Shown here in pieces: positions 1-64,000 of a DNA stretch of 64,000 bases (within the stretch, counting starts at the first letter, position 1; each line of letters opens with the position of its first letter). A model generated the notes under the pieces. That model ran no database searches. It was not told the DNA's origin and saw only the letters and a list, made by a program, of their open reading frames with translations. This DNA comes from an uncultured bacterium (GTDB lineage Bacteria > Verrucomicrobiota > Kiritimatiellia > PWTM01), in assembly GCA_938010045.1 (NCBI GenBank), contig CALLFZ010000011.1:1-64000 (forward strand). Reading direction: 5' to 3'. The position numbers and the translations under genes are program-made.

Positions 1-480
1 GCCGGGCACTTGGTGTATCGTGCCTGTCCCCATCCGGATCCGCGATCGCCGTCGAGCGTCTCCACGCCGAAGCCTGCGAGCACCGAGGCCGCCTTCTACA
101 ACGCACAGGGCGGCTGATGGTTCCCCCGCCACTGTAGCTCCGGCGCTCCGCCGCCGGAGCTATTCGGCGAGCCGAACGGCAAAAAAAACGCTGGGCCGCC
201 TCGCTGGGGCCAGACACCTGGGACGCCCACTGGGGACAGGCACGCACTGTCCCTGTCCGCCGGGCAATTGGTGTATCGTGCCTGGTGTATCGTGCCTGTC
301 CCTAGTTGGATCCGCGATCGCTGTCGAGCGTCTCCACGCCGAAGCCTGCGAGCACCGAGGCCGCCTTCTGGGCGCGCAGTGTTCGGTTGGGGGAAGCACA
401 AGTGCCTCCCGACCCCTCGTCTCACCTCGCAAACAACGATCCACCGCGCCATCGGCTTCGGCTCCTCGGCACCCTTCGCC
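1..480. repeat. Repeat-bearing intergenic region with a duplicated ~100-bp segment
   Basis: No believable gene lies here. Bases 1-97 recur at 259-369; both copies carry a GTGTATCGTGCCTGTCCC motif followed by the same ~70 bp ending in GCCTTCT. The second copy has an extra 14-15 bp tandem of GTGTATCGTGCCTG. Bases 133-162 form a perfect-looking palindromic stem (CTCCGGCG...CGCCGGAG) in reverse orientation. Reverse-complemented, 20-162 matches the composite repeats at 7483-7600 and 59229-59350. GGGGACAGGCAC or its complement occurs at 21-31, 232-243 and 290-301. Confidence 0.8.
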
Positions 481-509
481 GGCCGTTGGCGACGGAGAGG
501 CGCGAGGCT

Positions 510-1439
510 ATGCTGTTCACCGTGAACAAAGTCTCAGCTTCCATCTCGTGCCGGTCTGTCGCATACGCTGCCATCGCCGCGCTGCTCCTCGGCGCCTCGA
601 CGGCCGCGGATGCGGAGACGTCGCCCGTTCCCGAGCCGTCCCCTACAGTGCCGCCCGGTTATGTGCTGGATTGGCACGACGAATTCGACGCACCGATCTC
701 GTCCGACCGATGGGCGGTCTTCCTCCCCCCCGAGCGCCAGACCTGGGCCCGCTCGTCCCGGGAGGCCGTAGGCCACGATGGAAGCTATCTTGTGCTCAGC
801 GCCATTCAAAAGGGCAACGACGTCCTGTACGGATGGATCACCACTCAGCCCCTGTATCGCCGGCGGTACGGTTATTTCGAGGCCCGCCTCGCCGCGCCGG
901 CCGCCCGCGGATGGCGAGCCGCGTTCTGGCTGATGAGCCCGACCCTCGGCCGGCCGCTGGACCGCCCAGACCTCGCCGGCGCGGAAGTGCAGATCGTCAG
1001 TCGCATCGCCGCGGATCTCGCCGATCGCGCGTTCTCGCATGCGGTCTACTGGAATCCGCCGGAAGGGTTGCCCTACCTCGTCACGAACCGCGAGGGGGTC
1101 GTGCGGGTGGCCTCCAATGCGCCGCCACCGACGGGGGTCGGATCCCTTGTGCCGGATCTCGCCGACGCAGACGCCTCGGACTCATTTCACGTTCACGGAC
1201 TCCTGTGGACCGAACGCGAGTATGTGTTCTACGTGGATGGCCGCGAAACGTGGCGGACCGGGCGCGGCGTGGCCGGCGTGCCGCTATTTCTATGCCTCGC
1301 TCTGCTGCCCGATCCGCGAGGCTCCGAGCGGCCGATGCGCGTGGACACGCCCGCCCGCCTCTTGTGCGACTACGTCCGCGTCTACGCGCCGCCGCCCGCT
1401 GCGTCCTCCGCCACCCCGACGGAGCCGAGCGATCCCTGA
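510..1439 (+). CDS. Secreted GH16-like protein with degenerate catalytic motif
   Basis: A 309-residue exported protein with the concanavalin-like fold of glycoside hydrolase family 16 (laminarinase/agarase/carrageenase type). Residues 1-30 form a signal peptide. WHDEFD near residue 54 is the usual GH16 N-terminal motif. The region where GH16 has E-x-D-x-x-E reads E159-V-Q161-I-V-S164, so the putative nucleophile glutamate remains but the assisting Asp and the acid/base Glu are replaced. It may be a carbohydrate-binding pseudoenzyme or an unusual subfamily. The start at 510 is chosen because GGAGAGG sits 9 nt upstream and a signal peptide follows; the open frame runs further upstream but only through repeat DNA. 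It converges on the GH39-like gene. Confidence 0.8.
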   Translation: MLFTVNKVSASISCRSVAYAAIAALLLGASTAADAETSPVPEPSPTVPPGYVLDWHDEFDAPISSDRWAVFLPPERQTWARSSREAVGHDGSYLVLSAIQKGNDVLYGWITTQPLYRRRYGYFEARLAAPAARGWRAAFWLMSPTLGRPLDRPDLAGAEVQIVSRIAADLADRAFSHAVYWNPPEGLPYLVTNREGVVRVASNAPPPTGVGSLVPDLADADASDSFHVHGLLWTEREYVFYVDGRETWRTGRGVAGVPLFLCLALLPDPRGSERPMRVDTPARLLCDYVRVYAPPPAASSATPTEPSDP

Positions 1440-1467
1440 CGCGAAACCGTCGCCGGCGATTCGCCCC

Positions 1468-2904
1468 TCAGTTCATCAGCGGCCACACAAGTTGGACTCC
1501 ATCGGCCGGTGTCTGTGCCCGGCTGCCGTCACATCGGAACCTCCGTACCGACTCCGGGCCCTCGCCCACCTCCTCGATCTCAAGACCGCTGATCCGCGTC
1601 CCTTGGCCGAACGAGAGGTCCCAACTGATCGGTTGCTCCGACGGGTTGGCGATCAAGAGGGCCACACGGCCCGACTCGGTCCGCCCGGCGAGCACCCACG
1701 GTCCTGTTTCGGGCGACGGCCCGGACACTGCCAAGCGCTCGCGACACTCGCAAAATCTCGCCCACAGTGAAAAGGCCACCGCGGTTTTCTTGGGGCGCTC
1801 GTCTCCGAGGAGAAGCCCATAGAAATCGGGTTTCCGCGTGTCTGGGTCGGCACCGCGATACACGAACGCGGCGGCAACGCCCTCCATCTGCACGGCGATC
1901 CATCCGGCCGTAAGGATCGCCGCACCGGGCGCCTCGGCGCGAATCGCAACGGTCGAAAGACCGCGAACCGGACGCCGATCGTCGGTGTGGAATTCCGTGA
2001 GATGGCTCTCCGACCGCGCAAACCCGAATCGGTCCAGCATCCCCCGGTACAACCGAGCCGCTGCGGCGTAGTCGCGCGGATCATTGGAATAGATGTGCCA
2101 CGACAAAAAATCCAGAGGCGCGCCAGCGCGACGTGCGTGCTCGAGAAACATGCGGACGAATTCACGTCCCTGCGGCCGCTCATAGCCGGTCAGCGCAAAT
2201 CCCGGCCCTCCGACCTTGAGCCCCGGGCAGGCGGCTTTCACCGCGCGGGCCGCGCGCACGTAGAGTTCGCAGAATGCCTCGGGCGAGGCATCCCAAAACA
2301 CGCGCACATCGGGTTCATTCCAGATCTCCACGTAACGGAGACGCCCCTGCGAACGAGCCTCATAATGACGCACCACCGTTACGACCGCTTCGACCCAGTG
2401 GTCGAGCTGAAGGGGGGCGCGGCGGCGTGGTCGCGGGTATCCCTCCGCCGCGTTCCACGAGTCCCCGATCCGAAGATAGGGCTCGAATCCGCCCGCGATA
2501 ATCGAATCGAAGAACCGGTCGCTGTCGTCGAAGAAAAATGAGGAAGGCTGGCGCGGATCCGCCCGTTGGTCCGGATAGATCGTCGCCATGTCGAGCGGCC
2601 CGTAGACATCGTGTGTGCGGATTTGGCGGACACCGAGCCGACGGTACGCGTCTGTGAAATCCTGTTCCCCGCCCCCGCGCAGGAGCATGCGCGGCCCCGT
2701 GTTCACCCCCAGAAGCGGACGAATCTCACCCTCCGGCTCCCCGACGACGATCCGGAGCTCCGACTGGGCCGGTACGGAAGAGCCAACGAATGCGGCCCCG
2801 AGCCCCGCCACCCGCATCAGGCGGGCGCACCGCGTCTTGCGCAACGGACCGCGTGAGATCACGCCCGGTCCACATGGACGGCACCCGCTCCAATCCACCC
2901 ACAT
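1468..2904 (-). CDS. Secreted GH39-like glycoside hydrolase
   Basis: A 478-residue TIM-barrel glycosidase resembling GH39 (beta-xylosidase/iduronidase clan GH-A). The acid/base is likely E197 in IWNEPD and the nucleophile E304 in LTEFHT, both in the expected beta-4 and beta-7 contexts. A C-terminal beta-sandwich of about 100 residues follows. The N terminus has a long basic stretch followed by a hydrophobic segment ending in VPAQS, which looks like a signal peptide. The ATG at 2904 has a GGAAGGGGG sequence just upstream and is preferred; an internal ATG at 2817 would give a cleaner signal peptide but has no visible ribosome site. The substrate cannot be read from sequence. It is convergent with the GH16-like gene, with only 28 nt between their stops. 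Confidence 0.82.
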   Translation of the reverse strand: MWVDWSGCRPCGPGVISRGPLRKTRCARLMRVAGLGAAFVGSSVPAQSELRIVVGEPEGEIRPLLGVNTGPRMLLRGGGEQDFTDAYRRLGVRQIRTHDVYGPLDMATIYPDQRADPRQPSSFFFDDSDRFFDSIIAGGFEPYLRIGDSWNAAEGYPRPRRRAPLQLDHWVEAVVTVVRHYEARSQGRLRYVEIWNEPDVRVFWDASPEAFCELYVRAARAVKAACPGLKVGGPGFALTGYERPQGREFVRMFLEHARRAGAPLDFLSWHIYSNDPRDYAAAARLYRGMLDRFGFARSESHLTEFHTDDRRPVRGLSTVAIRAEAPGAAILTAGWIAVQMEGVAAAFVYRGADPDTRKPDFYGLLLGDERPKKTAVAFSLWARFCECRERLAVSGPSPETGPWVLAGRTESGRVALLIANPSEQPISWDLSFGQGTRISGLEIEEVGEGPESVRRFRCDGSRAQTPADGVQLVWPLMN

Positions 2905-3352
2905 CACGGACCCCCTTCCCCGTTCTCTTGCTCGAATGATCACGCAACGCCAACCTTTGCGGAGCTAAGAGTATAGGCTTCCTCATCCTCACGCGCCGGC
3001 TACCGTGGGAACCAAGTGCGTCCCCCGGAGCGATCGCCCGCCGACAACACCACTCCAGCCCGTTCCTCCCGATGAACGCAACTATCGAGGCCCGAGCAGG
3101 AGCGCACCTCGAGCCGACGTCGCTCTCGCGGTTCCTGAAGCGCCGCCCGCTGTTCACGCGCGTTCGAACAACGATCACCGCTCGCCCCCTCGGCCATGGC
3201 ATCCCCCTCTGTCTGTCCAGCGGGTGCGTACCGCCTGGCACAACCGCGGATTCGGGCCGCCGCCTCGTCTGCGTTGGACCCGGCACCAGCCAGCCGCCGC
3301 GCTCTCCCGCCCGCGCCCCGACGCACGCCCCTCCCACCACGATCAAAACCGC
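2905..3352. other. Gene-free spacer
   Basis: About 450 bp between the GH39-like gene and the HPt gene, both on the minus strand. Open frames here show no recognisable domain, no plausible ribosome site and arginine-rich composition typical of antisense shadows in GC-rich DNA. No repeat or terminator was recognised. Confidence 0.5.
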
Positions 3353-3736
3353 TCAGATTTGCCGAGCGATCTCGAACCACTGCTCGAGACGATCGATAAT
3401 CGCTGCGCACCGCGGCCAGTCGCCGGACCTCGCCGCCGCGCTCAGTTCGAGTCCCACCACCGACATCGCGGCCAGCCCGACCGTTCCGCCCGCCCCCTGC
3501 AACGAGTGCCCCAGCTCGCGCAGGGGTCCTGGGTCATGAGCCTCGCAGGCGACGCGCGCGGCGGGCATCTGGGACTCGAAGTGTTGGCAGAAGATCTGCC
3601 GCACCTCGTCGTCGGTCGCCGCCTCGTCCACGCGGAACGGCCTGGCGCGCTCCTCGAGATTCGGTATCAACTCGCGCCAGAACTCGATGCCGTTCGTTTT
3701 CCACAGATCATCCCGCCGTCGGTTCGGTTCGTTCAT
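3353..3736 (-). CDS. Histidine phosphotransfer (HPt) protein
   Basis: A 127-residue single-domain HPt protein. The phosphoacceptor is H77 in the motif [13 protein letters not shown], which matches the HPt consensus of His followed by a Lys/Gln-Gly-rich turn. It would accept a phosphate from the receiver domains of the hybrid kinase encoded immediately upstream and pass it on. The ATG at 3736 is preceded by GGAGGGGCGA, a good ribosome site, and lies inside the end of the kinase gene (29-nt overlap), so the two are co-transcribed and probably translationally coupled. No output response regulator is adjacent. Confidence 0.85.
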
Positions 3737-5519
3737 TCGCCCCTCCTTCAATGGGCCGCCCCAACCAGCGTTCCAGAACCTCCTGGAGGTCCTCGGCGCG
3801 GACCGGCTTGGCGATGTAGTCGTCCATGCCGGCCTCCAGGCATTTCTCCCGGTCTCCCTGCATCGCGTGCGCGGTGATGGCGATGATCACCGTTCGGCTC
3901 GGAGTGCTCACCGTTTCCCCCGGCAACATCCGTTCGACCTGTTCGCGCCGCCGGCTCTCCATCTCGCGGATCCGGCGCGTTGCCTCATAACCGTCCATTT
4001 CGGGCATCTGACAATCCATGAGCACCGCGTCGTATGGCACCGCCCGCAGCACCACCAGCGCCTCCATGCCGTCGGCCACGGCGTCGGCACGGTAGCCGAG
4101 CCGCTCGAGCTGACGCAGCAGCACTTTACGGTTGACGGGATTGTCTTCCACCACCAGCAGCCGCCCATGCCGGGGGCGGGGCGGGGATGGGGGCCTCGGC
4201 GCCGACGTCGGCATCGGCGGCGCGCTGAGGGCGATGCGTGTCAACACCTCGGCCAGAACAGTCCGCTTTACGGGCTTCGTCAGACACTCCGCCAAGCCGG
4301 CCTCGCGGATGCGGTCGGTGATCACCGATCGTCCAATCGAAGTCATCAGCACCGCTCGCAACCCCTGCAGCCGCGGATCCTCTTTAGTACGGCGCACCAG
4401 TTCGGCGCCGTCCATACGCGGCATCATCATGTCGGTCAGCAGAATTTGGAACGGTCGCCCGGCCTGGGCTGCTCGGATCAGCCGGTCGAGACCATCCACT
4501 CCGTCCACCGCCGATTCCGACTCCATGCCCCAGGCGGCGACCTGCCGTTCGAGGATCAGGCGATTCGTCGCGTTGTCGTCCACGATCAGCACGCGGAGGT
4601 TGCGGAGCACGGCGAGATCCACAGGGGGCGGGCGATCCCGCTCTGGGGCGGCGGGCAACGGGATCTCGAACCAAAATGTCGAGCCTCGGCCCGGCTCGCT
4701 GTCAACGCCGATCTCGCCGCCCATCAGTTCGACGAGACGCCGGGAAATCGCCAGCCCCAAGCCCGTACCGCCCTGCCGGCGCGTCAACGAACTGTCCACC
4801 TGCGAAAACGCCCGGAACAGACGGTCTCGATGCTCCGGCGGGATCCCGATGCCGGTGTCGCGCACCTCGAAGCGCGTTCGTCCGTCGGTCGCGCCCGCCA
4901 CCGGCTGCACCGTCACCACCACCTCGCCGCGCTCGGTGAACTTCACCGCGTTCGAAACGAGGTTGATCAACACCTGCCGCACCCGTCCTTCGTCGCCGAT
5001 CACCATGGGAGGAAGCTCGTCAGCCACATGGGCCACCATCTCGAGCTGCTTGGACGAGGCCGCGCCGGCCATCAGATCGAGCACGCCCTCCACCATGCGC
5101 ACCAGATCGAGCGGCTCGCGGCGGATCGCAATTTTGCCTGCCTCGATCTTGGAGAAATCGAGGATGTCGTTGATCAGCGTGAGGAGCGACTCGCCGCTGG
5201 CGCTGATCGTCCGCACATAGTCGCGCTGTTCGGAGGTCAGCGGCGTCTGCTCGAGGAGGCCCGTCAGCCCGATGATCGCGTTCATCGGCGTACGGATCTC
5301 GTGGCTCATGTTCGCAAGGAACTCGCTTTTCGCGCGGTTGGCCTGCTGCGCCTCCTCCGCGAGGCGCCGCGCCTCGGCGGTGGCCGCCTCCGCAGCGCGC
5401 CGCAGCTCCTCCAACTCGACGCTCCGACGCTCAAGCTCACGCCGCCGCCGCAAACAACCCGTCGCCCAGCCGCCAATCCACGCGGCCGCCGCCAGCGCCG
5501 CTGTTGCGATCCACGTCAT
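3708..5519 (-). CDS. Hybrid sensor histidine kinase with two receiver domains
   Basis: A 603-residue hybrid kinase. One N-terminal transmembrane segment (about residues 3-21) is followed by a coiled coil (25-65), a HisKA domain with phosphorylatable H73 in MSHEIRTP, an ATPase domain (about 175-290) with N-box [11 protein letters not shown] and GTGLGL G-box, then two receivers. Receiver 1 has DD at 314-315 and acceptor D363; receiver 2 has ED at 458-459 and acceptor D502 with the conserved KP lysine near 571. The layout resembles BarA/LuxQ-type kinases but has no periplasmic sensor loop, so it probably senses a cytoplasmic or membrane cue, or works with a partner. It overlaps the HPt gene, completing a His-Asp-His relay. 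Confidence 0.92.
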
Positions 5520-5893
5520 GTGCGCCCCGCCGATCGTGACGGCACTTCTTTACCCGCCGGCCGCACGCGCTACAAGCCGTACCGCCTTCCCCTCATCGCG
5601 CTACACGGAGAGCACCGCGCTCACGCTCGGCCCACGGGCAGCCGTGGCCGCGTCACGATCCGTCGCCGCAGCGATGCTCGGGCCGAGACAACCGAACCCC
5701 TCGGGGCGTCCGCCAGCCCCGCCACGCCGACCCATCCGGTTGATCTGGTCGGTGCCGCGTCGGGACACCGATGGGCGCGGAGTGCTCCGCCGCCGTCGCC
5801 GTACCGTTCGTTGTTGCCCCCTCGCGGACGCAGTCGCGACAAACAGGGAGCCGCCCTATACTGGCCGTACGGCATCGCAGAGTTGTGCCGCTG
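5520..5893. other. Divergent intergenic region
   Basis: A 374-bp region between the minus-strand hybrid kinase and the plus-strand zinc-ribbon/EIIA gene; promoters for both must lie here. I could not identify a convincing -35/-10 pair. Frames open through it have no domain content. Confidence 0.4.
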
Positions 5894-6751
5894 ATGAACG
5901 CCGATTTCGCAATGAAAAAACTGATTAACGATCTCATTCAGCTTCAGGAATTGCTCGAGGCGAGGGCGCAGCAGGAAATGCTGGAGGGCCGCGAGCGGCT
6001 CAGTGAACTCGACGCCGCGATCGAGCGGATGTTCGAAGGCATCCCGGCGGAGTACGCGACGCGGTTCCGTCGTCTGCAGCAGCGCAGCCCGCCGGCGATC
6101 GTGCCGATGGTGAACAATGTCTGCGGCGGGTGCGGCATGGTGATTCCGATCAGCGAGGTCCATGCGATCCACGCGGCCACCGCGCTGCACACCTGTCCCA
6201 CCTGCGCCCGATTGCTGTACAACCTCGAGAGCACGGCCCCCCGCCGCGTTCCCGGAAAGCGAGCGGGTGCGGCCGGAGTTCGGGTCGGCATCGCTCGCTA
6301 CACCTCCCCCGAGTTGATGATCCCCGACCTCACCGCCAACGAGCGCGACTCCGCGATTCGGGAAATCTGCGCACGGCTCGAACGCCAGGGCTTCGTGACG
6401 AATGGCCAGAGCCTCGCCGAAGCCGCATTGCGTCGCGAGGCGATCGCCTGCACGGCCGTCGAGCACGGGTTGGCCTTCCCGCACGCGCGCGGTGTCGAGG
6501 GCGGCGGACTCACCGTCGCCGTCGCGCTCAGCCGCAAAGGCATCCGGTTTGAGCCGGCCGAGCGAGCATTGACGCGCATCATTTTCTTCGTGGTGATTCC
6601 CTCGGCCGCCAGCGCGTTCTACCTGCGGCTGCTCGCGGGTCTCACCCGCACATTCCAGGATGCCGACGCGAGGGCAAAGCTCATCGAGGCCGGCACGCCG
6701 GAAAAAATGTACCGCGCCCTCTGCCAGCTCACCCGCAAAACGGTGCTGTAA
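5894..6751 (+). CDS. Coiled-coil/C4 zinc-ribbon protein fused to a PTS EIIA (PtsN-type) domain
   Basis: A 285-residue soluble protein in two halves. Residues 8-110 form a helical hairpin followed by a four-cysteine zinc ribbon (C77, C80, C101, C104) like those of the CT398/zf-RING_7 proteins. Residues 135-285 are a type-2 EIIA domain with the phosphorylatable His in GLAFPHARG (H197), as in PtsN/EIIA-Ntr. EIIA domains take phosphate from HPr; here the zinc-ribbon half suggests a regulatory role rather than sugar transport. No EI, HPr or EIIBC gene is nearby. The start at 5894 is the first ATG after the intergenic region; an ATG at 5912 is possible and neither has a strong ribosome site. Confidence 0.82.
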   Translation: MNADFAMKKLINDLIQLQELLEARAQQEMLEGRERLSELDAAIERMFEGIPAEYATRFRRLQQRSPPAIVPMVNNVCGGCGMVIPISEVHAIHAATALHTCPTCARLLYNLESTAPRRVPGKRAGAAGVRVGIARYTSPELMIPDLTANERDSAIREICARLERQGFVTNGQSLAEAALRREAIACTAVEHGLAFPHARGVEGGGLTVAVALSRKGIRFEPAERALTRIIFFVVIPSAASAFYLRLLAGLTRTFQDADARAKLIEAGTPEKMYRALCQLTRKTVL

Positions 6752-8334
6752 GGGAATCCTCGCGCGTCCTCGAGACCGGAGAGACCGGGTTACGGCCTAG
6801 CGTCCTCGGAAGAGGGCTTGCCCCGCCCCGCACCCAGCCCGCCCGGGCGGCGGCAAGACCCGCCGGCCGCCGCGGCCGCCACCGGCCGGAACGGCCGTGC
6901 GGTCGCCGCGCACGCTGAGCGCGGTTCGTCCGCAGGAGCGGATCGGGCCCCGGCGGTTCGAGCACGGTGTGCGGCACCGCTCAGTGCCGCTTCAGATCAC
7001 CGCGGCGTGCCCGGTCATAGCCTCGAGCGCTTCGGAAACACGAGTGGTGCCGACCTGCCGTTCCACCAGCACCGGCCAACAGCGCGATGCCAGGTATCGT
7101 GCGCAGCCCGACTCGTCGAGAAGCCCGGAACCGCGAGCCGACCAATCGCGGCGCCGCGCCGAGACTTGAGCCGTGTCTCGCCGCCGCACTCCAACGCTCG
7201 CCGCCACGGCCGAGTCGCCAGGCCCACGACGCCGGATGTTCGGTCTCCAACGCTGGGACGGTCTGCGCCGGCGGCGGTCCCATCGTTGGAAAACCACCCC
7301 AAAAAAGCACAGCCGGACGGCGTTCAGTTCACAACCCCGCACCCCGATGGGGACAGGCACCTCGCAATCGGTACCGGGCAATCGCCTGGCAACCGCCGCC
7401 CAAGTAGGAAAGGAAGGGAAGTAGGAGTAAGTAGGTGCCTGTCCCCAAGCGCCTGTCCCCCATGGCCTCCCCCATGGCCTCACTCCGGCGGCGGAGCGCC
7501 GGAGCTATAGCGCCGGTGAACCCATCACGCCAGCCCTGCACACCGCAGAGGGCAGCCTCGCTGCCCGCGGGCTTCAACGCGGCGGCGCTCAGCAACCCTC
7601 ACCCCAAATGGGGACGGATATCCGACAGAAACCCGCAGCAGATTGAAAGCGAGATTGTTGAGGCGCCTGCGCATCTGCCTGCCCCCTATCGCGGACGGGG
7701 CCAGTGGACTGGGGACAGGCATCGGGGAGAGGCACGGCCCCCTGGGGACACCCTGGGGACAGGCACCTGGTTACCGGCACCTGGTTACCCCCTCGCAACC
7801 CGCTTCGGTTCTCTGCTCCCATGGCGCCCAAAGAGGTGCCTGTCCCCCACGCCGGATAGCGCCGGTCCCCAAGAGCCCACGAGGTGCTTGTCCCCAACGT
7901 CGCCCCAACGTCCGCCAAGGTCCCTACGGCCTCCCAGGTGCCTGTCCCCAGGGAGGCACCAGGGAGGCAACGAGCCGAATAGCCATCTGCTCCGCCGGGT
8001 TTTCGTCGCGGCGAGCGCCGCGACGCCACCCACGTTCCCGTCATCCCCCCTCAAGACCACGTTCAGCCGCTCCGCCTCGCGCTCAGGAGCTTCTCGGCCG
8101 GCAGAGCTTGGAAGAAGCGTTGGACGGTGGACGGTGGGAAGGTCAGGCGAGTCGTCGGGGCGATCCCCACCGAAGAGCGACGGGGTCTAGTCGAAGTTCA
8201 TGCGGGCCTTATCCACCGCGCCCTCTACCCTCGTTCCGGCCTGAATGGTTCGCAACCTTCGTGTTGGTTCGGGCAGCGGCGAGAACCATCGGCGACTGGC
8301 GTCTCCACCCGTGCAATCGGCTCGCCAAACCAAG
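6752..8334. repeat. 1.6-kb gene-free region rich in GGGGACAGGCAC repeats
   Basis: No gene is recognised in this 1.6-kb stretch. From 7347 to 7960 it carries at least eight copies, in both orientations, of a GGGGACAGGCAC-type dodecamer (near 7349, 7436, 7450, 7713, 7757, 7833, 7883, 7939), some paired as GGTTACC-flanked duplicates near 7757-7790. A full composite palindromic repeat lies at 7483-7600. The part before 7340 is plain GC-rich sequence whose minus-strand frames (7000-7480) might be a decayed gene, but nothing in them is recognisable. Confidence 0.7.
7483..7600 (+). repeat. Composite palindromic repeat, copy 2
   Basis: Starts with a 28-bp stem (CTCCGGCGG...CGCCGGAG then CTATAG) and continues with a conserved tail containing the small hairpin GGCAGCCTCGCTGCC and GGGCTTCAACGCGGC. 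The same order occurs at 59229-59350 and, inverted, at 20-162. Confidence 0.75.
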
Positions 8335-8364
8335 TTGACAGTTGAAAGGGCATCGGGCTAGACT
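8335..8364 (+). promoter_or_regulatory. Sigma-70-type promoter for the AraA-like gene
   Basis: TTGACA at 8335-8340, an 18-nt spacer, then TAGACT at 8359-8364. The predicted start of transcription near 8371 lies about 36 nt before the ATG at 8407. Confidence 0.6.
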
Positions 8365-8406
8365 AGTTGGTGGCCTTGCCCATTCGTCCGGGCACAGGGA
8401 GGCACC

Positions 8407-9906
8407 ATGAAGCGGACAGATCCGAAACAACGACGGCAGCCGATCGGCCTCACTTCTCCGGCGGCCCTCACGCCCGCCGTGGGTTTGTTCGGCATCGGGC
8501 TCAACACATACTGGAACCAGTTCGAGGGGTTGCGCGAGCGGCTCACCGGTTACCAGCGCACCATTGCCTCGCGTCTGCGGCGCGCCGGCGCGCGCGTCGT
8601 CGACGCGGGGTTGGTGGATTCGCCCGAGGCGGCGCACGCGGCGGCCGAGGTGTTGCGCCGTGGGCAGGTGGAGGTGGTGTTCCTCTATGTGTCGACCTAC
8701 GCGCTCTCGTCGACGGTACTGCCCGTCGCGCAACAGGTGGGGGCGCCAATTGTCGTACTGAACCTTCAACCTGTGGCTCAGCTCGACTACTCGGCGTTCA
8801 ATGCGCTCGGCGATCGCGGACGCATGACGGGTGTTTGGCTCGAGCACTGCCAAGCCTGCGCGTGTCCCGAGATCGCATGCGTGTTCCGTCGGGCCGGCAT
8901 TCCGTTCCGGATGATCACCGGCGTGCTGGACGAAGCGGCGGTCGCGCGCGAGATCGCCGAGTGGGTGGATGCGGCGCGCCTGCGCCGCACGCTGCGCGAG
9001 ACGCGCATCGGAGTGCTCGGCCACTACTATGGCGGCATGCTGGACGTCTACAGCGACATGACCCGCCTGTCGGCCGGCTTCGGTTGTCATTTCGAACTGC
9101 TCGAAATGTGCGAACTCCACGCGCTGCGTGAGCAAGTGGGCGCCCGCGATGTGCGGGCGAAGATTTCGGAGTTTCAGCGCGCGTTCGATGTCTCGCTCGA
9201 GTGTCCCGCGGCCGAGCTCGAACGCGCCGCGCGCACCTCTGTGGCGCTGGACCGGTTGGTCACCCGCCATCGGCTCGGCGCGCTCGCCTACTACTACGAG
9301 AGCGTCGAAGGCCATCCATATCAAGACATCGTCACCTCCTTGATTCCGGGCCTCACGCTGCTCACAGGCCGCCATGTGCCCGCCGCCGGGGAGTGCGAAA
9401 TCAAAAACGCGATCGCGATGAAGATTCTGGACGCGCTCGGCGCCGGGGGATCCTTTTCCGAATTCTATCTGACCGATTTTGTGGACGACGTGGTCCTGCT
9501 CGGCCACGACGGTCCCGCGCACTTTGAGATCGCCGAAGGCCGCGTTGGTCTCGTGCCGCTACCGGTCTATCACGGCAAGCCCGGCCGCGGGCTTTCGATC
9601 CAGATGGCCGTCCGTCACGGTCCCGCAACGCTGTTGTCGGTTGTCGAGCGGGCGGACGCCCCGGCCGGTCTGTTGTTTGCCGAGGCCGAATCGGTGCCCG
9701 GGCCGACCTTGCAGATCGGCAACACGAATAGCCGATACCGCTTCAGCATCGGTGCGCGTCGGTTCCTCGACGCGTGGACCTCGGCCGGCCCGGCGCATCA
9801 CTGCGCGATCGGCGTGGGGCATCGCTCCGGAGCACTGTGGAAGCTCGCGCATCTGCTGGGATTGCCGGCGGAGCAGATTGGTGTGCCCCCCTCCGGCGCT
9901 TCGTGA
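8407..9906 (+). CDS. L-arabinose/L-fucose isomerase-like protein (AraA superfamily)
   Basis: A 499-residue cytosolic protein of the AraA/FucI-type aldose-ketose isomerase superfamily, most like the AraA (COG2160) side. Likely Mn-binding residues by motif are E329 (PAAGEC, aligning with the GEGDWK region), E352 (SFSEFY, for FMEDY), H367 (LLGHDG, for GSHM) and H464/H465 (PAHHC, for THHTVF). The pattern is complete, so it is probably active, but the spacing and flanking residues differ from true AraA, so the sugar is uncertain. A GGGAGG ribosome site sits 5 nt before the ATG and a strong promoter lies upstream. No araBD-type kinase or epimerase gene is adjacent. Confidence 0.75.
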
Positions 9907-9989
9907 ACACCGCCACGGACGGCGCGGGCGACGCCCGCCGCCGGGATCGAGTCGCTTGCGGACGGGCGCGTGCACGGCCATCGCGCGGG

Positions 9990-10019
9990 TTGCATTCGCG
10001 GACGCGAATGCGGTAAGGT
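9990..10019 (+). promoter_or_regulatory. Possible promoter for the RRM gene
   Basis: TTGCAT at 9990-9995 and TAAGGT at 10014-10019 with an 18-nt spacer, about 100 nt before the ATG at 10122. The match is moderate. Confidence 0.4.
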
Positions 10020-10121
10020 GTCATCTGGTGGCGGTTGCGTCGGTTCGGGCCGCGGGCCCCGCAGCGCGCGCCCGTGGAAAGAGTGATACGGCGGCCGAGA
10101 GTCGAGGAAAGTGACAGAGGA

Positions 10122-10445
10122 ATGAATATATTCGTGGGCAACCTCTCCTACCAGGCGGGGGATGAGGATCTTCGCGAGGCGTTTGCCCGATTCGGACAGG
10201 TCACATCCGCAAACGTGATCGTGGACCGGCAGACCGGGCGCTCCCGCGGCTTCGGGTTTGTTGAAATGCCGAATCGCGACGAAGCGCTGCGCGCCATTCA
10301 GGCGCTGAACGACAGTGATCTGATGGGGCGCCCCATCAAGGTCAATGAGGCTCGCCCGCGCGAAGAGCGGCCGCCGCGCGGTGAAGGCGGAGGCTTCGGC
10401 CGAGACTCCAGAGGTGGAGGCCGCCGGTTCGGCAACCGGTTCTGA
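10122..10445 (+). CDS. RNA-binding protein with one RRM domain
   Basis: A 107-residue protein of the bacterial single-RRM family (cyanobacterial Rbp-like). RNP2 is IFVGNL at residues 3-8 and RNP1 is RGFGFVEM near 45-52, with the aromatic RNA-stacking positions intact. After the RRM (1-80) comes a Gly/Arg/Glu-rich tail ending in RRFGNRF, typical of the family. It probably binds single-stranded RNA, for example as an RNA chaperone. The ATG at 10122 follows AGAGGA at very short spacing; a second GAGGAAA lies further upstream. The gene stands alone and ends just before a strong terminator. Confidence 0.92.
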   Translation: MNIFVGNLSYQAGDEDLREAFARFGQVTSANVIVDRQTGRSRGFGFVEMPNRDEALRAIQALNDSDLMGRPIKVNEARPREERPPRGEGGGFGRDSRGGGRRFGNRF

Positions 10446-10461
10446 GTCTTGGCCGACTGAG

Positions 10462-10497
10462 CGACGCCGCGGGCCCGCGTCCGCGGCGTCGTTGTCT
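10462..10497 (+). terminator. Rho-independent-like terminator
   Basis: A perfect 11-bp stem (CGACGCCGCGG, loop of 8, CCGCGGCGTCG) spans 10462-10491 and is followed by TTGTCTT. It sits between the convergent RRM and transglutaminase-like genes and could serve either. Confidence 0.75.
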
Positions 10498-10561
10498 TGG
10501 CGGCTCGCGCGCCGGCCGGCTCGCCAACTTGCGCGGGCGGGTCACCTCGCCGCCCGCGGCC

Positions 10562-12307
10562 TCAGAATCGGATACCACCGTGCAAGCCCTTGCGGGACGG
10601 CCAGAGCGTTTCGCGGCCGCCCGCGGACAAACGGACGAGATCCGGCTCGACCCTCAGTTCGAAACGCGCCTCCGGATGACGTGCCGCGAGAATGTTGGCC
10701 ACGCAGAGGGCTTTCTCGAACCCGTCGCCGCGACCGAAGTTCCAAACCTCATCCGGCTGCGCGCAACGTGCGCCGTCGTAGATCGATTCATCGGGCATGG
10801 CGCGCACGCGTTCGATCACCGCATCGTCCTCCAGTCCCTGCGCCCCCGTGATGGATACTGGGCTGCGTTCGATCGCCGCCTTCACGAACGGCCGCCAGTC
10901 GGTCACCGAAAGGTCGCGGTACGCGTACAACGCGAGATCGGCCACCGGGTGCGTCGCGCGCAATGACGCCACGGCGGCGCACAACTCCTCGCGGCTCATG
11001 TCGGGCCGCAGCCGAAGCGCGGGCCCGCCAACCCACCGCTTCGGCTCGCCCGAGCGATCCGGCAACCGCGGTTCGACGTGCGCAAACCGGATCAGTTCCT
11101 CGATGGCCCGCTGCGCCTGGAACCGCCGGCAGCCGATCCCCTCGATCAGACGTCGCACGGCCTCGGAATCCGTGGGGTCCACCGCCTCGCCTCGAAAGGC
11201 GGCTTCGACATCGTCCAACCGCACGCGGTCGGGCAACGGCTCCGGGAAGAACTCGTCGTCCTCGATCTCCGCGAGCAGGGAGTCCCGTGTGCGATCGCTG
11301 ATCCGGGCGGACGACGATGCCTCATACCGGTACGCGGTCTCCGCGGGCAGATAGACGGTGCGTCCATGTCGGACGTGCCGAATCTGAAAACACGTCTGCC
11401 GCTCGGGCGCTTCGCGCAAGAAATTGAGCAGCAGCTCCATCGTGATCTCGCTGTGGAGGAACGATCGCAGCGCCGCCTCGAAACGCCGGTACTCGTTGGG
11501 GTCGATGGTCGCCTCCGGATAGACGCAGTGGATCCAGCCGGTGCAGTGCGCGACGATCGTGACCTGTTCGTGTCGCAGTGCGCGCTGGGCCTTGCGCGTG
11601 AGTTCCGTGCCGTTGAACCACATCGCGCGCGTGACGACGCGCCGGTTGTTCGTCAGCAGCCCGTCACCCAGCAGCACGAAATTTTGGGAATGCAACGGTG
11701 TGCTCATCAGAAAAATATCCTCCAAGGGCACACCGCACAGCAGGAAGAGACCGGCGACGTAGAGCGTCGAAAGCGAGACACACTCGCCTGCCCCCCGCGA
11801 GTAGCCGGGCCGGTGTCGGAAGGCCTCCATCGCCTCGACGGTTTCGGTCTTCCAATAGGGAATCGTGTCGCTGGAGTACTTGTCCAGGCCGAAATGACGC
11901 CGGATGTCGAGGTCAAAATAGTAGCGGTCGCCCTCGTAACCGAACAGCGCGTTGCTGCGCGCGATCGTTGCCTCATCCATGTACCGTCGGAAGCGGGCCA
12001 GCTCTCGGGCCTGCGTGGTGAGCCCCCAAGTGTCCAGGTCAAGGTTGAACTCGAACCGGTCCATGATGAACTGTCGAAGCCGCAGAACCCGACGGTAAGG
12101 CGTCAGTTGCGCGCGGTTCGCGAACCAAGGATCATCGCGCCATGACCAAACGCGAGGCGACATCAGGTTGGCCAACACCAACGCATAGAGCAGCTCCGGA
12201 AACACGAAGATTTCCATGTCCGAGAGCGTCACGGCCGAGGAATACTTTTCGAGCTGATCCTCGGGAACCACAGGTCGCCCGGCTCTCTCGACTTCAATCG
12301 AACGCAT
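10562..12307 (-). CDS. Transglutaminase-like protein of unknown function
   Basis: A 581-residue protein without signal peptide. Residues 170-225 look like a transglutaminase/papain-like core: C176 in GAGECVSLS at the start of a helix, H206 in PLHSQNF and an Asp/Asn (D215 or N220) shortly after, in the right order and spacing for a catalytic triad. The N-terminal 160 residues are helical and aromatic-rich; the rest (260-581) is unrecognised, acidic, and ends in a Lys/Arg/Gly stretch. I call the fold by motif only and cannot name a substrate. The ATG at 12307 has GGAGAA upstream. The gene is divergent from the C2H2/sigma-factor operon. Confidence 0.6.
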   Translation of the reverse strand: MRSIEVERAGRPVVPEDQLEKYSSAVTLSDMEIFVFPELLYALVLANLMSPRVWSWRDDPWFANRAQLTPYRRVLRLRQFIMDRFEFNLDLDTWGLTTQARELARFRRYMDEATIARSNALFGYEGDRYYFDLDIRRHFGLDKYSSDTIPYWKTETVEAMEAFRHRPGYSRGAGECVSLSTLYVAGLFLLCGVPLEDIFLMSTPLHSQNFVLLGDGLLTNNRRVVTRAMWFNGTELTRKAQRALRHEQVTIVAHCTGWIHCVYPEATIDPNEYRRFEAALRSFLHSEITMELLLNFLREAPERQTCFQIRHVRHGRTVYLPAETAYRYEASSSARISDRTRDSLLAEIEDDEFFPEPLPDRVRLDDVEAAFRGEAVDPTDSEAVRRLIEGIGCRRFQAQRAIEELIRFAHVEPRLPDRSGEPKRWVGGPALRLRPDMSREELCAAVASLRATHPVADLALYAYRDLSVTDWRPFVKAAIERSPVSITGAQGLEDDAVIERVRAMPDESIYDGARCAQPDEVWNFGRGDGFEKALCVANILAARHPEARFELRVEPDLVRLSAGGRETLWPSRKGLHGGIRF

Positions 12308-12325
12308 GGTCGTTCTCCGTTCAGC

Positions 12326-12354
12326 AGCCTAGGGAGTCCATCCCATTGAATCAA
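12326..12354 (-). promoter_or_regulatory. Promoter for the transglutaminase-like gene
   Basis: On the minus strand TTGATT (12354-12349), a 17-nt spacer, then TAGGCT (12331-12326), giving a start about 12 nt before the ATG at 12307. Confidence 0.5.
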
Positions 12355-12456
12355 CCCTCCGTCGTCCGCGGCGAGGTGTCCATGCGACTCGCCCAGCGTT
12401 CGTGTGTTGCCTAGAATGACGCATCGGGACCGGGTAGCCCGGCAGAAACTGAACCC

Positions 12457-13935
12457 ATGGACGACGCACGACCCGACGAGTCGCACGAAGATTTGTTGCT
12501 GCACCTGAATTTTGTCCCGAGCTGGGCGCGACGTCCTCCGACGGAATTTGGGCAACGGTTGGACCGTCCCTCCCGGGAGCAGGACACGCGTCCATTGGAG
12601 CCGGAGGATCCGCCGGAGCTCGGGACGCGTCGTCCGGAGGGCAGTGGGTCGGGCCCCCGCTTGCGCGATCGCGAGCAGGGGCGGTTCGAACCTCGCCGTG
12701 GAAGTGGCGGCCCCCGCCGCGGCCCTTCCCGGCCACGCGAATCTGCACGGGCCGCCGCGCCGGCGCCGCGGCAGGAACGTCCGCCCAGTGGGCCGCGCCC
12801 GATGCCCGCGCCGCCGCTCAGTGTGGCGTTTCTGCCCGAACGACACCGGCTGGGTGCGGTGGTGCATCGCATCGAGGCCAGTCGCCGCGCGTATCCGCTG
12901 CTTCAGCTCGCCGAGTTGTTTCTTAGCCGGCCCGAATTCCACGTTGTACGCATTGAGGTTGTCCCATCCGGTTCTGCAGAGACCGCGGGGAATGCCGGCG
13001 CCGACACTCCCCTTCCCCGCCTGCATCAGTGCACCGCATGCGGCGTGGTGTTCACCAGCGCCGAGTTGGCTCGCGAACACATCCTCGGCTCGCACCTCGA
13101 CCGCTGGTTCGACGTCCGCGAGGCCGCCGAAGAGCCGCCCGCTGGCCAGTTCGCGTTCGTGGCGCGCTGCCCGTTCACCGGCCGGCTGATCGGGCCCCCC
13201 AATCATCACTCATTCGCCGAGGCGGTCGCCGAGGCCTACGCCGAGGCCCGGAGCGGGATTTCGCTGGCCGACTACCGGTCGCGCCTCGAGATGGTGCGCG
13301 ACCCGGCCGTCATCGAACAGTGGCGGCAGGACTACGCCCGACGGCGAGTCTACGTCCGGCGCGACCGCCCAGATGCCCCGCCGTTGTCCCGTACCGCCGC
13401 CCGACAGGCGCTCCAAACGGAGCTGGTGCCGCGCTGCGTGTCAGCGTCATCCCGCGTGATCATCTCGGGCGCCGTCGCCGAGCAGGTCACGGACCCGGCC
13501 ATTCGCGCCGTGTTGCGAGCGGCATGGAACCGGGAACAGCGGTTTCCCGCCACAATGATGAATGCGCTCCGCCCCGCTCTGCGTCACATGCGCCTTCACA
13601 TGTTCAAGGCGGCGGGTCATTACACCTACGTCACCGCGATCCATCCCGCCCCGATGGCGCCGGACCATGCGATTCCTCCGATTCGCGAGGCGTTGTCGTA
13701 CCTCGCCGCCCATCCGGGCGTCCAGCGCGAGACCATGGCCGCCGACGTTCTGCGAGACCGGGCGCACGACGAGGCCGCCCGGGCGGAGCTCTTCGGCCAC
13801 CTCTCCTGGCTCATCGAAAAGGGGCATGTGATCGAGTACTTCGATGGCTCCCTCGCGGTACCCTCCGCCCCGCCCACCGCACATCGCCTGCGGGACGGCG
13901 CGACCACCCCAACCGAGGCGGAGCCGTCCGCGTGA
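12457..13935 (+). CDS. Conserved-looking protein with a C2H2-type zinc-finger motif
   Basis: A 492-residue protein I cannot assign to a named family. Residues 40-120 are a disordered Pro/Arg/Gly-rich segment. Residues 120-170 form a small alpha/beta region. Residues 192-213 carry C-x2-C-x12-H-x4-H (C192, C195, H208, H213), a classical C2H2 spacing rare in bacteria. The C-terminal part (340-470) is helical and ends in a winged-helix-like segment (LSWLIEKGHVIEYFDG). The Arg-rich linker and finger suggest nucleic-acid binding. A possible -10 (TAGAAT, 12412-12417) lies 40 nt upstream. It is followed 16 nt later by the sigma factor gene, so it is probably the first gene of that operon. Confidence 0.65.
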   Translation: MDDARPDESHEDLLLHLNFVPSWARRPPTEFGQRLDRPSREQDTRPLEPEDPPELGTRRPEGSGSGPRLRDREQGRFEPRRGSGGPRRGPSRPRESARAAAPAPRQERPPSGPRPMPAPPLSVAFLPERHRLGAVVHRIEASRRAYPLLQLAELFLSRPEFHVVRIEVVPSGSAETAGNAGADTPLPRLHQCTACGVVFTSAELAREHILGSHLDRWFDVREAAEEPPAGQFAFVARCPFTGRLIGPPNHHSFAEAVAEAYAEARSGISLADYRSRLEMVRDPAVIEQWRQDYARRRVYVRRDRPDAPPLSRTAARQALQTELVPRCVSASSRVIISGAVAEQVTDPAIRAVLRAAWNREQRFPATMMNALRPALRHMRLHMFKAAGHYTYVTAIHPAPMAPDHAIPPIREALSYLAAHPGVQRETMAADVLRDRAHDEAARAELFGHLSWLIEKGHVIEYFDGSLAVPSAPPTAHRLRDGATTPTEAEPSA

Positions 13936-13951
13936 TCCCTGCCGACGCGCC

Positions 13952-14584
13952 ATGACCGACCGCCCCCCCTCCGCCGAGCCCCCGTCCCCCGTTGCGACAC
14001 CCGGCGCGGACGCCCCCCCCGACGACGAATTGGTCCGGCGCGCGCAAGCGGGCGATACCGACGCCTATGCCGTACTCGTGCGACGCTATTTCGATCGGAT
14101 TTTCGGCCTTGTGTACAACATGATCGGACACCGCCAGGACGCGGAAGACCTGGTCCAGACGATCTTCGTGCGCGCCTACCGTGCGCTGCGACGTTTCCGC
14201 GGCGACTCCAGCTTTTCAACCTGGCTCTACCGCATCGCCCTGAACACGTCCTACACCGCCGCGGTACGCCGACGACGCCGTGCCGACGACATCAGCTTGG
14301 CAGAACTCGAAGAGGAAGCGGGATGGGAACCGCCCGCCATGAGCGCGGGCAGTCTCGACTCGCCCCGCCGGCGGGTCAGCCTCCAAGAGCTTCAACACCG
14401 ATTGAACGAGGCGCTGCAATCGTTGTCTGAAGAACATAGGCAGGTGGTCGTGTTGCACGACATTCAGGGCTGGCGGCACGAGGACATCGCGCGGGCGCTG
14501 AATTTGCCGGTCGGCACCGTGCGGTCGCGGCTGTTTTACGCCCGGCGGCACCTGCAAGAGCAGCTCGCGGAGTTTGCGCCATGA
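13952..14584 (+). CDS. ECF-family RNA polymerase sigma factor
   Basis: A 210-residue sigma-70 family ECF factor. Region 2 (about residues 30-105) contains the -10-binding signature ending in FSTWLYRIALN; region 4 (about 155-205) has the helix-turn-helix EDIARALNLPVGTVRSRL. The N-terminal 25 residues are a Pro/Asp-rich extension. The ATG at 13952 is taken as start because the reading frame upstream overlaps the preceding gene and the sigma domain begins shortly after. Its last 4 nt overlap the start of the anti-sigma gene (ATGA), so the two are made in step. Confidence 0.93.
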   Translation: MTDRPPSAEPPSPVATPGADAPPDDELVRRAQAGDTDAYAVLVRRYFDRIFGLVYNMIGHRQDAEDLVQTIFVRAYRALRRFRGDSSFSTWLYRIALNTSYTAAVRRRRRADDISLAELEEEAGWEPPAMSAGSLDSPRRRVSLQELQHRLNEALQSLSEEHRQVVVLHDIQGWRHEDIARALNLPVGTVRSRLFYARRHLQEQLAEFAP

Positions 14585-15126
14585 ATTGCGAAGAGATCCA
14601 GCGCCGAATCACAGAGGCGGAGCCGCCGTTTGCCGGCGATATCGTGAGCCATCTCTCCGGGTGCGAGGACTGCCGCGTGTTTGCTGACCGCGATCTACGC
14701 GTGCGAGCCTGGATGCGACTCAAGGCCCGTGAGGCGGCGGGGCCGGAGGCGGCCGATCGTGTGGCCCGGCAGGTGCGGCTCGCCATCGCGGCCACCCGCC
14801 CCGATCCGCTCTGGCGGCTCTGGACGCGGGAGACCGCCCTTCCGTGGCTGGCGCGCGCCGTGGCCGCCGCCGCGCTGATCGTCGGCATCTCGGCACTGTG
14901 GCGGGCGGTCTCCCGCACGCCGCCGACCCCCTCGGTGGAAACTGCGCCCGCTCCGCTGGCCCTCCCCGATCACCTCCGTCGCGCGCCCGCGTTCCTGCCC
15001 GATCACCGGCTCGCGCTGCAGCCGGATCCCGTGACCAACCCCATCCATCCCTGGATTCGGCTTGCACCCGCGAATGAAATCCAGTATGGTATGCCCGGTT
15101 CACGATTCGTGAACTGGGAGCGATGA
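14581..15126 (+). CDS. Membrane anti-sigma factor with ZAS-type zinc motif
   Basis: A 181-residue single-pass membrane protein. The N-terminal domain carries H24-x3-C28-x2-C31, the zinc-associated anti-sigma signature, and should hold the sigma factor encoded just upstream. A transmembrane helix spans about 88-108 and a Pro-rich extracytoplasmic tail of about 70 residues follows with no recognisable sensor domain. The overlap with the sigma gene and the terminator right after it mark it as the last gene of the operon. Confidence 0.88.
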   Translation: MNCEEIQRRITEAEPPFAGDIVSHLSGCEDCRVFADRDLRVRAWMRLKAREAAGPEAADRVARQVRLAIAATRPDPLWRLWTRETALPWLARAVAAAALIVGISALWRAVSRTPPTPSVETAPAPLALPDHLRRAPAFLPDHRLALQPDPVTNPIHPWIRLAPANEIQYGMPGSRFVNWER

Positions 15127-15131
15127 TTTCG

Positions 15132-15200
15132 GACCCTGGGGTGCGCCCCGCCCTCCAACCGAGCCTCCCTCCAAAGGGGCGCACACCCAGGGTCTTGTTT
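15132..15200 (+). terminator. Terminator of the sigma/anti-sigma operon
   Basis: GACCCTGGGGTGCGCCCC at 15132 pairs with GGGGCGCACACCCAGGGTC ending at 15194, with one bulge, and TTGTTT follows. Confidence 0.75.
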
Positions 15201-15268
15201 CCCAGCGCAGTTGTCTCCGCCCATCGAACAATGGGCGTTCGTATCGTCCTGCCCGGCGTGTCTCCCGT

Positions 15269-15298
15269 TTGACGCCCCCCCCTCGACCGGTCTAAACT
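15269..15298 (+). promoter_or_regulatory. Promoter of guaB
   Basis: TTGACG at 15269-15274, 18-nt spacer, TAAACT at 15293-15298; the ATG is at 15321. Confidence 0.6.
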
Positions 15299-15320
15299 CA
15301 GTGAGTTAAAAAGGCACCGG

Positions 15321-16811
15321 ATGAGTATCAATCCCGACATGGACGCATTCATGGCGGCGTTCCGTCATGAGGCGCTCACGTTCGACGACGTTTCGCTGAT
15401 CACCCAGTACAGCGACTTCCTTCCACCCGAAGCCGATATCCGCACCCGTCTGACGGCGCGCATCACGATGAGTATGCCGTTCATCAGTGCCGCCATGGAC
15501 ACCGTCACGGAAAGCCGGATGGCCATCCGAATGGCCATGCTCGGCGGTCTCGGGGTCATTCACAAAAACCTTTCCATCGCGGAGCAGGTGGAGATGGTGG
15601 ACGCGGTGAAACGCCATCTCAACGGCCTGATCGCCAAACCCGTCACGTTCCGCGACGACCAGACCCTGCGCGATGTCCGCGAAACCTGCGAACAGGCCGG
15701 ATATGGGTTTTCGGGTTTTCCAATCCTCGACCGCCGCGACCGGTTGGTGGGCATCCTCACTTCCCGGGACGTCAAGTTCGCCGCCCATCCCGACGCGCCA
15801 ATCCGCGATGTGATGACCCGCAACGTCATCACCGCGCCGCCGACGACCACACTTCAGGAGGCCTATGAGATCATGACGCGGCACCGCATCGGCAAACTGC
15901 CGCTGGTGCGGGGCCGCAAACTCGTCGGGCTGTATTCGTACACTGACGTCGCGACGCTGGTCCGCAACGTGAAACCTCAGTACAACCGGGACACGCAGTA
16001 TCGCTTGCGCGTGGGCGCGGCGGTCGGGCCCGGCGATTACGAGCGCGTCGAGGCACTGGTCGAACACCATGCCGACGTCATCGTGATCGACACGGCCCAC
16101 GGCCACAGCCGCGGTGTGATTGAGATGACCCGCTGGACCAAGCATCGCTTCCCGGACGTGGACGTGATCGCGGGCAACATCGCGACCGGGGAAGCCGCGG
16201 TGGCGTTGCGCGACGCCGGCGCGGACGCGGTGAAAGTCGGGATCGGTCCCGGTTCGATCTGCACCACCCGGGTCGTCGCGGGCGTCGGCGTTCCGCAGAT
16301 CACCGCGATCTACGAGTGCGCCCGAGCGCTGGAAAATTCCATCCCCGTGATTGCGGACGGCGGCATTCGGCACTCCGGTGACGTTTCCAAGGCGATCGCC
16401 GCGGGCGCCGAATCGGTGATGATGGGCGGCGTGCTCGCCGGCACCGACGAAAGCCCCGGTGAAAAAATCATCCATCAGGGCCGCCAGTATGTCGTGTACC
16501 GCGGCATGGGCAGTCTGGACGCCATGCGCGCGCGCGAGGGCAGCCGCCAGCGGTACGGCCTCGGCAGCGTCAGCGAGGATGAATTGGTGCCCCAAGGGAT
16601 CGAAGGAATCGTCCCCTACGCGGGGCCGTTGGACAAGGTCCTCGCGCAGTTTGCCGGCGGGCTCCGTGCCGCGATGGGCTACTGTGGCTGCCGTACCATT
16701 TCGGAGCTGCGCCACCGCGGCCGGTTTGTCCGAGTCACCCATGCGGGTGTGATCGAATCCCATCCGCACGACGTAAAAATCACCAAGGAATCCCCCAACT
16801 ACCGCATGTGA
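15321..16811 (+). CDS. guaB: IMP dehydrogenase
   Basis: Full-length (496 residues) inosine-5'-monophosphate dehydrogenase, which oxidises IMP to XMP with NAD in guanine nucleotide synthesis. The catalytic cysteine is C314 in [11 protein letters not shown]; a tandem CBS pair lies at about 105-215; the active-site flap and GGIRHSGD phosphate-binding segment are present. The start at 15321 gives the normal family N terminus; a good promoter lies just upstream. The stop is 13 nt before the next gene, so guaB heads a run with two Tat-exported proteins, an unusual neighbourhood for a housekeeping gene. Confidence 0.97.
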
Positions 16812-16824
16812 TATGGAGCACCCT

Positions 16825-18168
16825 ATGATCTCTCGACGCCGATTCCTCTGCCACACCGCCGCCGCCGCGACGGTCCAGATCGTCCCCCGCCATGTGCTGG
16901 GTTCACCCGGTCAGCTCTCGCCGAACTCGAAACTGCGACTGGCCGCCATCGGCTGCGGCGGCCAGGGGTGGGGCGACCTGAAGAACATGCTCTCGGAGGA
17001 CGTCGTCGCGCTCTGTGACGTCGACGACCGTCGCGCGGCGACCGCGTTCAAGGAGCTGCCGAAGGCGAAGCGGTATCGCGATTTTCGGCGCATGTTCGAC
17101 GAAATGGCCGACCAGATTGACGCGGTGCTCGTCGCGACGCCCGACCACACCCACGCGGTCGCCGCGATGGCCGCGCTGCGCCGCGGCAAACACGTGTTTT
17201 GCGAAAAGCCCCTCGCCCACTCTGTCGCTGAGGCGCGCGCCCTCGCTCGCGAGGCCCGCGAACGGAAGCTCATCACCCAAATGGGTAACCAGGGCCACTC
17301 GAGCGAGTCGATCCGAGTGTTCGTCGAAATGATCCGCGACGGTGCGATCGGCGAGGTCACCGAGGTGCATTGTGCCTGTGACGCATTTCCCGATGTCTAC
17401 TGCCAATTCGCGAAGCTGGCGGCTGTGAGGTCGGAGCGGCCCCCGGTGCCGCCGGAGCTGGACTGGGACCTGTGGCTGGGCCCCGCGGCGGAACGGCCCT
17501 ACCACCCCGCCTATGTCCCGTGGAACTGGCGGGGGTGGATGCCGTTCGGCACCGGCGCGATCGGCGACTGGGTGTGCCATGTCGTGGATCCCGTGATGTG
17601 GGCGCTCGAGTTGGATCTCCCGACCACGATTCATGCCGAATGTCTGGACTTCGACCCACGGGAACACGCCGAGCTGTATCCGCGCGGAACAAAAATCACC
17701 TTTGAGTTCCCTGCGCGCGGACACCGCGGACCGGTGCGGCTGATCTGGCACGACGGCCAGATTCGACCGCCCCGCCCCGAAGAGCTTGAGCCCGACCGCA
17801 AGGTGCCCGGCGTCGGAGCGATCGTCATCGGAACCCGAGGCAAGATCATGTATGGGTCCCACGGCGCGGGCGGTTGCCGGATCATTCCCGAGGCAAAAAT
17901 GAAGGAGTACGGCGCGCCTCCCAAATCCCTGCCGCGAATTCCCAACGGGCATTATCGGGACTGGCTCGACGCGGTCCGCGAGGGCCGTCCCGCCAACGCA
18001 CCCTTCGAGTACGGCGCGCGACTCAGCGAAATCGGTTTGCTCGGCATGATCGCCACCCGCTTCCCCGGCGTGCGACTCGACTACGACGGCGCCGCGATGC
18101 GGTTCACCAACCACGACGAGGCCAACCGGTGGCTCTCACCGCCGTTCCGCGAAGGCTGGACGCTCTAG
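16825..18168 (+). CDS. Tat-exported Gfo/Idh/MocA family oxidoreductase
   Basis: A 447-residue NAD(P)-dependent oxidoreductase of the Gfo/Idh/MocA family. A twin-arginine signal (SRRRFL at residues 3-8, hydrophobic region to about 28) precedes the Rossmann fold (AAIGCGGQG near 36-44) and the EKP motif (FCEKPLAHS). The C-terminal domain has the WDLWLGPA-type sequence common in the secreted PVC members. The ATG at 16825 is preferred over 16813 because GGAG lies 8 nt before it and the Tat motif then follows directly. Likely acts on a sugar or cyclitol in the periplasm with bound cofactor. It is followed after 3 nt by another Tat protein. Substrate unknown. Confidence 0.88.
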   Translation: MISRRRFLCHTAAAATVQIVPRHVLGSPGQLSPNSKLRLAAIGCGGQGWGDLKNMLSEDVVALCDVDDRRAATAFKELPKAKRYRDFRRMFDEMADQIDAVLVATPDHTHAVAAMAALRRGKHVFCEKPLAHSVAEARALAREARERKLITQMGNQGHSSESIRVFVEMIRDGAIGEVTEVHCACDAFPDVYCQFAKLAAVRSERPPVPPELDWDLWLGPAAERPYHPAYVPWNWRGWMPFGTGAIGDWVCHVVDPVMWALELDLPTTIHAECLDFDPREHAELYPRGTKITFEFPARGHRGPVRLIWHDGQIRPPRPEELEPDRKVPGVGAIVIGTRGKIMYGSHGAGGCRIIPEAKMKEYGAPPKSLPRIPNGHYRDWLDAVREGRPANAPFEYGARLSEIGLLGMIATRFPGVRLDYDGAAMRFTNHDEANRWLSPPFREGWTL

Positions 18169-18171
18169 CTC

Positions 18172-19119
18172 ATGGGGACCTCGCCGCCCCTTTCACGGCG
18201 TAATTTCCTCGCGGCCACGACGGCCGTCCCCGGTGCGTTCGTACGACTGCCCAGCGGCGCCGCGCCGGCTCGCCGCGCCCCGTTCCGATTCGCGTTGAAC
18301 GCCGCGACCATCCGATCGCACCGACTGCCGTTGCCCGATCAACTGCGGCTGGCCGCCGCGGCCGGCTATGACGGGTACGAGCCGTGGCTGGCCGACATTG
18401 AGGCGTTCGTCGCCGGCGGCGGCGCCCTGAACGACCTCGCGCGTGAGTGCGCAGACCTCGGCCTGCGCATTGTGAACGCGATCGGGTTCGCGAAGTGGAT
18501 CGTGGACGACCCGGCCGAGCGCGCAACGGCGCTGGACGACGTGCGCCGCCAGATGGGGTTGATCACCGCGCTCGGCGGCCGCTGTATCGCCGCGCCACCC
18601 GCCGGCGCCACGAAACCCGAACCCCGAGTCCCGCTCGAGGCGATCGCGGAACGCTTCGCGAAGGTCGCCGACATCGGCGCCGAGGAGGGTGTCATGCCGT
18701 TGCTGGAGATCTGGGGCGCCTCCGCGCATCTCTCCACCCTCGCGGAGGCGGCCTATGTCATCGCGCGCGCCGGCCATCCGAACGCCGGCCTCCTGGCCGA
18801 CGTCTACCACATTGTGCGAGGTGGAAGCTCGCCGGCCGCGCTGCGTCTGTTCAATGGCGTCCTACTGCCCTGCGTCCATATGAACGACGTACCCGCCGAA
18901 CCACCGCGCGAGCAGCTTCGCGACGCGCACCGGGTTTGGCCAGGCGATGGCGTCGCGCCGATCGCCGACATCCTCCGCACGCTGGCCGCCACAGGCGCCG
19001 AGATCGCGCTCTCGCTCGAACTCTTCAACGAGGAATACTGGAAGCTGCCGGCGCCCGAGATCGCGCGCATCGGTCTCGAGAAGATGCGCGCCGTGGTCGC
19101 CGCGGCCGCCCCGGGCTGA
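18172..19119 (+). CDS. Tat-exported sugar phosphate isomerase/epimerase-like TIM-barrel protein
   Basis: A 315-residue member of the AP-endonuclease-2/xylose-isomerase-like TIM barrel family. The twin-arginine signal is SRRNFLAATTAV near residues 8-19. Metal-site motifs of the family are visible: E-I-W near 181, D-V-Y-H near 206, H-M-N-D near 238 and S-L-E-L-F-N near 283. Such proteins often pair with Gfo/Idh/MocA oxidoreductases in inositol or 3-keto-sugar metabolism, and here the two genes are 3 nt apart, so they probably act on the same periplasmic substrate. The exact reaction cannot be read. Confidence 0.85.
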   Translation: MGTSPPLSRRNFLAATTAVPGAFVRLPSGAAPARRAPFRFALNAATIRSHRLPLPDQLRLAAAAGYDGYEPWLADIEAFVAGGGALNDLARECADLGLRIVNAIGFAKWIVDDPAERATALDDVRRQMGLITALGGRCIAAPPAGATKPEPRVPLEAIAERFAKVADIGAEEGVMPLLEIWGASAHLSTLAEAAYVIARAGHPNAGLLADVYHIVRGGSSPAALRLFNGVLLPCVHMNDVPAEPPREQLRDAHRVWPGDGVAPIADILRTLAATGAEIALSLELFNEEYWKLPAPEIARIGLEKMRAVVAAAAPG

Positions 19120-19193
19120 TCGACCGCCCGGCTGCGCGGTCTGGCCCTGCGCCCGACCGAAGAGCGGTACCGGCGGCGCGATTGATCCCGCCC

Positions 19194-20183
19194 ATGGGGT
19201 TGTCCACAATGCCTCGCATGGGCGCTGACCCCTACACCGAGTGCCGCCTCTGCCCGCGCGAGTGTCGGGTCGACCGCCGCGCCGGCCGCCGTGGCCGTTG
19301 CGGTGAAACCGCCGACCTGCGGGTCGCCTCGATCGTCGCGCACTTCGGCGAAGAACCTCCGATCAGCGGCACGCGTGGGTCCGGCACGATCTTCCTGAGC
19401 GGGTGCTCGAGCGGATGCGTGTTCTGCCAAAACTGGCAGATTTCGATCGAGCATCTCGGCGCCACGCTCACGCCCGATGAGTTCGAGCAACAGGCCCGCG
19501 AACTGCTGGTGCGCCATGGAGTCCACAACCTGAACTTCGTCACCCCCGATCACGTCTGGCCCCAGATCGCCGATCTGTGCCGTCGGCTCCGCGCCGCCGG
19601 CGTCACGGTTCCGTTTCTCTTCAACTCCTCCGGGTATCATCGCCCTGAGATGGTCGCCGAGTATGCCCAGTGGATGGACATCTTCCTGCCCGACTTCAAG
19701 TTCGCGCTTCCCGAGCTGGCCGCGCGCGTCATGGGCGATGCGCGGTATCCCGAACTGGCCCTCGAATCCCTCCGCCGCATGGTGGAGGCTCGCGGGTTTC
19801 TCGAACCGTGGGACCCCTCGGGCCAGACACCGGCGGAACGGGGCGTGCTCGTGCGGCACCTTGTGTTGCCCGGCGAGGTCGAGAACAGCCGGCAGGTGCT
19901 GCGCCAGCTGCGCCGCGAGTTCGGCCGGCATCTGCCCCTCTCCGTGATGAGCCAGTTCCGGCCGAATCCCCGTTGCCTCGAGTCCGGATTCCTCGACCGG
20001 CGCGTCACGGCCGCGGAGTATGCCGCCGTGGTCGCCGAGGTGGAGCACCTCGGATTTGAAAACGTGTGGATCCAACCGGAACCGCTCTCGGAAGATTTCA
20101 CGCCGGACTTCCGCCGGAATCGCCCGTTCCGCGCGAATCCCCCGTCCATCGTGGCCCAGTCTCATCAACCACCCGACGAATGA
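19194..20183 (+). CDS. Radical SAM protein, PflX-like (COG1313 type)
   Basis: A 329-residue radical SAM protein. The SAM-cluster motif is C71-x3-C75-x2-C78 (CSSGCVFCQNW). An additional N-terminal cysteine set (C17, C20, C24, C36) is characteristic of the PflX group of putative pyruvate-formate-lyase-activase-like proteins. No glycyl-radical enzyme gene is nearby, so the target is unknown. Three in-frame ATGs (19194, 19209, 19218) are possible starts; all keep the N-terminal cysteines and none has a strong ribosome site. The stop overlaps the start of the next gene (ATGA). Confidence 0.85.
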   Translation: MGLSTMPRMGADPYTECRLCPRECRVDRRAGRRGRCGETADLRVASIVAHFGEEPPISGTRGSGTIFLSGCSSGCVFCQNWQISIEHLGATLTPDEFEQQARELLVRHGVHNLNFVTPDHVWPQIADLCRRLRAAGVTVPFLFNSSGYHRPEMVAEYAQWMDIFLPDFKFALPELAARVMGDARYPELALESLRRMVEARGFLEPWDPSGQTPAERGVLVRHLVLPGEVENSRQVLRQLRREFGRHLPLSVMSQFRPNPRCLESGFLDRRVTAAEYAAVVAEVEHLGFENVWIQPEPLSEDFTPDFRRNRPFRANPPSIVAQSHQPPDE

Positions 20184-22033
20184 AACATGCCCGTCAGCGT
20201 CATGCCGCAGCCGTACCGCTCGTTCGCGGTTCGGTCCGGTGGGCCGCGCTGATCGTGGCGCTCGGCGTCACGGCCCACGCTCGCGTGTGGGTGCGGGCGG
20301 ATGGCGACACCTTCGAGGGCAATTTCATTCAGCTCACGGGACAGCGAGTCATCATGTCCAGGCCTGGCGGAGTTCGGTTCTCGATCTCCATCGACGAGCT
20401 CTGCGAGGAGGATCGTCGGCGGGTGGCTGCGCTGGCCGCGGGGCGTCCGCCGCCGCCCGAGACACCCCCCGAGACGCGCGCGGCGGCCGCGCGGGCCAGC
20501 GCACGGACCGACGTTTCCGCGCCGATGTCCACCGGCGGCCCTGCGTCGGCCGTTTCTACCTTGGGCAAATCGGCCTCTGCGGTCCCGAACCGTGCGCGCG
20601 GCGAACCGTCCCGGCTCTGGGGCACCAACGGCGAGCTTTGGAGCGCGACGGGCCGTCTGCCGGATTTCTCGTTCGCGGGCTACCGACACGGCGAGGCCGA
20701 GATCCCGACCGTGCCGGTGTCCACCGATGTGCGGAAGCACGGCGCCCGGGGCGACGGGTACACCGACGACACCGCCGCGTTCCGTCGCGCCGTCGAGGCC
20801 ACCGAGCGCGGCGCCATTCTGGTGCCAGCGGGCCGTTATGTGCTCACCGAGATCATCACGATCCGGCGCAGCGGCGTCGTGCTGCGCGGCGAGGGGCCGG
20901 ATCGCACGGTGCTGGTCTGCCCCAAATCGCTCGAGCAGGTCCACGGCAAGGAGATCGTGGACGGATTCAAATCCAAATGGGCGTTCACCGGAGGGTTCAT
21001 CACGTTCCGCGGCGGCGCCGCATCGAGCCCGGCGGCCAGCGTGGTCGAACCGGCGCGCCGGGGCGACCGCGATGTGGTGCTCTCGGATACCGCCGCCTTC
21101 CCCACCGGCGCATGGATCCGGCTGACGATGGCCAATGCTCGCTCTCTCGGTCGTCATCTGCACGGCGACCGGCACGATCCTGGCCCCGCGACCTTCCAGG
21201 AATACAAATTCTTCATGGATTGGGTCGCGCGAGTCGCCGCGCGCAATGGCCATCGGATCACGCTCGACCGTCCGCTGCGGCTGGACCTACGCGAAGAGTG
21301 GGAGCCACGAGCATGGACCTGGCATCCCCTCGTCGAGGACGTCGGCGTCGAAAACCTCGCCTTCGAGTTCCCCGGCGTTCCCAAGCGCCCCCACCTTCAG
21401 GAGGAAGGCTTCAATGCGCTGCAGTTCAGCGGAGTCGTGAACGGATGGGTCCGAAACGTCCTCTTCATCGATTGCGACAACGGCGTGATGCTGAACGGTT
21501 GCCGGTGGGTGGAAGTGCGCGACGTCCGCTTCGCCGCAAGAAAACGCAAGGATCCAACCGGCCACCATGCATTGTGGGCCACCGGATACTCGCAGGACTG
21601 CCTGTTCACGCGTTTCGAAATTGACACCGTGTTCCTCCACGACTTGAGCGTTGAAGGTCTCGCGAATGGCAACGTGTTTTCGTGCGGCCGAGCTCGACGC
21701 CTCACATGTGATCACCACGCGAACATTCCGTACGAAAACCTCTTTAGCGACATTGACGCCGGCGATCCCGGTCATTTGTATGTGAGCGGCGGCCGTGAAG
21801 ACCGGGGGCCCAAGACCGGCGTCCGAACAACGTTTTGGAACATTCGCGGGCGTGGCGAATTCGCGAAACCCCCGGATTGGCCGCTCATCAATTTGATCGG
21901 CGTGGGCCCCGGAAGCCGCTCCCTGCGCCCGGACGGACCGTGGATCGAACCGCTGAAACCGGTCTGGCCCCCGGATCTGCACGAGGCGCAACGGCGGAGA
22001 CGGCTATCCGCCGCCGGCGTCGTGGCTCCCTAA
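20180..22033 (+). CDS. Secreted SHD1-domain/pectate-lyase-fold protein
   Basis: A 617-residue exported protein. A signal peptide (about 1-35) is followed by an SHD1-like domain (35-85, RVWVRADGDTFEGNF through DELCEEDRR), a module frequent in Verrucomicrobia and Planctomycetes secreted proteins. After a disordered Ala/Pro linker (86-165), a right-handed beta-helix of the pectate_lyase_3 type starts at 183 (DVRKHGARGDGYTDDTAAF) and runs to the end. Family members bind or cleave polysaccharides; no catalytic residues could be assigned. The start overlaps the previous stop by ATGA. The 3' end overlaps the convergent parA stop by 4 nt. Confidence 0.82.
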   Translation: MKHARQRHAAAVPLVRGSVRWAALIVALGVTAHARVWVRADGDTFEGNFIQLTGQRVIMSRPGGVRFSISIDELCEEDRRRVAALAAGRPPPPETPPETRAAAARASARTDVSAPMSTGGPASAVSTLGKSASAVPNRARGEPSRLWGTNGELWSATGRLPDFSFAGYRHGEAEIPTVPVSTDVRKHGARGDGYTDDTAAFRRAVEATERGAILVPAGRYVLTEIITIRRSGVVLRGEGPDRTVLVCPKSLEQVHGKEIVDGFKSKWAFTGGFITFRGGAASSPAASVVEPARRGDRDVVLSDTAAFPTGAWIRLTMANARSLGRHLHGDRHDPGPATFQEYKFFMDWVARVAARNGHRITLDRPLRLDLREEWEPRAWTWHPLVEDVGVENLAFEFPGVPKRPHLQEEGFNALQFSGVVNGWVRNVLFIDCDNGVMLNGCRWVEVRDVRFAARKRKDPTGHHALWATGYSQDCLFTRFEIDTVFLHDLSVEGLANGNVFSCGRARRLTCDHHANIPYENLFSDIDAGDPGHLYVSGGREDRGPKTGVRTTFWNIRGRGEFAKPPDWPLINLIGVGPGSRSLRPDGPWIEPLKPVWPPDLHEAQRRRRLSAAGVVAP

Positions 22034-22911
22034 GCGAACACCGACGGACCCGTCGCAGACGCGCCCCCCTCGGGGCAGGCATTCGCCGGCGTCGCACGCA
22101 CCTCCCCCACCGCGCCCGCTGGCCCGCTGGACGGGGTCGGCGCCGAAGCCCGTTCCAAAAACTCCTTCGCCAGCATCCGATAGGCCGTGGCGCCGATCCC
22201 GGTTCCGTCGTACACGATGATGGGTTTCGCGAAGCTGGGCGCCTCGCCGAGCCTCACCGTGCGCGGGATCAGGCTCTCGTAGACGCGCCCCGGAAAATGC
22301 GTCACCACCTCACGGACGACCTGCTGCCCAAGCTTCGTGCGGCTGGAGTACATGGTCATCACGATGCCATCGAGCTCGAGTCGCGGATTGGCCCCACGCC
22401 GGAGGTCCTCGATGACTCGGGTGATCACGCTGAGGCCCTCGAGTGCGAAGTACTCGCACTGGAGCGGCACAAGCACCCGATGGGCGGCGCAGAGCGCATT
22501 CACCGTGAGAATGCCGAGCGACGGTGGGCAGTCAATGAACACGAAGTCATGCCGCGGCGAAGCCAGATAGGGCGCCATGGCGCGCCGCAGCGCGAGGGTC
22601 GGATCGGGCAGCCGCAGCAGCTCCACCTCGGCCCCAGCCAGGTCGAGTTCGGACGGCACCAGATCAAAGTTCTTGTAGGCGGTCGGACGGATACACTCCT
22701 CGAACGGCCGTTCGCCGAAGAGGGCGCGGTAGATGCTGGCGCCAGCCGCGACCTGCACCCCGAGACCGCTGGTCGCGTTGGCCTGCGGATCGAGGTCCAC
22801 GAGCAGTACCGAACGACGCCGTTCCACAAGGCAGGCGGCGAGGTTAATCGCGGTGGTCGTCTTGCCCACCCCACCTTTTTGGTTCGCGATCGCAATCACA
22901 TCCGTCGGCAT
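22030..22911 (-). CDS. ParA/Soj-family ATPase
   Basis: A 293-residue chromosome-partitioning-type ATPase. The deviant Walker A is KGGVGKT at 12-18, Walker A' is DLDPQANAT near 41-49, and Walker B is FVFIDCPPSLG near 113-123. The N terminus is the short Soj type without a DNA-binding extension. The last 35 residues are low complexity. Typical parA genes are followed by parB, but here the next gene downstream is the convergent beta-helix gene, so this ParA is an orphan in the window. The start at 22911 fits the family; a GGAGG lies only 2 nt before it, which is close. Confidence 0.9.
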   Translation of the reverse strand: MPTDVIAIANQKGGVGKTTTAINLAACLVERRRSVLLVDLDPQANATSGLGVQVAAGASIYRALFGERPFEECIRPTAYKNFDLVPSELDLAGAEVELLRLPDPTLALRRAMAPYLASPRHDFVFIDCPPSLGILTVNALCAAHRVLVPLQCEYFALEGLSVITRVIEDLRRGANPRLELDGIVMTMYSSRTKLGQQVVREVVTHFPGRVYESLIPRTVRLGEAPSFAKPIIVYDGTGIGATAYRMLAKEFLERASAPTPSSGPAGAVGEVRATPANACPEGGASATGPSVFA

Positions 22912-22953
22912 GACCTCCGAGCGTAGCGGGTTTCCGCCCCCCGGCCAAATCGC

Positions 22954-22982
22954 TTGCCATCGGGCTGCACAGCCGCTACTGT
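22954..22982 (+). promoter_or_regulatory. Promoter for the PPC/CHB protein
   Basis: TTGCCA at 22954-22959, 17-nt spacer, TACTGT at 22977-22982, about 60 nt before the ATG at 23043. It overlaps the upstream region of the divergent parA gene. Confidence 0.45.
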
Positions 22983-23042
22983 GCGCGCCCAGAGCGCGCA
23001 CGCGTGCCGCGAACGCAGCGCGTCACAAACGGAGACCGACGA

Positions 23043-24734
23043 ATGATGAAATCCGCCGGGCGGGCGATCCAACTGGTCCTTGTCGCGGTGGCCGGGGCAT
23101 GGGCGCAAACGGTGGCCGACATCTCCAGCGGGCAACTCGTTCAGCCCATCACGCTGCCGCGACTCGGCCACCAATTCTTCCGCGTGGTCGTTCCACCGGG
23201 CGCCACGCGCCTCGTGTTCGGGAGCACCGGCGGCGCGGGAGATGCGGATCTCTATGTGCGGCGCGGGGCGCTCCCCAACGGCCGCCAGTTCGACGCACGG
23301 TCGTGCCGGCCTGGCAACCGCGAGTGGGTGGATCTGCGCCGTCCGGCTCCGGGCGAGTGGTATCTGCTGGTGTTCGCCCGATCGGCGGTGTCCCACCTGT
23401 CGGCATGGGCCATCGTTGAAGGCGGCGACGCCGGCATCGCGCCGCCCGCGTTCTCGCCTCCCGCCGGCACGTACACCGGCTCGGTCCGCGTGATCTTGAA
23501 CTGCCCGACCCCGGGCGCCGTGATCCGCGCGACCGCCGATGGCAGCGACCCCGGCCCCGCGTCGCCGATCGTGCAAACCGCGAACGTCACGGCAACCACG
23601 ACCTTGCGCGCACGTGCGTTCCTCGGGTCACAGTCCAGCGCCGTCGCCGTGGCGTGCTACGAAATTGTGCCGCCGGCGACTCCATCTCCTCCGCCGCCCA
23701 TCGCCGGCGTCGTGGACCTGGTGAATGGGCAGGTGCTCTCGGGGCAGGCGAACGCGAAGAACGCGGTCACGCTCTACCGGCTGATCGTGCCGGCCGGCCA
23801 GACGCATCTGGTGTTCGGCATGCGCGGCGGAGTCGGCGATGCCGACCTGTATCTCCGCCGCGGCGCACCGCCCACCGGCACCCAGTACGACTACCGCCCC
23901 TTCAAGGCCGGGAACAACGAGTCGGTGCAAATCATGTACCCGGCGGCCGGCGAGTGGTATCTCATGGTACACGCGCGCGCCGCCTACAGCGGCCTGCAGG
24001 TGTGGGGGATCTATTGGTGCGACGCGGCGCTGACCACAGTCGCGCCGCCCCTAATCCAGCCCGCCGGTGGCACCTTCCGCGCACCGGTCCTGATACAGGC
24101 CACCTGCTCCACGCCGGGCGCCGTGATCCGCTACACGCTCGATGGCACCGCCCCCACGGAGCAATCGGACGTGTTCGCGCCGTTCACGCTCGATCGCGAT
24201 GCCACGGTCCAGATGCGCGCGTTCAAGGCTGACTGGACGCCCAGCTCGATCGCAACGGCCACGTTCCGCGTCGACACGAACGCGCCACTCGCCCCGGGTC
24301 TGCCGCCGCTGGGTAAGCTAATCGACCTCGAGCGGTTCTCCTGGACGCCACTGAACGCGATGGGCACGCAGGGCATCCTGATGGTGCCGCTCCGCTGGCC
24401 GTACCGGTTTGTCAATTTGAGCGGCGACTACTCGGCCGACCTGCTCGGCGTTTTGCAACCCCGCGCCGACGGGACCTACATGGTCACGATCCCGCCTCGC
24501 GCGAAGCTGATCGTGCAACTGCCGGGTGTGGTCCGCCCCGACCCAGCGCTGCCGAAGCAGAGCGTCGTCGTCGAATACTCGTTTGATCCGCGCGCGCCCC
24601 ACAATCTCGCCTCCGCGCGCGTGCTGCATTATTCGTACCGCGGCGTGTGGTCGCAGTTCCGCGACTGGCACTGGCTCACCCGCAGCTCCGCCGCGCCGAA
24701 CTGGAACGCGTTTGAACTGATCAAACGATGGTGA
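23043..24734 (+). CDS. Secreted protein with alternating PPC and chitobiase C-terminal-like domains
   Basis: A 563-residue exported protein built from an internal duplication. After a signal peptide (1-21) come PPC domain 1 (25-125), a CHB_HEX_C-like beta domain (135-208), PPC domain 2 (222-325) and a second CHB_HEX_C-like domain (333-410), then a 150-residue unrecognised C-terminal domain. Both PPC copies share GDADLY and GEWYL motifs; both CHB copies share CPTPGAVIR or CSTPGAVIR. No catalytic domain is visible, so it is probably adhesive or polysaccharide-binding. GGAG lies 8 nt before the ATG. It overlaps the next gene by 7 nt. Confidence 0.82.
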   Translation: MMKSAGRAIQLVLVAVAGAWAQTVADISSGQLVQPITLPRLGHQFFRVVVPPGATRLVFGSTGGAGDADLYVRRGALPNGRQFDARSCRPGNREWVDLRRPAPGEWYLLVFARSAVSHLSAWAIVEGGDAGIAPPAFSPPAGTYTGSVRVILNCPTPGAVIRATADGSDPGPASPIVQTANVTATTTLRARAFLGSQSSAVAVACYEIVPPATPSPPPPIAGVVDLVNGQVLSGQANAKNAVTLYRLIVPAGQTHLVFGMRGGVGDADLYLRRGAPPTGTQYDYRPFKAGNNESVQIMYPAAGEWYLMVHARAAYSGLQVWGIYWCDAALTTVAPPLIQPAGGTFRAPVLIQATCSTPGAVIRYTLDGTAPTEQSDVFAPFTLDRDATVQMRAFKADWTPSSIATATFRVDTNAPLAPGLPPLGKLIDLERFSWTPLNAMGTQGILMVPLRWPYRFVNLSGDYSADLLGVLQPRADGTYMVTIPPRAKLIVQLPGVVRPDPALPKQSVVVEYSFDPRAPHNLASARVLHYSYRGVWSQFRDWHWLTRSSAAPNWNAFELIKRW

Positions 24735-25888
24735 TCCCGCCGCGACCGGTCGCGATGCTGGTCGTCGGCCTGGTCGCCGTCGGCCCACCGCATCCACAGG
24801 CGAAGGCCGAACCGCCGCCGCCCGCCCCCGTTACGCTCGACCGCGATCGCGTCACGATTCCTCCCGGCCCCCGAAGCCGCCGCGACACAGTCGAGTCGCT
24901 GGCCCGCCTCGTCAACGCCCAACTGCTCTGGCCACCCGACACGGCCGATTCGGTGGTGGACGCGGCGATGAACGGCGTTCCGATTGAACAGGCATTGCCG
25001 CGACTGCTCGAGGGCCTCGACTGGACCGTGGTCTGGCAGCCAGCGCCCAGCACCGATCGTATGCGATGGCACCCGGTGGACATTCGGATCGGCGCATCGT
25101 CGGCGCACACGTCGGTGCCCTCGGCCGCGCCGACCGTCTCTCGCCACGCCGAGGAACGGCCGAACAGTCTCGAACACCTGTTCGACCGTTTGCGACGAGC
25201 CGAGGACGAGCATGCACGCCGTGCGCTCGCCGACGAGATGGCCGCGGCGGCCTTGACCTCCGCCGACGCACACGTGGCCGTCGCGCGCTGGCTCGACCTC
25301 TCCGAGCCTGACCACGTGCGTGCGGTGGCCATCGAGGTCGCGAGCCGCCGGGCCGACGCCGAGCTCCTGATGCGGCTCGAACAGCAGCATCGCGAGCAGG
25401 ACGACGCCATCGGCTACAACAACGTTCTGGAGCTCATCCGCCGTGCTCGCTCGGTCGAGGCCGTGCCGGCGCTGGTCACATGGGCCGATGAGATCGAAGC
25501 GCAACCCGCATCTCCGCGCGCGCGCGCCGCCCTCCAAGGACTGGCCTCGGTGGGCTCCGGCCCGTCGGTGGATTTCATTCTGGACCGGTTTGCGTCGGCT
25601 TCGACCGAGGCTCGCGAGGCGCTGCGGGATGCACTGCTGGCGGCCGCGCCGACCTCGATGGCTCTCAGCGCGCTGCGATCTGCGGCCGAGGGACGGCGAG
25701 GCGCCAACCGCGACGAGGTGCGCCTCGCGGCGCTCGACAGCCTCGCCCGGTTTCCCGACTCACTGACCGTGGACCTCGTGCGCCGCCTGGCCAACGGTGA
25801 CCCGTCGCCCGCGGTCCGTGGGCGGGCGGCGCAGCTGGTGGCGGCATGGATGGATCGCCCGCCCTCGTCGTGGCCGACTGCGCGTTGA
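24728..25888 (+). CDS. Exported HEAT-like repeat protein with STN-like N-terminal domain
   Basis: A 386-residue protein. Residues 1-27 form a probable signal peptide. Residues 35-105 resemble a secretin/TonB short N-terminal (STN) domain (LARLVNAQLLW, then GVPIEQALPRLLEGLDWTV). Residues 140-380 are an all-helical Ala/Arg-rich array of about 35-40-residue repeats compatible with HEAT repeats. It starts inside the end of the previous gene, so the two are translated together. It may be a periplasmic scaffold partner of that protein. The assignment of both domains is by pattern only. Confidence 0.6.
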   Translation: MVIPPRPVAMLVVGLVAVGPPHPQAKAEPPPPAPVTLDRDRVTIPPGPRSRRDTVESLARLVNAQLLWPPDTADSVVDAAMNGVPIEQALPRLLEGLDWTVVWQPAPSTDRMRWHPVDIRIGASSAHTSVPSAAPTVSRHAEERPNSLEHLFDRLRRAEDEHARRALADEMAAAALTSADAHVAVARWLDLSEPDHVRAVAIEVASRRADAELLMRLEQQHREQDDAIGYNNVLELIRRARSVEAVPALVTWADEIEAQPASPRARAALQGLASVGSGPSVDFILDRFASASTEAREALRDALLAAAPTSMALSALRSAAEGRRGANRDEVRLAALDSLARFPDSLTVDLVRRLANGDPSPAVRGRAAQLVAAWMDRPPSSWPTAR

Positions 25889-25892
25889 CTCG

Positions 25893-26303
25893 TCAGCCTC
25901 CAGCGGGGCCGGGATCGGCCTCGGACGCCAGCATCCGACGGACCGCGTCAAGGAGGTCTGCGACGGAAAACGGCTTGAGCAGCGCCGACGGCGCGCCGAG
26001 AAACCTCGCGGACTGCAGAATCGTCATGTCGTAGGTGGGCCCGCCGCCGGACATGGTGATCAGACGCGACGCCGGCTGTATTGTGCGCAGCTCGCGCAGC
26101 ACTTCGAGGCCGTCCTTCTCGGGCATGTACAAATCGAGGATGATCAGGTCCGGTGGTGACCGTCGCACCCGGCGGAGGCACTCGGCGCCGTCCGCCGCCT
26201 CCTCCACGCAATACCCCTCCGGCTCCAACGCCCGCCGCACGAACATCCGCACGCCGGGATCGTCATCCACGACGAGGATGCGAATCTGACCGGTCTGGCT
26301 CAT
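25893..26303 (-). CDS. Stand-alone response-regulator receiver protein
   Basis: A 136-residue single receiver domain with acidic pocket DDD at 13-15, phosphoacceptor D57 in LILDLYMP and conserved lysine in LLKPFS near 109. No output domain follows; it would act by protein-protein contact, like CheY or Spo0F. Its ATG overlaps the tatC stop (ATGA), so it is the last gene of the tolB-pal-tat run. The cognate kinase is not evident; a sensor kinase is encoded at 39821-40804. Confidence 0.92.
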   Translation of the reverse strand: MSQTGQIRILVVDDDPGVRMFVRRALEPEGYCVEEAADGAECLRRVRRSPPDLIILDLYMPEKDGLEVLRELRTIQPASRLITMSGGGPTYDMTILQSARFLGAPSALLKPFSVADLLDAVRRMLASEADPGPAGG

Positions 26304-27112
26304 TGGGTCCTATCTGATTCTGATACTGGTGCGGGCGGCGGCGGTTCGCGCTCGCGCTCCGTCGCCGCGATCAGCACAATGCATGCCTCATAGAGCAGCA
26401 CGAGCGGAATTCCCATCAACAACTGACTGAAGATGTCGGGGGGCGTCAACACGGCCGCCAAAATGAACAATCCCACGTAGACGTGGCGCCGGTAGGTTCG
26501 CAGCGTATCCGCGGAGATGAGACCGAGCCGGCCGAGAATCAACAGCACGATGGGCAGCTCAAACACCAGTCCGAACGCGAGCAGGAACTGGAGCGTGAAC
26601 GAGATGTAGCTGGTGATCGTCCACTGCGGCCGCACGCCGAGCCAGCGGTTCATCGCCCACATCGCTCGCAACCCCACCGGCAGACAGAACCGATACGCGA
26701 GAAACACGCCCGCCGCAAACAGGCCCACTGCCGCACCGCCGCTGCGACGGATCACCAGTTTTTCCTTTGCGGTCAGACCCGGAAACACGAACTGGGCGAT
26801 GAACAACACGATGAAGGGCGCGGCGAAGACGAGACCGGCCCAGAACATGATCTTCATCGCCAGCGCAAATGCGCCGGTCACGTCCCAGGTCCACAAAAAC
26901 TGGTCCACCTCCTCCGGCTTTGAAAACACCAGAAACAGCGGTCGTTTGAGCCAGCGCAGAATGGCGGGCGCGAGTGGCGCCGCCACCAGCATTCCGATCG
27001 CGAGCGCGCCGATGCTACGCAGGATCGTCTGCCGGAGATCCTCAAGATGATCGAGAAACGGCTTGCTGACGTCCTCGCTATCGATCGTGAACTTAAACGG
27101 CCCGAGTTTCAC
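26300..27112 (-). CDS. tatC: Sec-independent protein translocase TatC
   Basis: A 270-residue inner-membrane protein with six predicted helices; the N-terminal cytoplasmic segment contains FLDHLEDLR, the signature that binds the twin-arginine signal. Together with TatA/B it exports folded proteins; at least two Tat substrates are encoded in this window (16825 and 18172). The gene starts inside the end of the tatA-like gene (20-nt overlap) and ends with an ATGA overlap into the receiver gene. The C-terminal tail is Pro-rich. Confidence 0.96.
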   Translation of the reverse strand: MKLGPFKFTIDSEDVSKPFLDHLEDLRQTILRSIGALAIGMLVAAPLAPAILRWLKRPLFLVFSKPEEVDQFLWTWDVTGAFALAMKIMFWAGLVFAAPFIVLFIAQFVFPGLTAKEKLVIRRSGGAAVGLFAAGVFLAYRFCLPVGLRAMWAMNRWLGVRPQWTITSYISFTLQFLLAFGLVFELPIVLLILGRLGLISADTLRTYRRHVYVGLFILAAVLTPPDIFSQLLMGIPLVLLYEACIVLIAATEREREPPPPAPVSESDRTQ

Positions 27113-27590
27113 CGTCCGATTCCGTGGATGCCGGTTCGATCACCCCGGGCTTGGAACCGGCGGGAGCGTCGGGCGACGACGGCCCCGGCGAGGGCTCGAT
27201 CGGGGCGGCCGCGGCCATAGGAGACTCCGTCGTCGCGCCCGCCGGGGCGACCTCGGTCGCGGTTCCCGCGGAGGGGCCCCCGGGTTCCGACGGCGGCTCG
27301 TATCCATAGGCCTCCATGTCTGGATGCCACTCCCCGCCCTCTCCGGACCCCGTTTCGGACGGCGGCGACGCCCGAGGCCACGCGGTGGGGGGCGGCGGAG
27401 CGTTCAGTTCGCGATCCGCGTTCAGGAACTCCTCGCGCACCTCCCGCGCGGCCCGCTGCAGTTCGGCCATCGCCTTTCCAAGATTGCGAGCGATGCCCGG
27501 CAGTTTCTTCGAGCCGAACAGCAGAAGAAAAACCACCATGATGATCAGCAGCTCTCCGCCGCCGATCCCACTGATGAACGCCAGCGCCAC
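27093..27590 (-). CDS. tatA: Sec-independent translocase TatA/TatB-like protein
   Basis: A 165-residue protein with the TatA layout: N-terminal helix (8-25), hinge FGSKKLPG, amphipathic helix to about 55, then a long Pro/Ala/Glu-rich acidic tail that is longer than in most TatA proteins and more like TatB. Only one such gene is present beside tatC, so it may serve both roles. The start is GTG at 27590, supported by AAGGAG 7 nt upstream. Confidence 0.9.
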   Translation of the reverse strand: MALAFISGIGGGELLIIMVVFLLLFGSKKLPGIARNLGKAMAELQRAAREVREEFLNADRELNAPPPPTAWPRASPPSETGSGEGGEWHPDMEAYGYEPPSEPGGPSAGTATEVAPAGATTESPMAAAAPIEPSPGPSSPDAPAGSKPGVIEPASTESDGETRAV

Positions 27591-27668
27591 GTGCCGACTC
27601 CTTCGAACCGCCAGGCGGCGACTGACGGACCTGGCGCGCTGCCGACGGGAGACCGCCCGACCGAACCG

Positions 27669-28196
27669 CTACTCGAGGAGGACGAATTCGCCGCGGCGAT
27701 TCAGGCGCCAGGCCTCCTCATTGTGCCCAAACGCGACCGGCTGCTCCTCGCCATAGCTCTTCGTCTGAATCCGATCGGCGCTGATGCCCAACCCGATCAG
27801 GTAGGCGCGGATCGCCAGCGCTCGCCGCTCGCCGAGCGCAAGGTTGTACTCGTTGCTACCGCGTTCGTCGCAGTGCCCTTCGATGATCAGCCGTTTCGTC
27901 GGAGACGCGCGGAGTGCATCCGCCACGGCCTCGATCTTGGATCGCTCCGACGCTTCAATCGCGGAACTGTCGTACGCGAAATACACCGGCGCGAACAGGC
28001 CGCGCTGCTCGGTGCCGGCGAATGGCTCACCGGACATCCCCAGTTCGCCGGCGCCCATCTGGACGGGCGCCACCCCTAAGGGATTGACGCCCGAATCGGC
28101 CCCCGTGCCCGTTGTCTTCGGACGCGTGCGGCACCCGCTGCCGACCGCCAGCGCCACCGCCACCATCGCCGCGCACCAACGAATTGTCTGCGACAT
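27669..28196 (-). CDS. pal: Peptidoglycan-associated lipoprotein Pal
   Basis: A 175-residue lipoprotein; the probable lipidated cysteine is C22 (VGSGC, a loose lipobox). The C-terminal OmpA-like domain (about 65-175) has the peptidoglycan-binding signature (IIEGHCDERGSNEYN...RA). Pal anchors the outer membrane to the wall and works with TolB, encoded 45 nt upstream. The start at 28196 is chosen for GAGAGGGTC just before it and the lipoprotein signal after it. Confidence 0.95.
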   Translation of the reverse strand: MSQTIRWCAAMVAVALAVGSGCRTRPKTTGTGADSGVNPLGVAPVQMGAGELGMSGEPFAGTEQRGLFAPVYFAYDSSAIEASERSKIEAVADALRASPTKRLIIEGHCDERGSNEYNLALGERRALAIRAYLIGLGISADRIQTKSYGEEQPVAFGHNEEAWRLNRRGEFVLLE

Positions 28197-28241
28197 GACC
28201 CTCTCATCCTTTCCCTGACCATCGTCGCCCAGACGCACCAA

Positions 28242-29453
28242 CTATTTCGTCCAGTCCGGCGAATACCAGTCGCCCGAACCGGAGACTAACGGTATCTGGT
28301 CTCGCGTCAGCGTGTCAATCAAAACGATCGAACTGCGATGGCCCGACGTCCGCGCGCATGCGAGATGCCGACCGTTGCGGGCCCAGCTCGGGTCCTCGTA
28401 GTCCGCGTCGTCCGGTGTCACGGTGTCGACCGCGCCAGAGGCGGGATCCAGCACGCAGATTTGAAAGCGGCTACCCAGCCGGCTCGCATAGGCGAGGCGG
28501 CCGTCGGGGCCCCACGCCGGCGCCACGTTTTCCACACCGCGGGACGTCACGCGCTGGGGCGCGCCGCCAGAGCGCGAGACGATGTACACCTGCGGCTTGC
28601 CCGACATGTCCGAGACGAACGCAATCCGCGAACCGTCGGGGCTCCACGTCGGGCTCGACTCCGCCGCATGGGGCGTCCGGGTGATGCGCGTCGCCGGTCC
28701 GCCGGGCGGCGTTTGCACGTACAGCTCCGGGTTGCCCTCCCGGGACAGGATCAGCGCACAACTGCGGCCATCGGGCGACAACACCGGCGCCGTGTTCAGC
28801 CCCGGAAACCCGGCCAACATCTCCCGCCGGCCGGTCGCGACGTCAATGCGAAAGGCGGCCGGAAAGCCGCGCAAATAACTCGTGTACGTGATCGCCGAGT
28901 TGTTCGCCCCCCAGCGCGGATAGAGGCTGATCGAGCGATCTTGGGTCAGTTGCATCAGGTTGTGGCCGTCGCTGTCGCAAACATACAGCTCCTTGCGCCC
29001 GGTGCGGTTGCCGACCAGCACCAACCGCGAGGAGGCGAAACCGTCGCGGCCCGTCGCGGCCTTCACGATGTCATCCGCGATCCGGTGCGCGAGCGTACGC
29101 GCTTGAGACGCGTCGGCCGAATACGTCCGGTTGAGCGCGACGGCGTTCCGCCCCGCGTCGGTCAGCACCAGCGCAACCGTAAGCTGACCGCCCCGCTCGG
29201 CGCCCTCCCCCGAAATCCGGAATTCCCCCCCCGCCCCCACCGTGCGAAACCAGCCCGATCGCTCAAGGTCCTGACGCGCCACCTGCACCAACGTCGCGCC
29301 TGGCCCCGCCGACGGCGCCGAGAAGCCCGCCCAGTCCACCGTGGCCTTCGCGGCCGCTCCTTTTCGCACAACGATGTCCTGGGCGGCCGTGGTCATCGCC
29401 ACCACCCCGAGCGCGATCGCGAATGCTGCGGTCAGTCTGCCGCTCGCCGTCAT
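28242..29453 (-). CDS. tolB: Tol-Pal system beta-propeller protein TolB
   Basis: A 403-residue periplasmic protein: signal peptide (1-24), N-terminal alpha/beta domain (25-145), then a six-bladed propeller with recurring SPDG/SxDGxxIAF motifs. It links Pal to the inner-membrane TolQRA complex. GGAAGGATCGG precedes the ATG. tolQ, tolR and tolA, usually just upstream, are not in the window; the upstream neighbour is a divergent NUDIX gene. Confidence 0.95.
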   Translation of the reverse strand: MTASGRLTAAFAIALGVVAMTTAAQDIVVRKGAAAKATVDWAGFSAPSAGPGATLVQVARQDLERSGWFRTVGAGGEFRISGEGAERGGQLTVALVLTDAGRNAVALNRTYSADASQARTLAHRIADDIVKAATGRDGFASSRLVLVGNRTGRKELYVCDSDGHNLMQLTQDRSISLYPRWGANNSAITYTSYLRGFPAAFRIDVATGRREMLAGFPGLNTAPVLSPDGRSCALILSREGNPELYVQTPPGGPATRITRTPHAAESSPTWSPDGSRIAFVSDMSGKPQVYIVSRSGGAPQRVTSRGVENVAPAWGPDGRLAYASRLGSRFQICVLDPASGAVDTVTPDDADYEDPSWARNGRHLACARTSGHRSSIVLIDTLTRDQIPLVSGSGDWYSPDWTK

Positions 29454-29528
29454 CCGATCCTTCCTTTCCGCCCAACCTGCCCCACCGCGTGCCTCGCGCG
29501 GCGGTGCCAGTCGCCCTACGATAGCGCA

Positions 29529-30083
29529 ATGAACGATTGGATGACACTCGATCGCCGCCGTGTGGCCGACTTCGCACCGTTTCTCGCGCTGGAACTACGG
29601 CGCGTCCGCGCGCCGGACGGACGCGAATTCGAGCCGTGGACATGGATCGAAACCCCCGACTATGTGAACATCTTCGCGGTCACTCGCCAGTCCGCCATCG
29701 TAGCTCTCGAAGTCCACAAATATGCGGTCGGACGTCGCTCGCTCGCACTGCCGGGCGGTTTCATCGAACCCGGCGAAGCCCCCGAGGCGGCGGCGCGCCG
29801 CGAACTTCGGGAGGAAACGGGGTACGGTGGCGGCGACTGGCGACCATTGGGCGTGTACGTCGTGGACGCGAACCGCGGTGCCGGCCGCGCGCATTTTTAT
29901 CTGGCGCTCGGCGTTGATCTGGCAGGCTCCATCATCGAAGACGACATCGAGCATCCGTCGCTGCGTCTGCTCTCACCGCTGGAGCTGGACGAGGCGCTCC
30001 GCACGGGCGAATTCCGGGCGCTCGCATGGGCCGCCTGCGCGGCGCTGGGTCGCGCGGCATGGCTCGCCTCACGGACGGTTTGA
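29529..30083 (+). CDS. NUDIX hydrolase, ADP-ribose-pyrophosphatase-like
   Basis: A 184-residue NUDIX enzyme. The Nudix box runs from about residue 76 to 98 (GGFIEPGE...RRELREETGY), with all metal-binding glutamates. Size and the preceding beta-strand pattern fit ADP-sugar pyrophosphatases of the NudF type; the substrate is not certain. The start at 29529 is the first ATG giving the normal N terminus; a TACGAT hexamer 7 nt upstream raises the possibility of a nearly leaderless transcript. The 3' end overlaps the convergent glycosyltransferase gene by 15 nt. Confidence 0.88.
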   Translation: MNDWMTLDRRRVADFAPFLALELRRVRAPDGREFEPWTWIETPDYVNIFAVTRQSAIVALEVHKYAVGRRSLALPGGFIEPGEAPEAAARRELREETGYGGGDWRPLGVYVVDANRGAGRAHFYLALGVDLAGSIIEDDIEHPSLRLLSPLELDEALRTGEFRALAWAACAALGRAAWLASRTV

Positions 30084-32081
30084 CCCCGCCTGCCCGACCG
30101 CGCCTCGCCGCGGCGCTGCCGCACGGTTCGGCGTGGCTGGATGGGATGCCGTGGACCACGCAGGTCGCACCGGTCCGTCGTCCGGAGCCACTTTGCGAGC
30201 GGCGGGCGAACAGTCCCGCATTCCGCGGCGCTGGGCGCGATGTTCCACCGTCGCGAGCAGACGCCGCAGCCGTTCCGCCGTCCATCCGCGCGCCCGGCCA
30301 TAGGCCGCGCAGAACCGGCGCCACTCTGCGAATCCGAGATCGTTCTCGAACGATCGGCGAAACTGCGCGAAGTTGCGGACGATGTCACGCATCAGCGCCG
30401 GCCGTCCGATCGTGCAGTTGTCAAGGTCGAGTAGGATCAAGTCGGTCGGCATGTCCGGCCGCACGAGCAGATTGCTGGCTTTCAGATCGTGCGGGATCAC
30501 CCAGTTATCGTGCGCCGTGGCGAGCCACCGCCCGGCCATCGCCACCGCACGGCGCAGAACAACCGGATCCTGCCGAATTGAGCGAACCCACACATCCAGC
30601 GATGCGGCGCCCTCCACAGCGCTCGTGAGCAACACCGACTCAATTCCGCCGCCCGGCGCGCGCCACCACACCGCCGCCCAGTGGGGCACCGTGTCAAATC
30701 CGCGCAGCGCGAGACGCTGCGCGATCCGATAGTTCGCCCAGGCCCGCGGGCGACGAAACCACGAGACCACCCGGTCCCGCCACCGGAGCGCGAGAAACCT
30801 CTTCGCATAAAGAGCGGTCGCCGCGGATCGTTCTCGGCGGTGCACCGTCACACGCGCCGTGGCTTTCACACACTGCCAGGCGGCGCCGGGCTCGCGATCG
30901 GGCAGCTCCTCGGCGAGGCCGGCCGCTGCCTCGACGCGCCGTGCTCCACTCTCGGCGAGCACGGGGCGTTGGGCGAGCCGACGCCGCAGCTCGATCACCT
31001 CGGACATCGCGCTCCGGATTGCGCGCGCCATGGCCGGCACTGTGAACCGTTCCCTGACTCGCGCGGCACCGGCCGCGCCGAATCGCCGGGCGCGGGCCGA
31101 ATCGCGCAGCAGCTCGCCCATCGCGGCGGCCAGAGACACGCGGTCGCCGCAGGCGACCAGCCGGCCCGTAACGCCATCCTCGACCGCCTCGGCCGTCCCG
31201 CCCGCGCGCGTCGCCACCACCGGTAACCCCGCGGCCATGGCCTCCAAAATCGCATTGCTCAGGCCCTCGCGTTCGCTGGCATGAAGGAACAGATCCGCGC
31301 CCCACATCAGCCAGGCGGCGTCCTCGCGCCATCCGAGCCACCGCACGATGTCTCGTAGCCCCAGCGAGACCGCCATCGCCTCCAGCGCGTCGCGCGCAGG
31401 CCCGTCGCCCATGACCACCAGCCGCGCACGCGTCCCTCGGCTCGCCTCCGCGAACGCGACCAGCGCGTCGTCCACGCGTTTGGCGGGATCGAGACGGCCG
31501 GCCATCACGACCACGGGGCCCTCGTCGGACCCTCCCGCCAGCAGCTGTGCGCGCGCGCGCCGGCGCAATGATTCATCGGGCCAACTCGAGACCGGTACCA
31601 CACCGTTGTAGGCAACCACCACGCGCGCCGGCCGTAGCCACGGCCGGCGCAGCAGCTCATCGCGGGTCGCCCGGCAGTCGGTCAATAAACGGTCCACCAC
31701 GGCCATCGCCGTGAGCCGATCCACCAGCGAGTCGCCGAGCTCCACGCCCGCCGGCAGTTTCACCGCGAGGGCGGCGTGGGGCGACGTCAGCCGGGCCCAT
31801 CGGGCCTGTCGAAATCCCTTCGCGATGATGACATCCGGGCGGTATCGCCGCACGATCCGCGCGAGTTCACACCAGGTCCACGGCGCAAGGTCCCCGCCGA
31901 ATCGCAGTCGCTCAACGGTGATCCCTGTGCCGGCGCAGCGGACCGGCCAGGGGCTCTCCTCGCGCGCCGCGACCGCGCACACATCGCCACACCTGACCAG
32001 CTCACCGGCCAATCGCAGCATCCAGCCTTCCATGCCGCCCCAGCCGGAGGCCTTGATCGGGTTGATGAACAGCCAGCGCAT
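30069..32081 (-). CDS. GT4 glycosyltransferase fused to a WaaP/Kdo-kinase-like domain
   Basis: A 670-residue two-domain protein. Residues 1-370 are a GT-B fold glycosyltransferase of family 4: NGV near 159, AGRLDPAKRVDD near 194 and the donor-binding EGLSNAILEAMAAGLP with E272 and E280. Residues 410-600 resemble the lipopolysaccharide-kinase (WaaP/KdkA/InaA) fold: K428 in YAKRF, the catalytic loop HDLKASN (531-537) and LLDLDN (551-555) as the metal-binding loop. The fusion suggests that sugar transfer to and phosphorylation of the LPS core occur on one polypeptide. The ATG at 32081 is the family start and overlaps the GT9 stop by 1 nt (TGATG). The C-terminal 70 residues are low complexity. 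Confidence 0.85.
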   Translation of the reverse strand: MRWLFINPIKASGWGGMEGWMLRLAGELVRCGDVCAVAAREESPWPVRCAGTGITVERLRFGGDLAPWTWCELARIVRRYRPDVIIAKGFRQARWARLTSPHAALAVKLPAGVELGDSLVDRLTAMAVVDRLLTDCRATRDELLRRPWLRPARVVVAYNGVVPVSSWPDESLRRRARAQLLAGGSDEGPVVVMAGRLDPAKRVDDALVAFAEASRGTRARLVVMGDGPARDALEAMAVSLGLRDIVRWLGWREDAAWLMWGADLFLHASEREGLSNAILEAMAAGLPVVATRAGGTAEAVEDGVTGRLVACGDRVSLAAAMGELLRDSARARRFGAAGAARVRERFTVPAMARAIRSAMSEVIELRRRLAQRPVLAESGARRVEAAAGLAEELPDREPGAAWQCVKATARVTVHRRERSAATALYAKRFLALRWRDRVVSWFRRPRAWANYRIAQRLALRGFDTVPHWAAVWWRAPGGGIESVLLTSAVEGAASLDVWVRSIRQDPVVLRRAVAMAGRWLATAHDNWVIPHDLKASNLLVRPDMPTDLILLDLDNCTIGRPALMRDIVRNFAQFRRSFENDLGFAEWRRFCAAYGRARGWTAERLRRLLATVEHRAQRRGMRDCSPAARKVAPDDGPVRPAWSTASHPATPNRAAAPRRGAVGQAGSNRP

Positions 32082-33109
32082 CAAATCGACGATCCGCGCG
32101 CCGCACGCCGCCCCGCCAGGGTGGAGAGCCGCGCGCGGCACGCATCGACCACCTCGTCCACGCGAATCGACAGCAGACGCTCCACGGCATCCGTATCGGA
32201 ACGGCCAAGATCGCGCGCCGCAGGTCCCGGCGCCCGGACGATCGTCCAGTCCGTCGACAGCGGTCCGGTGATCTCCGGATCCGTGCGGCCAAAGATCGCC
32301 ACGCCGGGCACGCCCACGGCGGCCGCCAAATGCATTCCGCCGCTGTCGTTGCAGAGCCCCAGATCGCATCGCGACAGCACCGCCGCCCACTGTTGCACTG
32401 TCGTCTCGCCCGCGAGATTCACGGCATACGGAGCCGTCGCGGCCACGATCAGCGCCGCGGCTTCCCGGTCAGCGCGACCACCCAGCACGACCACCGCCGC
32501 GCCCTCCTCCTCCGCGAGCCGGCGCGCCACCTCCGCAAATCGTTCGGCCGGCCACCGCTTGGCCGGCCCGCGGGCGGCGCCCGGCATCACTGCAAGCCGG
32601 GGGCGGCGTGCCAGCGGTTGCAACCGTTTCTCGGCCTCATGGAGAAGCTCGTTTGGAATGTGTAGCCGCGGCGGCTCAAGAGAAACATCCGATCCGGCAC
32701 CGAACAAGAGATCCGCGTATTCGAATTGCTGATGGCGCCGTCCCGGGCGAAGCGTCGGCTGGATCACACGGATGCCCAGCCACCGGCGGGCCGGGCCGGG
32801 CAGCCCGACGATCTCCGAAGCCCCCGACAGCGCCGCAATCCATGAGGACCGCACCGAGTGCGGACACACGGCCACCCACTCCGGCCGCCAGGCGCGCAGC
32901 GCGCGCGCGGCCCGCCAGGCGCCGATCGTACCCGGCGCCACAGTCCATACCTCATCGGCCACACCCAACAGTCGCCAGATCTCCGTTGGTCCCGGCCGCG
33001 CCAGCATGACAAGTCGCGCGCGGGGATGGTGCCGGCGCCATGCTGCCACCGCGGGCGCGCTCATCAGGGTGTCGCCGATCCAGTGAACGCTGATGATCGC
33101 CGCGCGCAC
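32081..33109 (-). CDS. GT9 family glycosyltransferase (heptosyltransferase-like)
   Basis: A GT-B enzyme of family 9, the family of LPS heptosyltransferases. The N terminus IISVHWIGDTLMSAPA matches the family pattern, and the nucleotide-binding half has PGAARGPAKRWP and CNDSGGMHLAAAVGVP. It probably adds a core sugar to lipid A. The start is uncertain: GTG at 33109 fits the family length (342 residues) and lies 16 nt after the lpxK stop, whereas GTG at 33157 has a better placed GAGG but overlaps lpxK by 32 nt and adds 16 unrelated residues. It sits between lpxK and the GT4-kinase gene in one operon. Confidence 0.85.
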   Translation of the reverse strand: MRAAIISVHWIGDTLMSAPAVAAWRRHHPRARLVMLARPGPTEIWRLLGVADEVWTVAPGTIGAWRAARALRAWRPEWVAVCPHSVRSSWIAALSGASEIVGLPGPARRWLGIRVIQPTLRPGRRHQQFEYADLLFGAGSDVSLEPPRLHIPNELLHEAEKRLQPLARRPRLAVMPGAARGPAKRWPAERFAEVARRLAEEEGAAVVVLGGRADREAAALIVAATAPYAVNLAGETTVQQWAAVLSRCDLGLCNDSGGMHLAAAVGVPGVAIFGRTDPEITGPLSTDWTIVRAPGPAARDLGRSDTDAVERLLSIRVDEVVDACRARLSTLAGRRAARGSSI

Positions 33110-33125
33110 CGGCCGCGCGCCGTCC

Positions 33126-34289
33126 TCATCGGAAACAGATGCGCTGGATCCATTCACGGAAAGCCTCGGAGCCGGAGAGCATTTCGATGTCGACTCGCAG
33201 GTAGTAGATGGGCAGGTCCCGGCGCTCGATGTGCGGAAACCGGACGGCATCCTTTTCCGTCGTGATCAGCGCCTTCGCGCCCCTCGCCAGCGACTTGTTG
33301 ATCGCCCAGATGATCTCTTGTTGCGTATACCGGTGGTGATCTGCGTACCGCTTATGATAGAGCACGCGCGCGCCAAGCTTCACGAGCGTGTCTTCAAACC
33401 CCTTCGGCGCGGCAATGCCCGAAATGGCGCCCACATCTAGCCCACGCAGAAATTCGAGCGGTTTCACCTCGCGCGTGTACACCTCGCGCAAATATCGCGG
33501 GCAGTGCCGGCATTCGGAGATCTCGGCGTCCGGATTGAAGCGCCGCAACTGCGGAATCAGCTCGCCCGCGCCGCCCCCGTCGCATTTCGTCACAAAAATG
33601 AACCCCGCCCGCCGGATGTTCCGCACGGGCTCCCGCAGAATCCCGGCGGGCAGCAGCCGCCGATTGCCGAACGGATTCGTGCGATCCACCAGGACGATGT
33701 CGAGCCGGTGTTTCAACCGCAGATGCTGAAAGCCGTCGTCGAGGATGAGCGTGTCGCAACCAAAATCCCGAATGGCCATTCGCCCGCTCTTCACTCGATC
33801 CCGCCCCACAATCACCACAACCTCCGGCAGATTTGAGGCGAGCATAAACGGCTCGTCACCGCCCTGGGTCGAGTCGAGAAGAAGGCGCCGACCGTCCGAG
33901 ACAACCAGCGGCTCCTGACGGGGTCGCCGCCCCCGCAACAGGTCGGACAGCCGCTTCGTAAGCGGCCGCGACTTCCGTTTGTAGCCCCGGCTCAAGATCG
34001 CAACCTTGCGCCCCTGGCGTTGCAGCTCGCGGGCGAGCGTTTCGACGATCGGCGTCTTGCCGGTGCCCCCCACCGTCAGATTGCCCACGCTGATGACCTG
34101 GCAGCCCAGCTCATGCGGCCGCAGCACTCCCCGCCGATACAACCAGAGTCGCAATTGCACCCCGGCGCCAAACGCGATCGAGAGCGCCCGCAGCACCCCG
34201 CGCAGCACCGCCGGACCCGGCCCCGTGCGCCGGCCCTCAATGACGGCCAGGACATAGCTTTCAAGTTTCTCGCGGCGATTGTGCGCCAT
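33126..34289 (-). CDS. lpxK: Tetraacyldisaccharide 4'-kinase LpxK
   Basis: A 387-residue membrane-associated P-loop kinase that phosphorylates the 4' position of the lipid A disaccharide precursor. Walker A is GGTGKT at 74-79, and [16 protein letters not shown]-type sequence (here [14 protein letters not shown] near 190) is the family hallmark. The N-terminal 50 residues contain the amphipathic/hydrophobic membrane anchor. It is the first gene of the lpxK-GT9-GT4/kinase operon. Its presence shows that the organism makes lipid A. Confidence 0.96.
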
Positions 34290-34768
34290 GCATCATGCGC
34301 CCGCCCGGATCGGATGGCCGCGGACGCGCGCTCATCATCGCCGCCACCCGCGGCCGCCGCAAGCGACATTGCCCTGAGCCGATGACCCGGTGCGGAGCAA
34401 GTTACGGACCGCGGGAGAATTCTTGACCCCGCGCCCGCCGGCCCCCCGCCCGTCCATCATCATCTGCACCACCACCCCATGGGCGGCTGAGGCCGATAGC
34501 CGTCCAACGATTGGACGGCCAACCGGCACAAGCCTCCAAGCATGGTAGAACGACGCGGACTCTCCGGTTGGGCCGACACCGTGAACACCGTTCGGCCCAA
34601 CCGGACTTCGAACGCCACGATCGGCCTGAGGTCGCCCACGCCCCACCACTACCCCAAGTGTGCGAGGGCCGATTGCGCTGTTGCGAGAACTTGTGCCTGT
34701 CCCGAATGGGCACTTGTGCCCGAACTTGTGCCTGTCCCCAATTGAACAGCGCCATAGGGTCGGGCTGG

Positions 34769-34893
34769 AACCCGGCCCTCCAACGGCCGCTGTAGTTCCG
34801 CCGGTCCCCCGGCGGAAGATTTTGTAGTTCCGCCGGTCCTCCGGCGGAAGATATGGGGGAGAAAGCTCCGGCGGCAGAGCGCCGGAGCTACAG
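34769..34893 (+). repeat. Palindromic repeat cluster (B-B-A order)
   Basis: Two adjacent B elements and one A stem (CTCCGGCGG, CAGAG loop, CGCCGGAGCTACAG). Each A and B unit is self-complementary and could fold as a hairpin in RNA or DNA. Confidence 0.75.
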
Positions 34894-34922
34894 CACATTG
34901 GCTCGGTGTGCGACCCGCCGCG

Positions 34923-34951
34923 TTGGACTTCGCGACCGTTTGCGGTAACCT
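34923..34951 (+). promoter_or_regulatory. Promoter of the DUF502/GH57 pair
   Basis: TTGGAC at 34923-34928, 17-nt spacer, TAACCT at 34946-34951; the ATG at 34969 is 18 nt beyond, leaving a leader of only about 10 nt. Confidence 0.5.
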
Positions 34952-34968
34952 GTAGAGCCACGGATCCC

Positions 34969-35649
34969 ATGATCGCGAAGGTAGTTCGACATATCCGTTC
35001 CCGCATCGTTTCCGGCATTTTGATGCTGGTACCGCTAGCGGTGACGTTTGTCGTGCTCCGATTCTTGTTCCGCGTCGCGGTCGGCTATGTCCGCCCGATC
35101 GCCCGGATTGTGCCGCAAGGCCGCCTGCCGGAACACACGGTGGGCGCCATAGCCGTCCTCGTTTTGCTCGCCTTTCTCTATCTCGTCGGCTTGCTCACCG
35201 GCCTTGTGATTGGGCGTCGCCTGCTCGCGCTCGGCGAGGCGATCCTCGGGCGGATTCCGATCGTCAAGTCGGTGTATTCATGGACGAAGAGTTTGGTGGA
35301 AATGTTGTCCTCGCGGGACCGCCATGCGTTCACCTCGGTCGTGCTGGTGGACTTCCCGCGGCGGGGGTCCCGCGCACTCGGCTTCGTCGGCGGGGTTGGT
35401 GTCGAGGCCGATGGCCGCCGCATTTACCGCGTCTTTCTGCCCACATCGCCCAATCCGACCTCTGGCTACCTGCTGCTGCTCGACGAGGACCAGGTGACGC
35501 CCACCCGGATCACCGTCGAAGAGGGTATCCGGATGGTTGTCTCCGGCGGTGTGCTGGCTCCGGATTCCCTCCTCGGCGGGGCACCACGGGCTTCGGAGCT
35601 CCCCGCATCCCTAACCGCGAACGATGAACGACGTGACGGATCTACTTGA
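34969..35649 (+). CDS. DUF502 family inner-membrane protein
   Basis: A 226-residue protein with two N-terminal transmembrane helices (about 15-36 and 57-80) followed by a soluble domain containing GRIPIVKSVYSWTKSLVEML and the FLPTSPNPTSGYLLL segment typical of DUF502. The family is widespread in Gram-negative bacteria and of unknown function. The ATG at 34969 gives the family N terminus; no ribosome site is visible, consistent with the very short leader. Its last 26 nt overlap the GH57-like gene. Confidence 0.9.
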   Translation: MIAKVVRHIRSRIVSGILMLVPLAVTFVVLRFLFRVAVGYVRPIARIVPQGRLPEHTVGAIAVLVLLAFLYLVGLLTGLVIGRRLLALGEAILGRIPIVKSVYSWTKSLVEMLSSRDRHAFTSVVLVDFPRRGSRALGFVGGVGVEADGRRIYRVFLPTSPNPTSGYLLLLDEDQVTPTRITVEEGIRMVVSGGVLAPDSLLGGAPRASELPASLTANDERRDGST

Positions 35650-37084
35650 CGGATGGCCCAACGTCTGCGGCGATGAGGAGCGTCTCCTCTTGCCGCCGCC
35701 CGCCGGCGAGTTGTACGCGCCGGAGAGCCCGAACGCGTTCGACCGTATCGAATCCGCGTGCGCGATCGCGCTGCACATGCACCAGCCCCAGATTCCGGCC
35801 GGCGGCGACCGTCTCGAAACGGCCGCGATCATCAGCAACCTGCAATACATGATGGAGCACCAGCACATCGGAGATAACCACAACGCGCCGGTGTTCCGCT
35901 GGTGCTACCAACGCATGGGCGAGTTTGTGCCCGCGTTGCTCGACGAGGGCCGTGAACCGCGCGTCATGCTCGACTATTCCGGCACGCTGCTGTGGGGCCT
36001 GCGGCAGATGGGCGCCGAGGACGTGTTCGAGTCGCTGCGGCGCATCACATGCGACCCGCGCCGTCGCCGCGCCGTGGAGTGGCTGGGCACCGCCTGGGGC
36101 CACGCCGTCGCGCCCTCGACACCGGTCCAGGACTTCCGGCTCCACGTCGCCGCGTGGCGGCATCATTTCGCCGCTCTCTTCGGTTGCGAGGCGCTCGCGC
36201 GCGTGCGCGGCTTCTCCCCGCCCGAGATGGCGCTGCCGAACCACCCGGACGTCGCCTTCGAATTCGTTCGGACGCTTCGTGAGAACGCGTACGAGTGGGT
36301 TCTGGTTCAGGAGCACACCGTGGAGCATCCCGAGACCGGTGCCCATCCCACTGAACCGCATCAACCCCACCGCCTCGTCTGCCGCAACAGCGCGGGCGAG
36401 AGCGCCTCGATCCTCGCGATCGTCAAGACCAAAGGCAGCGACACGAAACTCGTCGGCCAGATGCAGCCATGGTACGAGGCGCGGTCACTCGGCCGCCGCT
36501 GGATCGCCGGCCGGCTTCGCCCGCCGCTCGTCACGCAGATTTCGGACGGCGAAAACGGTGGCGTGATGATGAACGAGTTTCCGCCGAAGTATCACGAGGT
36601 GGTTCGCGAGGCATCCGGCAGTCCCTGGCCGCTCATGAACGTCACCGAGTATCTCGAGTTTCTGCGCCGCGATGGATGGACGCCGGAGCAGGCACCCGTG
36701 CTGCAACCGGTGTTCCAAAAACGGATTTGGGACCGCGTTCAACCCGGCGCGGGTCGTGAGCGCGTCGAGCAGGCGATCGAAGAGGCGCGCCGGGAGGATC
36801 CCCGCTTCCACATGGAGGGGGGAAGTTGGACTGCGAACATCTCCTGGGTGCGCGGCTACGAAAACGTGCTGGGACCGATCGAGCGCGTGAGCGCGCTGTT
36901 CCACCGCCGGGTCACCGGCTCCGGCGTGCCGACATCGGATCCGCGCTACCGCCGCGCGTTGGTGTTGCTCATGCTGTGCGAGACGTCTTGTTTTCGCTAC
37001 TGGGGGCAGGGGGTCTGGACGGACTACGCACGTGAGCTGTGCCGCCGCGCGGAGGAGGCGATCCAACAGGACTTCCCGGCCTGA
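35624..37084 (+). CDS. Glycoside hydrolase family 57-like protein
   Basis: A 486-residue cytoplasmic protein related to GH57 (amylopullulanase/4-alpha-glucanotransferase/branching enzyme family). HMHQP (51-55) is the family N-terminal motif; the nucleophile is probably E201 in GFSPPEMALP and the acid/base D308 in ISDGENGG. These suggest activity on alpha-glucans such as glycogen. The start at 35624 lies inside the DUF502 gene (26-nt overlap). No signal peptide is present. The exact activity within GH57 cannot be assigned. Confidence 0.85.
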   Translation: MNDVTDLLDGWPNVCGDEERLLLPPPAGELYAPESPNAFDRIESACAIALHMHQPQIPAGGDRLETAAIISNLQYMMEHQHIGDNHNAPVFRWCYQRMGEFVPALLDEGREPRVMLDYSGTLLWGLRQMGAEDVFESLRRITCDPRRRRAVEWLGTAWGHAVAPSTPVQDFRLHVAAWRHHFAALFGCEALARVRGFSPPEMALPNHPDVAFEFVRTLRENAYEWVLVQEHTVEHPETGAHPTEPHQPHRLVCRNSAGESASILAIVKTKGSDTKLVGQMQPWYEARSLGRRWIAGRLRPPLVTQISDGENGGVMMNEFPPKYHEVVREASGSPWPLMNVTEYLEFLRRDGWTPEQAPVLQPVFQKRIWDRVQPGAGRERVEQAIEEARREDPRFHMEGGSWTANISWVRGYENVLGPIERVSALFHRRVTGSGVPTSDPRYRRALVLLMLCETSCFRYWGQGVWTDYARELCRRAEEAIQQDFPA

Positions 37085-37112
37085 GCGGCGACAGCCGCCC
37101 GGCATGCCGCGT

Positions 37113-39044
37113 TCACCGCGATGCGTCGGGTGACGAGCCTCGCGAGGCTCCGTCAGCCCCGGACGGTGGTCGGTCGGCCGCCTGCATCTCCTTCTCGAGC
37201 TCGCGTGCCAGTTCCGAGCGAGGCTCGCGGCGCAGATATCGTTCGAGTGCGGCCTTCGCGCCAGCCCGATCACCCACGCGCCATCGCGCACGGGCCAAGT
37301 GCAGAACCAGCAGCCCGGCCTCGGGATACGCTCGCGCCGCAAGTTCCAAGGCCGCGGCCGCCGCCGGCCAGCGGCCGGTGGCCTCGTAGAACGCCGCGGC
37401 GCCGATCAGTCGGACGGGCGGCGGCGGGCGCCGGCCGTCCGCGAGCGCCGCTTCGATGGCCGCGGCCTCGGCCTCGATCAACTCAAGGCCCATCTGCTGC
37501 AGGCGTTCGTCGGCTCCCCACCGGGCCGCCGCATCAGAACCGCGAAGCGCCAGGATCGTCGAAATCCCGTCGAAATAGATCAACTGCCACCGCCGATCCT
37601 CAAGCCAGCGATTCGCAATCGCCAAACCCGAGGGATGAATGCAACTGAGCAGCGCCGTATCAAGCCCCCAGCGCGAGATGATGGCCTGATCCAACCGCTG
37701 TCCCGACTCCAGCCACGCGCGGGGATCGAACTCGGCGGCCGCACGGCATCCTGGCCGCAAGTCCGCAAACACCGAGGCATCCTCCAGCGCCCACGCCAGC
37801 CAGGCGCCGTCGGAGGGCGAACAGTACAACCGGGGCGAGAGCCCCCGCTCGGCGATGGCGGTGGACGCACCGACCGGCTGCAGCCGCGACTCGATCCCGA
37901 GGCCCCAAGACGACAGCGGGTGGCTCCGCGCGGCCTGCCGTGCCCCCAGCCACGCGGCGGCCGCCGCCGCGACGAACGCCATCGCATGAGGATACACCCA
38001 GACCACTCCGATTCCCGCGCGGCGACGTCGCCGTCCGTGCTCGGACCCCAACGCATCCGCCGCCCACGCCAGCAGCGGCGCGACGGACACCACCATCGCC
38101 GCCATCCACCGTGCCGAGAGCATGCCCAGGGCCAGCCCCCCCAGCGCCATGAGGCTCTCGCGGGCGGGCGCCGGACGCCGGCACAAGGCCAGCGCCAACG
38201 CGCACAGAGCCGCCGAGACGTAGAAGGCGAGCGGCGCGGTCGGCGGGGCGCCCGCCAGCAGTAGCGACGGCAGAGACCGTTCCTCGAACACCACGCCGAA
38301 CAATTGCCGTCGGTGCTCATACGCCCAGCCAAGGCCAGCCGCGCCGTACGGCTGAACCGCGAGCGTCGCCAACAGCACGAGCGGCAACCCGAACCTGGCC
38401 GCGCGCTCGCACCGCGAGACGCCGCCCCCCTCCCCTCGCCAATATGCCCATTCCTCCGCGACGGCACCGGCCGCGGCCAGGAGCGGACCAGCCACGCCGG
38501 AAGGATCCATGTTGATCCATGCGAGTTGCGCGGGAATCGCGAGGCCATAGCGACGGCGCATGGAAGCCTGCCGGAGCGCCAACGCCATCACGGCAGCCGG
38601 GACAATCGCAAAGATGGCCGGATCCGTCTGCCATCGGCCCGCGCCCAGCCACATGAGCAGCGCGACGCTGATCAGCGCACTCGCGCCGTGCGTACGCCAG
38701 TCCGGCCACAGGACAATCGTGAACGCCGCAGCCACGCACGCCACCGTCGCGGCGCCCACCATCTTCGCGCCGCCCATCCTCCACAGCAGCCCCAGAGCCG
38801 CGTGGTACAACCACTGAATATCGAGCCATCGCTCTCCCGCGCCGGTGAACGTGAAGATATCGGTCCGTGGGATGCCGCTCGCCCAGATGGCGCGTCCCAC
38901 CACGAGGTCCGTCCACACCGACGGGCTCGTCGTCGTGCGGCCGGCGATGACGACCACCACTAGGGCCGCCAGCGCAAACACGAACCACGAATCACGGCGG
39001 CGCACCTCCGCGATCGGAGCGTCCGGCGGTAACGCGGTGTTCAT
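37113..39044 (-). CDS. Polytopic membrane protein with C-terminal TPR-like region
   Basis: A 643-residue inner-membrane protein with about 9-10 predicted helices between residues 15 and 390, followed by a soluble part containing a TPR-like helix pair (about 560-625: FYEATGRWPAAAAAL, ARARWRVGDRAGAKAALERYL). The membrane half resembles GT-C type glycosyltransferases in topology, with an early TDIFTFTGAGERWLDIQWL loop, but I see no definitive catalytic motif. The ATG at 39044 overlaps the stop of the upstream OMP gene by 4 nt (ATGA). Function unknown. Confidence 0.75.
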   Translation of the reverse strand: MNTALPPDAPIAEVRRRDSWFVFALAALVVVVIAGRTTTSPSVWTDLVVGRAIWASGIPRTDIFTFTGAGERWLDIQWLYHAALGLLWRMGGAKMVGAATVACVAAAFTIVLWPDWRTHGASALISVALLMWLGAGRWQTDPAIFAIVPAAVMALALRQASMRRRYGLAIPAQLAWINMDPSGVAGPLLAAAGAVAEEWAYWRGEGGGVSRCERAARFGLPLVLLATLAVQPYGAAGLGWAYEHRRQLFGVVFEERSLPSLLLAGAPPTAPLAFYVSAALCALALALCRRPAPARESLMALGGLALGMLSARWMAAMVVSVAPLLAWAADALGSEHGRRRRRAGIGVVWVYPHAMAFVAAAAAAWLGARQAARSHPLSSWGLGIESRLQPVGASTAIAERGLSPRLYCSPSDGAWLAWALEDASVFADLRPGCRAAAEFDPRAWLESGQRLDQAIISRWGLDTALLSCIHPSGLAIANRWLEDRRWQLIYFDGISTILALRGSDAAARWGADERLQQMGLELIEAEAAAIEAALADGRRPPPPVRLIGAAAFYEATGRWPAAAAALELAARAYPEAGLLVLHLARARWRVGDRAGAKAALERYLRREPRSELARELEKEMQAADRPPSGADGASRGSSPDASR

Positions 39045-39784
39045 CCGAAGCGGTAGCTGATTCCCAGCATGAGGACCGGCCACCACCTCGGCAGCCAGTC
39101 CGCGATGCGCCGCTCCTCCTCCTCGAGGGCTTCCTCGAACAGCCAGAAACCGGCGGCCCGGCCATCGGCCGTCAGTCGCACCTCTGGACGTGCCAGAAAC
39201 CACCACACGCCCACGTCCATGGTAACCGTCCATTGGCCTCCCCTGAAGGGATTGCCGAAGCCGATCCCCGCATAGGCGACTGTCGTGGGCGTGTCGGCCT
39301 CCGCGCGGATCGTGCCAATGTCCGCGGGACTGAAGGTGAGGCCGCCGATTCGAGTCGGACGTTCCGGACGTGCCCGGCCCGACCACTCGTCTGCGCTGTG
39401 AAACACGCCGAGCGTCACGCGGAACGACGCGTCGGGTGCGTGCACATCGGCGAGAAGACCGGCATTCGCAAATCCCAGATCCACACCATAGCGGACGTCG
39501 CGAATCCGCTCGTCGTGATCAAACTGGCCGCCGTGCGCGACGAGCCGCAGGGTGAGCCCATCCGCGGCCGCCCATGCCACCTCACCGCCCACGCCGATCG
39601 TGCCGCCGCGCGCCCCCACCGCCCATCGAGCCGGCGCGGCCGCGTCCTCCGCGTCTGTGCTCACCGGCACGAGAGCCCCCAGACACAGCACGGCCCACAG
39701 CCACGCCTCTTTCGAACGCCAACGCACGCCCGACAAGCCCCAGCCCGTTCTCCGCTTCGCTTCCGGCGACCGCGCCTCGTCCAC
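39041..39784 (-). CDS. Outer-membrane beta-barrel protein
   Basis: A 247-residue exported protein, signal peptide ending near residue 46 (VSTDAED), then alternating hydrophobic strands ending in ISYRFG, the terminal aromatic pattern of outer-membrane barrels. The order GGTIGVGGEVAW, LADVHAPD...RVTLGVFHS and RPEVRLTADG matches a known family of about 230-residue proteobacterial OMPs of unknown role. The start is taken as GTG at 39784; the signal peptide core begins about 28 residues later, so a shorter start is possible. The stop overlaps the next gene by ATGA. Confidence 0.8.
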   Translation of the reverse strand: MDEARSPEAKRRTGWGLSGVRWRSKEAWLWAVLCLGALVPVSTDAEDAAAPARWAVGARGGTIGVGGEVAWAAADGLTLRLVAHGGQFDHDERIRDVRYGVDLGFANAGLLADVHAPDASFRVTLGVFHSADEWSGRARPERPTRIGGLTFSPADIGTIRAEADTPTTVAYAGIGFGNPFRGGQWTVTMDVGVWWFLARPEVRLTADGRAAGFWLFEEALEEEERRIADWLPRWWPVLMLGISYRFG

Positions 39785-39820
39785 CCGGCCACCCCGACCG
39801 CTGCGGTCGCACCGCGCGAC

Positions 39821-40804
39821 TCAACCGACCCTCAACCGGGCGGGCAGCCGGATGCGGAATCGGGCGCCCCCCAGATCGGAGATGTCGTACTCGGCCGTTC
39901 CCCCGTGGGCCTCGGCCGCCGCCTTGACTGAGACGAGACCGAGACCGGTGCCATGCGCACGCGTCGTGAAAAATGGCTCGAAGAGGCGCGCGCGGTAGGC
40001 CGGTGGCACACCCGGCCCATTGTCGTCCACGTCCACGCACACCGCACCGTTCGACTCGGTCGTCACGCGCACCCGGACGTGCCCCACCCCACCTGTCGCC
40101 TCGGCCGCATTCAGAATCAGATTCAAGAGCGACTGTCGTATCAGGCCCGGATGGCCTCGGAGCAGCAACCGTTCCGGAACCTCCACTTCGACGCGGCAGT
40201 TGCGACATCGCGAATGGATGCGCGCCAGATCGGACATCTCCCGCACCACCGACACGAGATCGAACTCCTCCGGATCGCTGATCCGGCTATCGCGCCCTGC
40301 CTGCAGGAGGAGTCGCGTCATGCGGTCCAACATCGCCAGCGCAACGCGAAGACGGTCCAGATCCGCCGGCTCCACCGACGTGGCCCCCGCCCCGACCACC
40401 TCGTGAAACACGGAGAGCGCGTTGTTGATGTCGTGCGCGACCGCGGACGCAAAGACCCCCGCCACCGAGCGCCGCTCCGCCGCCAGCAACGCCTCGCGGT
40501 GTCGACTCAGCTCGCGCTCGCGCTCCTCAACCTTTTGCAACAGGACCAACGAAAAGAAAAAAATCAGCGCCGTGGACACCGCGACAAACACGATCCCTTT
40601 CCAGAACTCGAGCTCGGTGAGCTGGACCTTCGACACCGAGAGCGCGCTCACGATGTAGCTCGAGAAGAGGATCACGGCGAGGCAAAAACCGCCGTAGGCG
40701 ACGGCAATCATCAGCGCCGTCCGCAGCGGAGGCACGTCCGCCGGCAAAAAGCCGCGGCGTGGTGAGTGTGTTGGGCTCATCAACCTTCTATCATCATACG
40801 TCAT
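39821..40804 (-). CDS. Membrane sensor histidine kinase
   Basis: A 327-residue kinase with two transmembrane helices (29-52 and 70-89) and only a short loop between them. The dimerisation helix has H124 in AHDINNAL, the NtrB-like form of the H-box. The ATPase domain has LNLILNAAEA (N-box), DDNGPGVP (G1) and GTGLGLVSVKAAAEAHGG (G2). No receiver or response regulator gene is adjacent. An internal ATG at 40780 preceded by AGAAGG is an alternative start. It lies upstream of the OMP and membrane protein on the same strand. Confidence 0.9.
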   Translation of the reverse strand: MTYDDRRLMSPTHSPRRGFLPADVPPLRTALMIAVAYGGFCLAVILFSSYIVSALSVSKVQLTELEFWKGIVFVAVSTALIFFFSLVLLQKVEERERELSRHREALLAAERRSVAGVFASAVAHDINNALSVFHEVVGAGATSVEPADLDRLRVALAMLDRMTRLLLQAGRDSRISDPEEFDLVSVVREMSDLARIHSRCRNCRVEVEVPERLLLRGHPGLIRQSLLNLILNAAEATGGVGHVRVRVTTESNGAVCVDVDDNGPGVPPAYRARLFEPFFTTRAHGTGLGLVSVKAAAEAHGGTAEYDISDLGGARFRIRLPARLRVG

Positions 40805-40856
40805 GGGAGACTTGGCCGCAAATGACGAGCGACATCACCGGCCACGCGCGCCTCGC

Positions 40857-43800
40857 TCACGTGGGCGGCTCATGTCCCCGTGGGCCAGCATCCGCCGGCG
40901 GTGCGGGTCTGTACGCGCTGGGGTTTGCCCTCGCAGTCGCGGCGGTTCGTCGGGACACGATCCGGATGTACAGTAACGGCACCACATACAACGACAGCAC
41001 GCTCGAGACGATCAGCCCCGCAAACGAACCGATGCCGATCGAGGCCCGTAGCTCACTGCCCGCCCCACGGCCGATCGCCATGGGCAACATGCCCAGCGCC
41101 GCGGCCAAGGTCGTCATCACCACCGGCCGAAACTTGTCCCGTGCCGCTCGCTGCATCGCCTCGGGCCTCGACGCCTCACCGCTGCGACGCAATGCGTTGA
41201 CCTCGTCCATGATCAAGATCGCGTTGTTGACCACCACGCCGATCAGCATCACGCCGCCCAGCAGCCCGAGAATGGAGAGGGGCTGGCGCGTAAGCCACAG
41301 ACCCACGAACATACCGGAGTAGGCCAGGGGGACGGTCGTCAGGATCAATAGCGGCTGGGTCCACGACTCGAGAAGGGCGGCCAGCAGCAGATAGGTCAGC
41401 GCAATCGCCAGCAGGGTCGCGGCGCGGAACTCATCAAACGCCTCGGCCATCTTTTCCCACATGCCGGTGAACTCGATTCGGTAGCCGGTGGGCAGGAGCG
41501 GTACCAGGCGTCGGCGGAGGGACTCGGCGGCGGTGCCCAGCCCGGCCCCCGGCGCAAGGTCCGCGAAGAGCCGTACGACCCGTCGCTTGTCACTTCGCGC
41601 GACCTGGATCGCCTGAACACCGCGCTCCACCTGTGCGACGGCGGACAGAGGAACGAGGTTGCCGTCCGCGGACGGCAGCCGCGTCTCCGCCAGGAGCGCC
41701 TCAACATCGGCCACATCGCACAGCACGCGGATCGGATGGCTGCGATCCCCTTGAATGAACGTGCCAGCCAGAAGGCCGTCCAGATGACCGCGTAGCATCC
41801 GCGCCACCGCCTGGGCGGGCCACCCCAGGTCCTGCAGGGCCGTTCGGTCGGGCCGGATTCGAACCTCTGGCCGTCCCTCACGAACAGTGTGCTCAATGTC
41901 CACCAACATCGGTTCCGTGGCGGCTGCGCGCGCCGCCTGGAGGCCCACCTCAGAGAGACCGCGCAGCTCCTCGCCCGAGATCTTGACCTCCAGCATCTTG
42001 GACGCGCCGCCGACCGTGGCCGGAATGAGCACGCTCGACCGGCTGCCGACCACTCCGCGGAGCACGTCACGGCACTGGGCCCGAATCTCTTCGATTCCGG
42101 CCGCCCGCTCGGTTTTGGGCGCGAGCTTGAGCAGGATTTCCGCCAAGTGCGCCCCTTCCGACACCTGACCGAGGATACCCTGCACCTTGCCCGCCACCAC
42201 GAGCACGTCGCGCACGCCCTCGATCCGCCGCAGTTGCTGCGCCGCCCACGCGGCCCGATTCAGCGTCTCGGAGAGGGCGAGATCGGGCGAGAACTCGAGT
42301 TTCACGGCCAGCTCGCCGAGGTCCGACTGGGGCACGAACGTGGTCGTGACCCGCGGTGCCGACCACATCGTCGCGCCGCCGAGCAGCACCACCATCGCCA
42401 GCACCGTCCGGCCGCTGCGGCGCGAGAGGACCTCGATCGAGCGCGTGTACGCCCGCGCGAGCCCCTCGACGGCGTGCGTCCAACCGCGCAGCGCGCGATC
42501 GAGCCATCGGTTCACCGCCCAGTCGCGCCGGAACAATCGGGCCGCCAGCATGGGCGCCAGCGTGAAGCTCACGACCAGCGACGCGATCGTCGCGGCGGTC
42601 ACCACACCGCCGAACGGCGAGAGAAACCGCCCGCTCAAGCTGCGCATCATCGCGACGGGCAGGAACACGGCCACATTGGTCAGCGCGCTCGCCGCGACCG
42701 CCACCGCCACCGCGCGGGTCGCCGTTTCGGTGTCCTCGGCGAGCCGATCGGACTGCGGGGACCGTCGCGCCACAATGTGTTCGATCACCACGATCGAGTT
42801 CGTGACCAGAATTCCCACCGAAATTCCGAAGGCCGTGAGCGTGGGCGTGTTCAACGTGTACCCGAGCCAGGACATCGCGAGAAACGACGCAATGATTGCG
42901 ACGGGCAGGCTAAGAAATGCGATCATCGCCGCGCGCAGATCCCGCAGAAACAGGATCAGCACGAGGCCCGTGAGCGCGATACCCTGCGCGACGCTCGACC
43001 ACGCGTCGCGGACGGTCGCCTGAACGAAGTCCGCATCATCGCGGAACCAGCGCAGCTCCACCCCCGCCGGCAACTCGGCGCGGACCTGCTCGTAGCGACG
43101 TCGCAGTTCGCGCACCACGCGCACCGCGTTCGCCTCGCCCCGTTTGATCACACGCAGCACGACCGCCGGCCCCTCGCCGTACAGGGCCGCGGTGGTCGGC
43201 CGCTCCGTCCCCCACTCCACCGTTGCGACATCGCGCACCCGCACCCGGTCTCCCGGCTGGCGCCCCAATTCCAATTCCCCCAGCCCCTCGATCGTTTCGG
43301 CCTCGGCATCGAACGTAACGGCCGCCTCGCGGCGACCCCCAACCTCGGCGGCCGTACCCGCGGGCAGCTTCGAATGGGCGGCGCCGATCGCCTGCGCGAG
43401 ATCGAGCGGGGTAAGGCCGTGGGCCGCCAGCCGCGCCGCATCTGCGCGCACATGCACCTCGCGTCGCGCCCCGCCCACCACGTCCACGTCCGCGACGCCG
43501 TCCACCACGCTGAACCGGTCGCGCAATTGTTGGTCCGCCAGATCGTAAAGTTCATCCACCGGACGGTGGCCACTGAGCACCATCGTCGCGACCGGACGGG
43601 CGTTGATATCGAACTTCAGCACCCTCGGATCCTCGGCGGCCGCCGGCAGATCGCGGCGGATCATCGCAATCCGTTCGCGCACATCGGTTGCCGCCGCGTC
43701 CACATCGCGATGCAACTCAAACTCAATCAGTGTCTGGCAGAGGCCCGGCATGCACATCGAGTCAAGATGCCGCACACCGTCGATCGCGCTGACCGCATCC

Positions 43801-44003
43801 TCGATTTTCCGCGCCACCGATGTTTCGATGTCCTCAGCCGAAGCGCCGGGGTACACCGTGAGCACCGTGACGAAGGGAAACTCCACCTGGGGCATCAGGT
43901 CGAGGCCGAGCCGTCGGTAGGCGAGCACCCCGAGCACGGTCACCGCAAACACAACGGTCCAGGTCGCGACCGGCCGGCGGATGGAGGCGCCGATGAGGTT
44001 CAT
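40857..44003 (-). CDS. RND-family efflux pump inner-membrane transporter
   Basis: A 1048-residue AcrB/HAE-type transporter with the usual duplicated layout: N-terminal helix, two large periplasmic loops and twelve membrane helices. The first-repeat signature GILVTNSIVVIEHIV and second-repeat GVVVNNAILIMDEVNALR are clear. It pumps substrates to the outer-membrane channel via the HlyD-like adaptor, powered by protons. Its ATG overlaps the adaptor stop (ATGA). It is the last gene of a four-gene operon headed by a TetR regulator. Substrate unknown; the HAE rather than heavy-metal subgroup is favoured by length and motifs. Confidence 0.95.
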   Translation of the reverse strand: MNLIGASIRRPVATWTVVFAVTVLGVLAYRRLGLDLMPQVEFPFVTVLTVYPGASAEDIETSVARKIEDAVSAIDGVRHLDSMCMPGLCQTLIEFELHRDVDAAATDVRERIAMIRRDLPAAAEDPRVLKFDINARPVATMVLSGHRPVDELYDLADQQLRDRFSVVDGVADVDVVGGARREVHVRADAARLAAHGLTPLDLAQAIGAAHSKLPAGTAAEVGGRREAAVTFDAEAETIEGLGELELGRQPGDRVRVRDVATVEWGTERPTTAALYGEGPAVVLRVIKRGEANAVRVVRELRRRYEQVRAELPAGVELRWFRDDADFVQATVRDAWSSVAQGIALTGLVLILFLRDLRAAMIAFLSLPVAIIASFLAMSWLGYTLNTPTLTAFGISVGILVTNSIVVIEHIVARRSPQSDRLAEDTETATRAVAVAVAASALTNVAVFLPVAMMRSLSGRFLSPFGGVVTAATIASLVVSFTLAPMLAARLFRRDWAVNRWLDRALRGWTHAVEGLARAYTRSIEVLSRRSGRTVLAMVVLLGGATMWSAPRVTTTFVPQSDLGELAVKLEFSPDLALSETLNRAAWAAQQLRRIEGVRDVLVVAGKVQGILGQVSEGAHLAEILLKLAPKTERAAGIEEIRAQCRDVLRGVVGSRSSVLIPATVGGASKMLEVKISGEELRGLSEVGLQAARAAATEPMLVDIEHTVREGRPEVRIRPDRTALQDLGWPAQAVARMLRGHLDGLLAGTFIQGDRSHPIRVLCDVADVEALLAETRLPSADGNLVPLSAVAQVERGVQAIQVARSDKRRVVRLFADLAPGAGLGTAAESLRRRLVPLLPTGYRIEFTGMWEKMAEAFDEFRAATLLAIALTYLLLAALLESWTQPLLILTTVPLAYSGMFVGLWLTRQPLSILGLLGGVMLIGVVVNNAILIMDEVNALRRSGEASRPEAMQRAARDKFRPVVMTTLAAALGMLPMAIGRGAGSELRASIGIGSFAGLIVSSVLSLYVVPLLYIRIVSRRTAATARANPSAYRPAPPADAGPRGHEPPT

Positions 44004-45181
44004 CGCGCGTGCTCCCCCTGAACGACGCGGATCGGATCGCCATCCCGCACTAGTCCGCGGCCTTCGACGATCACATCGGCGGACTCAACAAGACCGTCGT
44101 GGATTTCGATCAGGCCATCCGCCTCCGCGCCGACCCGCACTTCGACCGCCCGCGCCCGTCCCCCCTCGACGAGCAGCAACGTTGCGCGATCGCCGTGGCG
44201 CACCGCCGCGGCCGACGGAACGGCCCAACCTTCGTGCTCGTCCACCTCCACCTCCACGTCCACGGCTCGACCGGGAACCGGTGCCCCCTCCGCCCGGGTA
44301 AGCGTCGCGCGAACCTCGAAGGTTCGCGTCCGCGGATCCACGGTCGGAGCGACATGGTCCACCGGCACCTCGGCGACGCCACCGTCCGAGCGGGCAAAGC
44401 GCAGCCGCGCGCGGCCCTCCACCACGCGCCCGTGCAGGGGTGCCGCGAGCCATGCCACCACCTCGACGCGGTCCGCCGACTCGACCTGTAGCACCGGCGT
44501 GCCCGCCGCCGCGTATTCGCCGACGCGCAGGAACCGGCGCGTCACCACGCCGGCGATCGGTGAGCTGATCGTCGAATCCGCCAGTTGGCGCTTCGCCACC
44601 GCCAGCGCCGACTCGGCCTGCTGCTCGCGCGCGATCGCCAGCTCGACCGCTGCCGATGCCCGTTCCGCCGCCGCGCGAGCGCGGTCTCGCGCCATCACGG
44701 CCAGCTCCAGCGCATCGAGCGGAATCGCGCCGTCCTGCTCGAACATTCGCGCCGCCCGCGCATGATCCGCCTCGGCCTTGCCGAGCGCGGCCCGCGCGTC
44801 GGCCAGCGCCGCCTCGGCCTCGCGGCGGCCAGCGCGGGCCACGCGCACCGCGTCCTCCGAGATGCGCACCTGGTGCTCAAGATGTTCGCGGTCCGTCTGG
44901 AACAGCGGTCGGCCCGCCGTCACCTCATCGCCGTCCTCCACCCACATCGCCTCGATCGGGCCGGGCACCCGTGCGGCGATCCGCACGACGTCCTTCGCGC
45001 GCGCCACCCCCTGCACGCGCACCACCTCTCGGAAGCGATGCCGCACGGGACGCACCGCGCTCACCAAAACTGGCGGCTCGGCGGCGTTCTCCGTCGTCGC
45101 GCGACCGCACCCGCCACCCGAGATCGCGAGAACCGCGGTCGTACCCAACCATCCCAACGCCCGAACGACCAGTCGCTTCAT
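44000..45181 (-). CDS. HlyD/AcrA-type membrane-fusion lipoprotein
   Basis: A 393-residue periplasmic adaptor. The lipoprotein signal ends at C25 (ISGGGC). A biotinyl-lipoyl-like half-motif (AMWVEDGDEVTAGRPLF) precedes a long coiled-coil hairpin (about 90-180, with EQDGAIPLDALE in the tip), the second lipoyl half (STISSPIAGVVTRR) and beta-barrel and membrane-proximal domains. It connects the RND pump to the TolC-like channel encoded on either side. Both ends overlap neighbours by 4 nt. Confidence 0.93.
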   Translation of the reverse strand: MKRLVVRALGWLGTTAVLAISGGGCGRATTENAAEPPVLVSAVRPVRHRFREVVRVQGVARAKDVVRIAARVPGPIEAMWVEDGDEVTAGRPLFQTDREHLEHQVRISEDAVRVARAGRREAEAALADARAALGKAEADHARAARMFEQDGAIPLDALELAVMARDRARAAAERASAAVELAIAREQQAESALAVAKRQLADSTISSPIAGVVTRRFLRVGEYAAAGTPVLQVESADRVEVVAWLAAPLHGRVVEGRARLRFARSDGGVAEVPVDHVAPTVDPRTRTFEVRATLTRAEGAPVPGRAVDVEVEVDEHEGWAVPSAAAVRHGDRATLLLVEGGRARAVEVRVGAEADGLIEIHDGLVESADVIVEGRGLVRDGDPIRVVQGEHAR

Positions 45182-46593
45182 GGCAGAGTCTCCGAGGAGA
45201 CGCCCACCGCGTCGTGAAATACCCGCACGGCCAGCGCGAGGGTCAGCTCCGATACCTCCGCGCGCGCGGTCGCATCCGCGAGGGCCGCTCGCGCGCGATC
45301 CCGCGCCGAGGCCGGCAGCCGCCCGTTCGCATACGCCGACTCCACCTCCGCGGCGGCCAAGCGGGCTGCCGTCTGCGCCTGCCGCGCGACCCTCCACTGC
45401 TCGAGCGCATCCTCAAGCGACCGCCTCGCCTCGATCACCTGGACCATGGCCGCCATGGCCGTGAGATCCCGCAGGATCTGAGCCTCGCGCCATTCGGCCC
45501 GCGCGATCCGTACGGCCTGCAGATCCCGAAACCCGGTCAAAAGCGACAGCGTCCCGTGCAGCCCGCTCGCCCAGTACTCGTCGTGCACGACATAGCTGTC
45601 GCTGGTCGTGTAGTGGTCTGCGAAGCCATACAGACGGGGCAAAAACAGCGCGATCGCGCGCAGGATCTCGATCCGCCGCGCCGCCACCGACTCATCCGCG
45701 ATCTTCAGATCCAGACGCTGGCGCAGCGCGTCGTAGATCCACTCCTCGACGGGGCGGGCGAGCAACGCGCCCGCCGCCTCCGCCGGGGTCGGCGGGCCGG
45801 TCACGAGCGAGGCATAGTCGAGGTCCGGTTCAAGGGTCGGCGGCAGCCCCATGGTCTCGAGCAGCCGGGCGCGCGCCATTCGGCCGCCGCGCTCGCACGC
45901 TGCGAGCTCGAGTCGGCGCGCGGACTCGGCCACCTCCGCCGCGGCCGTTTCGGCGGCCGTCGCGCGGCCATTGGCGCGGCGGGACTCGGCCTCGCGTCGC
46001 GCGGCCACCGCCTCGTCCAGCGCGCGACGCGCCGCGCGCAGGCGCGAATCCTCGATCGCGCACCGGGCGAATCGTTCCGCGACCGCGAGATCCAGCCACT
46101 GGCCCGCCCGCGCGCGCGCCAGCCGCTGCGCGTTCGCGCCCCGCCGTGCAGCGCTATGCAGCAGCCAGGCCTCCGGCGTGAACAACGGCTGCACGATCCG
46201 AAGCGACGCTTGCCTCACCTCCTGGTCCTGGAGAGACACCGTCATCTCGCCGAATCGCCGCAAGGGCGGTTCGTCCATCGCCACCGTTTGAACTTGGAAT
46301 TCGACCTGGGGCAGAAACGCGCTAAACGAGGCCCACTGTCGCGCGCGCGCGATCTGTTCGGCCAGCCGCGCGCGCGTGAGATCGAGGGACTGCGCGCGCG
46401 CGATCGCTTGGCAGTCTTGGAGTGTCCATGCGCGGCCACCGGTCCGCTCGATCGCCGCGCGCCCCGCCTCCGCGATCCGCCGCTCCCAGTCGGCGGCTTC
46501 ACGGCGACGAACCTCGGCGGGCGGCGTCCGGCATCCGGCCGAGAGGATCACCGCCAACGTCATCCCGCCCGCGAAGAGTCCGGTTCGTCTCAT
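45178..46593 (-). CDS. TolC-like outer-membrane efflux lipoprotein
   Basis: A 471-residue outer-membrane factor with lipobox ILSAGC (C21) and two helix-rich outer_membrane_efflux repeats (about 60-240 and 270-460), the second ending in the usual EVSELTLALAVRVFHDAVG. It forms the exit channel of the pump. The ATG at 46593 overlaps the tetR stop (ATGA) and its own stop overlaps the adaptor start, so all four genes are translationally coupled. Confidence 0.92.
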   Translation of the reverse strand: MRRTGLFAGGMTLAVILSAGCRTPPAEVRRREAADWERRIAEAGRAAIERTGGRAWTLQDCQAIARAQSLDLTRARLAEQIARARQWASFSAFLPQVEFQVQTVAMDEPPLRRFGEMTVSLQDQEVRQASLRIVQPLFTPEAWLLHSAARRGANAQRLARARAGQWLDLAVAERFARCAIEDSRLRAARRALDEAVAARREAESRRANGRATAAETAAAEVAESARRLELAACERGGRMARARLLETMGLPPTLEPDLDYASLVTGPPTPAEAAGALLARPVEEWIYDALRQRLDLKIADESVAARRIEILRAIALFLPRLYGFADHYTTSDSYVVHDEYWASGLHGTLSLLTGFRDLQAVRIARAEWREAQILRDLTAMAAMVQVIEARRSLEDALEQWRVARQAQTAARLAAAEVESAYANGRLPASARDRARAALADATARAEVSELTLALAVRVFHDAVGVSSETLP

Positions 46594-47291
46594 GGCCGGG
46601 CCCTCCGCCTGCGGGACGACGCCGCGCGACCGCCGGCGCGGTACCGCAATCCCGCCATCAGCAGCGAAGCGACATGGTCCACGACCCGTCGCCGCCATGG
46701 CTCCGCCGGCACATCCTCGGGTTGCAGCATTTCGCCCCACGGCGGTTCGCGCTGCGCGTACAACAACAGTTGGGCCATGGTCGTGTTCACCCAGAGCCGC
46801 ACTTCGCCCTCGTCGGCCTCCTCCGGCAGTCCCATCCGAACCAGCGCCGCGAACGACGCCCGGACCGGTTCGAACACGTGCCGCACCAGATAGCCACACA
46901 TCGGCGAGGGCGCCGCGCGTTCCTGCACGATCAGCCGAGCGATCCAGCGCCAGGGCGGCCGGTCGTCCATGAGCCACTGCAGCGCCAGATCGAACCATCG
47001 CCGTACCGCGCGTCGCCACTCGCGCTCCGATTCAATGCCCTCGGCGAGCCGGCGCAGTGGCGTGCCGTAGTCCTCGAACAGCCGATGGAACACCGCGGCG
47101 TAGAGGTTCTGTTTCGAGCCGAAGTAGTAGTTCACTGCCGCGATGTTGGCGCCCGCGCGTGCGCAAATACGGCGCACGCTCGCGCCCGCGAGTCCGCGCG
47201 CCGCGAACTCCTCCATCGCGGCCGCGAGCACGCGCTCGCGCGCCCCGCTGGTCCGCGAGGCCTCCCGTGGGACGTGAACCGTTCGTGTCAT
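46590..47291 (-). CDS. TetR-family regulator of the efflux operon
   Basis: A 233-residue TetR repressor. The helix-turn-helix is at about 40-60 (SVRRICARAGANIAAVNYYF); the C-terminal ligand domain resembles the CecR/YbiH group, with LIVQERAAPSP as hinge. It is the first gene of the pump operon and a perfect palindrome overlaps its own -10 element, so it most likely represses itself and the pump until a ligand binds. The tail is Arg-rich. Confidence 0.93.
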   Translation of the reverse strand: MTRTVHVPREASRTSGARERVLAAAMEEFAARGLAGASVRRICARAGANIAAVNYYFGSKQNLYAAVFHRLFEDYGTPLRRLAEGIESEREWRRAVRRWFDLALQWLMDDRPPWRWIARLIVQERAAPSPMCGYLVRHVFEPVRASFAALVRMGLPEEADEGEVRLWVNTTMAQLLLYAQREPPWGEMLQPEDVPAEPWRRRVVDHVASLLMAGLRYRAGGRAASSRRRRARP

Positions 47292-47299
47292 GGGTTCAA

Positions 47300-47317
47300 T
47301 TCAAACATACGTTTGAA
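47300..47317. promoter_or_regulatory. Palindromic operator for the TetR regulator
   Basis: TTCAAACATACGTTTGAA is a perfect 7-bp inverted repeat with a 4-bp centre. It lies 9-26 bp upstream of the tetR ATG and overlaps the -10 hexamer, the standard position for autorepression. Confidence 0.75.
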
Positions 47318-47332
47318 ACGCTAGTTTGTCAA
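47304..47332 (-). promoter_or_regulatory. Promoter of the tetR-efflux operon
   Basis: Minus-strand TTGACA (47332-47327), 17-nt spacer, TATGTT (47309-47304). The expected start near 47297 leaves a leader of only about 6 nt before the ATG at 47291, so the transcript is nearly leaderless. Confidence 0.7.
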
Positions 47333-47657
47333 CGGCGCGGCTCGCGCATCCCGTCGGGATGAACGGTCCGGCCAACGGAGGGGGCGAACCGCCGTCTCGC
47401 GATGCGTGGCGCGCCGTCCGCCCCGAACGCTTGGACCTCCGCTCTGGTTTGGCCGATGGACGGCCGAGCGAGGCAAGGCGCGGTGCCCCCGGGAACGCCG
47501 CCGCGAGCCCCGACGACGTCCGCAACGCTGCGGGCCCTGGGCCCTACGGATCGCGCGCCGTGGGCGAACCGAAGGGCCGCAGCATCCATCGCGAGCCACC
47601 TCCGCGCACGGCGATGGCGGTGGTCGCTCCGGTCACGGCCAGAGGGAACCCCCGGGT
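47333..47657. other. Gene-free spacer
   Basis: About 325 bp between the efflux promoter and the end of the FAD oxidoreductase gene. Only low-complexity shadow frames are open and no repeat of the window's families is present. Confidence 0.5.
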
Positions 47658-50363
47658 TTACCGTTCGTGATACGCGCGGATCTCGTAGAGCCGCGCCTGC
47701 GGCGCGCCGAGCGTCGAGCGGACGTCCACCCGAAGGCATCGCGTGGTGACGGTCGGGAAGGTGTGCCGTCGGAAGCGGCGCCAGTTATCCCTCTCCCGAG
47801 CCAGTTCCGTCCATCCCGTGTCCGTGGCGGCGAGCAGCCGGTACTCGCGGGCGGTCGCAGCACCGGCGAGATCAGCGGAGGGGAAGCGTCCAAAGATGTT
47901 CGTGTCCCAAATGAGATGCACGACGTTCAGGTCCACGGGGCGGCCGAAGTCCACCTCGATCCACTGCGGGAGTGGCTGGTCCGGATCGCTTCGCCACTGG
48001 CCGGCGTGGCCCTCCTCCGGCACGATGCGACCGTCCACGGCCGACTCCGCGCCGCAGCCCCGAACGTACACGGGGATACCGACCGACCGCACCAAGTAGC
48101 TCCCCCTCGCCTCGGTCCAGTCGTCGGGGCGGCCGTACCAGCGCCGACCACGCGTTCGGTCCGTCCAGGACCAACTCAACCCGCGAGTCGCATTCAGGCG
48201 CAGGTGGTACGACGTGTGCGGCTCGAGGACCGCCGGCAGATCGAACGCCACCCAACGAAACCCGCCAGGCGCCACGGTCGCGCTCGATGTCATCGGCGGG
48301 GCGCCGCGGCGACCGATCGCGATCGTCGCAACGACCGGATCCGTGCTCTCGACGGAAAGGCGCAGCCAAATCCGCCGCACCCCCGCGGTCGCGGTCGCCA
48401 CCTCCATCGCGCGATCAGTGTTCATCGGGGCAGGCTTCGGATCCGCCTCGCCGACCGGCAGCACGTCCACCCGCTCCTCCGATGCCTCGCTGGAGGCACG
48501 CACCGTCGCGCCGCGGCACAGGTTGGCGGGATCGTCATCCGGGATGCCTGGAATCCAGACGTCCCACTTCATCAGCAGACGCTGCAACTCGCGGATCCGA
48601 TCCGGATACAGGCCGCGCGGACCAACGCCGAGCTCGTGGCACAGCGCCGCGGCTGCCCCGACCGCCTGCCCCATCAGGCCGATCGTCTGCATCAGCCGCG
48701 TCGAGCCCAGCGCGACGTGCGTCACGCTCACGTGCCGCCCGGCCAGAAACAGGTTTTCCGCATCCCGCGCGTACAGACAGCGGAACGGGATCGTGTAGGG
48801 CTGCTTCAGATGTGTGAAGATCGCAGGCGGGATGTCCTTCCCGTAGATGCCCTCGGGCGGATGGATATCGATCGGCCAACCGCCGTAGGCGACCGCGTCC
48901 TCGAAGATGCGCCCGCCCTCCACGTCGTGCTGCGTCAGCACGTAATCGCCCTTGAACCGCCGGGATTCCCGTTTGCCGCCGACGATGGGCACCGGGGCCA
49001 GCCGGTACTGGGCGTTTCCTTCGCGGTAGTCGGGATCGTGGTTCTTGGCCCAGTCAAATGCGCCGAAGATGACGCGCAACAGCTCATCACGGATCTCTTC
49101 GGCCTCCGCGATCGTATCGCGCAAGCCTCCATATTCGATCCACCAGGTGCCGTTGATCAGGTTTTGCCGCCGCTTCGTGAAATGCTCGGCAGTACATTTC
49201 GCCGCAAACGGCGGCGGGGTGTAGGGCTGGGGTTCGGGCATCCGAATCGAGCGGTGAATGATCGACGTGCCCATCGTGCGGCGCGTCGCCTGCTCCGGCG
49301 CCCGCGGCTCGCCGTACTCCGACCGCGCCTCCTCGCCGTGTCGGAACTCGCAGCCCGCGCGGAAGGCGATCGTGCCGTCGCCGGTGCAGTCCGCGAACAG
49401 CGGCGCCTCGAACCGATAGCGCGCGCCGGTCACGACGTCCTCGGCCTCCACCGCCACGATCCGCCGGCCGTCCATCACGGCGCGGTCGCCCTCGATCTCG
49501 AGAAACACCGTCAGGTTCGAGGTTGCGGACACCACGCGGTCGATCGCGGCCGACCAGTCGCCGTCGCAACGGTGAAGGCCCTCCGCGATCTCCTCACAGA
49601 TGCCCGGCTCGCGGAACGGCACCACATGGCCGCCGGCGCCACCCGGCCCCACACGGATTTCGCGGCTCGCATTGCCGCCGAGCACCGGCCGGTTCTGCAC
49701 CAGCGCCGTGCGCAAGCCCAACCGGGCCGCCTGGACCGCCGCGCAGACCCCGCCGTAGCCGCCGCCCACCACGACCAGATCGAACCGCTGGGTCGTGACC
49801 GGATGCGGGCGCGTGCACAGCTCACGCCAGCGCGCAAGCTCCTCGCCACCGTCCGGCGGCACGAACTCGAGGTTGCGCGTCAGCAGCAGCGCGTCACACC
49901 GGCCGTAGTACCCCGTCAGGTCGTGCAACCGTAGCGTCAGCTCGCCCGCGGACAGATCGAACATCCCGCCATCCACCCAGCCCCATCCGCGCTTCTGTTC
50001 GCCAAACACCGTCGGCGAGGCCCGCTCGCCGATCAACACCCGAAACCGGCCCGGGGAGGTCGGATCCCAATCGCAACAGCGCACCCAAAGCCGCCACCGC
50101 CCCGCCGCCGGAATCCGCACGCGGGTCACAGCATCCGCCACCGGCTCGCCCGTTCCCGCCGCGATCAGATAGGTGGATCCCATCAACTGACGGAACTGCG
50201 CGTCGATGGTCCATCCGCCGATGTCCTGGAACCGCTCAGCTTCGACCCAGATGATCTCCTCGGCCTCGGCCGAAGGGGCCGATGCCCGCGCGCTCCCCTC
50301 CAGCTGAAGAACGCCGCACAGCAAGATCGCGACCCACCAGGACAACCGTCCGGTCGCGCTCAT
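47658..50363 (-). CDS. Secreted FAD-dependent oxidoreductase with carbohydrate-binding-like flanks
   Basis: A 901-residue exported protein. Signal peptide 1-28; residues 35-165 form a CBM6/NPCBM-like beta-sandwich (VEAERFQDIGGW to DALLLTRN). The FAD-binding motif is GGGYGG at 200-205 followed by PVLGGNASREIR, the signature of the PF12831 FAD-dependent oxidoreductases common in PVC genomes. The C-terminal 200 residues look like a discoidin (F5/8C)-type domain (PQWIEVDFGRPVDLNVVHLIW). The likely role is oxidation of a polysaccharide-derived substrate outside the cytoplasm. AAGGAGG lies 4 nt before the ATG. It follows a ferredoxin gene by 73 nt, a possible electron partner, though the ferredoxin has no export signal. 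Confidence 0.85.
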   Translation of the reverse strand: MSATGRLSWWVAILLCGVLQLEGSARASAPSAEAEEIIWVEAERFQDIGGWTIDAQFRQLMGSTYLIAAGTGEPVADAVTRVRIPAAGRWRLWVRCCDWDPTSPGRFRVLIGERASPTVFGEQKRGWGWVDGGMFDLSAGELTLRLHDLTGYYGRCDALLLTRNLEFVPPDGGEELARWRELCTRPHPVTTQRFDLVVVGGGYGGVCAAVQAARLGLRTALVQNRPVLGGNASREIRVGPGGAGGHVVPFREPGICEEIAEGLHRCDGDWSAAIDRVVSATSNLTVFLEIEGDRAVMDGRRIVAVEAEDVVTGARYRFEAPLFADCTGDGTIAFRAGCEFRHGEEARSEYGEPRAPEQATRRTMGTSIIHRSIRMPEPQPYTPPPFAAKCTAEHFTKRRQNLINGTWWIEYGGLRDTIAEAEEIRDELLRVIFGAFDWAKNHDPDYREGNAQYRLAPVPIVGGKRESRRFKGDYVLTQHDVEGGRIFEDAVAYGGWPIDIHPPEGIYGKDIPPAIFTHLKQPYTIPFRCLYARDAENLFLAGRHVSVTHVALGSTRLMQTIGLMGQAVGAAAALCHELGVGPRGLYPDRIRELQRLLMKWDVWIPGIPDDDPANLCRGATVRASSEASEERVDVLPVGEADPKPAPMNTDRAMEVATATAGVRRIWLRLSVESTDPVVATIAIGRRGAPPMTSSATVAPGGFRWVAFDLPAVLEPHTSYHLRLNATRGLSWSWTDRTRGRRWYGRPDDWTEARGSYLVRSVGIPVYVRGCGAESAVDGRIVPEEGHAGQWRSDPDQPLPQWIEVDFGRPVDLNVVHLIWDTNIFGRFPSADLAGAATAREYRLLAATDTGWTELARERDNWRRFRRHTFPTVTTRCLRVDVRSTLGAPQARLYEIRAYHER

Positions 50364-50436
50364 CCAACCTCCTTGCCCAGGATGATCGTCACGCCGGCCA
50401 CGCCCGGCCTGCGGGATCGAGGGCAGCCGCCGGCAC

Positions 50437-50730
50437 TTAGCCCACGTGGGGCGCGATCTCGTCCAGCAGCGTCGGCACATCCGCCTCGGTCACGCCGGAG
50501 AACCAGCGGCCAATCGGCTGAACCATGACGTTCGGACCGCGCGCACACAATCCCATGCAGCCGGAGTGCGAAACGCGGACCCGCCCCGTCCAACCGCGCG
50601 CTTCGACCGCAGCCTTCAGCGCGTCTTTCAACCGCATCTGCAGCTTGTTTCCGCACGCGTTCGAACCATCATCGCGGCGATTGACACAGACCCAGATCTG
50701 CACGCGATACGGAGAAGCCTGAGACTGCAT
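50437..50730 (-). CDS. Thioredoxin-like [2Fe-2S] ferredoxin
   Basis: A 97-residue ferredoxin of the thioredoxin-fold type. Cluster ligands are C15 and C26 (C-x10-C) and C58 and C62 (C-x3-C, SGCMGLCARGPNV), as in NuoE C-terminal domains and Aquifex Fd. It is cytoplasmic and probably carries electrons for a nearby redox enzyme. The ATG at 50730 follows GGGAGG by 9 nt. Confidence 0.9.
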   Translation of the reverse strand: MQSQASPYRVQIWVCVNRRDDGSNACGNKLQMRLKDALKAAVEARGWTGRVRVSHSGCMGLCARGPNVMVQPIGRWFSGVTEADVPTLLDEIAPHVG

Positions 50731-50750
50731 GCCGGCCGACCTCCCGCGAA

Positions 50751-51551
50751 TCACTCGAACATGAACGCGGTCTTCGCGGCGAGAATCAGGTTGTTGTCGA
50801 TGTCCTCGCCCATCTCAGCGCCAGCGTAGAAACTGAGCTGCCAGCGACGCGTCGGACGATACACCAGCCCCCCCAGCGCGGAGGTCCGGTCGGTGCCCTC
50901 GCTCACGGTGGAGGACTCATACCGAACTTCCGCGAGAAGCGAAAACTCCGGCAGGTACATGTCCGGCCGATCACCGGCGAGTTTTTTCGAATAGGAAAAG
51001 TTGTACACGACCGCTCCACCGACCTGAAAGCTGTTGTCGGTCTCAGACCGGGCCACGAACGCGCCGTCAACCACGAAGTCCCAGGAATCAGCGACCGTCG
51101 TGCCGGCCGCGAGACCGAACCGACCAGACGTCTCGCCGGAACCGAGCCCTTGGTCCTCATCGCCCGAGGGCAGCAGCACCCGGACGTACGGCATGAGGTA
51201 AGGGTAACCCAGCGCGCCACGCCAGCCGATCAAGTCTACCCCCAGGCCGAGATCGCCGAGCCCATAGCTGGTGTCCGACCCCAACTCGGAGCGCACGAAC
51301 GGCACGGTCAGGTTCAGGCTCAGATCTCGGGTGAGGCCAAAGCGAAGATAGGGAATCAGTGTGGCAAAATTGTCATCGGCATGGGGCGAGACCGGATCGG
51401 TGATCTCCTGATAGATCAGCTCCAAACCGCCCTCCCAAACACGATCGCCGGGAACACGCCCCTCGCGGTTCAACAGCGTCCGCATCGGCTCCGCGCCCAC
51501 GGTTACCGCCGCCAGACTCACCGCCATGACCACTGCCCATCGTCTTTTCAT
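50751..51551 (-). CDS. Outer-membrane beta-barrel protein, MetA-pathway (PF13557)-like
   Basis: A 266-residue exported barrel. Signal peptide 1-20, then strands such as GGLELIYQEITD, ATLIPYLRFGLTRDLSLNLTVPF and GLGDLGLGVDLIGWR, the repeating pattern of the putative phenol-degradation/transporter OMP family, ending in AAKTAFMFE. A GGAGAGG ribosome site is 7 nt before the ATG. It is on the same strand as, and 20 nt before, the ferredoxin gene. Confidence 0.82.
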   Translation of the reverse strand: MKRRWAVVMAVSLAAVTVGAEPMRTLLNREGRVPGDRVWEGGLELIYQEITDPVSPHADDNFATLIPYLRFGLTRDLSLNLTVPFVRSELGSDTSYGLGDLGLGVDLIGWRGALGYPYLMPYVRVLLPSGDEDQGLGSGETSGRFGLAAGTTVADSWDFVVDGAFVARSETDNSFQVGGAVVYNFSYSKKLAGDRPDMYLPEFSLLAEVRYESSTVSEGTDRTSALGGLVYRPTRRWQLSFYAGAEMGEDIDNNLILAAKTAFMFE

Positions 51552-51615
51552 GTTCGACCTCTCCTGAACCGCGCCAACGGCGCCTCGTACCACCCAATCT
51601 AACGCAGACATTCTC

Positions 51616-52230
51616 TTACCGGCAAGCTCGGCTCCCCGGGTCCTGGCCCGCATCTCGAACCACCTCTTCGGCGCTCGCGACGGCATACCCGCTGTTCGGC
51701 AGGCCTCCGATGGCGTCCGCGGGCGACCCGACCCGCATCACCACGAGTGCGCAGTCCCGGCGACGTTCGGGAAACGCATACAAATCATCCATGTTCATCC
51801 CCGCCGCATCGAGCACCGACAGCATTGCCGCCACCGCATAGCGTCGACTGTCCTGTTCGTTCTGACTCGAACGCATGCCGGGGTCGTCGCACACGCCCAC
51901 CACCAGCGCGCCATCCAAACCCGTCTGCGCCACCGTGAACAACGGATCGGCCGCCACGTTTACACCGACATGCTTCATCGTGACCAGCGCGCGGGCCCCC
52001 GCAAACGCCACGCCGACCGCGACCTCGAGCGCAACCTGTTCGTTCGGCGACCACTGCGCCCGGCCCCCGGCCTGTGAGAAGGTCTCGAGGATCTCCGTCG
52101 AGGGAGTGCCCGGATAGCCCGTCCCGAGTGCAGCGCCGGCCGCGAGTGCCGCATGCGGCACCGCCTCATTTCCGCTCCACAATCGCGTGCCGCCCGGTCC
52201 GACGGCCGAATCTTCATGGGTCCGCGTCAT
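51616..52230 (-). pseudogene. Truncated indolepyruvate:ferredoxin oxidoreductase alpha subunit (iorA remnant)
   Basis: The 204 codons match only the N-terminal pyrimidine-binding domain of IorA: SGNEAV, GYPGTPSTEI, WSPNEQVALEVAVG, GARALVTMKHVGVNVAADP and DDPGMRSSQNEQDSRRYA (to residue 132) are nearly canonical. After that the resemblance fades (a weak YAFPERRRDCALVVMR echo) and the frame stops. Normal IorA is about 600 residues with a TPP-binding domain and ferredoxin centres. No iorB is nearby and no ribosome site is visible. A short functional paralogue is possible but decay is more likely. Confidence 0.75.
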
Positions 52231-52774
52231 GATGGGCCGCTGATCGTAGAAGTTCGGCGCCCCGCGTCAACCCGACCGTTCGACGCCCTCGACGAACCTC
52301 GCCGATTCGTGTGGGCCGCCCACGACCGCAGAGACGAGACCCGCCACCGCATCCGCTGCGCGCACGACGAACCGTTTCTCGACCGCAGGGCTCTCGAGCA
52401 CCGTCCGATCATCGCCTCAGTAACCCGCCACGGGGAAACGTCGAGCCCCATGTTCCTCACCAGCGCGAAACCCGATCGGCGCGGAAAAACTTCATGGCCG
52501 GGTCCGCGAGCGCATGCAGCACGTCGCCCTCGGCGAGGAACTCAAGCCGACGTCGGCCCCCCACGAGATCCGGAATCTCATCCGCTCGGCCGCCTCCCCC
52601 ATACCGCGGAGCGCTCGTTCGCTTCCGCACCGCGCTCGAGACCTGGCCCGTCGAAACGGGCGACCGTGGCGCGTTCCAGAGGCCCCCCGAGATCGTCGCA
52701 CCGTTGGAGCGTGAAACGCCCGAATCGCGCAGCTCCCCCGCCCGTCATCATCCGCCGGCGGGCCGCTGATTTCA
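52231..52774. other. Gene-free region upstream of the pilus motor block
   Basis: Holds open frames on both strands, none with a recognisable domain; the plus-strand frame from 52153 has codon-like stretches but a basic, shuffled composition. It may contain remains of an older gene. No repeat family of the window is present. Confidence 0.45.
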
Positions 52775-52804
52775 TTGACACCCCGTTCGCGGGCCGCATA
52801 TCGT
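52775..52804 (+). promoter_or_regulatory. Promoter of the pilus/secretion motor genes
   Basis: TTGACA at 52775-52780, 18-nt spacer, TATCGT at 52799-52804; the start codon is at 52855. Confidence 0.55.
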
Positions 52805-52854
52805 ATCCAGAGTGATCTGACGCGAACCGCACGCGATTCGCGCAGGAGCGTACT

Positions 52855-54552
52855 TTGACCGCGAACGACGAATATATCGTTGAAATTCTGTCCAGCGTCG
52901 GCCTCATCAACCACCGGCAGGCGGAGGACGCCTTGAAGGCGGCGCGCAAAGAGGACAAGCCGGTCATTGAGATCCTCGTCCGAGACACGCCGCTGACGAA
53001 AGTCGACATCCTGAAGGCGCTCGCGCACCAGTTCGGCATGGAGACCATCAGCCTCTCCAATCTCGCGGTGCCCGACGACGTGATTCAGGCCGTGCCCAAC
53101 AAGATCGCGCGCCGATACAAGGTCATTCCCTTCGCGCGTGAAGACGGGACGTTGCGCGTCGCCCTGAGCGATCCGTTTGACGTCGAGACGCTCGACAGCC
53201 TGCGGTATCTGCTCAAGACGAACGTCGAAGGCGCGGTCGCGCTGCCGGAGGAGATCGAAATCGCGCTCGACCGGTACTACCCGCAAGCGATGGACGAGAT
53301 TTCCGGCGCCATCAGCGCCTTGTCGGCCGATTCGACCACCACCGCCACCGTGATGGCGGAGTCATCCGAGACCACCGCCGAGGACGAGCCGATCATCAAG
53401 CTCGTGAACCTCATCATTCTCGAGGCGTTCCGTCGGCGCGCGTCGGACATCCACCTCGAACCCCTCGAAAAGAAATTCCGTGTGCGCTACCGCATCGACG
53501 GCGTCCTACACGAGATGGAGAGCCCTCCGCGCAAGCTGCAGAGCGCGATCATCAGCCGCATCAAGATCATGGCCAACATGAGCATTGCGGAAAAGCGGCT
53601 GCCACAAGACGGGCGGATCCAGATCAACGTGATGGGCCGAGACCTTGACCTGCGCGTCTCCGTACTGCCGGCCAACCACGGTGAGACCGTCGTGATGCGG
53701 ATCCTCGACAAGTCGAGTTTGCTGCTCGGCCTCTCCCAGCTCGGCTTCTTCGCCGACGACCAGGCCACATTCGAGCGGCTGATCAACCTCTCCGACGGCA
53801 TCATCCTGATCACCGGCCCCACCGGTTCCGGCAAAACGACCACGCTCTACGCAGTGCTCAACCAGCTCAACAAGCCGGACCGCAAAATCATCACCGTCGA
53901 GGACCCAGTCGAGTATCAGATCAGCGGCATCAACCAGGTCCAGGTGGCCGCGGAAATCGGCATGACGTTCGCGGCGGCGTTGCGCTCGATCCTGCGCCAG
54001 GCGCCCAATATCATTATGATTGGTGAGATCCGCGACCTCGAGACCGCCGAGATCGCCGTCAATGCCTCGCTCACCGGCCACCTGGTCTTCAGCACGCTGC
54101 ATACGAACGACGCGCCCAGCGCCGTCACGCGGCTTGTGGACATCGGTGTCAAGCCGTTTCTCGTCGCCTCCTCCACCCGCGCGATCATGGCCCAACGCCT
54201 GGTCCGCCGTATTTGTGCGAAATGCAAAGAGGAGTATGAACCCACCGACCACGAACTGCGGCTGCTCGGCTCCGCCGCTGCGCAGGTGGAACACGCCACG
54301 CTCTACCGCGGCAAGGGCTGCACGGACTGCGCCGGCACCGGTTATCGCGGCCGGATGGGCATCTACGAGATCTTCGTGCTGAACGACGAGGTGCGCCATC
54401 TGATCAACGCCCAGGTCAGTTCCACCGAACTGCGCAACGCCGCCCGGCGCCTCGGCATGCGAACGCTGCGCGAGGACGGCCTGCGCAAGGTGGTCGCCGG
54501 CTTCACCACGCTCGACGAGGTGTTCCGCGTCACCATGGGAGACCGTGACTGA
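52855..54552 (+). CDS. PilB/GspE-type assembly ATPase (first copy)
   Basis: A 565-residue secretion/pilus assembly ATPase. An MshEN (T2SSE_N) domain at about 5-145 is the c-di-GMP-binding type in relatives. The core has Walker A GPTGSGKT (321-328), an Asp box ([10 protein letters not shown]), Walker B with [12 protein letters not shown] and a His box. A four-cysteine zinc site (CAKC and CTDC) follows near 455-490. The start is TTG at 52855, supported by AGGAG 6 nt upstream. The stop overlaps the pilT start by 1 nt (TGATG). Confidence 0.94.
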
Positions 54553-55649
54553 TGCCCCTGCGCTCCGCCGATCTCCAAATGGAAGACCTCCTGGACCTCG
54601 TGGTCCGCGAGGAAGCCTCCGATCTGCATCTGGCCGTCAACGCGCCCCCTGTGCTGCGCGTCCACGGCGGCCTCCACCCGATCGATTCGGAGCCCCTCCG
54701 CCCCGAGGACACCGAGCGGTTGATGCGCGCGATCACCTCCGAGGACAACATCCAACGCGTGCGCGAACAGGGCGGCTGCGACTTCGGTTTCGGCTTCGGC
54801 AACCGCGCGCGGTTTCGCGTCAGCGTGTTCCGCCAGAAAGGCTGCTTTGGCCTCGTGTTGCGCCAGATTCCCTCGCGCCTGATGACGCTCGAGGAAATCG
54901 GTCTGCCCCCCCAAATTCGCGAACTGCTCTACCTCCCCCGCGGCCTGATCCTCGTCACCGGCCCCACCGGTTCCGGCAAAACGACGACGCTGGCCAGCAT
55001 GATCAACATCATTAATGAGAACCGTGACTGCCACATCATCACCATCGAGGACCCGATCGAGTACTATCACGAGCACAAGAAATCCATCGTGACCCAGCGC
55101 GAAGTCGGCGTGGACGTCGGTTCGTTCCGAGAGGCCCTGCGTCGCGCGCTCCGGCAGGACCCCGATGTGATTCTCGTCGGCGAGATGCGCGACCTCGAGA
55201 CCATGGAGGCCGCCATCACCGCTGCCGAAACCGGTCACCTCGTGTTCGCAACGCTGCACACCACCGGAGCCGCGCGCACAGTGGACCGCATCGTAGACGC
55301 CTTCCCGACCGACCAGCAGGAGCAGATCCGCACTCAGCTCGCCTCAACGCTGAAGGCCGTCATCTCGCAGGTCCTGCTGCCGCGCATCGACAAACCCGGC
55401 CGCGTCGCCGCATTCGAGGTGATGATCAGCACCCCGGCCATCGAAGCGCTGATCCGCGACAACAAGACCTTCCGCATCAAATCGGACATCCAGACCGGCG
55501 GCCGGCTGGGCATGTTCACCCTCGACGACAGCCTGCTCGCGCATTACCAGGCGGGGCGCATCTCGTATGAGGAACTCGTCATGAAGTGCGACGACCGCGA
55601 CAGCATGCTTCAGCGGCTCGCCGAGATCGAAGGCCGCCGCAAACGGTAG
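54552..55649 (+). CDS. pilT: Twitching motility/pilus retraction ATPase PilT
   Basis: A 365-residue ATPase of the PilT type: short N-terminal PAS-like domain, Walker A GPTGSGKT (137-144), Asp box [11 protein letters not shown], Walker [15 protein letters not shown], and a C-terminal [10 protein letters not shown] motif related to the AIRNLIRE retraction motif. It disassembles pili and powers retraction. It is sandwiched between two PilB-like genes, with a TGATG junction to the first. Confidence 0.95.
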
Positions 55650-55657
55650 GAGTTGCC

Positions 55658-57379
55658 ATGCCCGAGGACGCCGTCCAACTCAAGGATTACCTGCTGCAAC
55701 AGCTCGTCGCCGACGGCCTCGTGGACGCCGAGATCGCCGTCGAAATCGAGGAGGAGCACCGCCGCACCGGTAACCCCGTCCGCGATCTGTTGATCGATAT
55801 GGAAGTGCTCACCGAGGACGTGCTGCTCGACTTCATCGCGCGCCAGATGGGCACCTACGTCGTGGATCTCGGTACGATCGTCGTCTCCCGCGATGTGGCC
55901 CGCGCGGTGCGTCCCAGCTACGTCCGCATGTACAACGTCGTGCCGATCGAAGCCCGCGACAATTGGGTCCGGCTGGCGGTCTCGGACCTCCTAAGCCCGG
56001 AGATCGTGGATGAGCTCAACTTCGTGATCGGCCAGGACCGCGACATCGAGTACGTCGTCGCGCGCCAGGAGGACATCCGGAAGCTCATTACCGACCTCTA
56101 TGGCACCGCCACCGACTCGATCGGTGACATGCTCACCCAACTCGAAGCCGAACTCGAGGAGGCCGGCGACACGCTCACCACGGCCGCGGCCGGTTCGGTG
56201 ATCGATCTCGAACAGATGGCCAACCAGGCGCCGATCGTCCGCTTCGTCAACCTCGTGCTGTATCAGGCCGTCCAGGACCGCGCCTCGGACATCCACTTCG
56301 AGCCGTTCGAGAAAGAATTCAAGATCCGCTACCGCGTGGACGGCGCTCTCTACGAAATGTCGCCGCCGCCCCGCCAGCTCGCGCTGCCAATCATTTCGCG
56401 CCTCAAGGTGATCTCGGGCCTCAACATCGCGGAGCGACGATTGCCCCAGGACGGCCGCATCAAACTCACCATCGCGAACCGGCCGGTGGACTTCCGCGTC
56501 TCCACCCTGCCCACCCAGTTCGGCGAAAGCGTCGTGCTGCGAATTCTCGACCAGACCACCGTCCAGCTCGACCTCGAAAACATTGGCATGCCGGACGATA
56601 TTTACGAGACCTTCGTCTACGATATCAGTAAGCCGAATGGCATCATCATCGTCACCGGCCCCACCGGATCGGGTAAAACCACCACGCTGTACGCAGCGCT
56701 CAAGCGCCTCAACACGATCGAGGAAAAACTGCTCACCGCTGAGGATCCCGTCGAATACGACATCGAGGGCATCATCCAGATCCCCATCAACGAGGCGATC
56801 GGCCTCACCTTCGCCCGCGTGCTGCGCTCGTTCCTGCGCCAGGACCCGGACATCATCCTCGTCGGCGAGATCCGCGACAAGGAAACCGCGGAAATCGCCA
56901 TCCAGGCATCGCTCACCGGCCACCTCGTGTTCAGCACCCTGCACACAAACGACGCGCCGGGCGCCATCACGCGCCTCATCGACATGGGCATCGAGCCGTT
57001 CTTGATCTCGTCCACGCTCGAGGCCGTCCTCGCCCAACGCCTCGTGCGCACGATCTGCCCCCACTGCAAAACCCCCTACCAGCCGCAGGACGAACAGCTT
57101 TCCCTGCTCGGCCTCACGCGCGAGCAGGTCGGCGACCGCCCCTTTTATTTCGGCGCCGGCTGCAAGGAATGCAACCACACCGGCTACCGAGGCCGACGCG
57201 GCGTGTTCGAATACATGCGCATCACCGAGCCCGTGCAGGAACTGATCAACCAACGCAAACCCACCCTTGTGATCCGCGACAAGGCCATCGAAATGGGTAT
57301 GCGGACATTGCGCGAGGATGGGATTCGTTGCATTCTAGATGGGTACACCACCGTCGAGGAAGTGCTGAAGTACACGTGA
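55658..57379 (+). CDS. PilB/GspE-type assembly ATPase (second copy)
   Basis: A 573-residue paralogue of the first ATPase: MshEN domain (about 5-150), linker, core with [37 protein letters not shown], and a zinc site CPHC...CKEC near 470-510. The N-terminal domains of the two copies differ clearly while the cores are close, so they probably answer different signals or drive different machines (a pilus and a T2SS). TAGGAG lies 6 nt before the ATG. It is 32 nt upstream of pilC. Confidence 0.94.
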   Translation: MPEDAVQLKDYLLQQLVADGLVDAEIAVEIEEEHRRTGNPVRDLLIDMEVLTEDVLLDFIARQMGTYVVDLGTIVVSRDVARAVRPSYVRMYNVVPIEARDNWVRLAVSDLLSPEIVDELNFVIGQDRDIEYVVARQEDIRKLITDLYGTATDSIGDMLTQLEAELEEAGDTLTTAAAGSVIDLEQMANQAPIVRFVNLVLYQAVQDRASDIHFEPFEKEFKIRYRVDGALYEMSPPPRQLALPIISRLKVISGLNIAERRLPQDGRIKLTIANRPVDFRVSTLPTQFGESVVLRILDQTTVQLDLENIGMPDDIYETFVYDISKPNGIIIVTGPTGSGKTTTLYAALKRLNTIEEKLLTAEDPVEYDIEGIIQIPINEAIGLTFARVLRSFLRQDPDIILVGEIRDKETAEIAIQASLTGHLVFSTLHTNDAPGAITRLIDMGIEPFLISSTLEAVLAQRLVRTICPHCKTPYQPQDEQLSLLGLTREQVGDRPFYFGAGCKECNHTGYRGRRGVFEYMRITEPVQELINQRKPTLVIRDKAIEMGMRTLREDGIRCILDGYTTVEEVLKYT

Positions 57380-57411
57380 GGTTCCGCCCTCAGTCTTAAG
57401 GAGTCGTTACG

Positions 57412-58698
57412 ATGCCCAGTTTCGCTTTCGTCGGAGTGGACGCCCGCGGTAAGGAGGTCAAGGGCACCGTCGAGGCGGAGAACCAGAACGCAGCGCTCGC
57501 CCAAATCCGCGAACAGGGCTATTTCCCAACCCAGGTGGTGCCGATCAGCGCCGGGAAAGCCGCCGCGGCGCCCCGCTCCGCCATCCGCGGAAAAAAGACC
57601 GCCCCCACCTCCGCACTGCAGAAGGAAATCAAGCTACCCGCCTTCATGAGCGGACGCATCAAGCCGCGCCAACTGATGGTCGTGACGCGGCAGCTCGCCA
57701 CGCTGATTGACGCGGGTCTCCCGCTTCTGCGCGGCCTCCAGGTGCTCCACCGCCAGGAGCGTCACCCGCGACTCAAGCAGATCCTCGCCGATCTGGGCGA
57801 GGCCATCCAGTCCGGCAGCACCCTCGCCGACGCGATGGCCCAGCACCCAAAGGTCTTCAGCCGCCTCTATGTGAACATGGTCAAGGCCGGCGAAATCGGC
57901 GGCGTGCTCGACGTCGTGCTCCTGCGCCTCGCCGAGTTCATGGAGAAGATGCAGAAGATCCGGAACAAGATCATCAGCGCGATGACCTACCCCGTCGTCG
58001 TCCTGATCGTGGCGACCGTGATCATGTTCTTCCTGATGACCAAGATCGTGCCCAAGTTCAAGGAGATCTTCGACGACCTCCTCGAGGGCAAGGCTCTGCC
58101 AGTGCTCACCCAGATGGTCATGAATGTGAGCCAGACCCTCGCACAGCGAGCGCCGGTCGTGATCGCCGGCGTGATCGTGCTCGTCGTGCTGATCAAACTG
58201 ATCGGCAAAACCAAGGGCGGCCGCTTCGCGATCGATGCCGCCAAGATGAAAATGCCGATTTTTGGCCCACTTGTGGAGAAAACTGCAATCGGCCGTATGA
58301 CGCGCACACTCGGCACGCTGCTGCAGTCGGGCGTGCCCATCCTCCAGGCGCTCACGATCGTGCGCGACACCGCCGGCAACGAGGTCGTCGCCCGCGGCAT
58401 CCAGCTCGTTCACGACAGCGTCAAGGAAGGCGAGAACATCGCGCCGCCCATGGAAGCCACCCGCATCTTCCCTCCCATGGTGATCGGCATGGTCGAGGTG
58501 GGCGAGGAGACGGGCAAACTGCCCGACATGCTCATGCGCATCGCCGACACCTACGACGACGAGGTGGACAACACCGTCGCGGCGCTGAGCTCGGTCATCG
58601 AACCGCTCCTCATCGTCGGTCTGGCCGTGATCGTGGGCACGATCGTGATCGCGCTGTTCCTGCCCATGCTCTCGATCATTGGCCAGCTTGGCGGCTAA
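57412..58698 (+). CDS. pilC: PilC/GspF inner-membrane platform protein
   Basis: A 428-residue platform protein with the duplicated T2SSF domains (about 80-205 and 285-410), each ending in membrane helices, and an N-terminal segment FVGVDARGKEVKGTVEAEN typical of the family. It couples the ATPases to pilin assembly. AAGGAG lies 8 nt before the ATG. Pilins, secretin and PilMNO are not in the window. Confidence 0.95.
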   Translation: MPSFAFVGVDARGKEVKGTVEAENQNAALAQIREQGYFPTQVVPISAGKAAAAPRSAIRGKKTAPTSALQKEIKLPAFMSGRIKPRQLMVVTRQLATLIDAGLPLLRGLQVLHRQERHPRLKQILADLGEAIQSGSTLADAMAQHPKVFSRLYVNMVKAGEIGGVLDVVLLRLAEFMEKMQKIRNKIISAMTYPVVVLIVATVIMFFLMTKIVPKFKEIFDDLLEGKALPVLTQMVMNVSQTLAQRAPVVIAGVIVLVVLIKLIGKTKGGRFAIDAAKMKMPIFGPLVEKTAIGRMTRTLGTLLQSGVPILQALTIVRDTAGNEVVARGIQLVHDSVKEGENIAPPMEATRIFPPMVIGMVEVGEETGKLPDMLMRIADTYDDEVDNTVAALSSVIEPLLIVGLAVIVGTIVIALFLPMLSIIGQLGG

Positions 58699-59162
58699 CC
58701 GCGGGCGCGGCTCACGCTTCCCTCGGCCCACCGGCGAGCGCGGTGGCGCCCGCGCCTCACCGGCGACCGCGAGCCCGAGCCGCTGGCGGGCATCGCAAAC
58801 CTCGTCCGTCGGCCGTCACCGCGCTGTTTCACCGTGTCCCAACACAGGCGCGCTGTGAATTGTTTGGGCGTGCCGCGGTCGCACTAAAATTGTTGAGTTT
58901 TCCGACGGGCGCGCCGAATCCGATGCCCGCTGAGCCGCGCTTCTTGGCGGTGGCGCGTCCTGGCGCTCGACCCTGCCCTCCTTGCCGGCTCGCCACGCCG
59001 CCTCCCCCCGATTCTGTGCCCGATGTTGTGCCTGTCCCCGTTTCCCTGTCCCCATCACCTCCCCCCCGCCATCACCCGCGAGGTGTCTCTCCCCAACGGC
59101 CTCGCTCCGGCGGCAGAGCGCCGGAGCTACAGCACAGCGCCGCGCCTGCTGCAACGCCGGGG

Positions 59163-59256
59163 AACCCGGCCCTCCAACGGCCGCTGTAGTTCCGCCGGTC
59201 CCCCGGCGGAAGATTTGGGGCGAGAAAGCTCCGGCGGCAGAGCGCCGGAGCTACAG
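59163..59256 (+). repeat. Palindromic repeat cluster (B-A order)
   Basis: AACCCGGCCCTCCAACGGCC, one B element (59185-59214) and one A stem (59229-59256), in the same order as at 34769-34893. Confidence 0.75.
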
Positions 59257-59350
59257 CGCCGCGACAACCATCAGCCATCGCTGCGTGCCGCAGACGGCAG
59301 CCTCGCTGCCTCCGGGCTTCAGCGCGGCGTCGCTCGCCGAGTGCCCGGCC
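59229..59350 (+). repeat. Composite palindromic repeat, copy 3
   Basis: A stem followed by ACCATCAGCC, the GGCAGCCTCGCTGCC hairpin and GGGCTTCAGCGCGGCGTCGC, then GTGCCCGGC and GTGCCTGTCCCC. The order matches 7483-7600 and the inverted copy at 20-162. Confidence 0.75.
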
Positions 59351-59466
59351 GGCCGGTCGTGCCTGTCCCCATCACCCCGTGTCTGTCCCCATCGCCCTGT
59401 GCCCAACACCTCCCAACGCCCCCCCCGCGATCACCCGCGAGGTGTCTCTCCCCAACGGCCCCACTC

Positions 59467-60977
59467 GTTGGCGATCGCCTCCCAAGTTCGCAAGCCTCCG
59501 CCGAGCTCACGCTCCAGCGTCCGCCGCACCTCACTCTCGCCAGCGGCGGCCGTCCCGTCCACGCCGCCCCACGCGATGACGAATTCGCCTGTCACCGCGC
59601 CGGCATACGGAAAATACGCGGGACGCGTGATGCGGCGCCGCGCCGCATTCCACAGGCCCGGACGCCGCGCTAGGGCCTGCAACGCTCACCCACACAAGGC
59701 CATCGTCTGCGGCCCATTCGCGATCCGATCGGGATCCGTCGGCCGCTCCCACCCTTGCGCTGCGACCTCACATGCTCCGGCCGCCCATCCACATAGTGGA
59801 ACGGATACAAATCGAACACGTTGAGCCGGCGCGGAGCGGGCTCGTCGTCGCAGTAGCCGCGATACATCAGCGGGAGCGTCACCGCCTCGAAGACCAGCCG
59901 GAACGCCTCCGGCTCGGCTAGCGTCCCATGCCGAACGATCGCAACGAACCGTTCGTACACCGCATCATCCGCGAATGCCGGAATGCGGACTCTTTGCCCC
60001 TTCGGCGGCGCCGCCACGGCATGGTGCCAGTGGGTGCGCCATGCGGGCCAACCCCTCCCAGTTCAGAGCCGGCAGACGGGCCTCCGCCGCCGCATCGTCG
60101 TTGGCCCGCGCGTACGCCGCGACCACGGCGGGAATGTTCGGGTGACCTCGTCGCGCGCGGCCCGCCTCCAAATGCCGCGCCGCCTCCCCGATCGCCGTGC
60201 GCAGCGCGACCTCCTCAGGATCGCGGCGATCCGCCAACAGTTTCCACGCAGCCTGCAGCAACACTGCCAGGTCCTGCGCCATATGGTTTGACATCCCCAG
60301 CGAATGCCCGCTCAGCCGGCACTCGGGATCGCCCGTCTCCTTCAGTTCATCCCGCCCCGGCAGCGTCAGCCGGCGGACCCCATCCCGCCGATTCAGCATC
60401 TCGAGGGAGACCGACAATCCGTTGTTCCACCAGTCGGGAACGAATCCCTGTTCGCGCTCCGGCCCCAGCTGGCGGCCCTCCCAGGTGACCGGCACGGGCT
60501 GGTCTGCGTCGTTCCGCGATGGATCAAACAGCTCATCAGAGTGGTTCAGCATCTTCAGGTAAAGCGGCAACAACTCTCGAAGCAGCAGGTCGCGGTACCA
60601 ACGGTCGCCGGTGACCATAGCCGCCCGGGCCAGCGCGACGCCAAACCATGCACCGTCGTGCATCGTGTCCAGCGCCTCGCCCTGAATCCACTGTTGTGGC
60701 GTGCCGGCCTGATCCCCCAGAAGTACTCATAGATCATGCCGCGCTGCGGCGAGTCGTCGCGCCGCATGTGATGTTGCACCACGTACTCAGCCAGCCGCTT
60801 CGCGAACGCCTCGGCCTCGGCCGTCGTCATGGGCGAGCGGTCCCGCCACACCGTCGGCCACGTCGGGGCGGCGAACGCGGACCCACCCCCCACAAGTGCC
60901 AAGATCGCCAACCACCTGACCCGCCCGCCGCACCGCGTCGAGCCCCAACCGACACACCCGAACAGCAACGCTCTCAT
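59467..60977 (-). pseudogene. Frameshifted gene for an exported protein of unknown family
   Basis: One coding sequence is spread over at least three reading frames. The first frame (60977 to about 60705) gives a signal peptide (LAILALVGGGSAFA) and AEAFAKRLAEYVVQHHMRRDDSP. At about 60700 the meaning moves to a second frame (TPQQWIQGEALDTMHDGAW onward to about 60030), then to a third (VAAPPKGQRVRIPAF through NVFDLYPFHYVDGRPEHV, to about 59760), and probably again to further frames down to AIANEW at 59467, where a repeat interrupts it. The helical, Trp-rich composition resembles six-hairpin enzymes but I cannot name the family. Sequencing errors could cause some shifts. Confidence 0.75.
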
Positions 60978-61134
60978 TCTCTCGTCTCCACACTATGCCG
61001 CGGCCGATCCGCCCGCTCCCGGGGTGCGCCGCTCGATGCTCGCCGTACCTGGCGGCGAACTGCAGCTCGGATGCAAGTTGAGTTTGCCCGCGTATGGTAT
61101 TAGCACGGCGGATGTGCCGAGAGGTAGTGACCTC

Positions 61135-63288
61135 ATGTTTCAGCCCGATCCCATGCCCGTCAACCAGCTGGCGACCCAACGCAGCCCCTACCTGCGGCAG
61201 CATGCCCACCAGCCGGTGAATTGGCTGCCGTGGGGGAACGAAGCGTTCGAACGCGCCCACCGCGAAGACAAGCCGGTGTTTCTATCGGTCGGATACGCCG
61301 CGTGCCACTGGTGCCATGTCATGGCGCATGAGTGCTTCGACAACCCGCAGATCGCCAAATTGATCAACCGCTGGTTTGTACCGGTGAAGGTGGACCGCGA
61401 AGAACGACCCGATGTGGACGACGTCTACATGCGGTACGTCGTTCTACTCACCGGCTCTGGCGGTTGGCCGCTGACCGTCTGGCTGACCCCTGATCGGCAG
61501 CCGTTCTTCGGCGGCACCTATTTCCCGCCCGAACCACGCAGTGGCCTGCCTGGCCTGGCCGACCTGCTCGGCGCAATCGCCGACCTCTGGCAGCGGGACC
61601 GCGCCCGCGTGATCGCCTCGGCCGCCGAGGCGCTGCTCGCGCTTCGTGCCTCCCCCACCGCTGGCGGGGCCACCCCGCCGACCTTCCCCCACTGGATCGA
61701 GGAAGCCGCCGCCCAAGCCGAACGTGAGCTGCTCGAAATGGCCGACCTCCGCCACGGTGGCCTCGGCGGACCTCCCAAGTTTCCCCAGATTCCCGCGCTG
61801 CAGTTCCTCCTCGCTCGACACGAGATGACCGGCGCCGCCGCACCGCGTGAGATCGCGCGGCGCGCGTTTGACGCGATCGCTTGCGGGGGTATCCGCGACC
61901 ACCTCGGCGGCGGTGTTCATCGGTACGCCGTCGACGCCCGCTGGCGGATCCCGCACTTCGAGAAAATGCTCTGCGACCAGGCCATGTTCATCGAGCTCTG
62001 CCTCGAGGTTCATCGCATCACTAGCGAGGTACACGCGCTGGACCTGGCCAGTGAGACGGTGGACTTCCTCCTCCGCGAGCTCGCCAGTCCGGAGTCCGCC
62101 TTCTGGGCGGCTCTCGACGCCGACAGCCCTCGGCCGGAACAGCCGACACATCTTGAAGAAGGCGCGTTCTACACCTGGACCTCAACGGAGGTTCGTCACA
62201 TTCTGCCGGACGATCTGGCCGATCTGGCGGCTGCCGCCTGGGGTATCTCCGAGGAATTCAAGACGGATTTCTTTCACGGCCCGAGTGAAACCCGATATGT
62301 GCCGTTTATGGCCGCCCCCGTCGAACAGCTCGCACGTCAGTTCGGCATTGGGCCTGAGGAGGTCCGACGGCGTCTCGCCGCCGCCCGAACGCACCTCTTC
62401 CACGCGCGAACGAAACGTCCTCGACCCGCCGTCGACGATTCCATCATCGCCTCGTGGAACGGAATCGCCATCAGCGCGCTTGCCCGCTACGCTCGGCGGA
62501 CCGAATCGCCCGCCGCGGCCGATGCCGCACGCCGGGCGGCGCGCTGGATTCTGGCCCAGCTCTGGGACCCTTCTGATGGCCGTCTCCATCGATGCGTCCA
62601 GGACGACACTCGCCTTGTGCCAGGCTTCGGCGAGGACTACGCCGCCGTCGTCCGCGCGCTGCTCGACCTCTTCGAGCTCGACTTCGACACGGTCTGGCTC
62701 CGCGAAGCCCTCGCGATTCAGAACGCGTTCGACCGTCATCTGTGGAGCCCGGACAACCGTCTCTACCGCCGTTCCGACGCGAACGACGGCCCACCGGTGG
62801 ATCCGGACGATGCCGATGAGCACACACTCCCCTCCGCCACCGCTCTCGCCGCCGGCAATCTGCTCCGCCTGTGGCTGATCACGGACGACCGAGCATGGCT
62901 CGACCGGCTTGACGAGCTACTCGCCGCTATCGCGCCTCGGGTACGCGCCCATCCCGCCGCGTATCCGGCCACCCTGATGGCAGCCATGAGCCGCCCATTG
63001 GCGCGGCGCCTGGTGGTGTCCGGAGCAGCGAGCGCGGCCGAAACCGCTGCTCTCCTCAAGGCTGCCCGCGCGTCCGCCGGCCCATTCGTCCCGGTTCTGA
63101 TGACCCCCGCTCGCGGCAGCCACCCTCTCTTCGACTCCGCTTCGTGGACACGGTTCGCCGCGCCCGGCGAACGCGCCGCGGTCTGGGTCTGTGATCGAGG
63201 TACATGCCGTCCGCCGATCTTCGACCCCGCCGAACTCGTTCGTTCGCTGAATGCGAGTTGCGGCCGCGGCCCTGAAACCGCGACGTGA
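61135..63288 (+). CDS. YyaL-type (DUF255) thioredoxin-domain/six-hairpin protein
   Basis: A 717-residue protein of the YyaL/SPATA20 family. The N-terminal thioredoxin-like domain (5-165) contains the redox motif C57-H-W-C60 in GYAACHWCHVMAHECF and KVDREERPD. The rest is an alpha/alpha (six-hairpin) barrel with FPHWIEEA, GGIRDHLGGGVHRYAVD and IPHFEKMLCDQA, all family hallmarks. The function is not established. GAGAGG lies 9 nt before the ATG at 61135; the open frame extends upstream through non-homologous sequence. It is divergent from the broken gene. Confidence 0.93.
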   Translation: MFQPDPMPVNQLATQRSPYLRQHAHQPVNWLPWGNEAFERAHREDKPVFLSVGYAACHWCHVMAHECFDNPQIAKLINRWFVPVKVDREERPDVDDVYMRYVVLLTGSGGWPLTVWLTPDRQPFFGGTYFPPEPRSGLPGLADLLGAIADLWQRDRARVIASAAEALLALRASPTAGGATPPTFPHWIEEAAAQAERELLEMADLRHGGLGGPPKFPQIPALQFLLARHEMTGAAAPREIARRAFDAIACGGIRDHLGGGVHRYAVDARWRIPHFEKMLCDQAMFIELCLEVHRITSEVHALDLASETVDFLLRELASPESAFWAALDADSPRPEQPTHLEEGAFYTWTSTEVRHILPDDLADLAAAAWGISEEFKTDFFHGPSETRYVPFMAAPVEQLARQFGIGPEEVRRRLAAARTHLFHARTKRPRPAVDDSIIASWNGIAISALARYARRTESPAAADAARRAARWILAQLWDPSDGRLHRCVQDDTRLVPGFGEDYAAVVRALLDLFELDFDTVWLREALAIQNAFDRHLWSPDNRLYRRSDANDGPPVDPDDADEHTLPSATALAAGNLLRLWLITDDRAWLDRLDELLAAIAPRVRAHPAAYPATLMAAMSRPLARRLVVSGAASAAETAALLKAARASAGPFVPVLMTPARGSHPLFDSASWTRFAAPGERAAVWVCDRGTCRPPIFDPAELVRSLNASCGRGPETAT

Positions 63289-63479
63289 CGCGTTGAGGAG
63301 ATGCCGCCTCGCCATCGGTCCCTACCGGCTCCCCTCCATCGCTTCCCTCTCGGCGACCGGCACATGGTGGAGACGGTGGGCGCGGCACCTCCCGCGCCAC
63401 TTCCGGCGGCCGCAGGCCGCGAGAGGGTTGACCTCCGCGCCCACACGCGTACCGTTCCTGGAACAGAGGAGAACAGACC

Positions 63480-63989
63480 ATGCACATTCGACCTGTCGTC
63501 TGGTTCGTCGCAGCACTCCTTGCCGCGGCCCCCGTGCTCAGAGCCGAGTCGTCCGCCGAATTCCGCATTGGAGCCGGCTCAACCTACTGGGTCGCACTCG
63601 ATGACATTGACGTGAAGAACGTAGACGAGAACGGCTTCTCCTATCTCGCCACCCTACAGCTCCGGAATCCGATGGCCGGGCTCGGCCTCGATCTCGAAAT
63701 GATGCCGGAGCGATTTGGCGACGATGCCTACTGTGGCCAGCTCTACGTCCTTCTCGGCAAGGGCGTCTACGTCGGCGCCGGCATCGGGCTGACGATGGTG
63801 GACGGCGACGTCCAAAACGATCCCTTTTACAGCCTGCGCGCTGGTGTGGACATCGAGCTGCTGAGCGGCCTCCACCTCGACATTTCGGTTCAGTACCGTT
63901 TCAACGACACGGCGGATCTCAAGGGCGAAGACTCGGAGATTGACGCCGATACGCTCTACCTCGGCGCCGCGCTTCGCCTCTCGCTGTAA
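63480..63989 (+). CDS. Small exported outer-membrane barrel-like protein
   Basis: A 169-residue protein: signal peptide 1-23 (AAPVLRAES), then eight or so amphipathic strands with Gly/Tyr/Leu alternation (KGVYVGAGIGLTMVDG, LHLDISVQYRF) and an ALRLSL end. It looks like a small OmpA-type or porin-like barrel. An AGAGGAGA ribosome site is 7 nt before the ATG. I do not recognise a named family. Confidence 0.75.
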   Translation: MHIRPVVWFVAALLAAAPVLRAESSAEFRIGAGSTYWVALDDIDVKNVDENGFSYLATLQLRNPMAGLGLDLEMMPERFGDDAYCGQLYVLLGKGVYVGAGIGLTMVDGDVQNDPFYSLRAGVDIELLSGLHLDISVQYRFNDTADLKGEDSEIDADTLYLGAALRLSL

Positions 63990-64000
63990 CGCGCACGACG

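Follow-up and report, generated by a model that had tools for sequence, protein, structure and literature searches.

A composite repeat built from two miniature repeat families in the genome of an uncultured Kiritimatiellia bacterium

The palindromic repeat noticed in a 64,000-nucleotide stretch of DNA from an uncultured Kiritimatiellia bacterium (the window, positions 1 to 64,000 of contig 11) adds a new case to a known class of miniature mobile DNA. It is probably a non-coding mosaic of two miniature, non-autonomous families, the mobility of which depends, or formerly depended, on HUH Y1 transposases acting in trans. One family consists of GTAG REPs and their doublets, the other of mini-elements bounded by inverted copies of a dodecamer.

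Occurrence and structure of the composite repeat

The host genome is 3.2 Mb in size and is present in 49 contigs at 98% completeness. All copies listed in the initial annotation were recovered, at 8-160 (inverted), 7483-7698 and 59228-59336, together with a tail-only copy at 292-379, and every one of them was located beside a dodecamer, as had been stated (Table 1). The description of all copies as intergenic was confirmed for the 7483 and 59229 copies, which lie between genes that are conserved in a congener, while the 20-162 copy lies at the start of the contig, so that its placement could be judged on one side only. The initial annotation had also expected further copies in the genome, and a 107-bp probe from the 59229/59230 copy gave 55 matches in the host's own genome by blastn, about 20 of which were near full length. 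The best non-self E-values of this probe ranged from 5e-25 to 1e-12. A 219-bp consensus matched the host genome at about a dozen sites over the greater part of its length, and the conserved tail of about 95 bp was carried by about 22 copies of the hairpin REP-a.

The composite consists, in this order, of an inverted dodecamer, AACGGCCTC, the REP-a hairpin, CTACAG, the tail of about 95 bp ending in ATCGCGGCTCCAAAT, a dodecamer, a spacer of about 53 bp, an inverted dodecamer and AATCGCGGACGG. The spacer with its two dodecamers was also found alone as a 77-bp unit. The unit claimed at first, a 28-bp stem with about 85 bp of tail, is real but too short, as the true unit measures about 220 bp and includes the dodecamer, the spacer of about 53 bp and the inverted dodecamer. 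Similarly, the 59229 copy had been described as hairpin plus tail and is present as such, but its hairpin at the same time forms one arm of a REP doublet at 59186-59254. In a subfamily at the start of contig 11 and on contigs 12, 29 and 45, the REP, tail and dodecamer were followed by a different sequence. The REP was missing from one composite copy (C20:68181).

Table 1. Repeat features located in the window
Position	Strand	Feature	Remarks
20..160 (match from 8)	-	Dodecamer (20-31), tail and REP-a hairpin (134-159, + strand GTAG) of a composite copy	Contig start
232..303		Dodecamer-spacer-inverted dodecamer unit	72 bp
292..379	-	Tail and dodecamer, without REP	89% to consensus 54-142
6751..8468		Repeat-filled intergenic region	1.7 kb; orthologous gap in congener G001 170 bp, no detectable similarity
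7349..7446		Dodecamer-spacer-inverted dodecamer unit	98 bp
7483..7698	+	Full composite: REP-a, tail, and a spacer between two degenerate dodecamers (the second inverted)	About 220 bp
7483..7508		REP-a of the 7483 composite	ATAG in place of GTAG (- strand)
7755..7847		Dodecamer-spacer-inverted dodecamer unit	93 bp
34728..34739	-	Dodecamer GGGGACAGGCAC	Another close by at 34693-34704, with one mismatch
34792..34891		REPIN without tail: REP-b 34792-34817 and 34824-34849 (+), REP-a 34866-34891 (-)	Head-to-head
59028..59039; 59359..59370; 59379..59390	-; -; -	Dodecamers	59379-59390 with one mismatch
59105..59130	-	REP-a not paired with REP-b	Degenerate dodecamer junction TCTCCCC-AACGGCCTC in front
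59186..59254		REPIN: REP-b (+, 59186-59211) and REP-a (-, 59229-59254)	About 69 bp; two DNA hairpins, z about -5
59228..59336	+	Composite REP-a and tail	REP-a common to REPIN 59186..59254

GTAG REPs and their doublets

The stem of the composite has the features of a GTAG REP, an unpaired GTAG next to a stem-loop palindrome, and belongs to that class. REP-a has the structure GTAG-CTCCGGCG-CTCnGC-CGCCGGAG and is read from the strand opposite to the orientation chosen in the initial annotation. A second type, REP-b, has the structure GTAG-TTCCGCCGG-TCCn-CCGGCGGAA. The host genome contains 103 copies of REP-a and 71 copies of REP-b. Both the high copy number and the dispersal typical of GTAG REPs were observed, and extragenic placement was checked at the sites in the window. 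Half of the 100 listed REP-a copies formed head-to-head pairs with REP-b, and 46 of these 50 pairs had start offsets of 41-44 bp. Judged by its inverted REPs and short, fixed spacing, the doublet is a REPIN; folded as DNA, it forms two hairpins with a z-score of about -5 against shuffles.

The stretch 34792-34891 contained two REP-b copies in tandem followed by an inverted REP-a, which corresponds to a REPIN with a duplicated arm, and the b-b spacing of 32-34 bp recurred on several contigs (C14, C36, C10). A third type of GTAG REP (GTAGGGCTCGAGC.../GTAGGGCGCGAGC...) was seen alongside REP-a in relatives of the same family (G008, G005; loci L043, L063, L071 and L216).

Inverted-repeat mini-elements

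The dodecamer GGGGACAGGCAC was present in 460 exact copies in the host genome, distributed almost equally between the strands (228/232), and the reversed control gave none. Within the window 17 matches with at most one mismatch were found versus 0.66 expected from shuffles. The copies were strongly clustered in a few intergenic arrays, and the preceding base was T in 78% of cases. The mini-elements have the form (T)GGGGACAGGCAC, 20-90 bp of variable sequence and GTGCCTGTCCCC(A). Sampled stretches of the host contained 34 distinct units of this kind with lengths of 46-113 bp and GGGG outermost. Their interiors belong to several unrelated classes, one of which contains a REP-a; in the main class, 7 of 10 units were 77 bp long.

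The terminal motif of the TIRs of TIRYTs is GGGGWSAS, and families of TIR repeats have been reported (PMC3733652; PMC6006769). With GGGGACAG fitting this motif and with the 34 distinct non-autonomous units in inverted pairs, the dodecamer would take its place among the TIRYT TIR repeats on both motif and pairing. A literature search for the dodecamer sequence itself returned nothing relevant.

Tandem micro-duplications of 10-20 bp, such as CCCATGGCCTCCCCCATGGCCTC and GGTAACCAGGTGCCGGTAACCAGGTGCC, were very frequent beside dodecamers (window 7466-7482 and 7755-7847; L206, L207, L012, L013). Nicking or slippage at the element ends may have left them as scars.

Properties of the tail

The tail consensus is open in several frames, and its variability was even across the codon positions (p=0.75), for which reason a coding remnant was rejected. 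A conserved structured RNA was rejected on account of absent covariation, weak folding and the lack of an Rfam match in a search of the window. Most copies folded only slightly better than shuffles, with z between -1.0 and -1.7 and a value of -2.4 for a single strand of one copy, while RNAalifold gave a covariation term of 0.16 for the tail alignment and the counts of stem pairs across 19 copies did not exceed those of shuffles. Compensatory changes in the stems, which had been suggested as a check, were accordingly not supported. Signs of structure were limited to the stem of the REP. The GGCAGC-CTC-GCTGCC hairpin attributed to the tail was perfect in the 7483 and 59229 copies only, but was not supported across the 19 copies.

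Matches to the tail in other genomes were short, GC-rich and inside long ORFs and were taken as chance, and no relatives of the tail were found outside the host genome. The tail is best read as a sequence that was presumably captured as a passenger.

Distribution among related species

REP-a was present in 0, 0 and 1 copies in three congeners and in 96 copies in G008, which belongs to another genus of the family; REP-b was absent from all three congeners. Exact dodecamers numbered 1 in G001, 30 in G002 and 0 in G003. The composite was absent from all of the 57 other genomes searched.

Two orthologous regions in the congener G001 lacked the repeats. The gap at 6751-8468 is 1718 bp long in the host versus 170 bp in G001, and the gap at 58733-59462 is 730 bp long versus 476 bp; similarity was not above that of shuffles in either case. 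As the flanks in the congener are only 69-85% identical (about 15-30% diverged), these are empty orthologous regions and not base-exact empty sites. The empty sites that the initial annotation had asked for were thus found twice, in one congener. The presence/absence variation sought between strains was observed between species, as near-absence in three congeners, the comparison having been made at the species level. The original proposal of a dispersed REP/MITE-type element agrees with the GTAG REP stem, the dodecamer-bounded mini-units, the variation between species and the two empty sites.

Y1 transposase genes

Neither a search with the Y1_Tnp profile nor a comparison with the RAYT type of locus L147 revealed an intact RAYT or TIRYT in the host, and the L147-type RAYT had no match there. 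The single Pfam Y1_Tnp match was below threshold and belonged to a TIRYT-like remnant with a frameshift on contig 1 (L041 896-1776, minus strand; G000:C1, about 3.3-4.2 kb). An apparent tRNA-like stretch was present downstream of this remnant, and no dodecamer or GTAG REP occurred within the examined flanks. The suggestion that a RAYT elsewhere in the genome mobilises the repeat was not borne out, since only the frameshifted remnant was found. As no intact transposase of either type was found in the host, any present activity would be hypothetical. Contigs often end inside the arrays, and it is therefore possible that a transposase gene was lost in an assembly gap.

L147, on a contig recorded as from a Lentisphaerae bacterium, contains a RAYT-like ORF with one REP-a and one REP-b on each side. 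In this other genome a cognate gene thus lies between the same REPs, with scores just below the cutoffs (Pfam Y1_Tnp, 19.1 bits versus 23; NF047646, REP_Tyr_transpos, 79.1 versus 80). Judging from the ATG frame, the ORF is probably frameshifted at its start. Several homologues of this RAYT have mated GTAG REPs with a different sequence beside them (L217, L220, L221, L227, L228).

Inverted ends facing outward, for example GGGGTCAGCCCT or GGGGTCAGGCCT, flanked Y1 ORFs of 327-364 aa in relatives of the same class, and variant GGGGTCAG inverted ends bounded the Y1 genes of about 350 aa in relatives of the host. Outward GGGGWSAS ends were present on both sides of 7 of the 13 long Y1 ORFs from class relatives, with about 0.02 expected per side, and strict two-sided ends were absent from 6 of the 13; other long Y1 ORFs in relatives had end pairs of the GGGGTCGCATCT type. 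At the 12 Y1 loci examined first in class relatives, no exact dodecamer or GTAG REP was found. At L114, in another genome, a Y1 ORF of 339 aa had an exact dodecamer 64 bp from its end; its other side is cut off by the end of the contig. Among the dodecamer loci in distant genomes, L114 was the only one with a clear full-length Y1 ORF, and a weak one was seen at L112. For the C-terminal HTH/DnaA_C-like domain of TIRYT subclass 2.1, a match to Bac_DnaA_C was obtained below threshold in 3 of 9 long Y1 proteins of relatives (best E 0.0016).

Some further observations concern the relatives. In a distant family of the class, dodecamers were followed by TAGT (GGGGACAGGCACTAGT...; G220, G259; L108-L116); those of G220 and G259 probably form a TIR family of their own, to which the Y1 gene at L114 would belong. 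At L229 (G017:C131), an open frame of 1395 codons gave a weak Y1-like match, and GTGG-tagged REP-like repeats (GTGGCACAGGCATTCCTGCCTGTG) lie within it or close by. The genome G036 alone had 232 first-look candidates and 62 scored Y1_Tnp matches, far above its relatives.

Discussion

GTAG REPs (including those of the PVC group), REPINs and GGGGWSAS TIR repeats have all been published (PMC3733652, PMC6006769, PMC3116915). The statement in the initial annotation that no description was known does not hold for the class, while the present mosaic of REP-a, tail and dodecamer was itself not found in the literature searched. The host repeats resemble the known GTAG REPs and REPINs (PMC3733652, PMC3116915) in the unpaired GTAG, the stem of 8-10 bp with a short loop, the high copy number, the intergenic location, the head-to-head doublets at fixed spacing and the RAYT gene between the same REPs in another genome. 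They differ in that the doublet is formed by two different REPs, that about 22 REP-a copies carry the tail of about 95 bp and that no intact RAYT was found. The likeness to TIRtrons and TIRYTs (PMC3733652; subclass 2.1, PMC6006769) consists of the fit of GGGGACAGGCAC to GGGGWSAS, the occurrence as inverted pairs, dimers and clusters, and the GGGGTCAG ends of the Y1 genes of about 350 aa in relatives. However, TIR families are described as moderately abundant (PMC3733652), whereas the host has 460 exact copies; its elements share only 12-13 bp with variable interiors, and an intact TIRYT is lacking. The composite REP/TIR elements and BIMEs of P. putida and P. fluorescens (PMC3733652, PMC2817692) are likewise REPs fused to unrelated sequence in many copies and in mosaic intergenic arrays, but here an intact GTAG REP is combined with TIR mini-elements that have GGGGWSAS-type ends and belong to a different Y1 subclass, and with a conserved, unstructured tail.

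Both modules would be moved by single-strand HUH (Y1) transposases supplied in trans. The cognate enzyme of the REP-a/REPIN module would be a RAYT, and the dodecamer module would represent the end type used by longer TIRYT relatives of RAYTs (about 350 aa, subclass 2.1). One REP-a with its captured tail of about 95 bp would have become locked between dodecamer elements, and the resulting block of about 155-220 bp would then have multiplied to occupy some 20 or more sites, after which the enzymes may have been lost or have decayed in the host. This scheme is drawn from the anatomy, pairing and distribution of the repeats and their linkage to Y1 genes elsewhere; no excision or insertion event was observed. 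Spread of the conserved block could also have occurred by recombination or gene conversion.

The composite might instead be a chimeric miniature transposon that moves as one unit, with sites for two Y1 subclasses and with a bare, non-hairpin end of 12-13 bp being sufficient; we consider this unlikely. Homologous recombination, gene conversion or replication slippage among scattered repeats, with little or no transposition, is quite improbable as the main way in which the arrays spread. The many local tandem duplications at dodecamer junctions and the near-identity of the arrays found where several contigs end (C11, C12, C29, C45) would fit such a process, but the copies occupy different chromosomal sites, are nearly absent from congeners, show the regular architecture of REPINs and 77-bp units and have ends that are linked to Y1 genes elsewhere.

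Known DNA uptake signals are abundant, occur equally on both strands and often form inverted pairs. The hundreds of exact dodecamers, with their equal strands and frequent inverted pairs, match this description, and they could have accumulated through recognition as an uptake or other chromosome-recognition signal (like the Neisseria DUS), with the REP and tail copies merely adjacent. This reading has very little probability and was rejected, as the dodecamers are clustered in few intergenic arrays instead of being spread and are nearly absent from congeners (30, 1 and 0 copies versus 460); moreover, they bound mini-elements with repeated interiors and match the ends of Y1 transposase genes. 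A conserved RNA at gene ends, regulatory or structured, for instance a terminator or an mRNA-stabilising element, would be in keeping with the strong REP hairpin, the folding of the doublets and the influence of REPs elsewhere on transcript ends and stability (PMC3733652), but is hardly credible given the missing Rfam match, the weakly folding tail without covariation and the near-absence in congeners. CRISPR and integron readings were rejected, as no supporting anatomy was present.

Repeat arrays of this kind cause assembly breaks and spurious ORFs. Two questions about Y1 proteins of this kind were left open in earlier work, namely whether the subclass 2.1 Y1 proteins are the TIRYTs (Quentin 2018, PMC6006769) and whether TIRYTs form and maintain TIR repeats (Di Nocera 2013, PMC3733652). 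With its 460 GGGGWSAS-type ends and dozens of mini-units, and with 0-30 copies in its relatives, the host is a good natural test case for both. In this REP-rich lineage within the PVC group, REPs and TIR elements of two subclasses coexist and are fused into one propagated mosaic.
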